From Terriglobia bacterium (GTDB taxonomy: Bacteria; Acidobacteriota; Terriglobia; Acidiferrales; UBA7541), in contig JAIQEV010000015.1 in NCBI GenBank assembly GCA_020073585.1, positions 1 through 64,000 on the forward strand: a DNA stretch of 64,000 bases. Reading direction: 5' to 3'. The notes below the pieces were generated by a model. That model did no database searches and was not told the origin of the DNA. It saw nothing but the letters and a program-made list of their open reading frames with translations. A program made the translations under genes and the position numbers. Below, one piece after another: positions 1 to 64,000 of the stretch. Positions within the stretch are counted from its first letter, which is position 1, and every line of letters begins with the position of its first letter.

Positions 1-183
1 GTAAAAATCCACGCCAGCCAGGAGCGGCTCCCCGCCATGGAAGGTAAAGGTTACAGGATCATTCCGGGCGCGCCCAGGTACGGTCCTGGGCCGCGATCTC
101 AGCAGAGTTGGGCATCGGTACAGGCACAGCGCAACGAGCGTGTGCTGGCTTGCCCAAAAACCTCTCCCACAGACGCCCCGCAA
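1..183 (-). pseudogene. radical SAM-like protein fragment, runs off left edge
   Basis: Reading leftward from about 90 to 1, the minus strand encodes a stretch ending VTFTFHGGEPLLAGVDFY. The HGGEPLL signature is typical of the region after the Fe-S cluster loop in SPASM-type radical SAM maturases such as anaerobic sulfatase maturases. The frame stays open back to about 183, but no clean CxxxCxxC cluster motif is seen in the expected place, and a more protein-like stretch lies in another frame just upstream. It may be a frameshifted relic or a partial gene. The call rests on one motif. Confidence 0.35.
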
Positions 184-532
184 GTGCCTGATCCGCAAAG
201 GCCGCACACACTCTAATCTAGCCGCCCAAAAACAGATGTTTGTGGGGAATTCCCACGAAACGTGAATGGGCTCATGGTTAGCTGTCTGGGCCTTGGCTTC
301 TGGCATCTTGATCGACACCATAAATGGCAGTTAATAGAAGCAATCTGAATTGTTGGTGGCGGGCTGTTCTCGCCAGCAATCCCAGCCTACCCCTCCACTT
401 TCCGAGAAGCCGACTTTTCATTCCCAATCCGATCGCGACGCATTCGATCACGTGAAAATCATTGGTGGGATGGGGACTTCGCAACAGTTGTCCGAGTGGA
501 AGCACGTTTCGGCATGCGAGTTAGACAACTGA
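184..532. other. unassigned stretch preceding truncated ccmF
   Basis: I see no convincing gene here. A 60-codon plus-strand frame (350-532, TTG start) is in phase with the CcmF frame but ends in TGA at 530-532, immediately before the GTG at 533. Its translation shows no CcmF features. Base composition is less GC-rich than the ccm operon. Either a rearrangement or a chimeric join could explain the abrupt start of CcmF homology here. Confidence 0.4.
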
Positions 533-1348
533 GTGGGGCCGCTGCTGGCCTGGCGCAAGACCTCGGCGGAGAGCTTGCGGCGCAATTTCGGCCTGCCGGC
601 GATCCTCGCGCTGGTGGCCGGCGTGGTGGCCCTGGCGCTGGGGGTTCGAGAGTATTACGCGGTGATCTGCCTGATCCTCTGCGTGTTCGTGACCTGGACC
701 ATCGTGCTGGAGTTCTTCCGCGGGGCGCGGGTGCTCCGCGCGCGCAGCGGCGCTTCCTGGATCACCTCGCTGGCCGACCTGACGCTGCGCAATACGCGCC
801 GCTACGGCGGCTACATCGTGCATTTCGGCATGGTGCTGATCTTCGTCGGGCTGGCGGGCGCGGCCTTCAATCGCGACACGCAGAAGGAGATGACCTTCGG
901 CTCGACCATGCAGATCGGGCCGTACAACCTGCTGCTGCAGAGCATGGATTCCAAGCCGGAGAAGAACTACACCGCGGAACGCATGATCGTGGAAGTAATG
1001 AAGAACAACCGCCCGCTCATGATGCTCTACCCGGAACGGCGTTTGTTCACGACCAACGAGCAGTCGGGCACCATGGTGGCCATCTATTCCACGATTCGCG
1101 AGGACCTCTACGTCGTTTATGCCGGGCGCAGCCCGGAGACCAACCTCCCGGTGATCCACGCCTACCTGAACCCGCTGGTGAAGTGGATCTGGTTCGGCGG
1201 CGTTATCGTGGTAATTGGAACGATTGTCGCGCTCTTCCCGAACTACCGGCCGGTGCTGGCGCTTTCCGCGGCTGGCGAGCGCGCGGCGGCCCCCGCTCTT
1301 TCCAGCGCTGTGCCGAATTCTGTGAACTTGACCCAGGGCCATGACTAA
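533..1348 (+). CDS. ccmF: CcmF C-terminal portion, N-terminus missing
   Basis: The product matches the C-terminal part of CcmF, the membrane subunit of the haem lyase that attaches haem to apocytochrome c in System I. Homology starts at VGPLLAW, a segment normally deep inside CcmF, followed by two membrane helices, a conserved YGGYIVHFGM region, a periplasmic domain and a last helix near residues 217-240. CcmF is usually well over 600 residues, so about 270 residues means the tryptophan-rich WWD haem-handling half is absent. The only start is GTG directly after a stop codon. It overlaps ccmH by 8 bases. It may be a broken gene or an artefact of the left edge. Confidence 0.75.
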   Translation: MGPLLAWRKTSAESLRRNFGLPAILALVAGVVALALGVREYYAVICLILCVFVTWTIVLEFFRGARVLRARSGASWITSLADLTLRNTRRYGGYIVHFGMVLIFVGLAGAAFNRDTQKEMTFGSTMQIGPYNLLLQSMDSKPEKNYTAERMIVEVMKNNRPLMMLYPERRLFTTNEQSGTMVAIYSTIREDLYVVYAGRSPETNLPVIHAYLNPLVKWIWFGGVIVVIGTIVALFPNYRPVLALSAAGERAAAPALSSAVPNSVNLTQGHD

Positions 1349-1835
1349 ACTCCGCCTGCCACTCCTGATCGCGGTGTTGTGCGCGGTGGCCGCCGTGCCG
1401 CTCCTGATTCTCCCCGCGGGGGCGCAGCAGAGCGACCACGCGAAGCAGATAGGCGGCAAGTTTTTGTGCATGTGCGGTTGCAGCCAGATCCTGACGCAGT
1501 GCAACCACGTGGGCTGCACGGTTTCCGCCTCGATGCTGAAAAAGCTGGACCAGGCCATCGCCCGCGGCGATTCCGACGACCTGATCATCCAATCGTTCGT
1601 GCAGGAGTACGGCCCGGCCGTATTCGCGGAGCCGCCGAAGAAGGGCTTCAGCCGCGTGGCCTGGTTTATTCCCGGGGTCACGCTGGGGCTGGGCCTGGCG
1701 CTGGTGCTCGTGGTGATCCGCCGCTGGCGGATGCGGCCGGTTGCGGCTTCTGCCGATGCGCCGGGCGGGAAGGCTATTTCGCCCGAATTGCTCGAGCGCG
1801 CGCGGCAGCGCGCCGACCGGGAAACGGAGGATTGA
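1341..1835 (+). CDS. ccmH: Cytochrome c maturation protein CcmH
   Basis: CcmH is the periplasm-facing thiol oxidoreductase that reduces the CXXCH cysteines of apocytochrome c before haem ligation. The 164-residue product has an N-terminal signal/anchor segment (about residues 1-28), a cysteine-rich motif CMCGCSQILTQCNHVGC near residues 48-64 in place of the classical LRCxxC, and a second membrane helix near residues 108-128. This variant motif is, to my knowledge, common in Acidobacteria and deltaproteobacterial groups. The gene overlaps ccmF by 8 bases and is followed after 3 bases by the CcmI-like gene, so it is part of one operon. Confidence 0.88.
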   Translation: MTKLRLPLLIAVLCAVAAVPLLILPAGAQQSDHAKQIGGKFLCMCGCSQILTQCNHVGCTVSASMLKKLDQAIARGDSDDLIIQSFVQEYGPAVFAEPPKKGFSRVAWFIPGVTLGLGLALVLVVIRRWRMRPVAASADAPGGKAISPELLERARQRADRETED

Positions 1836-1838
1836 CGC

Positions 1839-2225
1839 ATGGCGCCCCTGGGTTTCCTGCAAGTTTCCCCGGCATCGCTGGCCGGCGCGGACACCGCCGT
1901 GCTCCTGGCGTGCGTGGCGCTGGCCACGGCCACGCTGCTGTTTATCTTCTGGCTGGGCTATGAGCCCTCCGATTTCACGCCGCTGCGCTCGCGGCTGGAC
2001 CAGTTGCTGGAGCGGCGCGACGCCATCTACGACAATCTGCGCGACCTGAAATTCGAATACCGCGCCGGAAAATACGCGGAGGGGGACTTCGAGGAGATGA
2101 AAAAGGCGCTCGAGAGCGAGGCCGCGCTGGTGCTCGCGGAAATTGACGAAGAGACGGCGCGGGATCTGACGCGCAGCCCCGGAGCCCGGCCGCGCCGCGC
2201 GCCGGCCGGGCGGGGTGCGCAGTGA
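1839..2225 (+). CDS. CcmI-like small membrane protein
   Basis: A 128-residue protein with one membrane segment at about residues 16-41 and a hydrophilic, charged helical tail (RRDAIYDNLRDLKFEYRAGK). This layout resembles the N-terminal part of CcmI-type proteins, which deliver apocytochrome to CcmFH, and similar small proteins in ccm operons of related bacteria. A strong RBS (ACGGAGG) precedes the ATG. The stop overlaps the GTG of the next gene by four bases, implying translational coupling. The function is inferred from position and shape only. Confidence 0.65.
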   Translation: MAPLGFLQVSPASLAGADTAVLLACVALATATLLFIFWLGYEPSDFTPLRSRLDQLLERRDAIYDNLRDLKFEYRAGKYAEGDFEEMKKALESEAALVLAEIDEETARDLTRSPGARPRRAPAGRGAQ

Positions 2226-3505
2226 GGCGCCGCGGCTTTCTGCTGTGCGGCGCAGCCATTCTCTGTTTTCTAGGCGCTGGCGCGGCGCAGGCCGCCACGC
2301 TGCGTGGTACGGTGAAGAACGTCACCACCGGCGCTCCGGCCGCGGGCGTGGAAGTTCTGCTGTTGCAGTTGCAGGGCGGCATGGAAGAGGTAGCGCACAC
2401 CAAGAGCGACGCGCAGGGCGCATTCACCTTCGACCATCCGTCGGTCGGCGTGCAGCCCATGCTGGTCCGCGCCGTCTATCGCGGCGTGCACTTCCACCAG
2501 GCCGTGCCCCCGGGCCGCAATGCCGTCGAGGTCGAAGTCTTCGAGCCCACCCGCGACCCCAAGACGCTTAGCTATCCCACGCGCGTGGTGATCTTCCAGC
2601 CCAACGGGGCCTCGCTGCTGGTCGGCGAAGAGTACACCGTGCAGAACAACTCCAAGCCGCCGCAAGCCTACTTCCGCGCCGACGGCAGCTTCGAGGTGCA
2701 GCTCCCGGAGAAGGCCGAGCTGCAGCAGATCGCCGCGTGGGGCCCTTCGGCCATGCCCGTGGTGCAAGCCACCATCGACCGCGGTAAGAACAAGTACGCT
2801 ATCGCCTTCGCCTTCCGGCCCGGCGAGAACGGCGTGCGCCTCTCGTATCAGTTGCCGTATGCGGACAGTCGCGCCACCGTACGCCTGCCCGCCGTGTACC
2901 CGGGGGGCCGCCTGCTGGTGGTCGCGCCGCCGGGCGTGGAGGTGCGCGCCGCTAGCCTGCAGGCCGCGGGCAACGAGCAGGGAATGAACGTGTACACGAG
3001 CGAGACCTTGGCGGCGGGTAAGACGATGGAAATCGCGCTCTCCGGCGTGGGTTCCGCCCCGCCAGCCGCCGCGGGAGGCGGGCAGGAGTCCGCCATGCCG
3101 CCCGCGGCGCCGGAAGGCAACGTGCCCGTGCAGCCGATCCCTGGGCGGCTGGACGTGCTGAAATGGCCGCTGGTCGCCGGCTTCGCGGGACTCTTCGGGC
3201 TAGGTGCGATCTTTCTGGTGCGCAAGCCGGTGCCCGCGGGAATGCCCGCGGAGTTCGCCGAGGAAGAGCCCGCGCGCGGCAAGAAACGCGCGAAGGAAGC
3301 ACGCCCCGCGCAGGCGGCTCCTGCCGAAAGCGCGCCAGCAAGCGTGGCCGATGTGCACTCCGGCGTGGCGAACAATCTCGAAGCGCTGAAGGACAGCCTG
3401 TTCCGCCTGGAATTGCGCCGGCAGGCCGGCACCATCACCGAGGAAGAGTACGCTCGGGAACGCGCGCGCACCGAAAAAATCCTGCGCGACATTGTCCGCG
3501 GGTGA
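2222..3505 (+). CDS. Carboxypeptidase-regulatory-like membrane protein of the ccm operon
   Basis: 427 residues with a signal peptide (about 1-25, ending AQA), then a carboxypeptidase-regulatory-like beta domain (LRGTVKNVTTGAPAAGVEV, residues 26-110), a further beta-rich periplasmic region, a Pro/Ala-rich linker, one membrane helix near 315-335 and a C-terminal charged helix (SLFRLELRRQAGTITEEEYARE). That last helix resembles the short-coil tail of CcmI-like proteins and would lie in the cytoplasm. The gene overlaps its neighbour by GTGA. I infer an accessory role in cytochrome maturation from location; no enzymatic motif is visible. Confidence 0.7.
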   Translation: MRRRGFLLCGAAILCFLGAGAAQAATLRGTVKNVTTGAPAAGVEVLLLQLQGGMEEVAHTKSDAQGAFTFDHPSVGVQPMLVRAVYRGVHFHQAVPPGRNAVEVEVFEPTRDPKTLSYPTRVVIFQPNGASLLVGEEYTVQNNSKPPQAYFRADGSFEVQLPEKAELQQIAAWGPSAMPVVQATIDRGKNKYAIAFAFRPGENGVRLSYQLPYADSRATVRLPAVYPGGRLLVVAPPGVEVRAASLQAAGNEQGMNVYTSETLAAGKTMEIALSGVGSAPPAAAGGGQESAMPPAAPEGNVPVQPIPGRLDVLKWPLVAGFAGLFGLGAIFLVRKPVPAGMPAEFAEEEPARGKKRAKEARPAQAAPAESAPASVADVHSGVANNLEALKDSLFRLELRRQAGTITEEEYARERARTEKILRDIVRG

Positions 3506-3561
3506 GACGTGGGGAAGAGCCGCTTCTGCCCAATTCGCAAGCTGCACATCGAGGAAGCCGC

Positions 3562-4263
3562 GTGACTCCCGCCGTCTCCTCTCTCGGGCTACGTTGCCGC
3601 AATCTGGAAAAACGCTTTGGGAATTTCGTCGCCCTGCGCCGGCTGAACCTGGAGGTCCATCCCGGCGAAGCCGTGGCCCTCGCCGGACACAACGGTTCGG
3701 GCAAAACCACGTTGCTGCGCCTGGCCGCCGGCCTCACGCGTCCCACCGCCGGCGCACTGCACATCGGCCCGGGAGAAAGCACCGCCGCGGAGAGCCGCGC
3801 GCACATCGGTTTCGTCGCCCACCAGACGATGCTGTATGACGAGCTCTCGGCCGAGGAGAATCTTTTTCTCTTCGCGAACCTGCAGAGCATCACCGGAGCC
3901 GCTGAACGCGTCAGCGCGCTGCTCGCCGAAGTCGGCTTGGCCGAGCGCCGCACCTCGCTGGTGCGCACCTTTTCCCGCGGCATGCGCCAGCGCCTGACCA
4001 TTGCGCGCGCCCTGTTGCACGGGCCCGCTCTGCTGCTTTTCGACGAGCCCGGCACGGGCCTCGACGCTCCTGGCATCATCTGGCTCGCGGCCACCCTGGC
4101 CCGCCTGCGCGACACCGGCTGCACCATCCTGATGAGCCTGCACGGCCAGGCCGAGCTGGCCGCCGTGGCCACCCGGGCCATCCGCCTGCAGGCCGGTGCG
4201 GTGGCCGCGGATTCATTCACAGGCGAGCCGATCGAGTCGGTGCTGCGCGTGACGGAGACCTGA
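3562..4263 (+). CDS. ccmA: Haem-exporter ATP-binding protein CcmA
   Basis: ABC-type ATPase of the CcmABCD complex, which uses ATP to release holo-CcmE. Walker A GHNGSGKT is at residues 42-49, the signature stretch is FSRGMRQR, and Walker B is LLLFDEPGTGLD. At 233 residues it has the usual CcmA size. I chose the GTG at 3562 because GAGGAAG precedes it by a suitable distance and because an upstream extension in this frame would overlap the previous gene with no domain. ccmB follows after 5 bases. Confidence 0.9.
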   Translation: MTPAVSSLGLRCRNLEKRFGNFVALRRLNLEVHPGEAVALAGHNGSGKTTLLRLAAGLTRPTAGALHIGPGESTAAESRAHIGFVAHQTMLYDELSAEENLFLFANLQSITGAAERVSALLAEVGLAERRTSLVRTFSRGMRQRLTIARALLHGPALLLFDEPGTGLDAPGIIWLAATLARLRDTGCTILMSLHGQAELAAVATRAIRLQAGAVAADSFTGEPIESVLRVTET

Positions 4264-4268
4264 GGGCC

Positions 4269-4943
4269 ATGGCGCTGCTGCATAGCACGGGGATTCTGCT
4301 GGGCAAGGAGCTGCGCACCGAACTGCGCTCGCGCGAGCTCATCACCACCACCCTCGTCTTCATCCTGCTGGTAGTGGTCCTGTTCAGTTTTACCTTCGAC
4401 CCGACCTCCTCCGAATCGCGGCGCTTCGGCCCGGGACTGCTGTGGGTGGCGTTTCTTTTCGCGGCTTCGCTGATGCTCCAGCCATGCTTCCTGCGCGAGC
4501 AGATGAACGACACGCTGAGCGCTCTGCGCATGTCCTCCCCCGACCCGTTCGCCATCTTTCTCGCCAAGCTGACGGCGAATACCATGTTCCTGCTGCTGAC
4601 CGAACTGCTCATGCTCCCGATCTTCTCGGTGCTCTATAACGTGCCCATCCTCAAAGTCTTTCCCGCGTTGCTGCTGGTGCTCTTCGCGGGCAGCGCAGGC
4701 ATCTGCGTGACCGGCACGGCGGTTGCCGCCATTTCCGCCCAGGCGCGCATGCGCGAGCTGCTGCTCCCGCTGCTGCTGTTGCCGCTGCTCACCCCCGTGC
4801 TCATCGCCAGCACGGAAGCCACCGCGGCGCTGCTGGCCGAAGAGCCGGCGCTGCGCCTGGACTGGGTGGGATTTCTCGCGGCGTTTGATATCGTCTTTTT
4901 GACGGCGCTGTGGCTTTTCGGGGAATATCTGCTGGAGGAGTGA
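4269..4943 (+). CDS. ccmB: Haem-exporter membrane protein CcmB
   Basis: A 224-residue polytopic protein with six hydrophobic segments, the CcmB channel-like subunit partnering CcmA. The N-terminal cytoplasmic stretch LLGKELRTELRSRELITTT and the following PCFLREQMNDTL and SSPDPFAIFLAK loops are characteristic of the family. It lies directly behind ccmA and ahead of ccmC in the conventional order. Confidence 0.9.
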   Translation: MALLHSTGILLGKELRTELRSRELITTTLVFILLVVVLFSFTFDPTSSESRRFGPGLLWVAFLFAASLMLQPCFLREQMNDTLSALRMSSPDPFAIFLAKLTANTMFLLLTELLMLPIFSVLYNVPILKVFPALLLVLFAGSAGICVTGTAVAAISAQARMRELLLPLLLLPLLTPVLIASTEATAALLAEEPALRLDWVGFLAAFDIVFLTALWLFGEYLLEE

Positions 4944-4985
4944 TCCCATGCCGGAAAATACGCAAGGCGAAGGGAGCGACAGACC

Positions 4986-5660
4986 ATGAAGAAGGCACTC
5001 GCGGCGTTCCTGGTCGTAGGACTGCTCGGCATTGCGGCCTACGCTTCGCTGTTCGTCGCGCCCACCGAGCGCACCATGGGCGATATCCAGCGCATTTTCT
5101 ATCTGCATATGCCCAGCGCGGTCGTGGCCTTCTGCGCCTTTCTGGTCACCTTTGTGGCCAATCTGCTCTATGTCTTCCGGCGGCAGGAGCGCTGGGACTG
5201 GCTGGGCGTTTCCGCGGCGGAAGTGGGCCTGGCGTTCATTTCCGTGGTGCTGATTACCGGACCGATCTGGGCGCACCCGGTGTGGGGCATCTGGTGGACC
5301 TGGGACGCGCGGCTCACCTCGACCTTCGTCCTCTGGCTGCTGTACGTCTCTTATCTGTTGCTGCGCACGCTGGTCGAGGACCCGCACCGCCGCGCGCTGT
5401 TGAGCGCCGTTTACGGCATCTTCGCCTTCCTCGACGTGCCCCTGGTGCACATGTCCATCCGCTGGTGGCGCACGCAGCATCCGCAGCCGGTGTTGATGGG
5501 CGGGCCGGGGACGGGCCTGGCGCCGGAGATGAAGCGGGTGCTGTTGATCAATTTCATCGCCCTAGTCAGCCTGATGATCTTTCTGGTGCGGGAGCGGTAC
5601 GAACTGGAAGCCCTGCGCGCGCAAGTGGACGTGCTGCGGCGGGAAGGGGAGGCAGCGTGA
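4986..5660 (+). CDS. ccmC: Haem-handling membrane protein CcmC
   Basis: CcmC presents haem to the chaperone CcmE through its WWD motif. Here the motif reads HPVWGIWWTWDARLTS (about residues 89-104), flanked by conserved histidines in HMPSAV (near 39) and VPLVHMSIRWW. Six membrane segments and 224 residues match the family. Start ATG 4986 follows an AGGGAGCGACAG stretch. The GTG of ccmD overlaps its stop by four bases. Confidence 0.93.
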   Translation: MKKALAAFLVVGLLGIAAYASLFVAPTERTMGDIQRIFYLHMPSAVVAFCAFLVTFVANLLYVFRRQERWDWLGVSAAEVGLAFISVVLITGPIWAHPVWGIWWTWDARLTSTFVLWLLYVSYLLLRTLVEDPHRRALLSAVYGIFAFLDVPLVHMSIRWWRTQHPQPVLMGGPGTGLAPEMKRVLLINFIALVSLMIFLVRERYELEALRAQVDVLRREGEAA

Positions 5661-5800
5661 AAAATCTCGACAGTGTGTTCGCGGCGTACCTGATCGGCTG
5701 GGCCATCTTCTTCGGCTATTACCTGACGGTGGGGCGGCGGGTGTCGGCGCTGCGCGAGGACGTGGAGCGGTTGAAGAGCGCGCTGAAAAGTGGGAGATAG
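5657..5800 (+). CDS. ccmD: CcmD-like small membrane protein
   Basis: A 47-residue protein starting at GTG 5657 (GTGA overlap with ccmC). It has one membrane helix (about residues 8-25, FAAYLIGWAIFFGYYL) and a basic, amphipathic C-terminal helix (RRVSALREDVERLKSALK). This is the layout of CcmD, which stabilises CcmABC and helps release holo-CcmE. Sequence conservation in CcmD is weak, so the call depends on position and topology. Confidence 0.82.
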   Translation: MKNLDSVFAAYLIGWAIFFGYYLTVGRRVSALREDVERLKSALKSGR

Positions 5801-6797
5801 GGTGGCAGGGAAGAAGCGCGTTGGGATCGTCCTGTTTCAGCTCGGCGGGCCGGATTCGCTGGACTCCGTTCAGCCGTTTCTGCTGAATCTGTTCCTCGAT
5901 CCGGACATCATCCCCCTCGGCCCGCTGAATTTCCTGCGCCGGCCGCTGGCCCGGCTCATCGCCTCGCGGCGCTCCAAGCCGGTAGCCGGACGCTACGCGC
6001 AGATCGGCGGGCGCTCGCCCATCCGCGCGCTCACCGAGCGCCAGCGCGATGCGCTCGTCGCGGCCCTCGCTCCGCACATGGATCCTGTCGCCGTGATCGC
6101 CATGCGCTACTGGCATCCCCTCACGGAAGAGGCGGTGCAGACGCTGCGCCAGGCCGGGCCACTCGATCAGATCGTGCTCCTCCCGCTCTATCCGCATTAT
6201 TCCTACGCCACCACCCTGAGCAGCCTGAAGGAGTGGCACCGTGTGGCCGGTCTGCCGCAGGGCGGCCCGCCGCAGAAGATCGTCGCGCAGTTCTACAATC
6301 ACCCCCTGTACATCAAGGCCTTGGTGGAACGCATCGGTTCCGTGCTGCGGCAGTTCCCGGAGAGCGGCCGTGTGCAACTGCTCTTCAGCGCGCATGGCCT
6401 GCCCCTGAGCCTGGTGGAGAAGGGCGACCCGTACCCAAACCAGGTGGAGGAGACGGTGCGCCTGGTGTGCGAGAGCGGAACGGCGCAATATCCCGGCTGG
6501 CCGAAAGCGCACCTGCTCTGCTATCAGAGCAAGGTAGGTCCGGCGAAATGGCTGCAGCCCTCGCTGCTGGAAACGATTGACCGGCTGGGGCACGAAGGCG
6601 TGCGCGAGATGCTCGTCGTTCCGATTTCCTTCGTGACCGAGCACATCGAGACGCTGCACGAGATCAACATCGAAGCGCGCGCCGAGGCGCAGAAAGCGGG
6701 CATCGAGACCTTCCGCATGATGCCCGCTGTCGGCGATTCCCCGCACTTCATCGCCGCGTTGGCCGATCTGATCCTGTCCGCCGCCGGCTTGCGCTGA
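5790..6797 (+). CDS. hemH: Ferrochelatase
   Basis: HemH inserts ferrous iron into porphyrin, the final step of protohaem synthesis, supplying haem to the Ccm and Cta pathways encoded on both sides. Seen in the sequence: N-terminal VGIVLFQLGGPDS, the catalytic-histidine segment LLFSAHGLP, CYQSKVGP and the SFVTEHIETLHE block with the metal/proton-handling glutamate. Length (335 residues from GTG 5790) is normal. A second in-frame GTG at 5802, after the ccmD stop, is an equally possible start and gives VAGKKRVGIV. Confidence 0.93.
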   Translation: MGDRVAGKKRVGIVLFQLGGPDSLDSVQPFLLNLFLDPDIIPLGPLNFLRRPLARLIASRRSKPVAGRYAQIGGRSPIRALTERQRDALVAALAPHMDPVAVIAMRYWHPLTEEAVQTLRQAGPLDQIVLLPLYPHYSYATTLSSLKEWHRVAGLPQGGPPQKIVAQFYNHPLYIKALVERIGSVLRQFPESGRVQLLFSAHGLPLSLVEKGDPYPNQVEETVRLVCESGTAQYPGWPKAHLLCYQSKVGPAKWLQPSLLETIDRLGHEGVREMLVVPISFVTEHIETLHEINIEARAEAQKAGIETFRMMPAVGDSPHFIAALADLILSAAGLR

Positions 6798-6899
6798 GAC
6801 CGAGGGCTCCGCTGGAAGCACCTGATTTTGCGGCTCTTGCGTGCGCGGGAACGGTGAGAAATTTGGATAAACTGCCGGGAGAAAAGTTAGAGGAAGAGA

Positions 6900-7697
6900 A
6901 TGCATCGCAACATTGATCGTCTTGGCATCGCCTTGGCCTGCTGTGGCGGGCTATTTCTAGTGCTACCCGGCTGCGCGCAGAAGGCGGAAGTCACGGGTAA
7001 CAGACCCACGCCGGCGGCGGCAGCCTCGCCCGCGGATCCGGTCGGGGCCGGAGCGATCCGCGGCAGCGTGCGGATTGATGGCCCGGTGCCAAAGCCCAGA
7101 GCTCTGAAGATGACCACCGATCCAGCCTGTACCGCTGCGCATCCGGAGGGTTTTGCCAGCCAGGAAGTGGTTGCCGACGCGAGCGGAAACCTGGCTAATG
7201 TAATCGTCTATGTGAAAGAAGGGCTGGGGAATCGCACCTTCGACGCGCCGAAAACGGCCTTGGAGCTTGACCAGCAGGGCTGCGTGTATGTCCCGCACGT
7301 CGTGGCACTCATGACGGGTCAGCCCCTGCGCGTAAAGAACTCCGACAGGACGCTGCATAACGTGCATTCGGCTTCGAAGAACAACCGGGAATGGAACCGC
7401 TCCCAGACGCCTGGGGCGCCCATCATCGAAGAGGTCTTTTCTCACGAAGAGCTGGCCATCGCCATGAAGTGCAATGTCCACCCGTGGATGAAGAGCTACG
7501 TCGCCGTCTTCCAGCATCCCTACTTCGCGGTGAGCGGCGCCAACGGGAGTTTCGAGATCAAAAACCTTCCGCCGGGCACCTATACGATCGAGGCCTGGCA
7601 CGAAAAGTACGGCACCCTGCGCCAGACGGTGACCCTGGGCGCGAAAGAGGCCAAGAGCCTCTCCTTTGCCTTCCGGCCCGCCACGGGAGGGAACTGA
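6900..7697 (+). CDS. Cupredoxin-like lipoprotein with regulatory-like C-terminal domain
   Basis: A 265-residue predicted lipoprotein with lipobox LPGC at about residues 22-25. A cupredoxin-like domain follows, with potential type 1 copper ligands: His in LHNVHS and the C-x2-H-x2-M motif CNVHPWM. The C-terminus (NGSFEIKNLPPGTYTIEAWH) resembles a carboxypeptidase-regulatory beta sandwich. A clear AGGAAGAG RBS precedes ATG 6900. Lying between hemH and ctaA, it may be a periplasmic copper or electron-transfer protein tied to cytochrome oxidase assembly; that role is inferred from context. Confidence 0.8.
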   Translation: MHRNIDRLGIALACCGGLFLVLPGCAQKAEVTGNRPTPAAAASPADPVGAGAIRGSVRIDGPVPKPRALKMTTDPACTAAHPEGFASQEVVADASGNLANVIVYVKEGLGNRTFDAPKTALELDQQGCVYVPHVVALMTGQPLRVKNSDRTLHNVHSASKNNREWNRSQTPGAPIIEEVFSHEELAIAMKCNVHPWMKSYVAVFQHPYFAVSGANGSFEIKNLPPGTYTIEAWHEKYGTLRQTVTLGAKEAKSLSFAFRPATGGN

Positions 7698-7762
7698 GCT
7701 CCCGACCGGGAACCCTTGCCAGGGGCTGGCATTTCGCGTCCCTTGGGCTATAATTACCCGCC

Positions 7763-8689
7763 GTGACAAATTCCATGTCGCCCCGATACCATGCCGGCCT
7801 GCATCGCTACGCGATCTTCGTGGCCGTGTGCACCTTTCTGCTGCTGATCGCCGGGGCCCTGGTGACCTCCAACGACGCCGCGCTTTCCGTGCCCGACTGG
7901 CCGCTCTCCTACGGCACGCTCACGCCGCCCATGGTCGGAGGCATCGTCTACGAGCACAGCCACCGCGTGATCGCCGCCACGGTGGGTCTGTTCACCATCA
8001 TTCTCGCGGTCTGGACGTGGACGGCCGAGGAGCGCCGCTGGCTGCGGTGGCTGAGCCTGGCTGCGCTCGGCGCGGTCATCGCCCAGGGCATTCTCGGCGG
8101 CCTCACGGTCATGCTCAACCTGCACTACGGCATGCCCGTGGCGCATGCCTGCCTGGCGCAGATCTTTTTCGGCACGGTCGTGGGCATCGCGCTGTTCACC
8201 AGCCGCTGGTGGATTACCACCCAGCCGCAACTGACGGACATCGGCTCACCCTCGGTGCACCGGCTGGCGCTGTTCAATGCCGGCGTCATCTTTGTGCAAG
8301 TGATTTTCGGCGCGGGCTTCCGCCACCGGGATATCCCCATCTGGCCGCACGTCGTGGGCGCCTTCGCGGTGACCGCGACGGTAACTTGGACCGCGATTGT
8401 GCTGCGCCGGCGCTTCAGCGCCTCCCGGCAGATTTCTCGCGTGCGCCTGCTGCTGCACTCGATTTTCGGCGTGCAATTTGTCCTGGGTCTGGCGGCGTGG
8501 TGGTCGCGGCTGACCACCGCGGATGCCCCGCAGCCCATGCTGCGCATGATCGTTCTCACGGTTACGCATACCGTCGCCGGAGCGCTGACCTTCGCCTGCG
8601 CCGTGGCGGTCGTCCTGCTCTGCTACCGGCTCGTGCCGCGGGGCGGGGAAGCGGTCGAGGCACGCCGGGCCGAGGCCGCCCTTTCATGA
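7763..8689 (+). CDS. ctaA: Haem A synthase CtaA/Cox15
   Basis: CtaA oxidises the C8 methyl of haem O to make haem A for aa3-type cytochrome oxidase. The protein has eight predicted membrane helices, the loop TSNDAALSVPDWPLSYG typical of the family, and paired haem-ligand histidines in EHSHR (first half), GMPVAHA, FRHRD and TVTHTVAG (second half). 308 residues from GTG 7763 is normal length. It overlaps ctaB by ATGA, so the two are co-translated. Confidence 0.93.
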   Translation: MTNSMSPRYHAGLHRYAIFVAVCTFLLLIAGALVTSNDAALSVPDWPLSYGTLTPPMVGGIVYEHSHRVIAATVGLFTIILAVWTWTAEERRWLRWLSLAALGAVIAQGILGGLTVMLNLHYGMPVAHACLAQIFFGTVVGIALFTSRWWITTQPQLTDIGSPSVHRLALFNAGVIFVQVIFGAGFRHRDIPIWPHVVGAFAVTATVTWTAIVLRRRFSASRQISRVRLLLHSIFGVQFVLGLAAWWSRLTTADAPQPMLRMIVLTVTHTVAGALTFACAVAVVLLCYRLVPRGGEAVEARRAEAALS

Positions 8690-9579
8690 GCACTGTTAAC
8701 AACGCCGAACTGACGCTGGGCTCGCGCGCCAGCGCCTACCTGGCCTTGACCAAGCCCGACGTCTCTTTCCTCGTGGTGCTGACCACCGCGGCGGGCTATT
8801 ACATGGGTGTGCGCGGCCCGGTGGACTGGCTGCACCTGGTGCACGCCGTCTTCGGCACCACGCTGATCGCCGCCGGCACCGCCGCGCTCAATCACTACAT
8901 CGAGCGCGACTCCGACGCGCAAATGCGCCGCACCGCCTCGCGCCCGCTGCCCAGCGGCGTGCTGGAGCCCGCAGAGGCGCTGGTCTTCGGCGTCTCGCTG
9001 GCCGTGGTTGGCGCCGTGGACCTGTGGATCACCGCCGGACTCCTCGGCTGCGCCCTGGGCGTCATCACCTGCCTCAGCTACCTGCTGGCCTACACCCCGC
9101 TCAAGAAGCGCACCGTGTGGGCCACCTTCATCGGCGCCTTTCCCGGCGCCATCCCGCCGATGATCGGCTGGGCTGCGGCCACCGGACATCTCGAGCGCGG
9201 CGCTTGGCTGCTCTTTGCCATTCTCTTTCTCTGGCAGTTCCCGCATTTTCATGCCATCGCCTGGATCTACCGCGAGGACTACGCGCGCGCCGGCATCCTC
9301 ATGCTGCCGGTGGTGGATCGCGACGGCACGCGCACCTTCCGCCAGATTCTCCTGGCGGCCTCGGCGCTGGTTGCGGTCAGCCTGCTGCCGGCGGTGATCG
9401 GACTGGCCGGGCTGCGCTATTTCTCCGGCGCGCTGGTGCTCAGCGCGGCCCTGGTGCAGATGTGCCTGTGGGCCTCCGCGGTGCGCTCCAACCAGCGCGC
9501 CAAGTGGCTCATGCACGCCACGGTGCTGCATATCCCCGTGCTGCTCGGGCTGATGCTGTACGACAAGCTGCCCCGGTAA
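8686..9579 (+). CDS. ctaB: Protohaem IX farnesyltransferase (haem O synthase)
   Basis: CtaB/CyoE transfers a farnesyl group to protohaem, making haem O, the substrate of CtaA next door. The UbiA-type motif NHYIERDSDAQMRRTASRPLP (first Asp-rich site) starts near residue 66, and the second block YTPLKKRTVWATFIGAFPGA lies in the middle. It has about nine membrane helices and 297 residues. The open frame extends far upstream, but ATG 8686 overlapping the ctaA stop is the sensible start. Confidence 0.94.
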   Translation: MSTVNNAELTLGSRASAYLALTKPDVSFLVVLTTAAGYYMGVRGPVDWLHLVHAVFGTTLIAAGTAALNHYIERDSDAQMRRTASRPLPSGVLEPAEALVFGVSLAVVGAVDLWITAGLLGCALGVITCLSYLLAYTPLKKRTVWATFIGAFPGAIPPMIGWAAATGHLERGAWLLFAILFLWQFPHFHAIAWIYREDYARAGILMLPVVDRDGTRTFRQILLAASALVAVSLLPAVIGLAGLRYFSGALVLSAALVQMCLWASAVRSNQRAKWLMHATVLHIPVLLGLMLYDKLPR

Positions 9580-9643
9580 AACGGTTCCGCCTGAAAAACG
9601 GAGAGCGCCTCACCCCGACGAAACGGAGACCACCACCCAACCC

Positions 9644-10069
9644 ATGTTCTCGCAGGCGGCCTTCAATGCCACGCTCAATGGCGCCAGCGCAGTGCTTCTG
9701 GCTGCCGGCTACGGTTTCATCCGCCGGCGCCTGGTGCTGGCGCACAAGCTGTGCATGGGCTCGGCGTTCGCCGTTTCCTTGGCCTTCCTGATTTCGTATT
9801 TGATCTACCACGCGCGCGTCGGCATCGTGCACTTCCAGGGGCAGGGGGCGATCCGGACGTTTTACTTCGTGTTGCTGATCTCCCACACGGTGCTGGCTGC
9901 GCTGGTGCCGCCGATGGCCATTCTGACCATACAGCGCGCCTGGAAGGGGCAGTTCGAGCGCCACCGCGACATCGCCCGCTGGACGCTGCCCATCTGGCTC
10001 TACGTCTCCGTCAGCGGCGTCCTCGTCTACCTCCTCCTCTATCACCTCCACGCGCCGCACCGCGCCTGA
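9644..10069 (+). CDS. DUF420 membrane protein (CtaM/YozB-like)
   Basis: A 141-residue protein with four predicted membrane helices and conserved histidines in LVLAHKLCMG, HARVGIVHF and LISHTVLA. It matches the DUF420 family, whose member CtaM is needed for maturation of haem A-containing oxidases in Gram-positive bacteria. Its place right after ctaA-ctaB supports the same role here. It ends facing the oppositely oriented icd gene, and nothing notable is seen in the 120 bases between them. Confidence 0.85.
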   Translation: MFSQAAFNATLNGASAVLLAAGYGFIRRRLVLAHKLCMGSAFAVSLAFLISYLIYHARVGIVHFQGQGAIRTFYFVLLISHTVLAALVPPMAILTIQRAWKGQFERHRDIARWTLPIWLYVSVSGVLVYLLLYHLHAPHRA

Positions 10070-10190
10070 ATCGCCGCCCGCGCCAGTTCCGCACGCTCAT
10101 TTGCGCAGGAGCGGAACAGGGTATGGACGGCAAGCAGCGATACCAGGAGTCAAGATAGAGCCGGGCAGGAACACTCCAGGGAACAGGGAA

Positions 10191-11198
10191 TCAAGAAGCG
10201 GGCAACGCGGCAATCACCGCGTCGGTGAACTCATTCGTGCCGGCGGTTCCGCCTACGTCCCGGGTGGTGTGCTGGGCCTCCCGGTAGACCTTTTCGAGCG
10301 CCTTTTCGATGCGTCTTGCCGCGGGCGATTCACCCAGGTGGTCGAGCATCAGGATGCTGCTCAGCAGCAGCGCCGTGGGATTGGCCAGGCCCTTGCCGGC
10401 GATGTCCGGCGCGGTGCCGTGCACCGCTTCGAACATGGCCGCCTTGTCGCCCCAATTGGCGCTGGGCACCACGCCCAGTCCGCCGACCAGTCCCGCCCCC
10501 AGGTCGCTCACCACATCGCCGTAGAGGTTGGGCAGGAGCAACATGTCGAACTGCTGCGGATTGAGCACCAGTTGCATGCAGGTGTTGTCCACGATCATCT
10601 CGTGGTATTCGATTTCCGGATAGCCTTGGGCGATGTTGCGGATCGAGCGCAGGAACAGCCCGTCGGAGAGCTTCATGATGTTGGCTTTGTGAATGGCGTG
10701 GATCTTTTTGCGGCCGTGCTTGCGCGCGTAGTCGAAGGCGAATTTCGCGATGCGCGTGGAGGCGCGCTCGGTGATGATCTTCAGGCTCTCGACCACGCCG
10801 GGCACGACTTCATGCTCCAGCCCGGAATAGAGATCCTCGGTGTTCTCGCGGACGATGACCAGATCCACGTTTTCGAAGCGTGATTTCACCCCCGGCAAGT
10901 TGCGCACCGGGCGCAGGTTGGCAAAGAGGTCCAGGGTCTTGCGCAGCGCCACGTTGATGCTGGGCGCGCCGCCGGCGATGGCCGTGGTCATGGGCCCTTT
11001 TAAGGCCACTCCGTTCTTGCGCACCGACTCCACCGCCGCTTCCTGCAGCAGGGGGCCTTTTTCGCCATACTGCGCGCCGCGCGCTTCGAACTCTTCCCAC
11101 TGGATCTGCACGCCCGCAGCTTCCAGGATGCGCCGTGTCGCCGCGGCCACTTCGGGGCCGATGCCTTCACCAGGAATCAATGTCACCTTATGTGTCAT
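10191..11198 (-). CDS. icd: NAD-dependent isocitrate dehydrogenase
   Basis: A decarboxylating dehydrogenase of the isocitrate/isopropylmalate family, acting in the TCA cycle. Supporting stretches are the N-terminal TLIPGEGIGPE, the substrate loop GGAPSINVALRKTLDLFANL and RPVRN, IVRENTEDLYSG, the catalytic tyrosine and lysine region (HKANIMK), the metal-binding aspartates in YGDVVSDLGAGL and the cofactor loop EAVHGTAPDIAGKG. The SxNxxLR pattern fits short NAD-type isocitrate dehydrogenases; homoisocitrate or isopropylmalate activity cannot be excluded. 335 residues. Confidence 0.87.
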   Translation of the reverse strand: MTHKVTLIPGEGIGPEVAAATRRILEAAGVQIQWEEFEARGAQYGEKGPLLQEAAVESVRKNGVALKGPMTTAIAGGAPSINVALRKTLDLFANLRPVRNLPGVKSRFENVDLVIVRENTEDLYSGLEHEVVPGVVESLKIITERASTRIAKFAFDYARKHGRKKIHAIHKANIMKLSDGLFLRSIRNIAQGYPEIEYHEMIVDNTCMQLVLNPQQFDMLLLPNLYGDVVSDLGAGLVGGLGVVPSANWGDKAAMFEAVHGTAPDIAGKGLANPTALLLSSILMLDHLGESPAARRIEKALEKVYREAQHTTRDVGGTAGTNEFTDAVIAALPAS

Positions 11199-11367
11199 CG
11201 TTTCTATTTTAGGCGAATGCCCGCAAGATGTCGAAGCCGGCGGTGCGGCGTGTTTCCATTGAGCGCACGAATTGTTGGCAGAGGGTGCGCAGCAGCGGGC
11301 CGTTTTGCTATACTAAACGAGGAAGATGTCTCGCGGGCTCGCCTGCGAATACAGGAGCGTGGATTTT

Positions 11368-11691
11368 ATGATCAATCTGACACCAGTCGCGGCCGGCAAG
11401 GTCAAGGAAATCATGAGCATGCAGAGCCCTGCGCCAACGGCCTTGCGCGTCGCCGTCGTGGGCGGCGGCTGCTCGGGCTTCCAGTATCACATGGCTTTTG
11501 AAACCCAGACCAATGAGACCGACCACGTCCTGGAATTTGACGGGCTCAAGGTCCTGGTCGACCAGATGAGCTCGATGTACCTCGATGGCGTCGAAATCGA
11601 CTACATCGAAACGCTAGAAGGCGCGGGGTTCAAGTTCAACAACCCCAACGTGAAGAGCACCTGCGGCTGCGGCAGTTCCTTTAGCGCCTGA
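11368..11691 (+). CDS. erpA: A-type iron-sulfur carrier protein (ErpA/IscA-like)
   Basis: A 107-residue scaffold/carrier that accepts Fe-S clusters and passes them to target enzymes. The three conserved cysteines are visible: one in GGGCSGFQYH and two in the C-terminal CGCGSSF. ATG 11368 is preceded by AGGAG at a normal spacing. The longer open frame upstream adds nothing conserved. A strong terminator follows. ErpA versus IscA cannot be separated from sequence alone. Confidence 0.9.
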   Translation: MINLTPVAAGKVKEIMSMQSPAPTALRVAVVGGGCSGFQYHMAFETQTNETDHVLEFDGLKVLVDQMSSMYLDGVEIDYIETLEGAGFKFNNPNVKSTCGCGSSFSA

Positions 11692-11736
11692 AGCGGCGGC
11701 CTCGCGGCTTGACCGCTGCGTGCGCCTGTATTTTCG

Positions 11737-11769
11737 GACCCGCGGATTTTCTTCCGCGGGTCTTTTTTT
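11737..11769 (+). terminator. intrinsic terminator after the Fe-S carrier gene
   Basis: A nine-base perfect stem (GACCCGCGG / CCGCGGGTC) with an eight-base loop is followed directly by seven Ts. Confidence 0.92.
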
Positions 11770-11847
11770 GCGCTGGCACTCCCGTAACATCCGTCCTGGC
11801 CAGGGTTTGCAATCCGGGGTGGGCATCCGTATCCTAAAGGGCGAAAC

Positions 11848-13485
11848 ATGAAAATCGCCCTCGCTCAATTCAATCCCACGGTCGGGGACTTCGCAGGCAA
11901 TTCCGCGCGCATCCTGAGCCTGGCGGCGCAGGCCAAGCAGCGCGGCGCCGATCTGGCCGTCTTTTCCGAACTGTGCGTCTGCGGGTATCTCCCCCAGGAT
12001 CTCTTGGAGCGCCCGGCCTTCATCGAACGCAACCAGCGCGCCCTGGACGCCCTGGCCCCCCAGATGCCTCTCCCGGCAATCGTCGGCTTCGTCGGCCGTG
12101 TCAACCACTCCACGGGAAAATCCATCGCCAACAAGGCGGCGCTCCTCAGCGGCGGCCGCATCGTCTTCGAGCAGAGCAAGATGCTGCTGCCCACCTACGA
12201 CGTCTTTGACGAGTCGCGCTACTTCCGGCCTGCCGAGCGGCAATCCGTCTTTTCCTTCGCCGGCGCCAATCTCGGCATCACCATCTGCGAGGACGCCTGG
12301 AACGACAAGAATTTCTGGTCCAAGCCGCTCTACGAGCGCGACCCCATCGCCGAACTCGTCCGGCAGGGAACCACCGTCCTCATCAACATCTCCGCCTCTC
12401 CCTACACCATCGACAAGCGCGCGCTGCGCCGCGACATGCTCTGCGCGCTGGCTCAGACCCACGGCCGGGCCCTGATTTACGTCAACCAGGTCGGCGGAAA
12501 CGACACGTTGATCTTCGACGGCGGCAGCATGGCCATTACCCCCGACGGCAAGATTGCCGCGCAAGCCAGCGCCTTCGAGGAAGACCTGGTGCTCTTCGAT
12601 ACCGCTAGCGGGCAGGGCGAGATCCACGCACAGCCCGCCGGCGAGCTGGAATATGCCTATCGCGCCCTGATCACCGGAACCCGCGACTACGTCCGCAAGT
12701 GCGGTTTCCGCAAGGTCCTGATCGGCCTCAGCGGGGGCATTGACTCCGCCGTCGTCGCGGCCCTCGCCGTCGAGGCCGTGGGCCGCGAAAACGTTCTCGG
12801 CGTCTCCATGCCCAGCCCGTTTTCCTCCGAAGGCAGCCGCACCGACGCCAAAAAGCTCGCCGAGAATCTCGGCATCGAGTTGCTCACCCTGCCCATTACC
12901 GAGGTCTTCGAAACGTACTGCAAGGCCCTGCGTCCGGCCTTCGGCGACCGCCCCATGGACGTTACCGAGGAAAATATTCAGGCGCGCATCCGCGGCAATT
13001 TCCTCATGGCCCTCTCCAACAAGTTCGGCTCGCTGGTCCTGAGCACCGGCAACAAGTCCGAACTGGCCGTAGGCTATTGCACGCTGTACGGCGACATGGC
13101 CGGCGGCCTGGCCATCATCTCCGACGTGCCGAAGCTGATGGTTTACGAGCTGGCCAATTTCATCAACCGCGAAAGGGAACTGATCCCCCGGTCGACCATC
13201 GAGAAACCGCCTTCCGCCGAGTTGCGCCCCAATCAGACCGACCTGGAGAGCCTCCCGCCCTACGACGTCCTCGACCGCATCCTGAAGGCGTATATCGAGG
13301 AAGTCCGCAGCCCGGACGAGATTGCCGCGCACTTCGGTTTCGACCTGGCGCTGGTCCGCGACATCGCCGTGCGCGTGGACCGCGCCGAATACAAGCGCAA
13401 ACAGGCCGCCCCAGGTCTGAAGATCACTTCGCGGGCCTTTGGCTTCGGACGGCCGTTCCCGATTGCCCAGAAATTTATTCCTTAG
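11848..13485 (+). CDS. nadE: Glutamine-dependent NAD+ synthase
   Basis: Converts nicotinate adenine dinucleotide to NAD+ using ammonia from glutamine. Residues 1 to about 265 are a nitrilase-type amidase domain with the Glu (FSELC, residue 41), Lys (SKMLLPTYD) and Cys (ITICEDAW) triad. The C-terminal half is the ATP-binding synthetase domain with the P-loop LSGGIDSAVVAALA and STGNKSELAVGY. 545 residues matches the two-domain form. ATG 11848 lies after GGGCGAAAC with no better start. Confidence 0.95.
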   Translation: MKIALAQFNPTVGDFAGNSARILSLAAQAKQRGADLAVFSELCVCGYLPQDLLERPAFIERNQRALDALAPQMPLPAIVGFVGRVNHSTGKSIANKAALLSGGRIVFEQSKMLLPTYDVFDESRYFRPAERQSVFSFAGANLGITICEDAWNDKNFWSKPLYERDPIAELVRQGTTVLINISASPYTIDKRALRRDMLCALAQTHGRALIYVNQVGGNDTLIFDGGSMAITPDGKIAAQASAFEEDLVLFDTASGQGEIHAQPAGELEYAYRALITGTRDYVRKCGFRKVLIGLSGGIDSAVVAALAVEAVGRENVLGVSMPSPFSSEGSRTDAKKLAENLGIELLTLPITEVFETYCKALRPAFGDRPMDVTEENIQARIRGNFLMALSNKFGSLVLSTGNKSELAVGYCTLYGDMAGGLAIISDVPKLMVYELANFINRERELIPRSTIEKPPSAELRPNQTDLESLPPYDVLDRILKAYIEEVRSPDEIAAHFGFDLALVRDIAVRVDRAEYKRKQAAPGLKITSRAFGFGRPFPIAQKFIP

Positions 13486-13503
13486 AGACTGGAGAACTCC
13501 ACC

Positions 13504-14415
13504 GTGATTCGTTTCCGTTCGGCATTCCTGGCACTTTCCCTGCTGGCCGCAGGAATTTCCACACCGGCGCAGCAAGCCGCTCCGGGAAGCGCCCCCGCGC
13601 CGGCCGGCGCGGCGGACGCTGCTGTCCGCCAGAAAATCGGCGACTATCTGCGCCACCTGTACGCCTGGGGCCCCGAGGTCAAGCTCGCTGTGGCGCCCCT
13701 CAAGGAAACCGGCGTGCCGGGAATCCTGGAGACCACCGCGGATCTCGAGATGGCCGGCCAGAAAGAGTCCGCAAAGCTCTTCGTCAGCCGCGATGGAAAA
13801 TATCTCTTCCGCGGCGAGCTCACGGACATGAGCCAGGACCCCCTCGCGGAGATCCGGGCCAAGCTCAAGCTCGACAACGCACCCGCCACCGGCGACCCCA
13901 AGGCTCCCGTCACCCTGGTCGAATTTGCCGACTTCCAATGCCCGGTCTGCAAGCAGCTCCACGACGTCATGCGTACCGTCCTGCCCAGCTACCCCCAGGC
14001 CCGGCTGGTCTTCAAGGACTTCCCGCTCTCCAGCCTCCATCCCTGGGCCCGCTCCGCGGCGATCGCCGCCCGCTGCGCTTTCCAGCAGGACCCCAAAGCC
14101 TTCTGGACCTTCTATGACCGGATCTACAACGACCAGGAGGTCATCTCCGCGGAGAACGCCTGGACCAAGATGACCGACTACGCCGGGGACGCCGGGCTGA
14201 ACACCGATACCTTCAAGTCCTGCATGGCCAGCCCCGAAGCCGCTCAGGCCGTGGATGCCAGCTTCGAAAACGGACGGGAGGTGGAGGTGGCTAGCACGCC
14301 CACTGTTTTCGTCAATGGGCGCCGCCTGGTGGGAGCTGACGCCGCGCAGCTCGAACAATACATCCGGTATGAACTGGAGCACCCTGCAGGGAAGGCAGAG
14401 GGCAAGAAGCCCTAA
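13504..14415 (+). CDS. Secreted DsbA-like thioredoxin-fold protein
   Basis: 303 residues from GTG 13504 with a good RBS (ACTGGAG). It has a signal peptide (about 1-23), a beta-rich N-terminal region and a DsbA/Thioredoxin_4 domain from about residue 125. The active-site motif is FADFQCPVCKQLH and the cis-proline loop ASTPTVFVNG. It probably forms or isomerises disulfides in the periplasm, which fits the nearby ccm thiol chemistry. Convergent transcription from the prophage begins just beyond it. Confidence 0.88.
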   Translation: MIRFRSAFLALSLLAAGISTPAQQAAPGSAPAPAGAADAAVRQKIGDYLRHLYAWGPEVKLAVAPLKETGVPGILETTADLEMAGQKESAKLFVSRDGKYLFRGELTDMSQDPLAEIRAKLKLDNAPATGDPKAPVTLVEFADFQCPVCKQLHDVMRTVLPSYPQARLVFKDFPLSSLHPWARSAAIAARCAFQQDPKAFWTFYDRIYNDQEVISAENAWTKMTDYAGDAGLNTDTFKSCMASPEAAQAVDASFENGREVEVASTPTVFVNGRRLVGADAAQLEQYIRYELEHPAGKAEGKKP

Positions 14416-14843
14416 GCAGGGAGTTACATGGAACTTCGGGGTGGCCCGAGGCAGAAGTTGGGCCGATTTATTAGTTAACATAATATACCTTATAGGACAT
14501 GCTGTCAAGCGGAATCTTTAGCTTTCTTGTGGATTTCTGCGGCTTCTCCCTTTCTGGGGCTACTTCCCCTGCTGGGCTTTCCTTAGCTGTTGCCGCTTGC
14601 CTTTCTCTGATAAGGCTTCCACGCGGTTTGCCTGAGGGCTGGAGGCGATCAGTGCGGCTGGCGTGGGGGGAGACGCCAGCCGCGCGCGCTGTTCATTTTT
14701 TTGTCTGCATGTTGGGAAGCGTGGCGAGGGAATTCGCGCGTGAAGAATTGTCACGTGTATCGCATATAAGGATGTGTCGGCCGGTTTCTCCGGGGCAGGC
14801 CTCTTCCCCGGTCCCGGGGGCCTCCTGGGGTGGCTTGGCTGGC
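14416..14843. other. left boundary region of the prophage-like element
   Basis: No gene is supported here. An AT-rich patch at 14465-14500 carries a leftward promoter. A strong hairpin (GCGGCTGGCG / CGCCAGCCGC, 14654-14683) is followed 13 bases later by a T-run. It marks the change from host genes on the left to phage genes on the right. Confidence 0.6.
14480..14508 (-). promoter_or_regulatory. sigma70-type promoter pointing left, out of the element
   Basis: On the minus strand TTGACA (14508-14503) and TATTAT (14485-14480) are separated by exactly 17 bases, with an A-rich stretch upstream. A transcript would run antisense into the 3' end of the DsbA-like gene. Confidence 0.6.
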
Positions 14844-15521
14844 CTACCGAGCGGCCTGGGCCGCTATGGCTCCGGCGGCGGCCCCCAGGGCAAACCACTT
14901 GGCGGCGCGGGCCGCGCGGCGCCAGAAGCCGCCTCCGCGGGCCAGGCGCAGGGCGTCATCGCGTTCCCGGATCAGGGCTGCGGTCTTGGCCCGCTCATCG
15001 GCGAGATTGCCGCGGGCGCCAGCCAGTTCGGCCTGGCACGCCTTGCAGTCCTGGACAAAGTCGAAGAGCGGTTTGAGGTCCTCCACCGGGAGTTGCGCGG
15101 GGCGGTTGCTTCCGTCCGAGGCGGTGCGCGGTGCGCTGGAATCTCTCGCGGCGTTAGCCGGTTCCGCCGCCTGTTTTGACGGCTGCTCAGCGGCGGCAAA
15201 TGGAACGGACGCCGTTCCTGTAGCCGCCAAGGTGATCGGCGCCGGCAGCGGCAGATCGCGCGGCAGTTCGCGGACGATCTCCTGCGGCGTCTGCACGGCG
15301 CGCTTGCGCTGCGCAATCTGCCCCAGCGCCTCCTGCAGCGCGACGTCGCGCTGGCGCTGCCGGACGTCCGCCTCCTGCACCAGCTTGTGCGCCGCGGCGA
15401 TCTCTTCCGTGAGCCGTGCCCGCTCCTGCCGCCAGGCGATCTCCTCGTGCACAAAAAAAGCGCCCAGCACGCAGACCGCAAGAACCGCGAGCGCGCGCAT
15501 CCACCAAGCAGCCATATTCAC
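14844..15521 (-). CDS. Spanin-like/Rz-like membrane-anchored coiled-coil protein
   Basis: 225 residues with an N-terminal membrane anchor (about 5-22), a long charged helical region predicted to form a coiled coil (EIAWRQERARLTEEIAAAHK and again ELAGARGNLADERAKTAALI), a Pro/Ala linker and an Ala-rich C-terminal hydrophobic segment. Its place beside lytic transglycosylases at the end of the late operon suggests an Rz-like inner spanin or other lysis accessory. No sequence motif proves this. Confidence 0.55.
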   Translation of the reverse strand: MNMAAWWMRALAVLAVCVLGAFFVHEEIAWRQERARLTEEIAAAHKLVQEADVRQRQRDVALQEALGQIAQRKRAVQTPQEIVRELPRDLPLPAPITLAATGTASVPFAAAEQPSKQAAEPANAARDSSAPRTASDGSNRPAQLPVEDLKPLFDFVQDCKACQAELAGARGNLADERAKTAALIRERDDALRLARGGGFWRRAARAAKWFALGAAAGAIAAQAAR

Positions 15522-15601
15522 GATCCCCGCCAGGGAAGCCGCCTCCGTTTTTCACGGTTCAACGCTACGACTCCGCAGCCTTCAGACGATCTGATTTCTC
15601 T

Positions 15602-16051
15602 CTACACGTAGCGGCTCTTCCGCGCCAGGACCGCCGCCGGATACCCGGCATTGCCCCCGCCATTCCAGGCCAGCAGACCGCGCTCAACGTCGCCTCCCGC
15701 CGCAGCCAGCTTCTTCCGCAGCACCCGGCAACCCACGGCAATTCCCTGCTCGGGCGCGCACAGCTCGGCGAGCCAGGCTTCCGCAAACCCGTTCTCCCGC
15801 GCCACCTGCCCCATCACCTGCATCAGGCCCCAGGAAAATCCGCGCGCGTAGGCTTCCGTAGCGGAGATCTTGTTGCTGGTATAGAGCGGCGCCACATATT
15901 TGGCGAAGAACGCGGGTTCGTAGCGCATGGCCCAGGGGTTCCACGCGGACTCCTGCTCGATCACCGCGCAGACCAGCGCCGGATCGAGCGCGTGCGCGGC
16001 GGCGATCTCCCGCGTCAGGGCCAGCAGGTTGTTCGGAGGAGGAATCATCAT
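15602..16051 (-). CDS. Phage lytic transglycosylase (SLT domain)
   Basis: 149 residues forming a compact goose-lysozyme/SLT-type domain: IEQESAWNPWAMRYEP contains the catalytic glutamate, ARGFSWGLMQVMGQVARENG is the GLMQ motif and LLAWNGGGNAGYPAAV is the C-terminal N-rich loop. It cleaves peptidoglycan glycan strands, as an endolysin or virion-associated murein hydrolase. It has no signal peptide. It is adjacent to the spanin-like gene. Confidence 0.85.
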   Translation of the reverse strand: MMIPPPNNLLALTREIAAAHALDPALVCAVIEQESAWNPWAMRYEPAFFAKYVAPLYTSNKISATEAYARGFSWGLMQVMGQVARENGFAEAWLAELCAPEQGIAVGCRVLRKKLAAAGGDVERGLLAWNGGGNAGYPAAVLARKSRYV

Positions 16052-16065
16052 TCACTTTGCCCGCA

Positions 16066-16103
16066 GAGCGGTCAACTGCATGCGTGACCGCAAAGCGGTC
16101 AAC
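16066..16103. repeat. palindromic repeat family F (pair)
   Basis: Two copies of an imperfect GACCGCAAAGCGGTCAAC palindrome are arranged in tandem. The same pair occurs at 52896-52943. The right copy provides the stop codon of the next phage gene (16099-16371). Confidence 0.75.
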
Positions 16104-16371
16104 GCGTTGCGCTGTGACGCCAGCGCCGCGGCCGGCCGTTCACTTCCAGGAATTGCACCAGTGGCGGCTCTTCCAGGTGAATTCCCTGCTGCTCGGCGAT
16201 TTGCCGCAGCGCGGAGTAGATGTGCGGGAGGTGGTTGGTGGCGACGTCGCGCACGAAGGTGCGCGCGATCTCGTCGTCGCGCATGCGCCGGTGCAGCCAG
16301 CGCAGAAAGATCGCGCTTTGCACCAGGAACGAAGCGGCGGCCAGAAACAATCCTATGGGAATGTGCGGCAT
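16099..16371 (-). CDS. Small phage protein with N-terminal membrane helix
   Basis: A 90-residue product with a membrane helix at about residues 4-24 and a cytoplasmic charged tail (RRMRDDEIARTFVRDVATNH). Its stop codon falls within a family F palindrome. I do not recognise the family. The lysis-module context allows a holin or antiholin role, but that is inference. Confidence 0.5.
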   Translation of the reverse strand: MPHIPIGLFLAAASFLVQSAIFLRWLHRRMRDDEIARTFVRDVATNHLPHIYSALRQIAEQQGIHLEEPPLVQFLEVNGRPRRWRHSATR

Positions 16372-16458
16372 GGGCCCCCTGCGCCGTGGAACGCGCGAAG
16401 CCGGACGGTCACGCGGCCCCCGCGGCTCCGGAACTCTTGAACTCTTCGGCGTTCTTTT

Positions 16459-17022
16459 TTAGAAGAACATTCCCGGAACCGCGCCCAGGGTGTTGCCCAG
16501 CGAGGAGCCCAGCGCGGAGAAGAATCCGGCGCCGCTGCGCGAGGCATTGGCCCGCACGTTCAGCAGGTCGGCGGGAATGCCCAGCGAGCGCCCGAGCAGG
16601 CTGGTGTCCACGCCGAAGAGGCCGGAAAGTCCCTGCAGGGCGTTCATGCGCCGGCGGTAGGCTTCGTTCGAGAAGGTCAGCTCGTTCTGCTGCGCCAGAT
16701 TGGCCTCGTCCCGGCCGCGCTGCCGCGCCAGCTCATCCGCCAATTCCCCGAAGCCCGCGGAATTGCGCGTGCGCGCCAGGCGGTTCTGCGCCGCCTGCTG
16801 CAGCGCGTCGAAGGCGCTGGCCAGCGCCCCCTGCGACTGCCCGGTGACCGCGGCCTTGGCCGCCGCGCTCAGCCCGGGATTCTGCAGAATGTCCTGATAC
16901 TGCGGCAGGAGCAGGTTGCCGATCTGCGAGCGCTCGCCGAGAAACTGCTGGTTCAGCGCGTTGATGCGCGCGCGCTCCTGATCACTGGCCTGCTGCGTCG
17001 CTGCTTGTGCCCCACGTCCCAT
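16459..17022 (-). CDS. Putative virion protein, Ala/Gln-rich helical
   Basis: 187 residues from ATG 17022, which has an excellent RBS (AGGAGG, 17024-17033 region). The protein is mostly helical and rich in Ala and Gln, with AQNRLARTRNSAGFGELADE and LTFSNEAYRRRMNALQGLSG stretches, and ends in a small hydrophobic Gly/Ser segment. Similar proteins accompany tail or internal core genes in short-tailed phages, so an internal virion or ejection protein is possible. The identity is not established. Confidence 0.6.
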   Translation of the reverse strand: MGRGAQAATQQASDQERARINALNQQFLGERSQIGNLLLPQYQDILQNPGLSAAAKAAVTGQSQGALASAFDALQQAAQNRLARTRNSAGFGELADELARQRGRDEANLAQQNELTFSNEAYRRRMNALQGLSGLFGVDTSLLGRSLGIPADLLNVRANASRSGAGFFSALGSSLGNTLGAVPGMFF

Positions 17023-17231
17023 GGAAGCCTCCTGGAAATTGAGAGTGCCGGGTTGAAAGCGAGTGGCCTGTAAGATGCGAAAAGACGGTATCCGCACCGG
17101 CGCCACGCGGTCGAAGTCGTACGGATTTTCTTTTGCGGTTGGTTTCCTTGCGGAGGACGGACAGGACTGCCCGTCCTGTTAAATTGTCCGCAATTTACGA
17201 AGCGGCTGAGACATCACTGCGCGCTGCAACT

Positions 17232-18593
17232 TCATTCCTTGCCGACGTTCTGGTAGCTATGCCGATTCCGCGTGCCGCCGTGATAACCGGAATAAGCCTG
17301 CTGGGCGCAGCTCTCTTCCGTGCCACCGGCGCCCTGCTCGATTTCCGCCAGCCGGTACTGCCGGGCCAGTAGCGCGATTCCGGCTCGGGCATTGGCTTTC
17401 CAGTCCGTGATGATATCGGGGCCTACGGTAAACGGATTTCCCTGTGCATCCTTTACGGTCGTCTTATTGATGTTGATGCTGTTGATCTGCATGAGCCCGT
17501 AATTTACGGTGTCCGCCACGGGCTTTCCATAGACATCCAGCAGCACCTTGCCGCGCTCTCTCTTCGGTATGACGTGAATTGCGCTGGCTTGGACCCCGCT
17601 TTCGGCGTCGGCAACAGCACCCGCGAGCTTTTCCGGCAACCCAGGCTCCACCGCCGCGTGGTCCCTGGATGTTTCCTCCGGGCCGGGTTGATTGGGAGTG
17701 CCGCAGGCCGCGATTTGCGTTACGCCGGGCGGGCCCTGGGATTCCCCGCCGGCTGCGGCTCTTTCCGCCTGCTCGCGATCTGGTCCGCGGTTGGCCGCGT
17801 CCGCATGGCTCACGATGTAGCTGCGGACAGTCCGAAAATTGCTGCTGGCGGCCGGCTCGTCGGAATAGAGCAGCAGTAGAGTAGGCGTTTCGCCATCGGC
17901 TAGCTTCGTGGAAAGAGTCCGGGTCCCGCAGAAGAATCCGTCCGCCCCGGCATCGAGAATTCCCGCATTTCGCCAGCCTTGCCCGCCCCGAACCAGGAGC
18001 GCCACTTGCAGCGAGTACTCATCCAGGGAGTGGCGTGGGTAAGTTTCCTTCGGGGTTTCCGCGTAGACGACCGTGGCGTAATCCGGGAACGCGGCGATGC
18101 TCTTGATCCGTATGGAATGCGGCAGGGCCTTCCTGATTTCATCGTTGGCCAGATCCGTCTGATTGAGTGGGTCGCAGGGGCCGAAATCCACCCACGACTC
18201 CGGACCTTCTGAAAACTCCCGCACGCTCTTGACCCACTTCCCTGCCGTCAGGGCGTAGAGTTCGTGGTAGTACGGCTCGCCCTTCCACTGCGCTTTCAGC
18301 GCATCATGGCGGGGCGTGGCTTTCCACGCGCCCGTCCGCTCATCCCAAAATTCGGGCACGACGCTGTAGACGTGGAGCCGCTGGCCTTCCTCAACGAAAA
18401 TCCCGTGTTCGGCGGTGAATTCGCCGTTTTGACGGATGCTTAGTTCCGGCTCCGCCCGGCTGGTCCCCTTGGTCTGTTTCGGCGGCGCGTCTTTCTCTGG
18501 TATTCGGACAAACGTCCCCGGCCAAAGAAACACGAAGGCCGCAAAAAAGCCCAAAACTCCGGGAAAATGCCTGGGTACCGATGCGGAGACCAT
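17232..18593 (-). CDS. Membrane-anchored protein with C-terminal lytic transglycosylase domain
   Basis: 453 residues with an N-terminal hydrophobic segment (about 8-28, signal or anchor), a central beta-rich domain of unknown type (residues 50-270), a linker, and a C-terminal SLT-like domain (about 320-453) with ADAESG as the catalytic glutamate region and VNYGLMQINS as the core motif. The C-terminal domain is clearly paralogous to the next gene (18632-19315). It may be a virion murein hydrolase or a secreted protein. The export signal is unusual for a virion component. Confidence 0.7.
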   Translation of the reverse strand: MVSASVPRHFPGVLGFFAAFVFLWPGTFVRIPEKDAPPKQTKGTSRAEPELSIRQNGEFTAEHGIFVEEGQRLHVYSVVPEFWDERTGAWKATPRHDALKAQWKGEPYYHELYALTAGKWVKSVREFSEGPESWVDFGPCDPLNQTDLANDEIRKALPHSIRIKSIAAFPDYATVVYAETPKETYPRHSLDEYSLQVALLVRGGQGWRNAGILDAGADGFFCGTRTLSTKLADGETPTLLLLYSDEPAASSNFRTVRSYIVSHADAANRGPDREQAERAAAGGESQGPPGVTQIAACGTPNQPGPEETSRDHAAVEPGLPEKLAGAVADAESGVQASAIHVIPKRERGKVLLDVYGKPVADTVNYGLMQINSININKTTVKDAQGNPFTVGPDIITDWKANARAGIALLARQYRLAEIEQGAGGTEESCAQQAYSGYHGGTRNRHSYQNVGKE

Positions 18594-18631
18594 CCTCCAC
18601 CTCTACTTGTGAATGAAAAACGGCTTGCACC

Positions 18632-19315
18632 TCATCTTTTCTCGGGCCGCTGCCGGTACCTCAAAAGAAAGTTCCGGTCCGCGTCGTTTTTCGGCAATCC
18701 GTCCGGTCGTTCCTTCAGGTACCTGTCGCGCGCTCTGGCGCTGCCGTTGTACTGCGAATAAGCTTGTTGCGCGTGATCCTCTTCGGTGGCTCCGGGCCCT
18801 TGTTCCAGCTTCGCCAAATGGTACGCGCTTGCTAAAATCGCAACTCCGGCCCTGGCATTGGCCTTCCAATCCGTTTTGACGTCATCCCCGATTTTGAACG
18901 GATGCCCGTGGGCGTCTTTCACCACGTCATGGCCGATACGACGGCTATTAATCTGCATGAGTCCGTAGTCCACGCTCTTGACGATCTTGTCACCATGTTT
19001 GCCGTGGACGATATTGCCATGCTTGTCTGTCAAGTAGTTCGGAATCTCTAAATCCGGAGTAAAACCGCTTTCTGCACTCGCGACGCCATTCACAAACTTC
19101 GGCGGCAAATGATACTCTTTAGCCAAAACACCTAAATAGTCAAGTACTTCGTTTGTACTTGGTTGGCTGGCTGCCGCTTGCTTCTGCCCTGAAGGTGACG
19201 GGGCAGGCTGGCCGTGCGCCGGGTGGTCCGGGGCGTGCTCCTTGTGCGGCGCGTGGTCAGGTGCGGGATGCTGCTGTGAGAATAGCCGTGCCAACGACCG
19301 CCCGAGTTGTCCCAT
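18632..19315 (-). CDS. Lytic transglycosylase-like protein, paralogue of the adjacent gene
   Basis: 227 residues with a His/Pro/Gln-rich N-terminal 60 residues (APDHAPHKEHAPDHPAHGQP) and an SLT-like domain with ASAESGF, VDYGLMQINS and YSQYNGSA. Alignment by eye to residues 330-450 of the neighbouring 453-residue protein shows conserved blocks (TDWKANARAG, DAxGxPFxxG). The two arose by duplication. It may degrade peptidoglycan during entry or lysis. Confidence 0.75.
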   Translation of the reverse strand: MGQLGRSLARLFSQQHPAPDHAPHKEHAPDHPAHGQPAPSPSGQKQAAASQPSTNEVLDYLGVLAKEYHLPPKFVNGVASAESGFTPDLEIPNYLTDKHGNIVHGKHGDKIVKSVDYGLMQINSRRIGHDVVKDAHGHPFKIGDDVKTDWKANARAGVAILASAYHLAKLEQGPGATEEDHAQQAYSQYNGSARARDRYLKERPDGLPKNDADRNFLLRYRQRPEKR

Positions 19316-19351
19316 GGGGGCCTCCGGAAGAGTGATTGAACTTTTTACGGT

Positions 19352-19849
19352 TCATCGGCTTTCGCCGCTCAGCCGTTTGCAATACGGCGTCCAGGCGTCG
19401 TCGCGCACCCAGCCCAGCCGCGCCAGCCGCCGCCCGAATTTTCCGGCGATCGGCGGCGGCAGCCATGCATGTACGTCCGCCAGCCCGCGCCGCCAGGCAT
19501 CGTCCTCCGCGGCGGCATGCAGCGCCAGCAGGCGCGTCCAGCGTTCCCGCGGCGTCCCTGCGCGCGGATCCAGCAGCAGATAGGCTTCCGCCGTCAGCCG
19601 CAGCAGCGCCGCCCCCACGATCCGCCCGCCCGCACCGCTGTCATCCCGACCGGAGGGCCGCGTTTCTTGCGGTCCGGAGCGGAGGGATTTCTCTTCCTTC
19701 GGCGCGTCACCTGTGTCCTGCTCCGCCAGCACCAGCCGGGTCACAAACAGCGGATCACTCAGGTCCGGGAACGGATAGCCGAAACCCTGGGCCGCATGCA
19801 GGGCGCGCAGCGCCTCCAGGTCTTCCGGTTGGTATTCGCGGACGATCAC
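19352..19849 (-). CDS. GNAT-family acetyltransferase-like protein, with embedded repeat
   Basis: 165 residues from GTG 19849 (VIVREYQPEDLEALRALHAA), a typical GNAT N-terminus. LVLAEQ and GRIVGAALLRLTAEAYLLLDP resemble the central strands. Between them lies an in-frame dispersed repeat (family G, 19639-19698) that adds about 20 residues. It could modify a small molecule or protein; the substrate is unknown. GNAT genes are occasional cargo in phage structural modules. Confidence 0.65.
   Translation of the reverse strand: MIVREYQPEDLEALRALHAAQGFGYPFPDLSDPLFVTRLVLAEQDTGDAPKEEKSLRSGPQETRPSGRDDSGAGGRIVGAALLRLTAEAYLLLDPRAGTPRERWTRLLALHAAAEDDAWRRGLADVHAWLPPPIAGKFGRRLARLGWVRDDAWTPYCKRLSGESR
19639..19698. 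repeat. dispersed repeat family G, inside the GNAT gene
   Basis: The pattern TGTCATCCCGACCGGAGGG, then CGTTTCTTGCGGTCCGGAGC and GGAGGGAT matches a repeat type found intergenically, with a shorter relative at 51031-51080. The reading frame stays open through it. Confidence 0.6.
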
Positions 19850-19868
19850 GTGTGCCTGAAAACCGTGC

Positions 19869-20411
19869 TCACAGCAGCGACGGCCCGCGCAGCCGCCCGC
19901 TGCCGGGAATCCCAAAGCCATTTCCGCCGCGCACCACGCCTGGGGGCAGCATGCCGCTCCCGCTCGAGGGCAAGGGCGCGGGCCCCGCCGCCCCACCGCC
20001 GCTTACCGCGACCGGCGGACTCCCGTAAGTTACCGGTGTGGAAGGGTATGACCCGATATATTGGGAATAGCCGCGCCAGTACAGCGTCTGATTGCCCAAC
20101 TGCACATAGAGATTTCGCGAGGCGCCCAGAAAGTACACGCGGGGCGCGGCAAAGGCCGGCGTGGTATCCGATTCCGCGAAGTAGAACAGTCCCGGCCGCG
20201 CACTCGCGGGGTCGCTGATGGCCAGATCGAACCAGCCGTTGGCGGCCTGCACGGTCAGCGCGGCGATCGCAGGCGGCGCAGGTAACGGCTGCCCGGGATC
20301 CAGCCCGGCGCGCTGCCCGGTGGCGTTGACCGCGGCCACCAGCTTCGTGAGCGTCTCGTAAAGATACGGATCGCGCTCCTTGAGCGGCGCCAGTTGGGCA
20401 ATTGTCAGCAT
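19869..20411 (-). CDS. Putative phage structural protein
   Basis: 180 residues. The N-terminal part is helical (LYETLTKLVAAVNATGQRAG), the middle is beta-rich (RVYFLGASRNLYVQLGNQTLYWRGYSQ) and the tail is Gly/Pro-rich. The shape suggests a small virion or tail component. I do not recognise the family. It is divergent from the histidine kinase gene that follows on the plus strand. Confidence 0.6.
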   Translation of the reverse strand: MLTIAQLAPLKERDPYLYETLTKLVAAVNATGQRAGLDPGQPLPAPPAIAALTVQAANGWFDLAISDPASARPGLFYFAESDTTPAFAAPRVYFLGASRNLYVQLGNQTLYWRGYSQYIGSYPSTPVTYGSPPVAVSGGGAAGPAPLPSSGSGMLPPGVVRGGNGFGIPGSGRLRGPSLL

Positions 20412-20548
20412 GAATAGTGGACGTTCCTGCCAAGAAACTCCCCGCCGTGCGGTTCATTGACAAAGACGGCGGTTTTTACGAGACTGCGCAGACGGTTGCC
20501 AGCGCTTTCCTGAGGCAATCGGTATCTGACGGTAAATGCGGGTGGGCC

Positions 20549-23341
<2,793 letters not shown>

Positions 23342-23357
23342 TTCTGCCGCGCCTGCG

Positions 23358-26306
23358 CTAATTCCCTCCCCGCACCGGCGCCCACGGATCTATGCGCACC
23401 GACGGGATGAACTTCTGCAGCCGGAACCACGCCCCCGCCGCGCTCGTGCCCACCCGGAACGCCACCCGCTCCCCGGAGACGTTGATCGGCAGCTCCAGAT
23501 CCTTCAGCGCCGGCGAGCTCAGCGCCAGCGGCTGCTGCGCCTGCGCCGCCCCCGCGGCGCCCACATACGCGGTCAGCGCCAGCGAACCCGCGCCCTCCGC
23601 ATACAGCGTCAGATACGTGAATAGCTTGCGGTGCGCGCCGAGATCGAGCTGCTGTTCCACCGCGCGCTCCGGAAAATAGTGCGTCATGTAGTAGCTGGCG
23701 ATGGCCGTGCCGTCATCCGAAAGCTGCGTGTCGCTCAGCTGGTAGACCTTGCCCGTGGCTCCGCCGCCGCCCACTCCCGGCGCGCCCCCGCCAAACGCCA
23801 CGGCGGCCGTGCCGTCCGCCCGCTCCAGCACCGCGCAGCAATTCGCCGCGACCGACCACGGCGACCACTTGCGCGTCCTGTCCGCCGCCATCTTGCGTCC
23901 CGCGAAAGTGATGTTCACCGGCGGGCGCGCGGCGATCTGCTCCGAGCTGTCCAGGTCGCGGTAGTCCAGCAGCAGCACCTTGTTCGGCGAGGTCGCGCCG
24001 CCGAATGGCGCGCCGATCAGGATGCGCCGCTCCTTGGTGTCCACCGTCACCCACAGCGTCTGCGCGTACTGCCAGTTGATGGTGTTCCACAGCGGCTGCA
24101 CTTCCTGCGAAATCTTCACCGGCTCGCCGCCCGCGAACAGATACAGCCCCGAGCGGTGCGCGATTACCACCCAGTCCTCGCCCACGCCCACCCCGCGCAC
24201 CGACGGCGTGCCCACCTTGCGCGACACCTCCGCGATGTCCCACAGCGCCGGCTCGTTCGTCCCGTCGTCCTGCGTCACGTACAGCGAATGCTCCTTCACG
24301 AAGTACAGCCGCTCGCGCAGCTTGAACGCCGCGCGCACCGCCTGCCCGTTGTTCTCCGCCACGCTCAGGAAGCCGTTCACCCCGTCGTAGCTCTCGGGGT
24401 CCTCGGCGCGGCTCGCGCGCACCAGCGTCGCGTTCACCGGCTGCAGCGTCGGATAGATCTCCATGCTGTCCACGTAGAACTGCCCGAACTGGCTCGGCGT
24501 GCCGTCGGCGTAGATGCGCAGCGTCAGATCGCCCGGAATCGTCCCCAGCGGCGCGGTCAACTGCGCCGTGTATTCCACGTAGCTGGTCGTGAGCTGCCCG
24601 GCGGTCAGTTGCAGTCCCGCGGTATTGATCGCCGCGCCCGCGCTGTAAAGGTGCACGTGCAGCGTGCCCTGCGCCAGCGTGGCATTGCGCGCGCACCGCG
24701 CCCGCACCGTGTAGTCCGTGTTCGCCTGGATCAGCGGCGCCCCCAGCGCGTCCTTCGCCGCGCCCTGCGTGAGCAGCCCGCGTATCGCCGTCTGCCCGTT
24801 GCCCATGATCGAATACGCCGCACCCCACACCACGAAGCTCTGCTCGTCCGTGCCCCCCGGCGCGTAAATTCCGTCCGGCGTCCACCCCAGCGGGTAGTGC
24901 GGGAAAGCCGGGCCGGTGAAGCCGCCGTCGAATCCCAGGTTCACCCAATTGTTCATCTTGGCGCGCTCGCCCCACCAGAACAGCCGCTGCGCGTAGTCCA
25001 GCACCCCGGCGCAGGCCCCCAACTCCACCAGCTTGAAGAGGCCGTCCACGTTGGTCCCGGCCAGCAGGATGGCGTCGGAAAAATCCACGGTCGCCGAGGT
25101 CGTGGTGTTGTCGTTGATCACCAGATTGCCGCTGAAGAGCGTCGCGCCGCTCCCCACGTAGAAGAAACTCGCTCCGCCGGCTCCGGTGAAGCACAAAATG
25201 CGCGCCGCCACGTTCGCCGGCCCCAGCGGGATGTTCGTCACCACCGCGCGCTTCCCGCCGCTCGCCGTCCAGCTCGTGGCCGGGCTGGGATGCGTCAGGT
25301 AGCCCTGCCGGGTCTTGAAAATCACGCTCACCTGATGCACGCCCGCGGCGATGTTGCCCGCCGCCGCCGCGCTGCCTCCACCGGAAGCCGCCAGGCCGCC
25401 GCTCGCCGCGGTATACGTGAAGTGCGTAGCGTCCGGCACGCCGGTGATCGCAAATGTTCCGTTGTAGCCGGCCACGCCGATCCCCGCCGTGGTCACCAGT
25501 TGCCCCGTGGAAAATCCGTGCGCGCTCGTCGTCTGGATCGTCGCCGTCGCCGACGCCGCCGTGCCGCCGCCGGACGCCGCCAGTCCCGACACCCCCGCGA
25601 CGTAGGTGAACTGCGTGCTGCTCGGCGCGGCAAGCACCGCGAACGTCCCGTTGTAGCCCGCCACCAGCACGCCCGCGATGGTCGCCGACTGTCCCGCCGC
25701 GAGTCCGTGCGCCGCCGCCGTCGTGATCGTCACCAGAAAGCCGTTCTGCGTCGCCCCGTTGGGGCTGGCCGCGATGGCCACCGCCGCCGGCTGCGTCGCG
25801 CCGTTGGGGCTCGCGGCGACGGCCACCACCACGTTTTCGTCCACCACCGCCGGGCCCGCCCCCGGTCCGCTCTGACTCACGCGGTCCAGGTTCGTGTCGT
25901 CGTACTGCCGCGGCAAGTCGTTGCCCGTGCGCCCGTCACTGATGGCCAGATATTCCCGGCCGAAAAGCGTTGCCGAATTCGCGTAGGAATTCGCGGCCAG
26001 GCCGCTGGCAACGCTCGCGAGCGTGCCCGGCGCCGTCTCCTTGTAGAGCACGCCGTTGGCGTCGAAGGCCAGCGCGCGCAGCGTGGCGTTCAGCGTCGTG
26101 TAGCTTTTCAGATAGTTGACCGTCGGATTTCCCGCCAGCGGCCCGAACAGCGTCTGCAGCCCCGGCCGCGTCGCCACCCCGCCGCTGTTGAACACCACGT
26201 CCTGGCAATCGGGCGAGACCCCGTGCGGCAGATCCGCCGGCGCCATATCCGTCACCAGCCCGCCGAATATCTCGATCGGTGCGTCGAATGATCCCGCTGT
26301 GGTCAT
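23358..26306 (-). CDS. Large tail/stabilisation structural protein with internal repeats
   Basis: 982 residues, beta-rich, without signal peptide. The N-terminus (GLVTDMAPADLPHGVSPDCQ, VVFNSGGVATRPGL) resembles head-closure or tail-hub proteins of short-tailed phages that report many sequence-variable loops. Residues about 150-310 hold tandem copies of a 60-70-residue unit (HGL..GQ..T..GV.VAGYNGTFA) and a short duplicated peptide ASPNGATQ. Later regions look like a jelly-roll and beta-propeller repertoire (DPESYDGVNGFLSVAEN). The structural assignment is from context and shape. Confidence 0.65.
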   Translation of the reverse strand: MTTAGSFDAPIEIFGGLVTDMAPADLPHGVSPDCQDVVFNSGGVATRPGLQTLFGPLAGNPTVNYLKSYTTLNATLRALAFDANGVLYKETAPGTLASVASGLAANSYANSATLFGREYLAISDGRTGNDLPRQYDDTNLDRVSQSGPGAGPAVVDENVVVAVAASPNGATQPAAVAIAASPNGATQNGFLVTITTAAAHGLAAGQSATIAGVLVAGYNGTFAVLAAPSSTQFTYVAGVSGLAASGGGTAASATATIQTTSAHGFSTGQLVTTAGIGVAGYNGTFAITGVPDATHFTYTAASGGLAASGGGSAAAAGNIAAGVHQVSVIFKTRQGYLTHPSPATSWTASGGKRAVVTNIPLGPANVAARILCFTGAGGASFFYVGSGATLFSGNLVINDNTTTSATVDFSDAILLAGTNVDGLFKLVELGACAGVLDYAQRLFWWGERAKMNNWVNLGFDGGFTGPAFPHYPLGWTPDGIYAPGGTDEQSFVVWGAAYSIMGNGQTAIRGLLTQGAAKDALGAPLIQANTDYTVRARCARNATLAQGTLHVHLYSAGAAINTAGLQLTAGQLTTSYVEYTAQLTAPLGTIPGDLTLRIYADGTPSQFGQFYVDSMEIYPTLQPVNATLVRASRAEDPESYDGVNGFLSVAENNGQAVRAAFKLRERLYFVKEHSLYVTQDDGTNEPALWDIAEVSRKVGTPSVRGVGVGEDWVVIAHRSGLYLFAGGEPVKISQEVQPLWNTINWQYAQTLWVTVDTKERRILIGAPFGGATSPNKVLLLDYRDLDSSEQIAARPPVNITFAGRKMAADRTRKWSPWSVAANCCAVLERADGTAAVAFGGGAPGVGGGGATGKVYQLSDTQLSDDGTAIASYYMTHYFPERAVEQQLDLGAHRKLFTYLTLYAEGAGSLALTAYVGAAGAAQAQQPLALSSPALKDLELPINVSGERVAFRVGTSAAGAWFRLQKFIPSVRIDPWAPVRGGN

Positions 26307-26395
26307 AGGAATCCGTCAATACTCATCGCTGCAGGAAAACGAGATGCGGTCAAGAATACGGCCAGGTGCCAGCAAGACTCCCGGCAACTCTTTTC

Positions 26396-27028
26396 TTACT
26401 TCCCTCTCGGCGCCCTCTGCGGCTCCGGGGCTTTCTTTTCTTCCTCGGCGGCGACCAGCCCGAACTGCGCCGCCCGCGCCCGGTCCAGAATCGCTCCGCA
26501 CCCGCGGCACACCGCCACACCCGGCTTGATCTTCTCCGCGCACACCGGGCAATCGGCCAGGGGCTTGGGGTCGTACAGCCACGGCTTTTCCAGGCCCAGT
26601 TGCCGCGCCGCCCGCCGCTCCAGGTCGGTGATGAACATCGGATTATGCGTGCGCTCCCATTCCAGGTCCGCCGCGGCCACCAGCCGCTCCTGGAACTCCT
26701 GCAGCCGCCGCCGCGCTCCGTCCAGTTCCGCCGCCGTGGGCGCCTCCCCGGCCGCGACGAACACGCCGTGGAAGCTTCCCTCGCCGGAGTCGCCGTTCAG
26801 CTCCCGCGCGAGGTCTTCCGCGATTTCCCGGGCGGAGATCGTGTACTCCATCGTGCGCTTGTCGCCGAGATCGATCACCCCGCGCCCGCCGCGCACCGGC
26901 GTGACCGCGTACGGCTCCCCCGGCGCCGGCGACTGGATCTCCAGCGAGCCGAAGTACGTCCGGTGCCGCGGCGGCCACTTTTCCGGACAGATATTCACCA
27001 GGCACACCACATCCTGCGTTGCTGACAT
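26396..27028 (-). CDS. Phage protein with C-terminal zinc ribbon
   Basis: 210 residues from ATG 27028 (AAAGGAAAC RBS). The first half is a compact alpha/beta region (VNICPEKWPPRHRTYFGSLE) and the second half is helical (LDGARRRLQEFQERLVAAAD). A zinc ribbon follows, CPVCAEKIKPGVAVCRGCG, near residues 165-183. It sits between the spike and tail genes. A role as a virion chaperone or structural component is possible but not shown. Confidence 0.65.
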   Translation of the reverse strand: MSATQDVVCLVNICPEKWPPRHRTYFGSLEIQSPAPGEPYAVTPVRGGRGVIDLGDKRTMEYTISAREIAEDLARELNGDSGEGSFHGVFVAAGEAPTAAELDGARRRLQEFQERLVAAADLEWERTHNPMFITDLERRAARQLGLEKPWLYDPKPLADCPVCAEKIKPGVAVCRGCGAILDRARAAQFGLVAAEEEKKAPEPQRAPRGK

Positions 27029-27087
27029 CACGATGGTTTCCTTTCCGCTCCAACGGTGAGGTAATCCGAAGCGCCGAACCGCGCGCT

Positions 27088-30000
27088 CTATTGCATCTTG
27101 TATTGCACCGTCACGTTCACGTCCGCCGGGCTGGTCGTGCACCCCGATGCCGCCGTGCTTGCGCCGATGGTCAGCGCCGCTCCGGCCGCGTAGTTCTGGC
27201 TGATCGCGCCGCTGCTGTTGGTGGCGGCGCTGAGGGTCACGTTCACCGGCGTCGTGCCGTCTGTCACGCGCACCACGGCATTCGTCGTGCATCCCGCGGG
27301 GGCCGTCTTGGCCTGCGCCTCGACGCGCGTCACGGTGATGGCTTTGTCGATGGTCCAGGTCGCGCCCGTCCAGGTCGCGGTGAGCGCGCCCGGCAGGAAG
27401 GCGTTCTCCTCGCCGCGCGGCGCTGCCGAAACCGTTTCTCCCGCGATGATAACTTGCGGCGTGATGACATGCGCCTGGTTGAGGCTGGTCGGCCCACCTC
27501 CAGCCACGGTGGGGGCCGTAGTGCCGCAGGTGAAGCTGAACGTGTCGGAAAAAGACGTAGTGGTGAACTGCGGCCCAGTGCAGGGTCCTTGGTTCACGCG
27601 GGCGCTGCCGCTTCCGGGGTTCCCCCGGTAAAGGTTATATCCAGTAGCTCCGGTGAGCGCCGTCCAGCTTACGTTGATGGTCTGGTTGCCGCTGCTTGTG
27701 GTGCAACTGCTGGACGCGGGAGAGAGTATCCCCTCGCCTCCGTCCTGCCAGATCGGGCTGACAAAGTATTGCCACGTTCCCACGGTAACGGAGCCTCCGG
27801 CGGCGACGGCGCATGTCGGAGCGGCCATCTGCGCCCCGTCCCAGAACAGAGTGTTCCCGGTTGGGAAGTGCATCTGCTGGCGCATCTCAAAGTTTCCGAC
27901 GACTGCGGGATTTCCACTGCTGAACGGTCCTCCGTTCATCTGCGCCGATTCGGTATTTATCAACACTTCCCGGTTCTGCCCGGCATTCGTTGCAGTGACC
28001 GCGCTATTGAAGAACGACAGAGCGGGGATGAGGTTCCCGGTGACGAAGCCCACGTTCCCGGCAGGACCGGTAGAGTTGACCACCTGCACGCCCTGCTGGT
28101 TGCTCCAGTTGGCGACAACCGGCGCGGCAAAGTCCGCCGGGGTGACGCCTTCGAGATAGGTCTGTCCCGTGAAATTCTGGCCAGAATACATGAGCAGCGG
28201 CGTGCGCAGGCTCTGCGCCTGGACGTACTTCAATTGCACGAAATTGCCGCCACTCGTCGCGCCCGTGTAGTCCTGAGCGATGCCCCGGGCGGTCACCCAG
28301 CAATTCTCAAACAGAAAGTTCCCGCCGCTGGTCCCGTCGCCGATGCGCTTGCGGAACAGCGCCCCCGGCGTGAGCGTAGAGCCGACTGCGAAGGGACTGC
28401 CCCCGGAGATGACCGAGTTGCGAAAGACGAAGGAGAAATCGCCGCGCACGATGAACCCGATGCCCATGTAGTCGTTGTTGGAATTTCCGCTGACGAACGC
28501 GCAGTAGTTGCAACTGAAATTGGTGGCGATGTCCAGCAGCATCAGGTTCTGCTGGTTGCCCATCACTCCCGCGAAGTAAACGCTGTCGAAATGTATCCCG
28601 CTGCCGTTGGTATTGTAGATCAGCGGATTGCCATATCCGTTGATCTGCTGCGTGGCGGCGAACGCGAAAGTTGGCAGCGTCAAAGTCCCTCCGCGCGCGC
28701 CTGTCCAGTTCAAGCCTCCGGAAATCTGAATCGTCTCGTTGACGGCCAGTGCCCCGTTCTGCTCGACGGAGGTCACGGCGGCTGGCAGCGTCAGGTAGGA
28801 GTTGACGTAGTAGTAGGTGCTCGGAGTGGCGGGCGCGGGGATGCGCAGAGTCCCGTTTGCATACGATGCGCCAGCCACGGCTGCGTTGGCCGCCGCCAGA
28901 ATCGCCGGTGCGTCGTCAAACAGGAAAGTAGCTCCGGCAACGGAGTTGGTCGCGGCATTGGCAAGCGTGACGCTGGTCGTGCCCGCGCCGCTCACGATGG
29001 TCGTGGAGAGCCATTCATTCGTCGCGGAAACGGGAGGCGTGGCTGGCACCCAGGAGGGAAACGTCGTGCCGCCCTCCATCGTCGCGCCGTAATCGTCCCA
29101 CACCGGGTCCAGCACCTTCGTCACGCCGATGAGGGCCAGCGCCCCGCCCGTGCGCCCGTAGATGTAGTACTTCCAGGCGTTGGTCACCGCTGTCCAAGTG
29201 ACGTGGTTGCAGACGTACCAGTGCAGGGTGCCTCCGGTGGCGGAAGTAGAGGCCCCGGCGCGGGTGTCGTACCCCTGGGTGAAAGTAAACTGCGTCCCGC
29301 TGATGACGCTGGCCACCACGAAGAATCCGGTGAACGTAGTGTCGGTCGTTCCCGAGACGTAGACGATTGCCCCGACTGCCACTGAACAGGTGGCCGCGCA
29401 GGTGACCGTGCTGGTGTTGTTCGACCGCGCGATACTGGTGATGGAAACCGAGTTGTCGCCCAGCGCGGTGGCTCCAGTTGCAGTCGTCCCCACGGCGCTC
29501 GCGGCGGTCACCGCCCCGTTCTTGGTGACGGCGACGACCTGATAGTTGTATGTGGTAGCGGCGGCGGCGGAACTGACCACCACGCCGATTCCCGTGGGTC
29601 CGGCGTCCTGCGAAGGCGTCACCGTGGGCGCGCCGGGAGTCGCCAGCGTATTCGTCGCCCCTGCTCCGTAGACCACTACCCCATCGCCATTTTGAAACGT
29701 GCTAGTCCCCGCGAGCGTCGCGGCGGCGGACCCCGCACTCATCGTCGCGGTGGTCGTCGGTGCGGGATTCACCGCCCGCGCCCCATAGCGCGTAATGTCG
29801 TACCACGGATTCGGCCCCTTGTTGGCCACGTTGGCGTCAAAGTTCTGCGCCGCCGTCCAGGTATTCGGCGCGCCGGTGGAGGCTCCTCCACCCGACACCG
29901 GCCCTACCTCCGTTCCGCTGTCGTCCTTGTAGTACAGCCGCTTATCCGCGCTCTTGGTGTAGAGATTGACCGTGCCCGCGCTAGGGGCGCCCGGCGCCGC

Positions 30001-30495
30001 GCCCTGATTTGCCAGATTCATCGTTCCGCCGGCCAGCGCACCCACCACCGTGGCGTTCCCGTTCACCGTCAGGTTGCCGCCCAGGTTCAGCGAGAATGCG
30101 CTGATCCCGCCCGTGCTCGACAGGCTGCTGAAGGACGGCGCCGTCGGATCGCTGGGCAGAATCACGTTGGGCATCTGCCGCGTAGTGATACCCGAACCGG
30201 AGATCTCGATCATGTATTTCCCCGGCGCGGCATAGAAATAGTAGTTCCCCAGGCCGTCCGTGGCCGTCGGGTTGGCCAGGGCCTGCGTCAGCGCCGCGTC
30301 GGAATAGATCAGCGCCAGCGGCGTGCACGGCTGCCCCGCCGCGGGCATCGCGCACACCCGCACCGTCGCCCCCGCCAGCGGCAGCCCCCGCGCATTCAGC
30401 ACCAGGTCGTCCTTGCGCGAGCCCTGTGCGTGCACTCCTGGCGCCAGCGGCCACAACAGCAGCGTTATCGTCAGCCAAATCCAGCGAAGCCTCAT
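27088..30495 (-). CDS. Large exported spike/adhesin-like protein
   Basis: 1135 residues from ATG 30495. A clear signal peptide (MRLRWIWLTITLLLWPLAPG, cleavage near VHA-Q) is followed by a carboxypeptidase-regulatory-like beta domain (VLNARGLPLAGATVRVC), then a Gly/Ala/Thr-rich beta-helical region with a tail-spike-like LGGNLTVNGNATVVGALAGG segment, Ig-like repeats and a C-terminal receptor-type domain. Similar exported proteins occur in Acidobacteria. Its place among phage tail genes suggests a spike, but a Sec signal is atypical for a virion protein. Confidence 0.7.
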   Translation of the reverse strand: MRLRWIWLTITLLLWPLAPGVHAQGSRKDDLVLNARGLPLAGATVRVCAMPAAGQPCTPLALIYSDAALTQALANPTATDGLGNYYFYAAPGKYMIEISGSGITTRQMPNVILPSDPTAPSFSSLSSTGGISAFSLNLGGNLTVNGNATVVGALAGGTMNLANQGAAPGAPSAGTVNLYTKSADKRLYYKDDSGTEVGPVSGGGASTGAPNTWTAAQNFDANVANKGPNPWYDITRYGARAVNPAPTTTATMSAGSAAATLAGTSTFQNGDGVVVYGAGATNTLATPGAPTVTPSQDAGPTGIGVVVSSAAAATTYNYQVVAVTKNGAVTAASAVGTTATGATALGDNSVSITSIARSNNTSTVTCAATCSVAVGAIVYVSGTTDTTFTGFFVVASVISGTQFTFTQGYDTRAGASTSATGGTLHWYVCNHVTWTAVTNAWKYYIYGRTGGALALIGVTKVLDPVWDDYGATMEGGTTFPSWVPATPPVSATNEWLSTTIVSGAGTTSVTLANAATNSVAGATFLFDDAPAILAAANAAVAGASYANGTLRIPAPATPSTYYYVNSYLTLPAAVTSVEQNGALAVNETIQISGGLNWTGARGGTLTLPTFAFAATQQINGYGNPLIYNTNGSGIHFDSVYFAGVMGNQQNLMLLDIATNFSCNYCAFVSGNSNNDYMGIGFIVRGDFSFVFRNSVISGGSPFAVGSTLTPGALFRKRIGDGTSGGNFLFENCWVTARGIAQDYTGATSGGNFVQLKYVQAQSLRTPLLMYSGQNFTGQTYLEGVTPADFAAPVVANWSNQQGVQVVNSTGPAGNVGFVTGNLIPALSFFNSAVTATNAGQNREVLINTESAQMNGGPFSSGNPAVVGNFEMRQQMHFPTGNTLFWDGAQMAAPTCAVAAGGSVTVGTWQYFVSPIWQDGGEGILSPASSSCTTSSGNQTINVSWTALTGATGYNLYRGNPGSGSARVNQGPCTGPQFTTTSFSDTFSFTCGTTAPTVAGGGPTSLNQAHVITPQVIIAGETVSAAPRGEENAFLPGALTATWTGATWTIDKAITVTRVEAQAKTAPAGCTTNAVVRVTDGTTPVNVTLSAATNSSGAISQNYAAGAALTIGASTAASGCTTSPADVNVTVQYKMQ

Positions 30496-30530
30496 TGCGT
30501 TTGTCCCTCGCATCCTGCGGATATCCGCCG

Positions 30531-30602
30531 GTAGCACAGGCTTCGGCCTGTGCTCTTTTCTGTCTTCCCGCCTGCGTCACAAACTATAGTCTGTGCTACA
30601 GC
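30531..30602. repeat. inverted pair of palindromes, family B variant
   Basis: GTAGCACAGGCTTCGGCCTG (left) faces AACTATAGTCTGTGCTACAG (right) across a short spacer. This REPIN-like head-to-head arrangement lies between two phage genes and overlaps the 3' end of the gene on the right. Confidence 0.7.
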
Positions 30603-30943
30603 AACTTGCGCGCGGTGATGGCCAATTGCACCACGTCCGTCGTGACGCTGGCAGGATACGCTCCCGCCGTAACCTCCGTCCCGCCGCCGTTGAACGCCTT
30701 CAGCTTCCAGTTGTTCAGCGCGCTTCCGGCCACGGCCACGTAGTAGCCCGCGTTGCCGTTCTGCGATTCCGCGAACGCCTGGATGATCTGCGTGCTCGGA
30801 ATTTTGTCCGCCACCTGCGTAAAGTCCAGGGTGTCCCCGCCCGTCGGGTAATTTCCGGAAAACGTCAGCGTCGCGATGGCATATACGAAATTGTTTGCGC
30901 TGCTGTCCACATTGAGTGGCGTGAGTGAAATCGTAATCGGCAT
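30596..30943 (-). CDS. Small phage structural protein
   Basis: 115 residues with a beta-rich pattern (ITISLTPLNVDSSANNFVYA, LTFSGNYPTGGDTLDFTQVA) resembling small head decoration or tail-tip proteins. ATG 30943 is preceded by a purine-rich GGAG stretch. I do not recognise the exact family. Confidence 0.65.
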   Translation of the reverse strand: MPITISLTPLNVDSSANNFVYAIATLTFSGNYPTGGDTLDFTQVADKIPSTQIIQAFAESQNGNAGYYVAVAGSALNNWKLKAFNGGGTEVTAGAYPASVTTDVVQLAITARKLL

Positions 30944-31095
30944 TGTCCGCTCCAGAAGATGATTTTTGGCCCAGAAAACAGAGAGCGCGCGGAAAGGAAG
31001 AAAACAGCAGTATAAGAATTAAGCGAGTAACCGCCCCACGAACAGGCTTCCGTGCTTCCTTGCGTCTCCGTGCGTTGCGTGTCTCCGTGGCATTC

Positions 31096-31818
31096 CTAAA
31101 AGGGTGTGTAACCCGACCGCGAGGAAAACGGCCTTCGCCGCCGCGCCGTCTGCTGCTCCCGCCGCACCGCCGCCGACACCAGGCTTTCGATCGCGTCGCG
31201 CGCCGCGTCGTCCCACTTCTCCGCCAGCGGCGATCCCCGCGCCCAGCCCGCCAGCGCCGCCGTGCCGTAGGCGATCGCTTCCTGCGCGTTGCGCACCAGC
31301 ACCGGCGAGGTCGCATCCGCCAGGTCCGGGAACGATTTCACGTAGCGCAGGCGCACCTGCGTGTCCTGCGTCGCCCCCAGAAAATAGATGCCGTCGGCGC
31401 GCCATTCCCACACGCTCAGCGTCACGCCCTGGGCTCGCGACGGCAGCCCGCCGTGCCGCGTCAGATCCACCATCTCCACGAAATCGTCCGCGGAGCCGTT
31501 GGCCCGCTCCCACAGCTTGAGCGGCGCCAGCAGGTCCGTCGGCAACTGATTGGGCGGCGCCGTCGCATCGGTGATGGACACCTGCAGCGAGGGATCCGCC
31601 GCGCTCACCGCCGCCACCACCAGTTGCACGTTGTCCGTGAGAAACCCGCCGGCCCCGGCATTGGCCAGCTCGCGCTGCACCGCGCGGTACGCCGAATTGG
31701 CATACGGCAGCAGCACGGCATCCGTAAACAGATTGCCCTGCGCGTCGTTCAGCAGCGACCGCACCAGCGACGTAATCTGCCCAGCAGTGTTATAAGCCGA
31801 CGATCCGACGACTGGCAT
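31096..31818 (-). CDS. Head-tail connector/adaptor-like phage protein
   Basis: 240 residues. The N-terminal helical part (AGQITSLVRSLLNDAQGNLF, AYRAVQRELANAG) and central beta region (LWERANGSADDFVEMVDLTR; WRADGIYFLGA) are typical of head-completion or neck proteins. It lies after the capsid and holin-like genes in the expected place. Its start has a good purine-rich RBS. Assignment is from order and shape. Confidence 0.6.
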   Translation of the reverse strand: MPVVGSSAYNTAGQITSLVRSLLNDAQGNLFTDAVLLPYANSAYRAVQRELANAGAGGFLTDNVQLVVAAVSAADPSLQVSITDATAPPNQLPTDLLAPLKLWERANGSADDFVEMVDLTRHGGLPSRAQGVTLSVWEWRADGIYFLGATQDTQVRLRYVKSFPDLADATSPVLVRNAQEAIAYGTAALAGWARGSPLAEKWDDAARDAIESLVSAAVRREQQTARRRRPFSSRSGYTPF

Positions 31819-31889
31819 AATCTGTCCTTTGCCTCTTGTTGTATCTGTTCAGCACGCGGCCCATTTGCGGTCACAACGTAAAGTGGTGT

Positions 31890-31938
31890 TCACGAGTCAC
31901 CAGTCACGAGTCACTAGTCACGAACCACGAGTCACTCC
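31890..31938. repeat. iterated repeat family A, intergenic copy
   Basis: Head-to-tail copies of CACGAGTCAC-type decamers (variants CCAGTCAC, CTAGTCAC, AACCACGAGTCAC). It overlaps the stop codon of the holin-like gene. Confidence 0.8.
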
Positions 31939-32156
31939 TCGGGCAGCGGCGACTTCTGCAGATACGCCGCCACTCCGATCACCGCATTGATCAGCGCCGC
32001 CGCCGCGCCGATCCGCAGCGTCGCCCCCATCCCCGCCTGCAAATTGAAATGCTGCGGATCGATCCCCACCGCGGCAAACCCCGTCAGCGCCCCGCCCGCA
32101 GCTCCGCTGATCGCCGCCGCCACAATCCCCCGCAGCCAGATCTGTAGTCGTGTCAT
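31932..32156 (-). CDS. Holin-like small membrane protein
   Basis: 74 residues with two membrane segments (about 8-28 and 44-64) and the motif GIDPQHFNLQAG in the loop, resembling phage holin-type proteins of the form AAISGAAGGALTGFAAVGID. It would permit murein hydrolase escape or act in membrane lesion formation. It is separated from the other lysis genes by 12 kb, which is unusual. Confidence 0.65.
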   Translation of the reverse strand: MTRLQIWLRGIVAAAISGAAGGALTGFAAVGIDPQHFNLQAGMGATLRIGAAAALINAVIGVAAYLQKSPLPEE

Positions 32157-32177
32157 GGTGTTCAGGATCCAGCCTGA

Positions 32178-32253
32178 TGTAGCGCGGGGCGCCAGCCCCG
32201 CGGCAGTTTCTTTCTTTTGCGTTACCCCGCAGGGCTTCGCCCTGCGCTACAGC
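32178..32253. repeat. REPIN-like inverted pair, family B
   Basis: TGTAGCGCGGGGCGCCAGCC plus a reverse copy CAGGGCTTCGCCCTGCGCTA flank about 20 bases of T-rich sequence. The TAG of the left-facing gene ending at 32247 is part of the right element. Confidence 0.85.
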
Positions 32254-32852
32254 ACCGTCACGAACGGTTGCTTGTGAAACGCCGGCGCCGCATCGTCCAG
32301 CAGGTCGTACGCCCACTCCCCGTACTCCCGGTCCTCGCGCCTCTCCCGTTCATACAGCGCCGCGCGCCGCAGGATCCGCGCCTGCCCCCGCGACCACTCG
32401 ATCGCCCGCGCAATCCGCTCCGCCGCCGTCGCCGTCAGTTGTACGAACTCGCCCCGCGGCCCTTGCAGCGTAAAACAGTGCTCGTACTCGCCCCGCGAAG
32501 GATACGGCCCCAGCGCCGCCACGCTGCGCCCGTCCGCAATCTCCGCCGTCTGCGCGTACCAGGCCCGCGGTGACCCGTACACCTCCGGCGCCACCCAGCG
32601 CTCGATGTGCCAGCGGTTCACTGCCGGGTACTTCGGCTCCCGCCGCAGCTCCACCACTTCCCGCAACAGCGTGCCCGTCTCCGGATCGCGCTCCTCGAAC
32701 TTCCCGCCAATCCACGCCAGCCGGTTCCAGCCCCACACCGCCCGGTAATTCGCGGCGCCAAAGCGGTTCACGCCCCCGGTCAGCAACAGCCGCCGCGCCA
32801 CCGCCTCCGGCGTGTCGTGCGTTTCCCGCAGAATGAGAATCCTCGTTGGCAT
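32247..32852 (-). CDS. Phage protein of unknown function, downstream of the capsid gene
   Basis: 201 residues from ATG 32852, charged and helical in its C-terminal half (RIARAIEWSRGQARILRRAA, YERERREDREYGEWA). The N-terminal part (TRILILRETHDTPEAVARRL) is beta-alpha. No family is recognised. It lies between the capsid and holin-like genes and ends with a stop codon contributed by a family B palindrome. Confidence 0.65.
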   Translation of the reverse strand: MPTRILILRETHDTPEAVARRLLLTGGVNRFGAANYRAVWGWNRLAWIGGKFEERDPETGTLLREVVELRREPKYPAVNRWHIERWVAPEVYGSPRAWYAQTAEIADGRSVAALGPYPSRGEYEHCFTLQGPRGEFVQLTATAAERIARAIEWSRGQARILRRAALYERERREDREYGEWAYDLLDDAAPAFHKQPFVTVL

Positions 32853-32867
32853 CGACACTCGTACCTT

Positions 32868-32943
32868 GTGACCGGTGACTCGTGAAAACCTGCGCCGTTT
32901 CATGCGATTTCCACGAGTCACCAACCACGAGTCACAAGTCACG
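32868..32943. repeat. iterated repeat family A, two clusters upstream of the gene 32247-32852
   Basis: GTGACCGGTGACTCGTG at 32868-32884 and CCACGAGTCACCAACCACGA at 32911-32930 continuing to 32943, inverted relative to each other. They fill the gap after the capsid gene. Confidence 0.75.
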
Positions 32944-32948
32944 CCCTA

Positions 32949-34205
32949 TTAGTACCCGCTCGGCCGCGCCAGCGTGTCGATGTACGCGCCGGAGCGCGGG
33001 CTGTCCGACCACACTTGCATCGCCAAATCGAAGTAGAAGATATACGACGCCGCGAGCCCGCCGCTGGCCCCGTAGATCGGAAACACCGTGTTGCCGTTGA
33101 CCTCGAAGAAGTCAATGTCCTTCAGCACGGCGCGGCCCCAGTGCGAGAGGTCCAGGAAGTCCACGCGCGTCTGATCGGCGTTCACGCTGGACTTGATCGG
33201 GATCCCACTCATCGTCTTGCGCCCGCTGAAGAGCAGATCCAGGTCGTTGCCGTCGCGCCCGCCGCCTTCCTTGATGATCTGGCTGACGGTGATCCCCAGG
33301 TTCTCCCAGGCGTGCTCCTGCTCCACCGCCATGTAGGCGATGAGCTTGCCCAGGTGGTTGATGCCCAGGGCCTTGCGTACCTTGTTGATGGCCAGGCGCA
33401 CGTTGGCCGGTGTCAGCGCGGCGTTGCCCGCATTGACGCGCGGCGTGGCCAGCTGCACCGGATAGGTCGCGCGGTTCAGGTTCAGCCACGTTCCGGTCGT
33501 CGCGTTGTTCTGGTGATACTTGATGCCGAACAGCGACACCGGGCTCGCCCCGCTCAGCCCGTCGTGCACCAGCACGTCGCCCACCACCAGCCCGCCCGGG
33601 TTGGCGTCCAGAGTGATCGTCTGCGTCGCGCTGATGGGGTCTGCCGCGGTCACGTTGGCCGTGCCGCGGTTGGTCGTCAGCGTCGTGTCGTATGCCTGGA
33701 CCGTTTGCCCGACGTAGACCAGCGCGGCGCCGCTGGGCACGCTCATCGTCAGCGTCGTGCCGTTGATCGCGCTGATCGTGCCCAGCACGCCGTTCCCGCC
33801 GGTCTGCATCAGCTTGTCGAGGAACGACCGGAACTGCTTCATCCCGTTGGCCACCTCGCGCTTGGCCGCGTTTTCCACCGCCCGCTCACGGCCCGCCGTC
33901 GCGTACTCCACCAGCTTCGTGATTTCAATCGCGAAGCGGAAGAAGATCGGCGAAATGGTGGCCACGTCGTACTGCGTTCCGGAGCCGCGGCCCAGGTCGC
34001 CGCCGTCCGCGTTGTAGCTGCCCGCCTTGCCGCCCGGGTTCACCTGCAGCGGCAGGCGCATCGCGCGGTTGGAAATCTTCTCCACATCGCCGCGCTGCTG
34101 GATCATCGTAAGCAGAATGTCGTCGCGCTCGTAGAGCAGAGGCACCTTGTCGCGCACCTTCTCGAGCTGCAGCGCGACGACGTTCGCGTTGTTCTGTGCT
34201 GGCAT
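32949..34205 (-). CDS. Major capsid protein-like
   Basis: 418 residues. The order (portal, scaffold, then this) and the sequence support an HK97-fold capsid: DVEKISNRAMRLPLQVNPGG N-terminal arm, an extended E-loop-like central segment with VGQTVQAYDTTL, and a C-terminal A-domain with AYMAVEQEHAWENLGITVSQ and FEVNGNTVFPIYG. The start ATG 34205 has a strong AAGGAG RBS. It assembles the procapsid with the scaffold protein encoded upstream. Confidence 0.8.
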   Translation of the reverse strand: MPAQNNANVVALQLEKVRDKVPLLYERDDILLTMIQQRGDVEKISNRAMRLPLQVNPGGKAGSYNADGGDLGRGSGTQYDVATISPIFFRFAIEITKLVEYATAGRERAVENAAKREVANGMKQFRSFLDKLMQTGGNGVLGTISAINGTTLTMSVPSGAALVYVGQTVQAYDTTLTTNRGTANVTAADPISATQTITLDANPGGLVVGDVLVHDGLSGASPVSLFGIKYHQNNATTGTWLNLNRATYPVQLATPRVNAGNAALTPANVRLAINKVRKALGINHLGKLIAYMAVEQEHAWENLGITVSQIIKEGGGRDGNDLDLLFSGRKTMSGIPIKSSVNADQTRVDFLDLSHWGRAVLKDIDFFEVNGNTVFPIYGASGGLAASYIFYFDLAMQVWSDSPRSGAYIDTLARPSGY

Positions 34206-34419
34206 TCGTTTTTCTCCTTAGAATTGCTGCCTGATCGAAGGACATCCGGGGAACTGCTTCTGCATACAGCGGGGGAAACACTGCACTAACAAGATGCTGC
34301 AAAAGGGTACGCGGGAGAAAGCAAGAGAGCCGCAACGCCCCACGCCGGCTCCGCGCCAGCGATTCCGCGCCTCCGGCGCTTCCCTGCTTTTCGGCTCTTT
34401 TACTGCTGCATTTCTTCTC

Positions 34420-35883
34420 TTACATCTCCAGGATCTGTTCGTCGCTCATCTTGCGGTAATCCACGCCTCGCGCCCGGGTCGCGCCGGCGTCCCGCTGACG
34501 GTTGGGCCGCTCCGGGCTGCCGCGCAAACCCGTGGCCGCTTCCGCTCCGGCCCGGCTCCGGGAATTCGCCGGCGCCACATCCGTCCGCGCCGCAGCCGCA
34601 TCCCCCCGCCCGCCCCGCGCGCGATGCGCCGCCAGCGCCGTCTGCGTCCACTCCTGCAGCACGCGCCGCGCCGCTCCCGGCACCAGTTGCCGCGCCCGCT
34701 CCCCGATCAGCCGCACCACCTGCCCGCGCGCCTCTTCATCCAGCCGCGGCCCCTGCGCCCCCGCGCCGCCCAGCACCCGCGCCACCTGCTCGCCCAGTTG
34801 CCGGTCGCTGCGCAGCCCCGCCTCCACCTCTTCCCGGATCGCCGCGCTCAGCCGCTCCTGCACCGATCCCCGCCCGGATGCTACAGCGCCGCGCGAAGCT
34901 TGTCCCGTCCTCCCCGCATCTCCGCCGGTTTCGGCGTAAGGCAAGGCCCGCTCAATCGTCCGCGCAATCTCCCCGCCCACCTCGCGGTTCAAATCCTCGT
35001 TCGCCGCCCGCTCAAACGCCGCATACCGCGCCACGCCTTCTTCGGTCATTCCCAGCGCGGGGCCGCCGCTCTTGCGGCCCGCAGTCAAGGAATCTCTCTG
35101 CCGTGACTCGTGACTAGTGACTGGTGACTCGTGGGGAACGCCGGTAACGGCAGCCGGCACGACATTCTTCTCTCCGTGACTCTGTGCCGGCGCCTGCCCC
35201 GACCCAGTCGGGGTGGCTTTTTGAAGAATTTTCACTCCCGCCGCCACCATCTCCCGGAACGCCGCCGGATCTTCCCGCAGCAGCGTCTGCGCCAGCTCCT
35301 CCCGCGCCGCCGCCGCTTCCTCCGGCCGCCCGCCGCTGGCCCCGAAATACAAGCGGTCGATCGTCTCCAACTGCCGCGCCCGTTCCGCCGCCGCCCGCCC
35401 CTCGTTCACCCCGCCCGGGTAGATCTCCTTGAGCTGCCGCGCTTCCTCAGGCGTCGCAAACGCCGCGCGGTACGCCGCCGCCTCCTGCCGCGCCTTCTGC
35501 GCCCCTTCCCAGAACTCCCGCGCCTCCGCCCCGCGCTCCGGATCGCTCATCGCCCGCGCCAGCCACTCCGGCGCGTGCCCCGTTTCTTGCCTCGCCGCCG
35601 GCCCTTGCTCGCCAGCCTGCGCTGCCCCATCGGCCGCATCTGTAGCGCGGGGCGCCAGCCCCGCGGCATTTTCCGCTCGCGGATTCTCCTCCCCGCGACC
35701 AGCACCACCCGCAGGGCTATCGCCCTGCGCTACACGCCCGCCGCGCCCCGCCCCCTCTTCCCCGCTCGCGTCTCCTTCCGGCTCCATCTCCAGGATCTGC
35801 TCGTCGCTCATCGCGTACAGCACATCCCCCACGGCCGCATGCCCGTTCGTCCCCGTGGTGTTTGTTGGTTCCAGAGAATTCAT
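34420..35883 (-). CDS. Scaffold protein with embedded repeats
   Basis: 487 residues, acidic and Ala/Arg/Glu-rich, with long helices (EEARQLKEIYPGGVNEGRAA; VARVLGGAGAQGPRLDEEAR), typical of phage capsid-assembly scaffolds, located between portal and capsid. The nonapeptide MSDEQILEM occurs near the N-terminus (about residues 25-33) and again as the last nine residues. Family A, B and D repeats lie in frame within it. ATG 35883 has a GAGGCGAGG RBS and follows the cassette terminator at 35901-35928. Confidence 0.75.
   Translation of the reverse strand: MNSLEPTNTTGTNGHAAVGDVLYAMSDEQILEMEPEGDASGEEGAGRGGRVAQGDSPAGGAGRGEENPRAENAAGLAPRATDAADGAAQAGEQGPAARQETGHAPEWLARAMSDPERGAEAREFWEGAQKARQEAAAYRAAFATPEEARQLKEIYPGGVNEGRAAAERARQLETIDRLYFGASGGRPEEAAAAREELAQTLLREDPAAFREMVAAGVKILQKATPTGSGQAPAQSHGEKNVVPAAVTGVPHESPVTSHESRQRDSLTAGRKSGGPALGMTEEGVARYAAFERAANEDLNREVGGEIARTIERALPYAETGGDAGRTGQASRGAVASGRGSVQERLSAAIREEVEAGLRSDRQLGEQVARVLGGAGAQGPRLDEEARGQVVRLIGERARQLVPGAARRVLQEWTQTALAAHRARGGRGDAAAARTDVAPANSRSRAGAEAATGLRGSPERPNRQRDAGATRARGVDYRKMSDEQILEM
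35102..35135. repeat. iterated repeat family A in the scaffold gene
   Basis: CGTGACTCGTGACTAGTGAC followed by TGGTGACTCGTGGGG. Translated on the minus strand it reads HESPVTSHESR, and the frame remains open. Confidence 0.85.
35173..35218. repeat. palindromic repeat family D in the scaffold gene
   Basis: GCCCCGACCCAGTCGGGGTG hairpin with a conserved flank (TCTGTGCCGGCGCCT). It is nearly identical to 39275-39321 in the portal gene. Both translate to ATPTGSGQAPA. Confidence 0.85.
35641..35735. repeat. REPIN-like inverted pair, family B, in the scaffold gene
   Basis: TGTAGCGCGGGGCGCCAGCC (35641 onward) and the inverted CGCAGGGCTATCGCCCTGCG (ending 35735) are placed like the pair at 32178-32253. 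Both arms are translated without a stop. Confidence 0.85.
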
Positions 35884-35900
35884 AGCCTCGCCTCAAAATG

Positions 35901-35928
35901 AAAAAACCCCGATTTCTCAGGGCTTTTC
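35901..35928 (-). terminator. intrinsic terminator of the protease cassette
   Basis: On the minus strand a stem AAAAGCCCTG / CGGGGTTTTT with a six-base loop ends in a T-run, 28 bases past the 328-residue gene. Confidence 0.8.
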
Positions 35929-35955
35929 ATGACAACTCAATTCGTCGCGACTGTT

Positions 35956-36942
35956 TTACCCCGGCTCAGGATTTGGAGGCGCTGGCTGTGCGGGCTGCTG
36001 TGGGGGCACGGGGCCCAGCTGCAGATTAACCACCTGTTGAATTTGGAATCGCCGCCGAAATGCCACTCCGTAGGCATTCTCAAAAAACTTAGCAGTGTCG
36101 GTATTGTCCACGAACCATTCGACCTCCGCCCACAGTTGCGAAAACATATCTCGCAGCTCAGCGGCTTCTCGGAGATCGACCACGTGAAGTTTCAGGTGGT
36201 TCTTCAAGGTGTCGATTGTTATGGGCCTTCCGTGGGAGAGGCGGTCTCGATGAGTTGAAAGGTACTTCGTAATCCTGGTGGCCTTCTCGCCAGCTCTCGC
36301 GTCTCCTTTGAACATGTAGGACTTCAACCAACTCCTGACTAATGTTTTCGACAGTTTGTCGGCATTCTCGCAGATCTCAAACAAGTGCAAATCTAGCTTG
36401 TTGAGCAGTGGAAGATACACGCCTAACGCATCAGGATTCTTTTTGATCTCGTCTTTGGCCTTCCGGAATCCATCTAGGACAGCTTGCGTGGGCACCGCAA
36501 TCGATTGCCCCGTTTGCGGGTCACGATAAACGATTTGCGGATCGATAGGTCCAAGTGCTGACGTATCGTCAAGAACAAGTTGGTCCCCGGACATGGCAAG
36601 CATGGTAGCCGCACTGAATGCGCTATGAAGAACCACAAACCGCACACTGTCAAACCGTGCTCGCAGCAAAGAGACTATTCGCTCGGTTGCTTCCGCGAGG
36701 CCTCCAGGGCTATGCAGCAGAATGTCGAGTGCTTTTCCAGGAACTGTCCTAGTAAGCTCGGAAAAGGGAGTGACATCTGTATTGTCGATACTGTTGGGTA
36801 TGTTGGGGTGATTAAAATTCGCAGCGTAAACGACTATCGGGCGACCTGTTGCTTGCTCAATTGCCCTTAACAGAGCAATGCGTCTCTCAAATCGTTCTTG
36901 ACCTTGACCGGGATTAGCGATCAGTTCGTGATACCGCGCCAT
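35956..36942 (-). CDS. Serine-dehydrogenase-proteinase/ClpP-fold protease-like protein
   Basis: 328 residues of the SDH-proteinase type (ClpP/crotonase fold). Visible motifs are the oxyanion strand LLHSPGG (75-81), the nucleophile region HSAFSAATMLAMSGD with candidate Ser110, and SALGPIDPQ (128-136). The C-terminus is Pro-rich and disordered. Its position between portal and scaffold is where a prohead protease is expected in tailed phages, but its lower GC content and own promoter and terminator mark it as an insertion. It overlaps the small partner gene by 29 bases. The role is uncertain: capsid maturation, cargo enzyme or phage-competition function. Confidence 0.75.
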   Translation of the reverse strand: MARYHELIANPGQGQERFERRIALLRAIEQATGRPIVVYAANFNHPNIPNSIDNTDVTPFSELTRTVPGKALDILLHSPGGLAEATERIVSLLRARFDSVRFVVLHSAFSAATMLAMSGDQLVLDDTSALGPIDPQIVYRDPQTGQSIAVPTQAVLDGFRKAKDEIKKNPDALGVYLPLLNKLDLHLFEICENADKLSKTLVRSWLKSYMFKGDARAGEKATRITKYLSTHRDRLSHGRPITIDTLKNHLKLHVVDLREAAELRDMFSQLWAEVEWFVDNTDTAKFFENAYGVAFRRRFQIQQVVNLQLGPVPPQQPAQPAPPNPEPG

Positions 36943-37144
36943 TCAGTTCAACCTCAGCGGTCGAGCCAACGGCCAGATCACGAACAATCCGTTGGGTGCC
37001 AGTCAGGCGCAGGAAATTACCAAATGTCTCCTGCGCCTTCTTCATGCGCGAGAAATACTCCACTACTTCGGGATGCGCATTCAGATAGGCTTGCAACTCT
37101 CTCTCCGTCACGATCTCGCGGGGCAATCGGTCCCTGAGGCTCAT
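36914..37144 (-). CDS. Small partner protein of the protease cassette
   Basis: 76 residues from ATG 37144, preceded by a purine-rich GGAG (TTGGAGAGAA on the plus strand reads as RBS in reverse). It is predominantly helical and charged (RLPREIVTERELQAYLNAHP; YFSRMKKAQETFGN). Its 3' end overlaps the protease gene, implying co-translation. The family is not recognised; it may be an inhibitor, adaptor or substrate of the protease. Confidence 0.6.
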   Translation of the reverse strand: MSLRDRLPREIVTERELQAYLNAHPEVVEYFSRMKKAQETFGNFLRLTGTQRIVRDLAVGSTAEVELNGAVSRTDR

Positions 37145-37230
37145 TTGAGAAACCTCCCTTGGAGAGAATACCCTCAAACGAAAGAAAACTGGCCGGGCTC
37201 AGGGCAATGTTCCTACCCTGCACCTGTCCC

Positions 37231-37259
37231 ATAGTACAGATAGCATATGGATTGGTCAA
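37231..37259 (-). promoter_or_regulatory. promoter of the protease cassette
   Basis: TTGACC (37259-37254) and TACTAT (37236-37231) on the minus strand, with an exact 17-base spacer. Confidence 0.7.
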
Positions 37260-37355
37260 ATGCAGAGCTCGGTGGACGTCCCTCCTTAGGTAATCGGCTC
37301 ATCCATGACTCAACAGCCTGAATTACAACGATTTCATGTTTTGCGTTACGGCCCA

Positions 37356-40130
37356 TCACCGCCCGAAATTACTCGGTCCAGAGCTGGCTGCGGCCCGCAG
37401 ATGCGCCTCGGCGTGCGCGCGCACGTTGGCGAAGCCCGCGGGGTTGGTCATCTTCGCTGCCTGCCCCGCATCCGAATTGGCCCAGCGCTTGCACTCCTCG
37501 AATTCCGCCGCATGGTCGTCCAGCAGCTCGTCCACCGGCACCGACGGCAGCAGCAGAAACGGTGACTGGTGACTCGTGACTGGTGACTCGTGGGGGACGC
37601 CTTGCTCGGCTCCGTCTGTAGGGGCGGGGCTCGCCCCGCCCGCCGCTGCGTCTTGGCTGGGCGCTTCGGTCACACCCGAATTTCGCGTTTCGTATTTCGC
37701 GTTTCGCGCTTCGCCCGGCGCCGCCACCACCACCGGCGCGTTCGAGAGCAACTGTTGAATCTCCCGCAACTGCTTGTTCCGCGCGTCCTCCCCCGGCACC
37801 ACCAGCTCCGTCAACCCCAGGACATTCTTGATGTACCCGATGTTCGCCGGCTCGCTGAGCGCCCGCTGGATCACCGGGTCGTTGATCCCAAAAAGTTGCT
37901 GCAACACCCCGCGCTGCTGCGATTTCAGCCGCGGGAAAGTCTCATCCGCCTCCGGATGCACCGCGATATTGCCCTTCAGGTCCGCCAGGCGGATCACCCG
38001 CGAATCGAACACTCCGTCCGGCCCCAGCAGCGGAATCTCCGCGTCCTCCGGGCGGTTCTTGCGGAAGCAATCCACCGCCAGCAGCATCACGTCGGCGTAA
38101 AACTGTTTCGTGCGCCGCCACACCAGCCCCAGCCGCCCCATGGCCTGGTCGCGCGCCATGGCGTAGCCCGACGCCGTCTTCACGCCCTCCATGTTCCCGC
38201 CGAACACCGCGGGAAACAGCCCCGTCAGAAATTGCGACACCGGACCGATCAGGTCCTGCTGGTGCCGCAGCATGTCCGGAGGCACCTGCGCCGGCGCCGG
38301 CTGGAAAAATCCCGCCGCGAGCGGCTGTCCCGGCCGCGCGCGCGCCGGAAAGTGCGCCGCCGGCTCGGCCACCTGGTTGGCCAGCGCGTCGAAATCGAGC
38401 ACCTGCGGATCGGCGTAGATCGGCGGGATGCCGTATTCATACGTCTCCGCCTGCATGTTGGAGAGCACGTTGTAGCGCTCCTGCACCTGCACCAGAGAAT
38501 CGCCGACGCTCGGGCGGTTCTGCCCGTCGCCCGGCAGCGCATGAAGCACCCGCCAGTGGTCGTCCATCGTCTCGTTGCGCGCTTCGCAATAAGCCTCGCC
38601 CGCAAACGCCACGTAGCAGCCGTCGGGGAACAGCGCCAGCAGCTCCGCGCGCACCCCTTCGTCTTCGATCGCGTAGAACGCCCACGGCCGGATCCAGGTG
38701 CGGTCGAAGGTGATCAAATTCACCAGCGCGTCGCCCGGATGGATGGACGGCAGCCCCTGCGACACGCTCAGCCGCGACACCCGCGCGTATACGTCCTCCG
38801 AGCCCTGCGACGGTGAACTTTCGATCTTGTTCGCGGCGTGCGGATACGCGGCCTTCAGCTTCGCGCGATGCACCTCCGCCTGCCACTGCAGGTAGGGATA
38901 CTCGTGCATCTCGTTGGCCCACACCGGCGTATTCAGCTCCAGCCCGCCGACAATCGAGATCACTTCCTGCCCATTCGCCACCCGCCGCCGCCCCGCCACC
39001 CGCGGCACGGTCACCCGCTCCGCCCGCCGGATGTCCCCCTCGCTCAGTTCCGCCCCGCACTGCTCGCAAACTCCGTGACTCGTGGTTGGAATTTCGTGAC
39101 TGGTGACTCGTGACTCGTGACTCGTGGAAGATCCCCAGCCCTCACCACCCTCTGTAGGGGCGAGGCTTGCCCCGCCCGCCGCTGCGTCTTGGCCAAACCC
39201 ATTCGCCTCACCCGCGCTGTAGCCGCCCTCTTCAGAGGGCGGGCCTTGCTCTTTTCCCTCTTCCCCCGTTCCTTCTCCGTGCCTCCGCGCCGGCGCCTGC
39301 CCCGACCCTGTCGGGGTGGCTAATCTTCCTTTCTTTCCGCACGCCGGGCACACATACACATCCTCGCCCAGCGGAATCTCCACCGCCTCCAGCAGCTCCT
39401 CCTCGTGAAACCCGAAGCGCTGCCCGTCCGCCACGTAGCGCACGTACCCGCCCAGCTTCCCGTCGGTCCACAGGTGATAGCCGACCAGCGTCAGCAGGTG
39501 CTCGATGTGATTGTTCTGCTCGATCAGTTCGGCCACGTCGCTCGCCGCGCGCGCCGCCGCAATGTCATCGAGCGACTGCGCCGACTGCGGATAGAAGCGC
39601 ACCCCCGGCACGTCCTGTGAAAGCACGGCGATGAACGATAGCCCGAAGCCCTGGTAAAAATTGGTGACGAACTGATAGCGCGGCATCTCCTCCAGCGCCC
39701 GGTCGTCGCTGAAGCGCTGCTCGAACGGCAGATGCCAGTTCATGTCGTTGGGATTCCACCAGGCATACTGCAGCCCCTGCCAGAAAAGGCGCGCCTGGCG
39801 CATGCGCCGGATCTCGTGCCGCCGCGCCACCACGCCCTCTTCACGGTACTGCCGCACCAGGTCGCGCAGCGCATTCACCAGTTCCGGCCGCAACTCCTCC
39901 AGCCGCTCGAAATTCGCCCCCAGCTCTTCCCGTGTAGCGCCGGGCTTTAGCCCGGCATCTTCACCGGCCGCCGCAGCGCTCTCGCGCGCCGCATTTCCAT
40001 CCGCAACTCGAAAATCGAAATTCGTCTCGGACTCCGGCGAATTCCGGTTTTCGTATTTCGCGTTTCGTCCCGCATTCCCATCTGCCGACGCGACCGTGCC
40101 TCTGCCCTCAACTGTGTGGAACGGGTCCAT
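37356..40130 (-). CDS. Large portal protein with embedded repeats
   Basis: 924 residues, matching the large portal of short-tailed phages by order and by NFYQGFGLSFIAVLSQDVPG, VQVQERYNVLSNMQAETYEY and LTGLFPAVFGGNMEGVKTASG. It forms the dodecameric gate for DNA entry and exit. A zinc ribbon is present: CPACG (about 39340-39352) and CEQCG (about 39058-39072), but the two knuckles are separated by about 85 residues of repeat sequence. The peptides QDAAAGGASxAPT, RNAKYExRNS and HESxVTSHxS each occur twice in the protein. It overlaps the upstream small gene by 23 bases. Confidence 0.8.
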   Translation of the reverse strand: MDPFHTVEGRGTVASADGNAGRNAKYENRNSPESETNFDFRVADGNAARESAAAAGEDAGLKPGATREELGANFERLEELRPELVNALRDLVRQYREEGVVARRHEIRRMRQARLFWQGLQYAWWNPNDMNWHLPFEQRFSDDRALEEMPRYQFVTNFYQGFGLSFIAVLSQDVPGVRFYPQSAQSLDDIAAARAASDVAELIEQNNHIEHLLTLVGYHLWTDGKLGGYVRYVADGQRFGFHEEELLEAVEIPLGEDVYVCPACGKKGRLATPTGSGQAPARRHGEGTGEEGKEQGPPSEEGGYSAGEANGFGQDAAAGGASLAPTEGGEGWGSSTSHESRVTSHEIPTTSHGVCEQCGAELSEGDIRRAERVTVPRVAGRRRVANGQEVISIVGGLELNTPVWANEMHEYPYLQWQAEVHRAKLKAAYPHAANKIESSPSQGSEDVYARVSRLSVSQGLPSIHPGDALVNLITFDRTWIRPWAFYAIEDEGVRAELLALFPDGCYVAFAGEAYCEARNETMDDHWRVLHALPGDGQNRPSVGDSLVQVQERYNVLSNMQAETYEYGIPPIYADPQVLDFDALANQVAEPAAHFPARARPGQPLAAGFFQPAPAQVPPDMLRHQQDLIGPVSQFLTGLFPAVFGGNMEGVKTASGYAMARDQAMGRLGLVWRRTKQFYADVMLLAVDCFRKNRPEDAEIPLLGPDGVFDSRVIRLADLKGNIAVHPEADETFPRLKSQQRGVLQQLFGINDPVIQRALSEPANIGYIKNVLGLTELVVPGEDARNKQLREIQQLLSNAPVVVAAPGEARNAKYETRNSGVTEAPSQDAAAGGASPAPTDGAEQGVPHESPVTSHQSPFLLLPSVPVDELLDDHAAEFEECKRWANSDAGQAAKMTNPAGFANVRAHAEAHLRAAASSGPSNFGR
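37561..37715. repeat. repeat cluster A + C + E in the portal 3' region
   Basis: In succession: family A (37561-37593, GGTGACTGGTGACTCGTGAC), family C (37617-37660, GTAGGGGCGGGGCTCGCCCC palindrome with GCCGCTGCGTCTTGG flank) and family E (37677-37715, TTTCGCGTTTCGTATTTCGC). All are translated in the portal frame. Confidence 0.85.
39073..39321. repeat. repeat cluster A + C + single hairpin + D in the portal zinc ribbon
   Basis: Family A (39073-39127), family C (39152-39200, GTAGGGGCGAGGCTTGCCCC), hairpin GCCCTCTTCAGAGGGC (39226-39241) and family D (39275-39321) lie end to end between the two CxxC pairs of the zinc ribbon. Confidence 0.85.
39932..40072. repeat. repeat cluster B + E in the portal 5' region
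   Basis: Family B palindrome (39932-39960, TGTAGCGCCGGGCTTTAGCC) and family E (about 40036-40072, GTTTTCGTATTTCGCGTTTC). Translation gives DAGLKPGATREELG and RNAKYENRNS. Confidence 0.8.
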
Positions 40131-40422
40131 AGGTCCTCTCCTCCGCGCTCACCGCCGCGTCGCCCGCCGTCCCGAAGGGCTCGGACCGCGAACGGCGCGC
40201 TTCCGTCTCGCGCCACGCCTGAATCTGGTGCCACGAGCGCTTGCGCAGCCGCGGCAGCGCCTGCGGCTTCGGCGCCTCCGGAAACTCCACCGGCGGAAAC
40301 CCTGCCGTCCCCAGCAGCGAATTCACCAGCGCCCGGTTCTCCGCCCGCAACCGCTCCACGTCCTCTTCCAGCAGCCGCACGTACCGCCCGCGGAACCTCC
40401 CAAGAATCGACTGCAAGCTCAT
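40108..40422 (-). CDS. Small coiled-coil phage protein upstream of the portal gene
   Basis: 104 residues starting ATG 40422 with AGGGAG nearby. The N-terminal half is a charged leucine-containing helix (LLEEDVERLRAENRALVNSL), and the C-terminal half is basic. It overlaps the portal start by 23 bases, so expression is likely coupled. Function not recognised. Confidence 0.6.
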   Translation of the reverse strand: MSLQSILGRFRGRYVRLLEEDVERLRAENRALVNSLLGTAGFPPVEFPEAPKPQALPRLRKRSWHQIQAWRETEARRSRSEPFGTAGDAAVSAEERTYGPVPHS

Positions 40423-40521
40423 GAGCAGATGTAACTCCCTACATATGAATTAGATGGCTGATTTTCTGTGATTCCATTATTTATAGGAGGACAACTGTCG
40501 GGCAAATATCTTACAAATGTC

Positions 40522-40550
40522 TTACAGTTATCTGGCAATTGTGCTATGCT
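40522..40550 (+). promoter_or_regulatory. promoter of the MazEF-like pair
   Basis: TTACAG (40522-40527) and TATGCT (40545-40550, with an extended TGTGC) have a 17-base spacer in an AT-rich patch that contrasts with the surrounding phage DNA. Confidence 0.55.
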
Positions 40551-40577
40551 TCTGTCGTGGAGGCCGGGAGGTACACG

Positions 40578-40853
40578 ATGTCTGCTGCTTCGACTCGCCA
40601 CAAGCTATCGACTACTGTCGCCACCGAGACGGACGCCTATCTCAAAGCATTGATCCGCAGAGGCAACGCTTCGACACTGGCCGAAGCGCTTGACCACGTG
40701 GTGGCCCTCGCACGCCGCGCAGAAGCCCGCGCTCATCTGGAAGAAGCTACGGCTTCCTATTTTGCTTCCCGCTCCCCCGAAACGGCTGAAGAAGAAGCCC
40801 GGCTCGAAGTAGCCCTCGGCGCTGCTGCCGACGAGGTTCATTTTGACGAGTGA
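40578..40853 (+). CDS. Antitoxin of a MazEF-like pair
   Basis: 91 residues from ATG 40578 with a GGGAGG RBS. The N-terminal part (HKLSTTVATETDAYLKALIR) resembles a short DNA-binding region, and the C-terminal half is an acidic, Ala/Glu-rich helix (ARAHLEEATASYFASRSPET), as in antitoxins that wrap the toxin. It is followed after 13 bases by the toxin-like gene. The exact fold (ribbon-helix-helix or AbrB-like) is not clear. Confidence 0.65.
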   Translation: MSAASTRHKLSTTVATETDAYLKALIRRGNASTLAEALDHVVALARRAEARAHLEEATASYFASRSPETAEEEARLEVALGAAADEVHFDE

Positions 40854-40866
40854 TGCGCCTGGCAGA

Positions 40867-41217
40867 ATGACCACTCCCCGGCGCGGTGAAATCTGGACCG
40901 CGAATCTCGGGAATCCGCCGCAGCGTCATTGGGTGCTCGTCGTCTCGCTCGATGCGCGCAATCTGTCGGATCGCATTGATTCTGTACTGATCATTCCTTT
41001 CGGCTCGGCAGGCAGCCCAGGCCCCACGACCTTGCGGCTCGAGCCAGGAGAGTCCGGTCTGCCCGGCCCTTCCTGGCTCAAAGGCCATTTCATTGCCACG
41101 CTTCCGAAAGCCAGGCTTTTGGAGCGGCAACCGCGCGTTCTCTCCAATCGCAGGATGCACGAGGTGTGCGCGATGATTCGCCGTGCCTACGATCCGGACG
41201 CGCCGCTCAATAATTAG
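40867..41217 (+). CDS. MazF/PemK-like endoribonuclease toxin
   Basis: 116 residues from ATG 40867. Family blocks are RRGEIWTANLGNPPQRHWVLV at the start (split here by wording), IIPFGSAGSPGPTTLRLEP in the middle and CAMIRRAYDP near the end. MazF cleaves mRNA at specific sequences and is neutralised by the upstream antitoxin. The pair stands on the opposite strand to the phage late genes between terminase and portal, consistent with acquisition as a cassette. Confidence 0.75.
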   Translation: MTTPRRGEIWTANLGNPPQRHWVLVVSLDARNLSDRIDSVLIIPFGSAGSPGPTTLRLEPGESGLPGPSWLKGHFIATLPKARLLERQPRVLSNRRMHEVCAMIRRAYDPDAPLNN

Positions 41218-41243
41218 ATTCCGCGTTACTCCCCTCGCTTTGA

Positions 41244-42854
41244 CTACGGCCATCTGCGCCGCGGCAGCTTCTTCGGCCGGAAATGCTTTTGCGCCTCGCT
41301 CTCCAGCCGCTGAAAATGGATCGCCCGCGAAGTCGCATCCGTGGCCGACACCTGCCGCGCGATCTGCTCGCCCAGCGGCATGCCGGTCACAAAATGCGCC
41401 CCGGCATCGGCCTGTAGGGGCACGGCACGCCGTGCCCGTCCGTCACCATCGCCCATCGTCAATCCCGCCAGCCGCGCCCCGGACACCAGCCCGTAGCGCG
41501 CCGCATCGGCCGCATCATCCCCATCCATCTTGCGGATGTCCTCGATCTTCCGGTCGTCGCGCACCAGCAGCGGCAAGCATTCCACCAGCCGCGCGCAATT
41601 CTCCGTAATCACCCAGGCGTCGTTCTCCAGCAACTGGTACATCCACTGCCACCCGCCCACGCGGTCGTCGTCCGCCGGCGCCGGCCGCGGCAGCCCGTTG
41701 GCCGCCAGCACCTCGCCCAACTGCTCCGCGATGGACGCCTCCGCCGTGCGGTGCGCAAACGCATCCGGCGAGAGAAACACCTCGCCGATCCGCTCGCGCC
41801 CGCTGCGCTCGGCGATCGCCTGCCCCAGCATCCGCGGCGAAAGCCCGTTCTGCACAAATTCGCGATACGTCACAATCCGTGACGGGTGACTCGTGACGGA
41901 TGACTCGTGACTGGCGCCCCGGTCGGACTCTCTTCCACGAGTCACGAACCACGAGTCACGAGTCACGCTTTCCGCCGGCACCGCGCAATGCCAATAGACC
42001 GCGCTGGGATGCTGAAATCCCCAGTCCACCGAAATCCACCGCGGCCACCACGGCTCCAGCCGCAGTTCCTCCGGCCGCGCCGTGTGCCGTCCCACGTCGA
42101 ACACGTCGAAGTACTGCCCCGCGAAGACGTTCCAGTCGCCTTCCAGGAACGCCTGCCGCAGATGCTCCGGCAGCGCCTCCAGCGTCCGCCGGTAGGCCGC
42201 GTCGTTCGCGTAGATGGGGTTGTCGTCCAGCCGCGCGCGGATGAAGTCGTACTCTCTCGGGTCGTAGCGCTCCGCCCGCTCGAAGCCCGGCGGCGGCACG
42301 TGGTCCACCCACAGCGCCTTCACCCAGGCGTGCCCGATGTTCCCCGGATTCGTCGCCCCGGCCATGCACGGATAGCTCCGCCGCACGGGGCAGCGGTTGC
42401 GCGAAGTCAGAAACTGCCACTGCTTCAGCGTGAAATGCGTCAGCTCGTCGATGCCAATGAACAGAAACTCCGCGCCCTGGTACTGATAGACGTCGTTCTC
42501 GTTGCGGCAGTAGCCGAAGCGCGTGGTGGATCCGTTGTGCCAGGTCACCACATGCTTCGATTCGTTGTAACTGCGGTAAAGAGCGCGCGGCACGTCGCGC
42601 CGGAAATAGGCCAGCAGCGACGTCTCCAGCTCCGGGTAGGTCCGCCGCAGCAGCAGCGTGTCGCACCCCGGCGTCTCGTTGGCCTGCAGGATCGCTTCCC
42701 ACAGCAGCGCCTTGGTCTTCCCCGGCCCCGCCGCGCCTCCGAAAAGCCGGTACTTCGCCCGCGAAACATGAAATTCGCGCTGCCGCGGAAACGGCTGGTA
42801 GTGCGCACTCACCCGCAGCGCTCCCGCCCATCCCCGGCTTCGTCGTGTGCCCAT
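41244..42854 (-). CDS. Terminase large subunit
   Basis: 536 residues. The ATPase half has Walker A GGAAGPGKT (39-47), Walker B FLFIGIDELTHF and the coupling motif GATNPGN. The RNase H-like nuclease half begins with ISVDWGFQHPSAVYW, whose aspartate is the first catalytic acid. It cuts and translocates phage DNA into the procapsid through the portal. In-frame repeats occur just after the first nuclease strand (41879-41968) and in the C-terminal region (41412-41442). ATG 42854 lies five bases from a family B palindrome. Confidence 0.88.
   Translation of the reverse strand: MGTRRSRGWAGALRVSAHYQPFPRQREFHVSRAKYRLFGGAAGPGKTKALLWEAILQANETPGCDTLLLRRTYPELETSLLAYFRRDVPRALYRSYNESKHVVTWHNGSTTRFGYCRNENDVYQYQGAEFLFIGIDELTHFTLKQWQFLTSRNRCPVRRSYPCMAGATNPGNIGHAWVKALWVDHVPPPGFERAERYDPREYDFIRARLDDNPIYANDAAYRRTLEALPEHLRQAFLEGDWNVFAGQYFDVFDVGRHTARPEELRLEPWWPRWISVDWGFQHPSAVYWHCAVPAESVTRDSWFVTRGRESDRGASHESSVTSHPSRIVTYREFVQNGLSPRMLGQAIAERSGRERIGEVFLSPDAFAHRTAEASIAEQLGEVLAANGLPRPAPADDDRVGGWQWMYQLLENDAWVITENCARLVECLPLLVRDDRKIEDIRKMDGDDAADAARYGLVSGARLAGLTMGDGDGRARRAVPLQADAGAHFVTGMPLGEQIARQVSATDATSRAIHFQRLESEAQKHFRPKKLPRRRWP
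41412..41442. repeat. palindromic repeat family C in the terminase C-terminal region
   Basis: CTGTAGGGGCACGGCACGCC continuing GTGCCCGTCCG, translated in frame as DGRARRAVPLQADAG. An intergenic relative lies at 58910-58940. Confidence 0.8.
41879..41968. repeat. two inverted clusters of family A in the terminase nuclease domain
   Basis: CGTGACGGGTGACTCGTGAC (left) and the reverse orientation CCACGAGTCACGAACCACGA (right). Both orientations are translated: SHESSVTSHPS and VTRDSWFVTRG. Confidence 0.85.
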
Positions 42855-42858
42855 TCCC

Positions 42859-42885
42859 TGTAGCGCAGGGCGCAGCCCTGCGGCA
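42859..42885. repeat. family B palindrome at the terminase start
   Basis: TGTAGCGCAGGGCGCAGCCC ending TGCGGCAT. It abuts the ribosome-binding region of the terminase gene. Confidence 0.75.
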
Positions 42886-42940
42886 TTTCTCTTCCCACTG
42901 AACCGCCGTCAATCCCGCGCACACCGCCGGCAGTCACCAG

Positions 42941-43108
42941 TCACGAATTGCCGCGCAGCTTCTTCCCCACCACGTACGCCGTACCCCCGCCGAGCAGCGC
43001 CGCCGCCACCGGCCAGTGGTGCAGACTCATCACCAACCCCGCCACCACCGCCGCCACGCCCGCCAGTTGCGCAATCTCCCCGATGAACACTGTCTTCGGA
43101 TTGGCCAT
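42941..43108 (-). CDS. Small single-helix membrane phage protein
   Basis: 55 residues from ATG 43108 with an AAAGGAGG RBS. It has a single, long, Ala/Val/Gly-rich hydrophobic segment (about 14-45, possibly two short helices) and a basic end (GKKLRGNS). It lies between TerS-like and terminase genes. It may be a holin-type or superinfection-related protein; this cannot be decided from sequence. Confidence 0.6.
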   Translation of the reverse strand: MANPKTVFIGEIAQLAGVAAVVAGLVMSLHHWPVAAALLGGGTAYVVGKKLRGNS

Positions 43109-43132
43109 GCGGCCTCCTTTCGCCACCACGAG

Positions 43133-43801
43133 TCAATCTCTCTGGGGCCGCGGCAGATCCAGCACCACCTGCGGCGGCTCGTCGTTCGCCGCGGCGCTCT
43201 TCCCGAACTTCATCTCCAGCAGCCGCTCCCAGGCCCGCTGCGCCACCTTCTCGTCCTCGCTGCGCAGCAGCCGCGCTCCCACGTCCAGCGGATTCACCCG
43301 CGCGAACATGGCGTTGACGAACGCCGCGCCGTCCTGCATCCACGCCACCCCGGCGCCCGCTTCCTGCGCCGGCTCTTCCGGAACGCGCGGCTCGGCCCCA
43401 TTCCTCCAGGGCCAAGCCACCTCAGCGTACGCCTCGCGGTCCGTGCGGGCCGCGGCGGAGGTTGCGGCCGTAGCAACGGAGGTTCCGCTAGCGTCGTCAG
43501 ACGCAGCCCTGCCCCGACTGCTCGGGGCCGCGCCCCGAGGCAGCGAGGCGGAGCCATGACCGTTGGTGGCGGTCCTGGCCTTGCCCCGACTGCTCGGAGC
43601 CTCGCCCCGGCTTGCCGGGGAGGAGCCGCGCGTCCGGGAGACGGGCGTCTTTCCGGGGCGCTTCGCACGCTCCGGCGACATCGTTGAACTCGGCGGCCCA
43701 TTCACACCGGGCGCCGCATTGGGAACTTCGCTGCCGCTGTCAGCCGTGCCGCTCTTGCCGGCACGCGCTTCCTGCCGCGCTTTTCCGTGTGCTCCGCTCA
43801 T
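43133..43801 (-). CDS. Terminase small subunit-like protein with repeat-rich N-terminus
   Basis: 222 residues if started at ATG 43801 (an in-frame ATG at 43843 is possible). The C-terminal third (AMFARVNPLDVGARLLRSED, ERLLEMKFGK) resembles small terminase subunits that recognise phage DNA, and its place upstream of TerL agrees. The N-terminal half is low-complexity and carries two family D-like palindromes in frame (EAPSSRGKA and AAPSSRGRA). Confidence 0.55.
   Translation of the reverse strand: MSGAHGKARQEARAGKSGTADSGSEVPNAAPGVNGPPSSTMSPERAKRPGKTPVSRTRGSSPASRGEAPSSRGKARTATNGHGSASLPRGAAPSSRGRAASDDASGTSVATAATSAAARTDREAYAEVAWPWRNGAEPRVPEEPAQEAGAGVAWMQDGAAFVNAMFARVNPLDVGARLLRSEDEKVAQRAWERLLEMKFGKSAAANDEPPQVVLDLPRPQRD
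43508..43620. repeat. two family D-like palindromes in the TerS-like gene
   Basis: GCCCCGACTGCTCGGGGCCG (43510 onward) and TTGCCCCGACTGCTCGGAGC (43580 onward), each followed by a second CGCCCCGAGG/CGCCCCGGC half. Both are translated without stops. Confidence 0.7.
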
Positions 43802-44069
43802 CTGTTTTCTCGGTGTCGCTGCCTTGGGCAGCGCTGTTGGCATTGCGCGGTCCGCTCACGCAGATGCCCAGCATGGCGCCGGCGATGGCATCGCCATGCT
43901 TCCGGCAAAAAAGCGACTTCTCTTCCGCCCGGCACGCACACGGCGCCCACGCCTGCCGGGTCCATCCCACCGGAGAGTAGGCGGCGCACTTTTTCATGGA
44001 ACTGTTTCAGCGGAAGGCGGCTCGCCCCGATCCGATCGGGGCCCGCCGCGGTGCAATCGGGGTCTGCAC

Positions 44070-44834
44070 TTATTTACACCCGACTCCCCGCAGGGCAAGG
44101 AAACTCGCGCACGGCGGCGCACCCCCGCTCGGTTTGAAGGCAATGGACGTGCACGCCCAGCTCGTGCTGTTTCCGGTGGTGAAGTTTGGCGTATAGCTTC
44201 CTGTCGCCACGTTGAGCTGCTCCTCGTTGCCCTGGCGAGTTGTTGAGTCGCGCAGCGTGTAGCCCGCGCCCGCCGTCCAGGTGCCGGACGCGCCGCCCGT
44301 GGCGCACGCTCCGATGACCGCATCGTTCGCCACCGTGGTGGTGATTGCCGGGCCGCTGGGAGTGGTGCTGGGGCCGCCCGTCTGCTGCGCGCTCACGTCC
44401 ACGGGCGAGGCCGTGGCCACGCCCGAATACTCCTCCGCGGCCAGGGAGAGGTGCGCCGCCGTGGGGCTGATGGTGAGCGTAATGGTGTCGGAAGCGCCGC
44501 TCGCCGAATTCGGCACATACCAAAACTGTACTTTGGCCGTGCTGCCGATGCTCTGCACCGTCAGGGAAACCCAATTCCCCGAGGGATTCAGGCTGTCCGT
44601 GACCGTGCCCGTATCGCCGGTGTTATCCCACCACGTTTCCACGACGATGAGGTCGCCCGCGCCCACCGCCGCGGCCAGCGAGCAGGTCAGCGTGGTCTGC
44701 GTAGCCGAGGTCTTGACGTTGTTGCAGCCCTGAACGCGGGCGATGGCCCCGAAACACGAAGCCGCCGGCAGCGCCAGAAGCGCCAGCCCCGCTCCGATCG
44801 CGGCCAGCAGCCGAATCACGCTATTGCTGAACAT
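44070..44834 (-). CDS. Exported beta-rich phage-associated protein
   Basis: 254 residues from ATG 44834. A signal peptide (MFSNSVIRLLAAIGAGLALL, cleavage near AASCFGA) is followed by repeating beta strands (ITLTISPTAAHLSLAAEEYS; TASPVDVSAQQTGGPSTTPS), resembling fibronectin or Ig-like adhesive domains. It overlaps the preceding gene by 14 bases. It lies among small virion genes, but its export signal suggests a cell-surface or periplasmic location. Confidence 0.65.
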   Translation of the reverse strand: MFSNSVIRLLAAIGAGLALLALPAASCFGAIARVQGCNNVKTSATQTTLTCSLAAAVGAGDLIVVETWWDNTGDTGTVTDSLNPSGNWVSLTVQSIGSTAKVQFWYVPNSASGASDTITLTISPTAAHLSLAAEEYSGVATASPVDVSAQQTGGPSTTPSGPAITTTVANDAVIGACATGGASGTWTAGAGYTLRDSTTRQGNEEQLNVATGSYTPNFTTGNSTSWACTSIAFKPSGGAPPCASFLALRGVGCK

Positions 44835-46167
44835 AGGTGATCGTCCCCGAAACCTGATTCGCCGCCGAGACCAGCAGGCACACGTTATCCGCCGCCGTGG
44901 CCGTCTTGAAGATCCAGTTCTGCCCGTTGCCGAAGGCGTAGCCGCCGTTCGCCGCCAGGTTCCAGCCCGTCGCCGCCGTCGCCCCGCCGGACATGCCTGC
45001 AATGCCCGTGCCGCAGGTCGTTCCCGTGCCCTCCACCAGCGCCACGTTCGTCGCTGCGCCCACGATGAGCAGCGCGGAGCAGATGTAGGTCTGCTTGGAG
45101 GCGACTCCCGCGATGATCTGCGTGTTGGCGGTGATGCTGACCGAGTAGGCGGAGCGCGCCTGCGCCTGACAGGGGTCTATCTGCAGCGTGCTGGTTCCGT
45201 CGGTGACGGCCTGAAAACCCTTGCGCGCGACGGCATCCATCGCCGGCAGCGTGTTCGTGCCGTCCGTCACTTTCACCGGCCACGCCCCGGCCAGCGCCGC
45301 GGCCGTGCCCTGGGTCCCCGTCACCGTGCCGCTGACCGCGAACGTTCCCGTGCCCGCGTTCGCCGTCACCGTGCCGGAGACCGGCTGCGTGGTCGTCCCT
45401 GTTGGGTCCGTGCGTATGGGGTTGGACGCCGTGCCGATCTCCGTCCCGGAAGCGTTGCGCAGGTTCACATGCATCGCGCGGCTGCTGGTGATGCGCGCCG
45501 CCGCCGCATTCCCGCTGGTCACCGCCGCCAGCGCGTCGTTGAACACCCCGCCGATGTTCGTTTCCGTGCTCGTTCCCGCGGTGAACCCCGTGTTATCCGT
45601 AAATCCCGCGCTCCCCGAGCAGCCGCCCGTGCAATTCACATTCAGGCTGCTGCCCGTCAGTCCCGGCACGCTTCCGGCGATCTTGCCGATGTTCACGTAG
45701 AGCATCCGGTCTGTTGTGGCGCGAATGGCGCCGGCATTGCCGCTGGTCAGGTTCGCCGCGGCGTCGTTGAACAGACCGGAAATGTTGGTGACGCCCGTGG
45801 CCCCCACGGTGAACGCCCCGTTATCGCTGAAGCCGCCCGCCGCCGAGCAGCCCACCACGCAATTCACTTTCAGCGCCGTGTTCGGGCTGTCGTACAGGCT
45901 CGCCGACACGCTCGCGCCGCCGATCTGGTTCAGATTGGTGTTGGCGCCGCTGCCCTGCTGCTGCAGTTGCGCCAGAAGAATGCCCGCCGGCACGCGCAGC
46001 GCCAGCACGCTGCCTTCCGCATCCCGCGCGTGCAGCGCCACCTCGCGCGCCTCGGGCCGCGGCGCGCGCTTCGCCGCGGGCGCAGCCTGCGCCGCTGGCG
46101 GCAAACACAGCCCAGCCATCACGCCCAGCGCGGCCACCAGCCAAGCCGTGTGCATTCCCCGCTTCAT
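44821..46167 (-). CDS. Exported repeat-rich beta protein of the phage cluster
   Basis: 448 residues from ATG 46167 (ATGA overlap with the upstream gene). A clear signal peptide (MKRGMHTAWLVAALGVMAGL, ending AQA) precedes tandem beta repeats: VGCSAAGGFSDNGAFTVGAT / GGCSGSAGFTDNTGFTAGTS and FNDAAANLTSGNAGA / FNDALAAVTSGNAAA. The repeated Asp-Asn-Thr pattern is typical of spike-like or cell-surface proteins. Function as a virion protein would require cytoplasmic assembly, which the signal would oppose. Confidence 0.65.
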   Translation of the reverse strand: MKRGMHTAWLVAALGVMAGLCLPPAAQAAPAAKRAPRPEAREVALHARDAEGSVLALRVPAGILLAQLQQQGSGANTNLNQIGGASVSASLYDSPNTALKVNCVVGCSAAGGFSDNGAFTVGATGVTNISGLFNDAAANLTSGNAGAIRATTDRMLYVNIGKIAGSVPGLTGSSLNVNCTGGCSGSAGFTDNTGFTAGTSTETNIGGVFNDALAAVTSGNAAAARITSSRAMHVNLRNASGTEIGTASNPIRTDPTGTTTQPVSGTVTANAGTGTFAVSGTVTGTQGTAAALAGAWPVKVTDGTNTLPAMDAVARKGFQAVTDGTSTLQIDPCQAQARSAYSVSITANTQIIAGVASKQTYICSALLIVGAATNVALVEGTGTTCGTGIAGMSGGATAATGWNLAANGGYAFGNGQNWIFKTATAADNVCLLVSAANQVSGTITYVQQ

Positions 46168-46598
46168 GGCAGCAACCGCTTGTACCAGGGCGCGCGCGGC
46201 GGCAGCGCTTTTTCCGCGGCCTTCTGCTGCCCGCTCAGCTCCAGCAATCCCCGCAGCACGCCAAATTCCACGGCCTGCTGCTGTTCCGCGCTGCCCGGCG
46301 CGAGCAGCACAATCTCCCGGTCGTTGTGCACCACCCCGCCCGGCCGGTCCACCACCACCGGCAGCTTCGAGAGCTGCGTGATGTGCTTCAGGATGGCCGC
46401 CTCGAGCGGACCATCCACCGAATCGAGGTGGATCCGCTCCGTCCCCGCGATCTCTTCGATGGTGATCGCGTAGCCGGCCAGCGGCCCCTGCAGGACCGCC
46501 TCGCCCGGCAGAAACTCCGTCACCGCAAAGCCCGCCTGCCGCAGCAGTCCCCGCGCCGCCTTCGCGCAATCGTTTTCGCCACTGATCTTTACGCGCAT
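46164..46598 (-). CDS. Small phage protein, alpha/beta
   Basis: 144 residues from ATG 46598 with a GAGGTGGAA RBS, the first gene after the 106-residue protein. N-terminal VKISGENDCAKAARGLLRQAG is alpha/beta, the centre is beta (YAITIEEIAGTERIHLDSVD) and the C-terminus is a helix with an acidic-to-basic tail. No family is recognised; possibly a small virion or chaperone protein. Confidence 0.6.
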   Translation of the reverse strand: MRVKISGENDCAKAARGLLRQAGFAVTEFLPGEAVLQGPLAGYAITIEEIAGTERIHLDSVDGPLEAAILKHITQLSKLPVVVDRPGGVVHNDREIVLLAPGSAEQQQAVEFGVLRGLLELSGQQKAAEKALPPRAPWYKRLLP

Positions 46599-46605
46599 TT
46601 CCACC

Positions 46606-46926
46606 TCATCGCACAAATGTCGCCAGCGCCGGCCCGGTCCCGCTCGCCGCCTGCAGGTAGCAGAGCGTCTCGCCCGCGCGGAACCTCTGCGGCCCCGCAT
46701 CGAACTGCACGCTGCCCTGCGACCTCCCCACCATCACGCCTTCCTGATTCCCCGCGGGTATCGTGTCCTGCGTCGCCGGATCGCCCGCATCGGTCCGGAT
46801 CTTCAGGTCCACGGCCACGCTGTTCTTGATGCCCACGCCCTGGCAATCGATCGGCGCCACCACCGCCGTCCAGCTCACCGTGTCCACGGCCACCTGCTTC
46901 TTCACGTAGTTGGGATGACTCGCCAT
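46606..46926 (-). CDS. Small virion-type phage protein
   Basis: 106 residues, beta-rich (QVAVDTVSWTAVVAPIDCQG; VAVDLKIRTDAGDPATQDTI; GVMVGRSQGSVQFDAGPQRF). Such small beta proteins are frequent as decoration or connector components. The spacing to its neighbours is short, so the operon is continuous. The family is not recognised. Confidence 0.6.
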   Translation of the reverse strand: MASHPNYVKKQVAVDTVSWTAVVAPIDCQGVGIKNSVAVDLKIRTDAGDPATQDTIPAGNQEGVMVGRSQGSVQFDAGPQRFRAGETLCYLQAASGTGPALATFVR

Positions 46927-46934
46927 GTCATCCC

Positions 46935-47306
46935 CTACGCCAGCACCTTCGCCGTCAGCCCCGCCCCGCCCGTGTTCGACACCACCTTCGTGCGAATGAA
47001 CTTCCCCTGCACGCCGGCCACGGTGCGCGCCTCGCCCGCCGTCGCCGTCGTCGTGTCAATGGTCTGGTACTCCGCGTCCACGTCGGCCATGGCCGTCTGC
47101 AGCACGATGTTCACCGCCGTCGGCGCCGTCCCGAAAATCGTCTGCCAGCGGATCGTCGTCCCGATGTCCGGCTGTCCCGCATAACTGGGCAGCGCGAACT
47201 GCGTCCCGGCGGTGTTCGCCCCGGGAAACGCCTCGTTGTTCCAACTGAAGCCCACGTCTCCCGGAAACAGGGAATACGGCGGCGTTACGTTCTGATAGTT
47301 CGGCAT
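46935..47306 (-). CDS. First gene of the late operon, small virion-type protein
   Basis: 123 residues from ATG 47306 with a GAGGAG RBS. Beta-rich, with Thr/Ala repeats (IRWQTIFGTAPTAVNIVLQT; TIDTTTATAGEARTVAGVQG). The family is not recognised. It is the first gene downstream of the leftward promoter at 47452-47479 and the intrinsic terminator at 47401-47430. Confidence 0.6.
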   Translation of the reverse strand: MPNYQNVTPPYSLFPGDVGFSWNNEAFPGANTAGTQFALPSYAGQPDIGTTIRWQTIFGTAPTAVNIVLQTAMADVDAEYQTIDTTTATAGEARTVAGVQGKFIRTKVVSNTGGAGLTAKVLA

Positions 47307-47400
47307 CGCAACTCCTCGTCCAGGCGCACCTGTGCGCCGGAATTCACTGCAAACACAAGATTTCGTTCCGATGGCCCTGCGGGAAGGAGTCCCCAAAAAG

Positions 47401-47430
47401 AAAAACGCCCCGGACCTGTCCGGGGCGTTT
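47401..47430 (-). terminator. intrinsic terminator between the late promoter and the first late gene
   Basis: On the minus strand the stem AAACGCCCCGG / CCGGGGCGTTT is followed by TTCTTTTTGGGG. It lies about 20 bases downstream of the promoter at 47452-47479, so an unaltered polymerase would stop before the late genes. Confidence 0.85.
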
Positions 47431-47451
47431 GACCGTATTTCTACAGGCGTA

Positions 47452-47479
47452 AGTTTACCACACTACCAAATCCTGTCAA
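47452..47479 (-). promoter_or_regulatory. leftward promoter of the phage late operon
   Basis: TTGACA (47479-47474) and TAAACT (47457-47452) on the minus strand, spacer 16, with an A/T-rich upstream element. It is the only strong leftward promoter before the late genes. Confidence 0.65.
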
Positions 47480-47481
47480 GC

Positions 47482-47821
47482 CTATTTCTAAACTTTTTTT
47501 GCACAGCCCCCGGCACCGCTCTGCCCGCTCCCCGCTCTTGACATCGCTTTTCGCCAGGAGCATATTGCGCTTGTAGACGCCGGGCCCTCCCCGCGGGAAG
47601 GCCAGGCCAACGCTCTTCGGCTGATCACCGTGGCGGCGAACGCCGCCTCTTCCTGATCCGCCTGGGTGGTGAGTGAGGATTGCGGCCCGTACAGCGCCGC
47701 GATCCTCACCCCCAGGCGCCCTTCTCGATCTTCCCCCCGGAAACCCCCGCCGCACTCGCGCAGCACGCTGCTCCCGAAGCCGGCAAAATACCGCTTTCCG
47801 CTTCGCGCGACGCCCTAAATG
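47482..47821. other. right boundary region; rightward promoter without an evident gene
   Basis: No gene is supported. A rightward promoter-like pair TTGACA (47538-47543) and CATATT (47561-47566) with a 17-base spacer would transcribe toward the porin 3' end. No start codon with a good RBS follows. The stretch lies between the late operon and host DNA and could encode a small RNA. Confidence 0.45.
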
Positions 47822-47853
47822 CCCGCGCCGCTTTCCGAAGAAAGCGGCGCGGG
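47822..47853 (-). terminator. strong hairpin after the porin gene
   Basis: A 14-base stem CCCGCGCCGCTTTC / GAAAGCGGCGCGGG with a four-base loop. There is no classic T-tract on either side (CATTTAGG leftward), so termination is likely but not certain. Confidence 0.6.
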
Positions 47854-47881
47854 GAAATGGTTTAGAACGAATACGTTCCGG

Positions 47882-49567
47882 TTAGGGCAGCAGGTACCGC
47901 AAGCTCACGTACCCCTCGAAGAGGTGCGCATTCTTGGGCGCCCCCGCGGCCACGAACCACGGGCTGCGCGTCAGGTAGGAGAACTGCGTAACCAGTTGCA
48001 GCGCCCCATATTGCGGGTTCTTCCAGAACGTTTGCGTCAGGTCCAGCGTGCCTTCCTGAATAGCCCGGTTGGCGCTGTTGGGTGAGTTGGTCCCACCGAA
48101 GCCAATCATGGGTTTAATCAGCAGCGGCGAGGTGATGTCTATGAACGCGTTGCGCTGAAAGTAGACTCCGCCGTAGTAGCCCGCCAAGAGCGTCTTGGGG
48201 GTGACTTGGGCCTCGAACCCGACGAGCCCCGCCCCGGAATGCACCAGGGAGGGAATCGCCTCGTAACTCGTCCCATACACCACCGGAACCATGACCGTAT
48301 CCGGCCCCAGTCCCAGCAGGTACCGCCCGCCGCCATCGCTGTAGAAGCCGTTGGCCACCACGCGGTAGTTCTTGACCAGCTCCACGTTGACCGCGGCGGA
48401 AACGCCTCCGCCCACCTTGGTGTGTGGTCTCCACACGCCATTGAGCCCTTGCGTGGAGACGATGTTCGTTTTCACCGTGGTCAGCAGGCCGGCGACCTCG
48501 GCGTGCAGGTGTCGCCCGGAAAAGTTCGTGTCATAGGTGACCTTGGGAATGAAATCCGGGGTCAGGTTTGGGGTTGCGGTGTTGTTGGCGGCGTCAAGCT
48601 GCGGCCCCAGTTGCGCGTTGAAGAGGAAGGGGTAGATGACTTCGCCGGCGGCCACGTACTGCTGCGGATTCTCGACGGCCACGCCCAAGGCCCATTTTTC
48701 GTTGGGGTGATAGATCAGCCGGAACTGCGCTGCGCGCGTCAGGCTCAAGCCCACATGGAAGAGGGGATCCACGTTCTGCGTGGTAAACACGTCGCTGGAC
48801 ATGGCCGACACGCCCACGCGGTTCGGCGTCAGCCAGCTCCAGGTCTGCCCACCCAGGATCTCCCACTTGCCGCGCTTGAGGTCCAGCCAGTAATGCCGTA
48901 TCCGGTTGGTATGGCTGTTGGTCACGACGAAGGCGTTGGCCGCGTCGTTGCCCAGCCAATCCATTTCCATGAAGCCGGTCATGTCGTTCTCGCCGTACTT
49001 CCCCGTGACTTTCAGGGAAAGGCGGGAGGTCTGCGAGGTCAGCCGCACCTCCGACAGATGGCCCTGGATCTGGTTGTTGAACGGCAAAGCGCCGAAGCTC
49101 GTGCCGATGCCGCTTCCCAGGTTGGTGGTCCGGAAAAAGGCCGTGAAGTCCGCGAATCCTCCGGGAGTAAACTCCGCTCCGCCAATGCGCACGGAGAGCG
49201 GCGACTCCTTGGGTTTTTCCTGGGTCTGCGCGCGGCCGCCATAGGCGGCAGCCTCGCTCGCGCGGCCCGGATTCGACGATGTGTGCATCGCCGCGTCAAT
49301 CACCCGCGGCTGCTGCTCTTCGCTCTGTGCGGAGGCATCCTGCTTCTCGGACATCTGTCGGCGCAGCGCTTCGATCTCCCGCTGCTGTTGCGCGATCTGT
49401 TTCTGCTGCTCGGCCAGCGCCTCGCGCAGTTTCGCTAGTTCATTCGCCACCGTGGACGCTTCGGAGGCGCTACTCTTGGCATCGGAATCGGCCGCCCATG
49501 CCGCGGTAGGACCGGTTACCAGGCTGGAAGCAAGCACAAACACGCCCAGCCCTTTTAATAGTTTCAT
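47882..49567 (-). CDS. DcaP-like outer-membrane porin
   Basis: 561 residues. A signal peptide (about 1-25, ending AWA) is followed by a coiled-coil (KLREALAEQQKQIAQQQREI) typical of trimeric DcaP porins, and then a beta-barrel of about 16 strands with alternating aromatic residues (LSVRIGGAEFTPGGFADFTA; WEILGGQTWSWLTPNRVG). It probably admits dicarboxylates or other anions across the outer membrane. The last residues LRYLLP lack the usual terminal Phe, as often seen in this group. Host gene, right flank of the prophage. Confidence 0.8.
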   Translation of the reverse strand: MKLLKGLGVFVLASSLVTGPTAAWAADSDAKSSASEASTVANELAKLREALAEQQKQIAQQQREIEALRRQMSEKQDASAQSEEQQPRVIDAAMHTSSNPGRASEAAAYGGRAQTQEKPKESPLSVRIGGAEFTPGGFADFTAFFRTTNLGSGIGTSFGALPFNNQIQGHLSEVRLTSQTSRLSLKVTGKYGENDMTGFMEMDWLGNDAANAFVVTNSHTNRIRHYWLDLKRGKWEILGGQTWSWLTPNRVGVSAMSSDVFTTQNVDPLFHVGLSLTRAAQFRLIYHPNEKWALGVAVENPQQYVAAGEVIYPFLFNAQLGPQLDAANNTATPNLTPDFIPKVTYDTNFSGRHLHAEVAGLLTTVKTNIVSTQGLNGVWRPHTKVGGGVSAAVNVELVKNYRVVANGFYSDGGGRYLLGLGPDTVMVPVVYGTSYEAIPSLVHSGAGLVGFEAQVTPKTLLAGYYGGVYFQRNAFIDITSPLLIKPMIGFGGTNSPNSANRAIQEGTLDLTQTFWKNPQYGALQLVTQFSYLTRSPWFVAAGAPKNAHLFEGYVSLRYLLP

Positions 49568-49897
49568 GGAACCTCTTTTCCCCTTATCAAGCTCGGCTCT
49601 CCATTAAGTTTCCACCGGCCCGCGTTTCCTGAACGCCGGCCGGGAGCCTTCGCTATGTTCCACCCCCTCTCCCGGCACTGCAAGTCGTAATTCCCAACTA
49701 TGTTTTAAAAGTATCCGCACAGCCCGCCTAGTGGCCGGAAGAGGGCTGACTGGCCGCTGCCACTCGGCAGGCTCTTCGTGTTCCTTTCAAAGCAGCGCTT
49801 TCGCGCTATTTTGCCTGTGTACTCGCTCCGATTCGTAAGTCTTTTATTCCGAGTACTAGGCGTGGAACGGGGATTTTGCTGATGCTAAACTGTTGCC
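49568..49897. other. intergenic region, divergent promoters for porin and MOSC genes
   Basis: An AT-richer patch (49680-49710) and a second (49800-49855) probably hold the divergent promoters. No gene, repeat family or hairpin beyond a weak GGCCGG inverted repeat was noticed. Confidence 0.5.
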
Positions 49898-50731
49898 GTG
49901 TTCGCGTCTCCGTATCAGGCGCAGCTCGGAAAGATCCGCCTGCACCCCATCAAGTCCCTGGATCCCGTCGAAGTCCGCGAAGCGCGCATCGGCCCGAATG
50001 GCGGCCTCGAGTTCGACCGCGCCTGGGCGCTGCACACCGCTGACGGCCGCTGGCTCAACGGCAAGCGCACCCCGCTCATCCACCACATCCGCGCGGAGTT
50101 CGCTCCGGATATTGCCGCCGTAACCCTCTCCTCGCACGCCCCACACCGCGCGCTGCCTCCCGTGACCCTCGCCTTCCCCGGCGATACCGAATCCGCGGCC
50201 GCCTGGTTCCGCGCCTACTTCGCCGAACCCGTCGCCGTTCGCTACGCCCCGGAAGGCTTTCCCGACGATGACCTCGCTCCCGGCCCCACCATCGTCTCCA
50301 CCGCTTCCCTCGAAGCCGTCTGCCAATGGTTTCCCGGACTCACGCTCGAAAGCGCGCGCCAGCGCTTCCGCGCCACGCTCGAAATCACTGGCGACCGCTC
50401 GGGGCTCGTGCAGGAAAAGTTGCCCGCCTTCTGGGAAGACCGGCTCTTCGGCCCCGACAAGCTCACCGTCGTCCGCTTCCGCATCGGCGGCGTGCTTTTC
50501 GAGGGTAGCAACCCCTGCGCGCGCTGCGCCGTCCCGCCCCGCGATCCTCGCACCGCCGCGCCCATCGAGGGCTTCCAGAAGCGTTTCGCCGAGCTCCGCC
50601 AGGCGCAACTCCCCGCCTGGTCCCCCGCCTCGCGCTTCGACCACTTTTACCGCTTCGCCGTCAATACCCGCGTCCCCCCAAGCGAAGCCGGCAAGCTCCT
50701 CCGCACCGGCGATCCGCTCCAACTCTTGTAG
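49898..50731 (+). CDS. MOSC domain protein
   Basis: 277 residues. The N-terminal MOSC_N beta-barrel-like part (ARIGPNGGLEFDRAWALHTA) precedes the MOSC domain with the conserved GSNPCARCAVPPRDP motif (Cys for molybdenum cofactor sulfur chemistry). Members bind Mo-cofactor or act as sulfur carriers in amidoxime-reducing systems. Start GTG 49898 follows the divergent region; the next gene is separated by a palindromic repeat. Confidence 0.82.
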   Translation: MFASPYQAQLGKIRLHPIKSLDPVEVREARIGPNGGLEFDRAWALHTADGRWLNGKRTPLIHHIRAEFAPDIAAVTLSSHAPHRALPPVTLAFPGDTESAAAWFRAYFAEPVAVRYAPEGFPDDDLAPGPTIVSTASLEAVCQWFPGLTLESARQRFRATLEITGDRSGLVQEKLPAFWEDRLFGPDKLTVVRFRIGGVLFEGSNPCARCAVPPRDPRTAAPIEGFQKRFAELRQAQLPAWSPASRFDHFYRFAVNTRVPPSEAGKLLRTGDPLQLL

Positions 50732-50767
50732 CGCCGCGCTCCTGCCGCCAGCCGATCTGCGCTACAA
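50727..50767. repeat. family B-like inverted pair after the MOSC gene
   Basis: TGTAGCGCCGCGCTCCTGCC faces GCCGATCTGCGCTACAA. The stop codon TAG of the MOSC gene is formed at its left end. Confidence 0.65.
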
Positions 50768-50801
50768 TGAAAGTGCGTCAATTCAGTCTGGCGATTATCT
50801 T

Positions 50802-50966
50802 ATGTCTCGCTATCTCAATTTTGCCTTCGTTCTGCGCGCCCTCTACGTCGTGCTCGGCCTTTTCCTGATCGGCTATGCCATCACCCAATCCACCGCCCGC
50901 ATGATCCTCTACGCCCCGGCCATCTTCGGCATCCTGCTCCTCATCCAGGGATTCGCTGGCACTTGA
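50802..50966 (+). CDS. Small two-helix membrane protein
   Basis: 54 residues from ATG 50802. Two hydrophobic helices (about 5-24 and 31-51) are joined by a short QSTAR turn. No family motif is recognised. It is a standalone gene between the MOSC gene and the leftward island. The start is supported by frame and length only. Confidence 0.55.
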   Translation: MSRYLNFAFVLRALYVVLGLFLIGYAITQSTARMILYAPAIFGILLLIQGFAGT

Positions 50967-51030
50967 ATCACCTGCCTCCTGCCCGGTCCGGGCAGCCGCG
51001 ACTGAAGCCTCAAGGAAACTCTTGCAACGT

Positions 51031-51080
51031 GTCATCCTGAGTCCCGGTGCTCTTTACCGGGTCGAAGGATCTCAGCTGCG
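51031..51080. repeat. family G repeat, intergenic
   Basis: TGTCATCCTGAGTCCCGGTG, then GGGTCGAAGGATCTCAGC. This is a relative of the copy inside the GNAT gene at 19639-19698. Confidence 0.6.
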
Positions 51081-51138
51081 ACTATCTGCAAGCGCCATCG
51101 TCGCGCACCTTCCGAACGACAATTCTCTGCTTCCCCGT

Positions 51139-51537
51139 TCATCTCGCTTCCTGAAAATACTTGCGCGGCGGAAACATCCCCCGCCGCAGCAGTTCCTGCC
51201 CACAGCGCCGCCGGATCTCCTCCGTCCAGTTCGTCCAGCCCATCTCGCTCAGCCCCAGGAACGGACGCGCCCGCTCGTACGGCGCCAGCCCCAGGTAGAA
51301 CAACCGGAACAGCACCAGCCGCGACGCCCACTCCGCGCCGTGCAGCGCCGCCTGCCCCGCCAGCGCGAAGTCCGCCACGTACTCATTCAGCCGCGGCCGG
51401 ATATCCGGCCGCCACAGAAACTTCGTCGGCTCCTGCCAGTTCAGCGCCGCGACCCCGCGCTTGGTCTCCAGCACCTCGCGCGCCCCCCGGTACACCTCCC
51501 AGCACACGTCGAACGCCAGCTCCGGCTTTGCGCTCAT
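51139..51537 (-). CDS. Conserved-looking protein, third gene of the island operon
   Basis: 132 residues from ATG 51537. Helical, with a distinctive C-terminus GWTNWTEEIRRRCGQELLRR and PPRKYFQ and aromatic-rich ELAFDVCWEVYRGAREVLET. It looks like a phage or mobile-element early protein, but I recognise no family. It lies in a leftward operon with the next two genes. Confidence 0.55.
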   Translation of the reverse strand: MSAKPELAFDVCWEVYRGAREVLETKRGVAALNWQEPTKFLWRPDIRPRLNEYVADFALAGQAALHGAEWASRLVLFRLFYLGLAPYERARPFLGLSEMGWTNWTEEIRRRCGQELLRRGMFPPRKYFQEAR

Positions 51538-51636
51538 CGCTCCTCCTCCGCCGCCTCCGTCTCTTCCCCCGTGGCCACGGACAACTAGTCGAACCATCGC
51601 CACGCAAACTCCCCCTTGCCAAGCCGCCCCGCCAGG

Positions 51637-52053
51637 CTATCCCCGCGGCCGCAGCCGGTACTCCCACAGCGCCCCTGCCTGCTCCGGCCGCGCCCACGAC
51701 TCGGCCTCCCGCCGCCGCTTCTCCACCACGTACCCGCCGTTCCCCGGCTTGCGCAGATGCCGCAGTTGCGCCGAAATGCTGGCCTCGCCGAACTGCGTCA
51801 GCCGCGCCAGCTCCTCCAGCGTCAGCCACGCTTGCTCGGAATTTCCCGCATGGCCCGCACACTCCCCCGCCGAGAGCATCACGTCGCGCAGGATCTCCCG
51901 TTGCGTCCGCTGCGCGGTACGCGGCCTCGCGCCTCGCCTCCTGCTCCGTTTACCCTCCCTCCGCCGAGTCCGCGCATCCCCCAGAACCATAGCCACCTCC
52001 GCCGTCACCGCTCCACCGGGAAACTTGCTCCAGTGCCCGCTCCCGCCCCACAC
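51637..52053 (-). CDS. Winged-helix-like DNA-binding protein
   Basis: 138 residues. The C-terminal half contains a helix-turn-helix segment (WLTLEELARLTQFGEASISA, QLRHLRK) followed by a wing-like strand and basic residues (GYVVEKRRREAE). Similar proteins occur among phage early genes that act on replication or regulation. The first 50 residues are low-complexity basic. It overlaps the next gene by 49 bases. Confidence 0.55.
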   Translation of the reverse strand: MWGGSGHWSKFPGGAVTAEVAMVLGDARTRRREGKRSRRRGARPRTAQRTQREILRDVMLSAGECAGHAGNSEQAWLTLEELARLTQFGEASISAQLRHLRKPGNGGYVVEKRRREAESWARPEQAGALWEYRLRPRG

Positions 52054-52235
52054 CCGTCGTCCTCGTCTTCCTCCTCGTCCGGCGGCGCCGTGCGGTCCGG
52101 ATCCTCGTAATCCCCGGCGCAGGCGCTGCAGGCGCGCAGGACCTGGATCCCGCCCGTCCGGAATTCTGGAAAATGATTTCCACTTTTTTCCACAGGTCTC
52201 GCTCGTCCTGGGCCTTGACTACTATTACTAGTCAT
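52005..52235 (-). CDS. Small zinc-finger-like acidic protein
   Basis: 76 residues from ATG 52235, with CSACAGDYED (two Cys of a possible zinc site) and a following stretch of acidic residues (PPDEEEDEDDG). First gene of the leftward island operon. Its start codon lies at the end of the divergent operator at 52216-52234. The family is not recognised. Confidence 0.5.
   Translation of the reverse strand: MTSNSSQGPGRARPVEKSGNHFPEFRTGGIQVLRACSACAGDYEDPDRTAPPDEEEDEDDGCGAGAGTGASFPVER
52216..52234. promoter_or_regulatory. divergent inverted-repeat operator
   Basis: TGACTA and TAGTCA are separated by seven bases (CTATTAC) in the short gap between the divergent island genes. The dyad overlaps the start codon of the leftward gene, as expected for a repressor site. 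Confidence 0.55.
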
Positions 52236-52269
52236 ATAAGGTACTCGCGCATTCCCTCTGGAGGTCTTT

Positions 52270-52587
52270 TTGAATACCCATAAAACCCAACCCCCATGGG
52301 AGTTCCTGTTCTCCGCTTCGTCCTTCTCGCTGCAGAGCTACGAGCTCTCTCGTCTCAATCACGCGGCCAATCTGCGCAAGGACATCGGCCGCTTGCTGGA
52401 CCAATGGATGGAAGAGAGCGCCTGTGCCCTGCTGGCCCGCTGGCTCATCGAACAGCGCGAGCGCTCCGTGCACGCCCCGGCGTTCGCGCCAGAAAAGAGT
52501 GCCGCCGCGCAGACTCCCGGCCTGGCGCCGGATCCTGCGTCCGATAATTTCCTTGCCGATTGTGGGATGAGCCGGGGTCCGTCGTAG
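52270..52587 (+). CDS. Helical protein, divergent partner of the island operon
   Basis: 105 residues from TTG 52270, chosen because CTGGAGG precedes it by a good distance. Helices LNHAANLRKDIGRLLDQWME and ALLARWLIEQRERS are visible. The C-terminal 40 residues are low-complexity. No family is recognised. It may be the regulator acting on the operator, which is inference. Confidence 0.5.
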   Translation: MNTHKTQPPWEFLFSASSFSLQSYELSRLNHAANLRKDIGRLLDQWMEESACALLARWLIEQRERSVHAPAFAPEKSAAAQTPGLAPDPASDNFLADCGMSRGPS

Positions 52588-52975
52588 CCCTGGCCGCGCG
52601 CCCGGCGGCTTCCCAGCCGGTCGGCGGCCTTCAACGACAGGTTGTGTGCATGGTCCGATTTGTTCCGATGGTGTGCCCGCTGCGTCTCGCCCTGCACCGC
52701 CCCGCCACCACCGGGCAAGAAGGTGCGCCTTGTCACAGGTCCGAGCCCGCGTCTCGTGCGTCCGTTCCCCGCATCCCGCGCTGCCAGCATCGCCCGCCTC
52801 TCAACACTTACGTCTCGTTTCCCTTATATTTTTTAGAAGACACACGGAGAGGGAGCACACCCGTATCGCAGATGCGCACGGACGCGGTGCTACGTGTTGA
52901 CCGCAAAGCGGTCACGGATAGAGTTGACCGCTTTGCGGTCATGCCTGGAATGGAGAAAGCGGGCTATCGGCAGGA
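52588..52975. other. intergenic stretch without a supported gene
   Basis: The only structured element is the family F palindrome pair at 52896-52943 (GACCGCAAAGCGGTCACGGA and GACCGCTTTGCGGTCATG). It lies at the 3' end of the nuoI gene and could help end its transcript. Confidence 0.6.
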
Positions 52976-53476
52976 CTACGCCGTGGCTTTGGCGCCGGCG
53001 GCGCTGCTCGAGCGCACGGGAGCGGAAACGCTCTTCTCGAGCAGCTTTTCCTTGCGGTAAATCAGCGCGTTGATGTCGTAGGTGGCCAGTTCGAAACCGT
53101 GTCCGTGGGTGATGGCATCGGTGGGGCAGGCTTCCACGCAATAGCCGCAGAAGATGCACCGCGAATAATCGATGTTGTAGACCTCGGCGTAGCGTTCCCC
53201 CGCGGAAATGCGCTTCTCCCCGGTGTTTTCCGCGGCCTCGATGTAGATGCAGTTGGCGGGGCAGGCCGCGGCGCACAGAAAGCAGCCCACGCACTTCTCC
53301 AGGCCGTTCTGATCGCGGTGCAGCACGTGAATGCCGCGGTAGCGCGCCTGAAAATGCACCGGCTCGTGCGGATAATTTTCCGTCACCGGCTTGCGCAGCA
53401 TGTTCCGGAAGGTCACGCTGAAGCCCTTCACCAGCGTGGCAAACGTCTCACCAACTTCACGAATGATAGAGGCCAT
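52976..53476 (-). CDS. nuoI: NADH-quinone oxidoreductase subunit I
   Basis: 166 residues with two 4Fe-4S ferredoxin motifs, CVGCFLCAAACP and CIFCGYCVEACP, which carry electrons through the peripheral arm of complex I to the quinone. NYPHEPVHFQARYRGIHVLH near the start is typical. No other nuo gene is nearby, so it is an isolated copy. A family F palindrome pair lies at its 3' side. Confidence 0.88.
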   Translation of the reverse strand: MASIIREVGETFATLVKGFSVTFRNMLRKPVTENYPHEPVHFQARYRGIHVLHRDQNGLEKCVGCFLCAAACPANCIYIEAAENTGEKRISAGERYAEVYNIDYSRCIFCGYCVEACPTDAITHGHGFELATYDINALIYRKEKLLEKSVSAPVRSSSAAGAKATA

Positions 53477-53541
53477 GGCCCGTTCAGTTTAGCAAACGCC
53501 CGGAGTTGCGGCAATCCGCCGTTCGCACCGCACAACCGGCT

Positions 53542-54513
53542 TCACTGCAGCGATTTCACGATCTGCTTGCCGTGCAGCCGCCCGTTCTCGATGAAGATCT
53601 CGCTGGTCTGCCGCCCGCCGATGATCACCCCGGCCAGGTGCAGCCCGGGCACGTTGCTTTCCAGCGTCTCCGGGTTGCAGGCCGGCTTGCGCGTTTCCGG
53701 ATCCAGCCGCACGCCCAGCCGCTCCAGAAATTCGAAATCCGGGTGATAGCCCGTCAAGGCAAACACCTGCCGCGCCGCCACGCTCTGCTCGCCGCCCGCG
53801 CCGCCGCGGACCACCACGTGGTCCACGGCGATGCGCGCCACCTGCTTTCCGAACAGCGCGCGAATTTCCCCGGCCTTGATGCGGTTCTCGATGTCCGGCC
53901 GCACCCAGTATTTGATCGTCGCACCCAGTTCCGCTCCGCGGTGCACCAGCGTCACCCGCGCGCCTCCGCGAAACAGGTCCAGCGCCGCTTCCGCCGCCGA
54001 ATTCTTTCCCCCGATGACCACCACGTCGCGGTTCCAGAATTCGTGCGGCTGCGTATAGTAGTGCGAGACGTGCGGAAGATTCTCTCCCTCCACGCCCAGC
54101 GGATTCGGCAGATCGTAGTAGCCCGTGGCCACCACGATCTTGCGCCCCGCATAGCGCTGCTCCGTCCCGTTTTCCGCGCGCGTCACCACCGTAAACTTCC
54201 CGTCGCTGCCCTCCACCCGCTCCACCCGCTCAAACAGCCGCAACTCCAGCTGATAATGCTCGGCCGCCTTGCGGTAGTACTTCAGCGCCTCGCTCCGCGT
54301 CGGCTTCTCCGCCGCGCACACCAGCGGCAGGTCGCCGATCTCCAGCAGTTCCGGCGTGGTGAAAAACACCATGTTGACCGGGTAATGGAACAGCGAATTG
54401 CACAGGCAGCCTTTGTCAATCACCAGCGGGCGCATCCCGGCGCGCCGCGCTTCGATCGCCGAGGCCAGCCCCGTGGGTCCCGCGCCAATGCAGATCAGGT
54501 CGTAGGTCGTCAT
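53542..54513 (-). CDS. ypdA: YpdA-type bacillithiol disulfide reductase
   Basis: 323 residues from ATG 54513. FAD-binding motif CIGAGPTGLASAIEA at the N-terminus and NADPH-binding VVVIGGKNSAAEAALDLFRG in the middle. The pattern CLCNSLFHYPVNMVFFTTPE carries the expected cysteine region of YpdA proteins. These reduce bacillithiol disulfide, or possibly other substrates, using NADPH. It would protect the cytoplasm from oxidation. The downstream neighbour on the same strand is nuoI. Confidence 0.82.
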   Translation of the reverse strand: MTTYDLICIGAGPTGLASAIEARRAGMRPLVIDKGCLCNSLFHYPVNMVFFTTPELLEIGDLPLVCAAEKPTRSEALKYYRKAAEHYQLELRLFERVERVEGSDGKFTVVTRAENGTEQRYAGRKIVVATGYYDLPNPLGVEGENLPHVSHYYTQPHEFWNRDVVVIGGKNSAAEAALDLFRGGARVTLVHRGAELGATIKYWVRPDIENRIKAGEIRALFGKQVARIAVDHVVVRGGAGGEQSVAARQVFALTGYHPDFEFLERLGVRLDPETRKPACNPETLESNVPGLHLAGVIIGGRQTSEIFIENGRLHGKQIVKSLQ

Positions 54514-54574
54514 ATAGCGATGAGTTTGCCGGGGCGCGAATTGGATTGCAACTCCGCGGCGGCGCCCCGGCAAG

Positions 54575-54910
54575 CTATTGTGGGAGTCCCTGCTCGAGCA
54601 GTTCGTTTAGTTCGGCCCGGAATCGTTCCAGCTCCGCCCGCCGCGCCACCGTGGCTTCCATCTCGCTCTTCTTCCACACGAAGAACTCTCGGCCCTCGCG
54701 CTGGATGCGCACGCTGAGGTTGCCCGCCACCAGATAGCTCGGCGGGGCCTGCAGCCGCAGCCCGCCGTTCTCCACCGGCGCAAGCACGGCCGCGCATTCG
54801 CCGCGGCGCACGCAGAGCGCATTTTCATAGGGAGGAATGGCGATGGGCCGGAAGCCCGCCGCGAAGAGCCGTTCGAGAATCTGCATCTGCTGGCGTGAAA
54901 GTTCGGGCAT
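54575..54910 (-). CDS. Small protein linked to parB
   Basis: 111 residues from ATG 54910. A helix-rich protein with LSRQQMQILERLFAAGFRPI at the N-terminus and basic repeats at the C-terminus (RAELERFRAELNELLEQ). It starts 57 bases downstream of parB, so it is likely co-transcribed. The family is not recognised. Confidence 0.55.
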   Translation of the reverse strand: MPELSRQQMQILERLFAAGFRPIAIPPYENALCVRRGECAAVLAPVENGGLRLQAPPSYLVAGNLSVRIQREGREFFVWKKSEMEATVARRAELERFRAELNELLEQGLPQ

Positions 54911-54966
54911 AAGGCAGGCGGGCCGGAAGCGTAAGCCGCCTCCGGCCCTTCCTTGCAAACAGCCGC

Positions 54967-55833
54967 TTAGGCGACTGCGGAGTTCGCCGTTTCCGACGAC
55001 TCCTCGAGGGAAGCGAGAATCTCGCGCAGCGTGGAGATCAGCTCCTCCCGCGAAACGTTGCTCTTCCGGAACTGGATGCGCAGCTTGAACTTCTCCGTCT
55101 CCGGCTCGAAATGGAAGATGAACGGCTGCGGCCGCGGCCCGCCCTGCTGTTCGTCGCGCCGCTCGCGCCGCGCTTCGTCGCGCGTCAGTCCGCCCTGCAG
55201 GATGCGCTGCAGCATTTCCGCCATCTTTTTCTCGGTGGGCTGCCGCGCGATCTGCAGCAGCACCGACTTCGAGGTCAGCCCGTGCTCCACGCATTTCCGC
55301 CGGATGGCCTCGGGAATGTTGCGCAGCGACAGCGTCTCCGTCACCGAAGAGCGCGCCCGTCCGATTTTCCGCGCCATGTCCTCGTGCGTGTATTCGAACT
55401 GCGTCGCCAGCCGATGCAGCCCGTCGGCCTCTTCGAACGCCGTCAGGTCCTTGCGCTGGATATTCTCGATCAGTCCCAGCTCCAGCGTTTCCGCGTCGTC
55501 CGCGGTCTTCTCGATGCACGGCACCTCGCGCAGCCCCGCGGCGCGCGACGCGTGATAGCGCCGCTCGCCCGAGATGATGTGGTAGCACTCCTCGCGCGGC
55601 ACGTAGCGCACCAACAGCGGCTCCAGCACGCCCTTCTCCCGGATGGAGTCCGTGAGGTCGCGCAGGTCTCCCAGGGCCTTGCGCGGCTGCTCCGGATTCG
55701 GCCGGATATTCTCCACCGGTATCATGCGCCCGATCGTCGCCCCGCTGAACGTCGTCAGCGATTCGATGTAGTGGGCGTCATGCCGCATCTTCAGCGCGAC
55801 GGGCAGTCCGATTCTCTTCGACACGTTCGACAC
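54967..55833 (-). CDS. parB: ParB/Spo0J-like partition protein
   Basis: 288 residues from GTG 55833 (a GGAGG RBS lies nine bases upstream). The ParB N-terminal CTPase/parS-loading block is visible: MIPVENIRPNPEQPRKALGD, IISGERRYHASRAAGL and GLIENIQRKDLTAFEEADGL. The helix-turn-helix follows (HEDMARKIGRARSSVTETLS). It binds parS sites and works with ParA. It overlaps parA by 56 bases, more than usual for ATGA-type coupling. Confidence 0.88.
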   Translation of the reverse strand: MSNVSKRIGLPVALKMRHDAHYIESLTTFSGATIGRMIPVENIRPNPEQPRKALGDLRDLTDSIREKGVLEPLLVRYVPREECYHIISGERRYHASRAAGLREVPCIEKTADDAETLELGLIENIQRKDLTAFEEADGLHRLATQFEYTHEDMARKIGRARSSVTETLSLRNIPEAIRRKCVEHGLTSKSVLLQIARQPTEKKMAEMLQRILQGGLTRDEARRERRDEQQGGPRPQPFIFHFEPETEKFKLRIQFRKSNVSREELISTLREILASLEESSETANSAVA

Positions 55834-56587
55834 GTTGGATAACCTCCGCGGCTAGCTTTTTGTAATCGGCAGCGCCGGGTGACTTCGGGGCAAACGTTAA
55901 AATCGTTTCCTTGTACGCCGGGCTCTCTTCCAGGCGCACGTTCTTCCCGATGCGCGTCTTGAACAGCACCCCGCCGAAGACCGAGCGGATCTGCTCGTGG
56001 GTGTCGCGCGAGATGTTCGTGCGCCGGTCGAACAGCGTGATCACCACTCCCAGCACCTGCAGCGCGGGATTGGGCCGCGCGCGGATGCGCTCGTAGGTTT
56101 CCAGCAGGTCGTCGGTGCCCTCGATCGCGAAATACGCGGCCTGGATGGGCACCAGCAGGTGCGTGGAGGCCACCATGGCGTTCACCGTCAGAATGCCCAG
56201 CGACGGCGGCGTGTCCAGAATGACGTAGTCGAATTCCCGCAGCACCGGCGCCAGCGCGTCCTTCAGCTTGTACGGCGCGTCGAATTGCCCGGCCAGCACC
56301 TGCTCGAGCTTGGCCAGCGCCAGGCGTCCCGGCCCCACGAATAGATTCGGATCCTTCGTGGGCATGATGACCTTGGCCATCTCCGCCCGCGCATCACTGA
56401 GCACTTCGAACATGGACAGCGCCACGTCGCTGGCCTCGAAAAAAGCGATGGTGGAATTGGCCTGCGGGTCGAGATCGATAAGCAGGGTCCGCTTGCCGCG
56501 GTGCGCGAGGGACGCCGCGAGATTGATCGCCGTCGTGGTCTTGCCCACGCCGCCTTTTTGATTCGCGATCGTTATGATGGCCGTCAT
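55778..56587 (-). CDS. parA: ParA-family partition ATPase
   Basis: 269 residues. Deviant Walker A KGGVGKTTTAINLA, Walker B ILDTPPSLG, and LLIDLDPQANST define the ParA/MinD family. It forms ATP-dependent gradients on the nucleoid that move ParB-parS complexes. It lies first in the operon parA-parB-small gene, with no parS palindrome recognised in the window. Confidence 0.9.
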   Translation of the reverse strand: MTAIITIANQKGGVGKTTTAINLAASLAHRGKRTLLIDLDPQANSTIAFFEASDVALSMFEVLSDARAEMAKVIMPTKDPNLFVGPGRLALAKLEQVLAGQFDAPYKLKDALAPVLREFDYVILDTPPSLGILTVNAMVASTHLLVPIQAAYFAIEGTDDLLETYERIRARPNPALQVLGVVITLFDRRTNISRDTHEQIRSVFGGVLFKTRIGKNVRLEESPAYKETILTFAPKSPGAADYKKLAAEVIQRVERVEENRTARRAEDAA

Positions 56588-56955
56588 GCGCTTCTGCCTC
56601 CATCCGCCGGCGCATACCGGGGACGCCGCGGTCCGGCAACAGCCTTGCTATATGTTGTTGTCTCCCGCAAATACCCCCCAAGGGCTAGGCTAAATGTACG
56701 GAATCTGCCTGTGGATTCGCAAGCGAAATATGCGCTTTTTTGGCCCCCGCCGGGGTTCCTCCTCCCCGGACGCCCTTCCCCGCCCGGCCCGCTCCTCCCG
56801 GCGGCCCCCTCCCAGGCCAGGCCTCTTGCCTCGTCGCCTGGGTTCCCCCATAAAACAACGGGGCCGGACCTCGCGGCCCAGCCCCGTTTCTCAGCTACCC
56901 AACCTAAACTTGTGCCTTTCCCGCTTGCAACCGCAGGTGCCGCCCGCGGCCCCGC
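56588..56955. other. intergenic region between parA and the PilZ gene
   Basis: No gene is supported. It should hold the parA promoter on the right-hand part. A terminator-like hairpin for the PilZ transcript lies at 56850-56888. Confidence 0.5.
56850..56888 (-). terminator. intrinsic terminator after the PilZ gene
   Basis: On the minus strand AACGGGGC / GCCCCGTT forms the stem, with a GC-rich interior, followed by GTTTTATG. Confidence 0.7.
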
Positions 56956-57291
56956 TCAGAACTCCAGGCTCCAGAAGTCCGCCGGGGGATTCTGCAGCTC
57001 CAGACCCAGCTCCCAGCCGTTGCGGCCTTCGTGGCCGCGCCAGACGACCGCGGCCGCACAGCCCTGGTTGGTCACCAGATTGACCACGCGCAGGTGCTGT
57101 CCTACGGTGAAACCCTGCGGCACGACCGCCAGGCAGCCCTTCGAGCTGACATCCAGCGTCACCCCTTCCACGCGCAGGTCGTTCCCGGCATCCGTCCACT
57201 CCACGGCAATCGGCACGCGCGAATTCACGCGCGAAGCGGTGCGGTAATGCTTATCCGTGCTTTCGTTCAGTCCGGAACCTAGCAGGGCCAC
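56956..57291 (-). CDS. PilZ domain protein
   Basis: 111 residues from GTG 57291, with an AGGAGG RBS. Signature residues: RxxxR in ASRVNSRVPI (about residues 20-25) and DxSxxG as LDVSSKGC. PilZ proteins bind cyclic di-GMP and control surface or motility functions. It is a single-domain protein, so it probably acts through a partner. The divergent MATE gene lies to the right. Confidence 0.85.
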   Translation of the reverse strand: MALLGSGLNESTDKHYRTASRVNSRVPIAVEWTDAGNDLRVEGVTLDVSSKGCLAVVPQGFTVGQHLRVVNLVTNQGCAAAVVWRGHEGRNGWELGLELQNPPADFWSLEF

Positions 57292-57528
57292 GGTTCTCCT
57301 CCTCAGTGGCGCAGCGCGTGGCAAATTCCATCTGCCACGGACGTTTCTGCAAACAGCCCCTCGCCCGCGCACCCACACTATCCTGGTAGTTTTACGGTAA
57401 AGGCTACATCCGCTTCGGTCAATGGAACTCGCGCTCCAAGGAGTCCCATCGGTTACCTCCTGGCCCCCCAGTGCCTCCGGCTTTGTCTCCGGGGCCTCCC
57501 CCGCTTACACTTAGCCTCGCCATTCCCC

Positions 57529-58890
57529 ATGTTTCGCTTGCGCACATTGCGGGCGGAGTTCCGCCCCACGCTTAAGCTGGCCCTGCCCCTGGTTCTCGCC
57601 GAGCTCGGCTGGATGAGCATGGCCGTCGTGGACACCATGATGGTGGGCCGCCTCCCGGACAGTGCCGCGGCCATCGGCGCCGTGAGCATCAGCTCCAGCC
57701 TCTTCCACGTCCTGGCCCTCTTCGGCAGCGGCCTGCTGATCGGCCTGGACACCCTGGTCTCCCAGTCCTTCGGCGCGGGCCAGCGCGAAGATTGCCATCG
57801 CTCGCTGCTCAACAGCATCTACCTGGCCCTGGCCATGACCCCCTGCCTGATGACCCCCATCTGGTTCTTCGCGCCGTTGCTCACCGCCCTCGGCGCCGAG
57901 CCGCGCGTCTCCGCCCTCGCCATCCCATACATGAAGGCGCTGGCCATGTGCGTGCTCCCTCTGCTGCTCTATTTCGCTGTGCGCCGCACCATGCAAGCCA
58001 TGAACCTCGTCAAGCCCGTGGCTTTCGCGCTCCTCACCGCGAACCTCGTCAACCTCGCCGGCAATTGGCTGCTGGTTTACGGCAAGTGGGGCGCCCCGGC
58101 GATGGGCGTCGTGGGCTCCGGCTGGTCCACGGCCATCGCCCGCAGCTACATGGCCGCCGTGCTCATTGCCTACTTGCTGTGGTACGACCGCAAGCACCGC
58201 ACCAAACTTCTCCACACCCCTGTGGAAGTGGATCTCCGCCGCATCCGCCGCCTGCTCGCTCTGGGCCTTCCCGCCGCCCTGCAGATCACCCTCGAGATGG
58301 CCGTCTTCGCCCTGGCCACCGCGCTCATCGCCCGCCTCGGCGCCGTGGCCCTGGCCAGCCACCAGATCGCCCTGAACACCGTTTCCCTCACCTACATGGT
58401 GCCCCTGGGCATCTCCTCCGCCGCGGCCGTGCGCGTCGGCCAAGCCATCGGCCGCAAGGACCCCGCGGCAGCCGCGGACGCCGGCGGCACGGCCATCGCT
58501 CTCAGCGCCGCCTTCATGTGCTGCGCCTCGCTGGCCTTGCTGGTCTTTCCCCGCTGGATCGCCCGCATGTACACGCCCAACGAAGCGGTCATCCGCGGCA
58601 CGATCCTCCTGCTCACCGCCGGCGCCGCCTTTCAGCTCTTCGACGGCATCCAGTCCGTCGCCACCGGCGCGCTGCGCGGCACCGGCGACACCCGCACCCC
58701 CATGCTCTGTCACTTCTCGGCCTACTGGCTGATCGGTTTCCCGCTCGGCGCCTATCTCTGCTTCCGCCGCGGCTGGGGCGTCTTCGGCCTATGGACCGGC
58801 CTGAGCTTTGCTCTCATCCTGATCGGCTGTGTCTTGCTGTACGTCTGGCAGAGGACCGTGCGCCGCCTGCGCGCCGCCGCCCTCCGCTAA
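57529..58890 (+). CDS. MATE-family multidrug efflux transporter
   Basis: 453 residues with twelve membrane helices in two homologous halves: LPLVLAELGWMSMAVVDTMM and the VSQSFGAGQ segment in the first, and LGLPAALQITLEMAVFALAT and RVGQAIGRKDP in the second. NorM-type transporters export cationic drugs in exchange for Na+ or H+. No neighbour points to a specific substrate. It starts with ATG 57529 after an intergenic stretch from the PilZ gene. Confidence 0.88.
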   Translation: MFRLRTLRAEFRPTLKLALPLVLAELGWMSMAVVDTMMVGRLPDSAAAIGAVSISSSLFHVLALFGSGLLIGLDTLVSQSFGAGQREDCHRSLLNSIYLALAMTPCLMTPIWFFAPLLTALGAEPRVSALAIPYMKALAMCVLPLLLYFAVRRTMQAMNLVKPVAFALLTANLVNLAGNWLLVYGKWGAPAMGVVGSGWSTAIARSYMAAVLIAYLLWYDRKHRTKLLHTPVEVDLRRIRRLLALGLPAALQITLEMAVFALATALIARLGAVALASHQIALNTVSLTYMVPLGISSAAAVRVGQAIGRKDPAAAADAGGTAIALSAAFMCCASLALLVFPRWIARMYTPNEAVIRGTILLLTAGAAFQLFDGIQSVATGALRGTGDTRTPMLCHFSAYWLIGFPLGAYLCFRRGWGVFGLWTGLSFALILIGCVLLYVWQRTVRRLRAAALR

Positions 58891-58909
58891 CCCGGATTGC
58901 AGCGCGCCC

Positions 58910-58940
58910 GTAGGGGCACGGCACCGCCGTGCCCGTCTTT
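58910..58940. repeat. family C palindrome, intergenic
   Basis: GTAGGGGCACGGCACCGCCG followed by TGCCCGTC. Relative of the in-frame copy in the terminase gene at 41412-41442. Confidence 0.75.
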
Positions 58941-59060
58941 CTTCGCATTTGTCTTGGAAGATCTTGAGAGTTCAAGAAGTACCGCAGAGAGCGAGGATAA
59001 GGAAAAAAACAGCGCCTGCCCCGCGCGCAACCACATGTGACTGTCAGCAGTCCTACGCCT

Positions 59061-59546
59061 CTACATCTTGTAGCGGCCGAGGTCATCGTCGGAGAGGCCT
59101 TCGAGCCAGTTGCGCAACTGTTCGGTCGAACTCCGTTCGGAAACCGCGCTGGACACCTTCGAGCTCTTCAGAACCTCTTCTTCCACGAAAATCGGGCAGT
59201 CCACGCGCAGCGCCAGAGCCAGCGCATCGCTGGGCCGCGAATCGATGGCCATCACTTCGCCCCGCGACTCCACCCAGATCAGCGCGTAAAACGTGTCGTC
59301 CTTGAGGTCGTTCACGACCACCTTCTGCACGTGCACGTCCAGCCCCAGCAGCACGCTGCGCAGCAGGTCGTGGGTCATCGGCCGCGGCGTCTGCACCTTT
59401 TCGATTTCCAGGGCGATGGCGTTGGCTTCGTAGATCCCCACCCAGATGGGCAGCACGGCGTTGCCCTGCAGGTCCTTCAACACCACGATGGGCATGTTCG
59501 TCACGGGATCCATCATCAGGCTGCGAATCTTCATTTCGACTTCCAT
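59061..59546 (-). CDS. Bifunctional nuclease family protein (BFN/DUF151)
   Basis: 161 residues from ATG 59546, with a GGGAGGG RBS. The family blocks MPIVVLKDLQGNAVLPIWVG, MTHDLLRSVLLGLDVHVQKV and the acidic SRPSDALALALRVDCPIFV stretch are visible. Members have DNase/RNase activity reported in plants and archaea; the bacterial role is not settled. It is upstream of miaB on the same strand. Confidence 0.85.
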   Translation of the reverse strand: MEVEMKIRSLMMDPVTNMPIVVLKDLQGNAVLPIWVGIYEANAIALEIEKVQTPRPMTHDLLRSVLLGLDVHVQKVVVNDLKDDTFYALIWVESRGEVMAIDSRPSDALALALRVDCPIFVEEEVLKSSKVSSAVSERSSTEQLRNWLEGLSDDDLGRYKM

Positions 59547-59558
59547 CGAGCCCTCCCG

Positions 59559-59606
59559 TAGCACAGACGGAACTTGTCCCGACTCGGTCGGGAGCCTGTG
59601 CTCTTC
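59559..59606. repeat. family B/D-type compound palindrome
   Basis: GTAGCACAGACGGAACTTGT, then CCCGACTCGGTCGGGAGCCT and GTGCTCTT. It combines a family B GTAGCACAG arm with a family D CCCGACT hairpin. It lies between the BFN and miaB genes and reaches the miaB stop. Confidence 0.7.
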
Positions 59607-61005
59607 ACTCTTGCACCGCTTCGCCCGCCAGACTGTTAGGCCCCGCGCTGCTTACCTGCACCTGCACATATTGTCCCAGAAGCCCGGCGACCGGCGAAGT
59701 GAAATTCACCATGCGGTTACTGGAGGTGCGCCCGGCCCACTGGTTCTGCCTCCGCGACTTCCCTTCCACCAGTACCTCGAAGCGCTGCCCCACCAGCGCC
59801 GCGTTGCGCGCCGTCTGAATCTCCCGCTGCTTCTCCAGCAGCATCGCCAGGCGCCGGCTCTTCTCTTCCTCGGGAATCGCGTCGGCCATCGTCTGCGCCG
59901 GCGTGTTGGGCCGCGGCGAATACTTGAAGGAGAACGCCCCGTCGAACTGCGCCGCTTCGAGCAGGCTGAGCGTCTCCTGAAAATCCTCTTCCGTTTCGCC
60001 CGGAAAGCCCACGATAAAATCCGTGGTCACGCTGATGGCCCGCCGCGCGCTCCGCAGCAGCGCAATTTTCTCCAGATACTCCTCGCGCGTGTACGTGCGC
60101 TGCATCGCGCGCAGCACCCGCGTCGAGCCGGACTGCACCGGCAGGTGCACATGCTCGCAGACCGCCGGCTGCGCCTCGATCGCCTGCACGATGTCCGGCG
60201 TGAAGTCCCGCGGGTGCGACGTCGTGAAGCGCACCCGGCGGATCCCCGGAACCTCCGCGGCCGCCAGCAGCAGCTCCGCAAAGCGCATCCCGCGCGGCGA
60301 GGGATCGCGGTAGGAATTCACCGTCTGCCCCAGCAGTTGAATCTCCGTGTAGCCCAGATCCGCGAGCTGCCGCGCCTCCGCCAGCACCGCCGCGCTCGAC
60401 CGGCTACGCTCCGGCCCCCGCGTGTACGGCACCACGCAGTACGAGCAGGCCTTGTCGCAGCCCTCGATGATCGTCAGGTAGGCGCGCCAGGGATTGTCGC
60501 GCCGCGTCATTTCCGTCTCGAAAGTTTCCTCCGTATCCGTCTCGAGTCCCGTGACCCGCCGCTGCCCCGCTTCCCACTGCGCCAGTAGTTCCGGCAGCTT
60601 GCTGTAACTCGCCGAACCGCACACCAGCCCCACCCACGGCGCGCGCTCGAAAATATCCTCGCCTTCCTGCTGCGCCAGACAGCCCAGCACCCCGATCATC
60701 CGCCCTTCGTTCGGCTGCGCCCGGAATTCTCCCAGCCGCGAGAAGACCTTCTGCGCCGCCTTTTCGCGGATGCTGCAGGTGTTGTAGAGGATCACCGAGG
60801 CGGCCTCCGGCGATTGCACTTGGCGGTAGCCGCGCGCCAGCAGCACCCCGGCCACTTTCTCCGAGTCGTGATCGTTCATCTGGCAGCCGAAGGTCTCCAG
60901 AAAAAACGTGCCGCGCGCGCCCGAACCCGCATTCGCAGGCGTCTCCCGCGCCGTCGCGGAGCCTGCCGCCAGCGCTTCCAGCCCGATATCAAAGCCTTTT
61001 CCCAT
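59605..61005 (-). CDS. miaB: tRNA-2-methylthio-N6-dimethylallyladenosine synthase
   Basis: 466 residues. MiaB attaches a methylthio group to i6A37 of tRNAs reading UNN codons. The N-terminal UPF0004 domain has Cys in FGCQMND, NTCSIREKA and LGCLAQQ for the second Fe-S cluster. The radical SAM motif CDKACSYCVVPY lies in the middle, and the TRAM domain ends the protein (NALVGQRFEVLVEGKS). The first 30 residues are an unusual Ala/Gly extension; a later start is possible. Confidence 0.93.
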   Translation of the reverse strand: MGKGFDIGLEALAAGSATARETPANAGSGARGTFFLETFGCQMNDHDSEKVAGVLLARGYRQVQSPEAASVILYNTCSIREKAAQKVFSRLGEFRAQPNEGRMIGVLGCLAQQEGEDIFERAPWVGLVCGSASYSKLPELLAQWEAGQRRVTGLETDTEETFETEMTRRDNPWRAYLTIIEGCDKACSYCVVPYTRGPERSRSSAAVLAEARQLADLGYTEIQLLGQTVNSYRDPSPRGMRFAELLLAAAEVPGIRRVRFTTSHPRDFTPDIVQAIEAQPAVCEHVHLPVQSGSTRVLRAMQRTYTREEYLEKIALLRSARRAISVTTDFIVGFPGETEEDFQETLSLLEAAQFDGAFSFKYSPRPNTPAQTMADAIPEEEKSRRLAMLLEKQREIQTARNAALVGQRFEVLVEGKSRRQNQWAGRTSSNRMVNFTSPVAGLLGQYVQVQVSSAGPNSLAGEAVQE

Positions 61006-61125
61006 GGTTTCCCGGCTAGTTTAGCACGTTCCCCGGTGCGCCTCTTGGCGGCCTTTGCCTGACGAATTCATTGCCGCAACCCCAGCCTGGCGTTACACTC
61101 CAGTCCCTAACACAGGAGGTACATC

Positions 61126-62037
61126 TTGAGACATCTCCGCCGAATCCTTCTTCTTCTCGCCCTGTGCATCTCCCTGGCCGCCTCCAGGCTTCCCGCGCAA
61201 GAGATTCCCGCTGACTACCAGGAGGTGCTCCGCTATCTGAGCCGCAGTGGCGACTACAAGGCGGCCGTCCTGAAGATCAACCTTCCGCGCAACGATCTGC
61301 ATGTGCGGATCGCCGGTCATGATACGCCAACGCCCTTCGGCTTCGGCGGCTGGATTGGCTTGACGAAGGGCGATGGGGGCATGGACGTGCTCATGGGCGA
61401 TCTGGTCCTGACGCAGGAGGAGGTCAACCCCGTGCTTTCCGCCCTTCTCGATCACGGCCTGGAGGCCACTGCCCTCCACAACCACTTTTTCTGGGAAGAA
61501 CCGCGGCTGTTCTTCCTTCACGTGCACGGCCGCGGCAAAGCGCTGGATCTTGCGCAGAAGATCAAGCCCGCACTCGACCTCGTCGGACACCCCGCTCCCG
61601 TGGCGGGGCAATCCGCGCCCATGGCCGCTGCTGCCCCGCCCGTTCTGGATGCTGCCGCGCTCACCAAAATCATCGGGCGTCCCGGCGAGGCGCTCGGCGC
61701 CGTCCAGAAATTCACCGTCGGCCGCGACGATCTGCACCTCACCGAAATGGGCGCGGTCATCAACGCCCGTATGGGATTGAACTCCTGGGCGGCCTTCGCC
61801 GGATCGGATGCCGATGCGCAGATCGCCGGCGACATCGCCATGCGCGACTCGGAAGTCAACGGCGTATTGAAGGCGCTCCGCGCGCACGGCCTGAACATTG
61901 TGGCCATCCATCAGCACATGCTGAAGACGCAGCCCGCGGTTTTCTTTCTCCATTACTGGGGCCGCGGGCCAGCCGCGAAGCTCGCCGAAGGGTTCCGCGC
62001 CGCCCTAGACCTTCTGGGATCGTCCGACGCTCAGTGA
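61126..62037 (+). CDS. Secreted DUF1259-like protein with tandem duplication
   Basis: 303 residues from TTG 61126, chosen because AGGAGG lies seven bases upstream. A signal peptide (about 1-24) is followed by two copies of a DUF1259-like domain: VLKINLPRNDLHVRIAGHDT / VQKFTVGRDDLHLTEMGAVI and ATALHNHFFWEEPRLFFLHV / IVAIHQHMLKTQPAVFFLHY. The repeated H-N/Q-H and HxxGxG patterns suggest metal or nucleotide binding. A stop just ahead of chrA suggests one operon. Confidence 0.83.
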   Translation: MRHLRRILLLLALCISLAASRLPAQEIPADYQEVLRYLSRSGDYKAAVLKINLPRNDLHVRIAGHDTPTPFGFGGWIGLTKGDGGMDVLMGDLVLTQEEVNPVLSALLDHGLEATALHNHFFWEEPRLFFLHVHGRGKALDLAQKIKPALDLVGHPAPVAGQSAPMAAAAPPVLDAAALTKIIGRPGEALGAVQKFTVGRDDLHLTEMGAVINARMGLNSWAAFAGSDADAQIAGDIAMRDSEVNGVLKALRAHGLNIVAIHQHMLKTQPAVFFLHYWGRGPAAKLAEGFRAALDLLGSSDAQ

Positions 62038-62044
62038 GCGCCGT

Positions 62045-63253
62045 ATGGAAATAAACGTGAATCAACCGCTGGGCAACGCTCCGCAAACTGCGCCGGATTC
62101 CGGCACCCGCGGGACCCTCCGTGATTTCCTGGCTTACTTCCTTCATTTGGGAACCCTCGGATTCGGCGGCCCCATCGCTCTTGCCGGCCACATGCACCGC
62201 GACCTGGTGGAATCCCGGCAATGGATTTCGGAGCGCGATTACCTCGAGGGCCTGGCCTTCTCGCAGCTCTCCCCGGGCCCTCTCGCAGCCCAGTTGGCCA
62301 TGTATCTCGGCTGGGTCCGCTTCCGCACCCTCGGCGCTACGCTGGTCGGCGCGGCCTTCATCCTCCCTTCCTTCATGATGGTCCTGGTTTTGGCTTTCTT
62401 CTACGTGCAGCACGGGACGCTCTCGTGGATTCGCGCCATCTTCTATGGCGTCGGCGCTGCGGTCATCGCCATTCTCCTGCGCAGCGCCTACAAACTCATC
62501 CGCTCCACGCTGAAAAAGGACCCGCTGCTGTGGCTGCTGTTTGCGGCTACGGCCCTGGTCACCGCCCGGACCGAGTCGGAGATTGTCTGGCTCTTTCTCG
62601 TTAGCGGGCTGATCGCGCTTTTTCTGAAGGCTCCGCCTGCTTTTCTCCGTCAAGGCATCGCACCCGCGCTGCTCAGCGGCTTCGGCTGGCTGACGCAGGG
62701 AATGCAAGGTTCTGCCTCCTTCGACAAAACCACCACCCTCTTTCTCTTTTTCCTGAAGGCCGGAGCTTTCGTGTTCGGCAGCGGGTTGGCCATTGTTCCC
62801 TTTCTCTACGGAGGCGTTGTCACCCAGACTCACTGGCTGACCGAGCGGCAATTCCTCGATGCCGTCGCCATTGCCATGATTACCCCGGGGCCTGTCGTGA
62901 TCACCGCCGGCTTCATCGGCTACCTCGTCGCCGGTATGCTCGGGGCCGTGCTCGCCTCGCTCGCCGTCTTCGTACCGCCGTACCTGATCGTTCTGGCCGC
63001 CGCACCCCTCTACAAGCGCTTCACGCAAAATCCGCAGGTGAAGGCCTTCGTGCAGGGTGTGACAGCCGCGGCCGTGGGCGCAATCACCGGTGCCGTCTAT
63101 ATTCTTGGCCGGCGCGCCCTGATGGATCTCCCTTCCGTCCTGATCGCGGCGGCGGCGCTCCTTCTTCTTCTGGCCGCGAAGAAAATTCCCGAGCCGGTTT
63201 TGATTGCCCTTGCAGGCCTCGCAGGACTACTCTTTTTTAAGGGGCCTGCCTAA
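62045..63253 (+). CDS. chrA: Chromate transporter ChrA
   Basis: 402 residues with two homologous halves, as in long-chain CHR proteins. FGGPIALAGHMHRDLVESRQ and LSPGPLAAQLAMYLGW mark the first half, and VFGSGLAIVPFLYGGVVTQT and MITPGPVVITAGFIGYL the second. It exports chromate, and many relatives have uncharacterised substrates. It follows the DUF1259-like gene by 7 bases, and is followed after 2 bases by an ABC permease. Confidence 0.9.
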   Translation: MEINVNQPLGNAPQTAPDSGTRGTLRDFLAYFLHLGTLGFGGPIALAGHMHRDLVESRQWISERDYLEGLAFSQLSPGPLAAQLAMYLGWVRFRTLGATLVGAAFILPSFMMVLVLAFFYVQHGTLSWIRAIFYGVGAAVIAILLRSAYKLIRSTLKKDPLLWLLFAATALVTARTESEIVWLFLVSGLIALFLKAPPAFLRQGIAPALLSGFGWLTQGMQGSASFDKTTTLFLFFLKAGAFVFGSGLAIVPFLYGGVVTQTHWLTERQFLDAVAIAMITPGPVVITAGFIGYLVAGMLGAVLASLAVFVPPYLIVLAAAPLYKRFTQNPQVKAFVQGVTAAAVGAITGAVYILGRRALMDLPSVLIAAAALLLLLAAKKIPEPVLIALAGLAGLLFFKGPA

Positions 63254-63255
63254 CG

Positions 63256-64000
63256 ATGGACTTGCGCTCCACAGTTCGCATGGCTTTGCGCACCCTCGGG
63301 CGCAACAAGATGCGCACCAGCCTGACCATGCTCGGCATCACCATCGGCATCGGCGCGGTCATCTGCACCGTGGCCGTGGGCCAGGGCGGCGCCGGCCAGA
63401 TTCGCGAGCAGATGCTCATGCTCGGCGACAATTTTGTCTGGGTGGAGGCCGGCGGCCGCAGCGTCAGCGGCGTGCGCACCGGCACCGGCGCGACCATGTC
63501 GCTCCGCCTCACCGACCTGCAGGCCATCCTCCAGGAAGTTCCGCTCATCAAGACCTGCTCGCCGCAGGTGGACGGCCGCACCCAGGTCGTTTATCAGAAC
63601 CAGAATTGGAACACCGTTTTTCGCGGCGTCTCCTCGGATTTCCTCTCCGTCCGCCGCTGGTCGGTCGTCTCCGGCGGCATCTTCTCCCCGGATGAGGTGG
63701 ACGCTTCGGCCAACGTCGCCGTCCTCGGGCAGACCGTCGTCGGCTATCTCTTTCCCGAAGAGAACCCCTTGGGCAAGACCATTCGTGTCGGCAACATGCC
63801 CTTCCGCGTGGTGGGCGTGCTGCAGCCCAAGGGTTTTTCCGCCACCGGACAGGATCAGGACGATTTCCTCCTCATTCCCTACACCACCGCGCAGAAAAAG
63901 GTGAAAGGCATCGACTGGCTCGACGACATCCTGTGCTCGGCCATCTCCCCGCAAGCCATCCGCCCGGCGCAGGACAACATCACCCTGCTGCTGCGCGAGC
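63256..64000 (+). CDS. MacB-type ABC transporter permease, 3' end missing
   Basis: The 248 residues seen begin MDLRSTVRMALRTLGRNKMR, the typical MacB/FtsX-like cytoplasmic entry, followed by the first membrane helix (LTMLGITIGIGAVICTVAVG) and the large periplasmic domain (VFRGVSSDFLSVRRWSVVSG; PLGKTIRVGNMPFRVVGVLQ). It continues beyond the right edge. MacB permeases work with an outer-membrane partner to move peptides or lipoproteins. It follows chrA after 2 bases, so it may share that transcript. Confidence 0.85.
   Translation, partial: MDLRSTVRMALRTLGRNKMRTSLTMLGITIGIGAVICTVAVGQGGAGQIREQMLMLGDNFVWVEAGGRSVSGVRTGTGATMSLRLTDLQAILQEVPLIKTCSPQVDGRTQVVYQNQNWNTVFRGVSSDFLSVRRWSVVSGGIFSPDEVDASANVAVLGQTVVGYLFPEENPLGKTIRVGNMPFRVVGVLQPKGFSATGQDQDDFLLIPYTTAQKKVKGIDWLDDILCSAISPQAIRPAQDNITLLLRE

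Follow-up and report, generated by a model that had tools for sequence, protein, structure and literature searches.

A probable defence-like accessory function, instead of head maturation, for a two-gene cassette with an SDH-type protease in the head cluster of a Terriglobia prophage

Introduction

A pair of genes like the one described here is listed in DefenseFinder as FS_HP_SDH_sah, which consists of a hypothetical protein and an SDH_sah protease, SDH_sah being the old name of the Pfam family PF01972. The entry reportedly goes back to work that Fillol-Salom and co-workers published in Cell in 2022, where the two adjacent genes are said to lie on phage satellites.

For the enzyme, PHROGs holds a phage family of unknown function, phrog_11747. 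Amongst solved structures, the membrane-bound protease 1510-N of Pyrococcus is described in its PDB titles as stomatin-specific; mutations of the active residues K138 and S97 are given in these titles, and one of the entries contains a substrate peptide. ClpP-related enzymes also include a family of phage head maturation proteases, NF045542. A search of a library of open-access papers retrieved no description of the pair; passages of PMC9239112 and PMC13002856 do not describe it, those of the latter only citing Fillol-Salom 2022.

Here, we analyse a pair of this kind in a prophage within a 64,000-nt stretch of a contig of a Terriglobia bacterium (GenBank JAIQEV010000015.1), hereafter the window.

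Results

A Low-GC Cassette in the Head Cluster

Between the portal-like and scaffold-like genes of the head cluster, we found on the minus strand a low-GC cassette of two genes overlapping by 29 nt, which specify proteins of 76 and 328 amino acids (Table 1). The names “portal” and “scaffold” stem from the original prediction and are based on position; neither protein matched a PHROGs family. Both reading frames of the predicted cassette are present, and the claimed contrast in composition was confirmed by measurement: GC content is 0.52 in the protease gene and 0.55 in the small gene, against 0.66–0.72 in the portal, scaffold and capsid genes, while third-position GC is 0.54 and 0.61, respectively, against 0.79–0.92 in the neighbours. 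That both genes are low by either measure indicates a foreign origin common to the two.

Table 1. Positions of the cassette, of its signals and of neighbouring genes in the window, with the genes inserted at the corresponding junction in sister loci.
Feature	Position	Strand	Remarks
Capsid gene	32949-34205		weak hits, below NCBIfam cut-off
Scaffold-like gene	34420-35883	-	downstream of cassette; right flank of cargo site; seen behind the portal gene in 74 of 99 sister loci
Terminator-like hairpin and U-tract	35905-35928	-	fold z -3.2
SDH-type ClpP-fold serine protease gene	35956-36942	-	328 aa; PF01972, phrog_11747, AF2 fold
Small partner gene	36914-37144	-	76 aa; ATG at 37144; helical hairpin and flexible C-terminal tail
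Shine-Dalgarno-like gggagg of small gene	37153-37158	-	9-14 nt upstream of ATG, read from sequence
Promoter-like site TTGACC-17-TACTAT	37259-37231	-	not significant
Portal-like gene	37356-40130	-	upstream of cassette; left flank of cargo site; conserved in 99 other loci
Second cargo of late cluster	40539-41217	+	includes the gene below
PemK/MazF-like toxin gene	40843-41217	+	PF02452, 44.7 bits
Terminase large subunit gene	41244-42854
Junction insert, L221 and L223			small-membrane-protein operon
Junction insert, L218 and L249			proteins of about 225 aa, no Pfam match
Junction insert, L264 and kin (L262, L266, L271, L277)	L264:10364-11212	opposite	gene combining PilZ with a response-regulator receiver; in a second group of the phages
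Junction insert, L267			seemingly a duplicated gene

The cassette had also been credited with a promoter and a terminator of its own, and the letters of both are there. The promoter-like sequence, however, occurs once, as compared to 0.7 ± 0.9 times in shuffles, and is therefore no better than chance. The terminator stood up better: directly beyond the protease stop codon, the hairpin CCCUGA-GAAA-UCGGGG is followed by six U and folds with −19.6 kcal/mol, equalled by none of 200 shuffles, although a consensus scanner did not list it. As for the claim that no other protease is visible, none was matched in PHROGs amongst 14 other proteins of the cluster, 10 of which matched no family whatever.

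The late cluster carries a second cargo, in which a gene for 104 amino acids lies just ahead of a PemK/MazF-like toxin gene, both read in the opposite direction to the head genes. The portal-like, scaffold-like and terminase genes contain repeats in frame (TSHES.VTSHES, NAKYETRNS, PTGSGQAPA) with the look of translated interspersed DNA repeats, and the portal matches of relatives break near one such repeat tract.

A Divergent SDH-Type Proteinase with a ClpP Fold

The protease scores 57.2 bits against PF01972 (gathering cut-off 31.3), which places it amongst the SDH-type proteinases with a ClpP fold, and it matches phrog_11747 over the full length (9.9e-57; residues 17–295 on 4–284 of 290). With 61.7 bits, it stays far below the curated cut-off of 250 for NCBIfam NF047768 (SDH family Clp fold serine proteinase), indicating that it belongs to a divergent branch. 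Its AF2 model, built with 124 relatives (pLDDT 93.9, pTM 0.88), has ClpP and 1510-N as the best solved matches (Foldseek 4e-6; VIA Z 13.4–13.7). The closest predicted viral folds (BFVD) are those of giant-virus SDH proteinases, several copies of which occur in Hyperionvirus.

The residues originally singled out were all found: HSPGG at 77–81, Ser110 and GPIDPQ at 131–136, with SAxT as a further motif. Invariant in 124 proteases are H77, G80, G81, S110, P132, D134, H237 and K285, so the ClpP-like fold is accompanied by an invariant oxyanion GG pair and a candidate nucleophile serine. Counted by hand, S110 lies 30 residues past the first G of PGG, the same spacing as for the serine of GQAAS in the host's ClpP; the pairing of the two proteins by hhalign is weak (prob 43), with S110 off by one residue. 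From residue conservation, S110 may form the active site with H237 and D134, or with K285. In a hand alignment, D134 falls near the place of the ClpP histidine and H237 near that of the ClpP aspartate, an arrangement that would amount to a triad with swapped positions.

The Portal–Scaffold Junction Is a Cargo Site

The slot and orientation of the protease fit the proposal that it is a recruited prohead (head maturation) protease, and no other protease was recognised in the cluster; weak profile matches also point that way (NF045542, 28.1 bits; phrog_53 and phrog_1684, about 26 bits each). Nevertheless, the score against NF045542 is remote from the cut-off of 120 bits, and the related phages speak against a role in the head. 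We fetched 99 sister loci by the portal gene, 19 from related genomes (with short flanks, the window's own genome excluded) and 80 of 99 viral contigs, some of them near-copies (e.g., L221 and L223). In these loci (921 kb), neither tblastn nor a profile HMM detected the SDH protease in a single case. Portal and scaffold genes were both seen in 74 of them, and in 57 of these 74 the junction is closed, the portal gene running into the scaffold gene with a gap of less than 700 nt; relatives of this head thus mature without the protease. Moreover, relatives of the protease lie outside structural modules in most of the phages inspected. We have, therefore, rejected the head maturation protease as highly improbable, which removes a tempting reading of the locus.

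At the other 17 junctions, the gap is 0.7 kb or more, and the inserts that we read carry other genes (Table 1). The junction is thus a cargo site in a large phage clade, the protease being one cargo amongst several. The cargo genes in L218, L221, L223, L249 and L267 are low in GC and mostly without a Pfam match. The portal gene was found in 99 viral contigs and in 51 of 201 related genomes, while neither portal nor capsid had a match in 50,697 phage records; the clade is of considerable size, yet none of its members is named amongst those records.

The alternative that had been put forward for the cassette, a moron or cargo, is in agreement with its foreign composition, its absence from the 99 sister loci, the other cargo at the junction and the varied accessory sites of its relatives.

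A Small Upstream Partner Is Usual for SDH-Type Proteases

The protease reading frame was found in 175 of 178 loci. We looked for small reading frames in the 157 distinct relatives for which the upstream DNA was long enough, using the other genes of those loci as controls. An ORF of 45–135 amino acids ends at the protease start in 132 of the 157, as compared to 381 of 1063 control genes. The last 18 residues of these partners contain 34% S/T/N, versus 17% in the control upstream ORFs, and the tail reaches one-third S/T/N in 74 of 132 partners but in only 42 of 381 controls. The small proteins vary greatly: 54 of 135 distinct ones constitute one HMM family with the motif PGVxExMxvY, matched by no decoy, and some of the remaining ones fall into smaller sets.

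In the AF2 model of the window's own small protein (pTM 0.46), residues 14–48 are helical and form a hairpin, followed from about residue 51 by a tail with pLDDT of about 60; S/T/N make up 28% of the tail, below the one-third mark. The protein belongs to none of the HMM families built from the 135 distinct partners, and no PHROGs family covers it. Its similarity to a profile built from six relatives is weak, its score being reached by 9 of 2000 shuffles, and its best pairwise z is 5.3 amongst 142 upstream partners of other SDH proteases. The pairwise comparison and the tail count used the correct 76-aa protein; in the queries to Pfam, NCBIfam, PHROGs and PADLOC, the first residue was missing, and in the HMM-family clustering it was replaced. 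None of 1039 long reading frames unites the small protein with the protease in a natural fusion; an apparent one in L139 was the small gene with its start set too far upstream.

A small gene that lies upstream of a larger enzyme gene and overlaps or abuts it in 132 of 157 relatives could also belong to a plain toxin–antitoxin or plasmid/prophage-stability pair, in which the small protein would neutralise the protease and the prophage would be retained by its lineage, while action against phages would play no part. The PemK/MazF-like toxin gene of the same cluster and the HicAB genes beside the pair in Porphyromonas phages are compatible with this reading. On the other hand, protease toxins are unusual amongst type II pairs, and, on the sequence evidence at hand, we judge such a function unlikely.

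Sporadic Distribution and Genomic Company

Relatives of the protease are sporadic but widespread. They occur in 7 of 50,697 phage records and 33 of 72,556 plasmid records (in four of the latter over most of the length), in 248 viral contigs (80 taken) and in 194 genome contigs (80 taken) from many bacterial phyla and archaea. In the window's genome, the protease is present as a single copy, and a relative was detected in 19 of 300 relatives of the host; within the phylum, 65 of 396 genomes matched phrog_11747 at 1e-20, and the E. coli form was found in 17 of 5426 E. coli genomes. The phrog_11747 profile also gave hits in 6 of 14 well-known genomes, those of Methanocaldococcus and Corynebacterium amongst them. 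This speaks against regarding the family as purely mobile, as some of its members may be ordinary chromosomal proteins. The search for the pair elsewhere thus confirmed that it recurs in phages, bacteria and archaea; since it is also common in cellular genomes, its link with phage clusters holds only in part.

A tree of the proteases (162 rows) requires a minimum of 13 changes from viral to cellular records or back, with archaea at several places. The labels are strongly clustered (14 changes versus 53.5 in shuffles); records L003–L008 were counted as viral, three of them being plasmid records.

The location of the pair differs from one element to another. In the Gordonia phage BeeGee, where the protease is gene 31 and has a 58-aa ORF ahead of it, it is found with a minor tail gene on one side and the integrase on the other. 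Elsewhere, it lies in the early region of a Mu-like Shewanella phage, in the structural module of Porphyromonas prophages (where HicAB is found), in a phage nin-like region of a Klebsiella plasmid record and next to an integrase in a P. aeruginosa plasmid record. In an E. coli plasmid record, the protease adjoins a lambdoid repressor, with no small gene before it and a 56-aa gene after it.

This direct contact with a prophage repressor gene is consistent with another reading, regulated proteolysis, in which the protease would cut a prophage or host regulator (a repressor, an anti-sigma factor or a stomatin-like membrane protein), with the small protein as adaptor or substrate. The closest solved structure, 1510-N (3viv, 6m4b), does cleave a stomatin partner in its C-terminal part. 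Yet, the location of the pair varies amongst phages and no regulator is constantly found beside it, and we consider this function decidedly improbable.

In viral contigs, 17 of 137 nearest neighbours match the integrase family phrog_1, a count without a control set (137 of 155 neighbours, near-duplicates dropped). In cellular genomes, nine Pfam families are matched by at least two of 136 nearest neighbours (of 146 ORFs; 110 amino acids or more); they are mostly concerned with restriction–modification, helicase and integrase functions and include DUF1156, phage integrase, N6 methylase, Eco57I, ResIII, NO VEIN and MmeI. For comparison, 136 distal control genes (of 178 ORFs, hand-picked from among the first 150) yielded eight Pfam families, including ResIII and DEAD, integrase and methylase being absent. 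PADLOC matches comprise 189 families near the pair and 35 at the distal controls; these are numbers of families, not of proteins, defence genes occur in both sets, and the two were not cleanly separated by the scan.

Discussion

The cassette is well supported as an accessory mobile element, and it is probably a defence-like system rather than the head maturation protease of the phage. We favour, with a probability of roughly 0.6, a horizontally mobile two-gene cassette that most likely protects the lysogen against other phages and in which the tail of the small protein would engage the protease. The position of the cassette, its sporadic spread and its company make an anti-phage purpose the most likely one. 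The idea of a tail in the active-site groove is suggested by the biased composition of the partners' tails, by the low confidence of the tail when modelled and by the parallel to 1510-N. Against this explanation, the small protein of the window belongs to none of the HMM families, is only weakly similar to other partners and has a tail with 28% S/T/N; no model of PADLOC-DB 2023 fits either the small protein or the protease, and the viral and cellular labels are clustered on the tree.

Under the preferred explanation, the cassette would have inserted between the portal and scaffold genes of this prophage, and the small protein would bind the protease by its tail, as an inhibitor, a substrate or a guide. 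A cue from infection could then alter the contact between tail and protease, upon which the protease would cleave a host or phage protein and stop the infection.

A bolder version, which we put forward tentatively and with some doubt, is that all such pairs represent one very widespread, uncharacterised immunity system based on a protease and common to phages, bacteria and archaea. Its fast-changing small protein would hold the protease in check by an S/T/N-rich tail in the active-site groove, until infection pulls the tail out. Phages would carry the system as cargo against rivals, here at the portal–scaffold site amongst the late genes.

A small, fast-changing partner whose tail tends to be rich in S/T/N is the usual companion of SDH-type proteases in phages, bacteria and archaea, and this brings a large family, whose role is unknown, within reach of functional tests.

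Amongst the known systems, the head maturation proteases of NF045542 share with the protease of the cassette a ClpP fold and a position between portal and capsid; they differ by the profile score and by the complete absence of the protease from the sister loci. The protease 1510-N has the same fold (VIA Z 13.6 over 179 residues), but whereas its mutated active residues are a lysine and a serine and its partner is a stomatin, the enzyme described here has Ser110, Asp134, His237 and Lys285 as invariant candidates, and its partner is small and soluble-looking. The family phrog_11747 covers the protease only, leaving the small partner outside. The organisation of FS_HP_SDH_sah, as defined above, is reproduced in the cassette, where a small hypothetical gene lies directly beside a PF01972 gene. 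If this definition is right, the cassette is a further member or a relative of that known, mechanistically open system.
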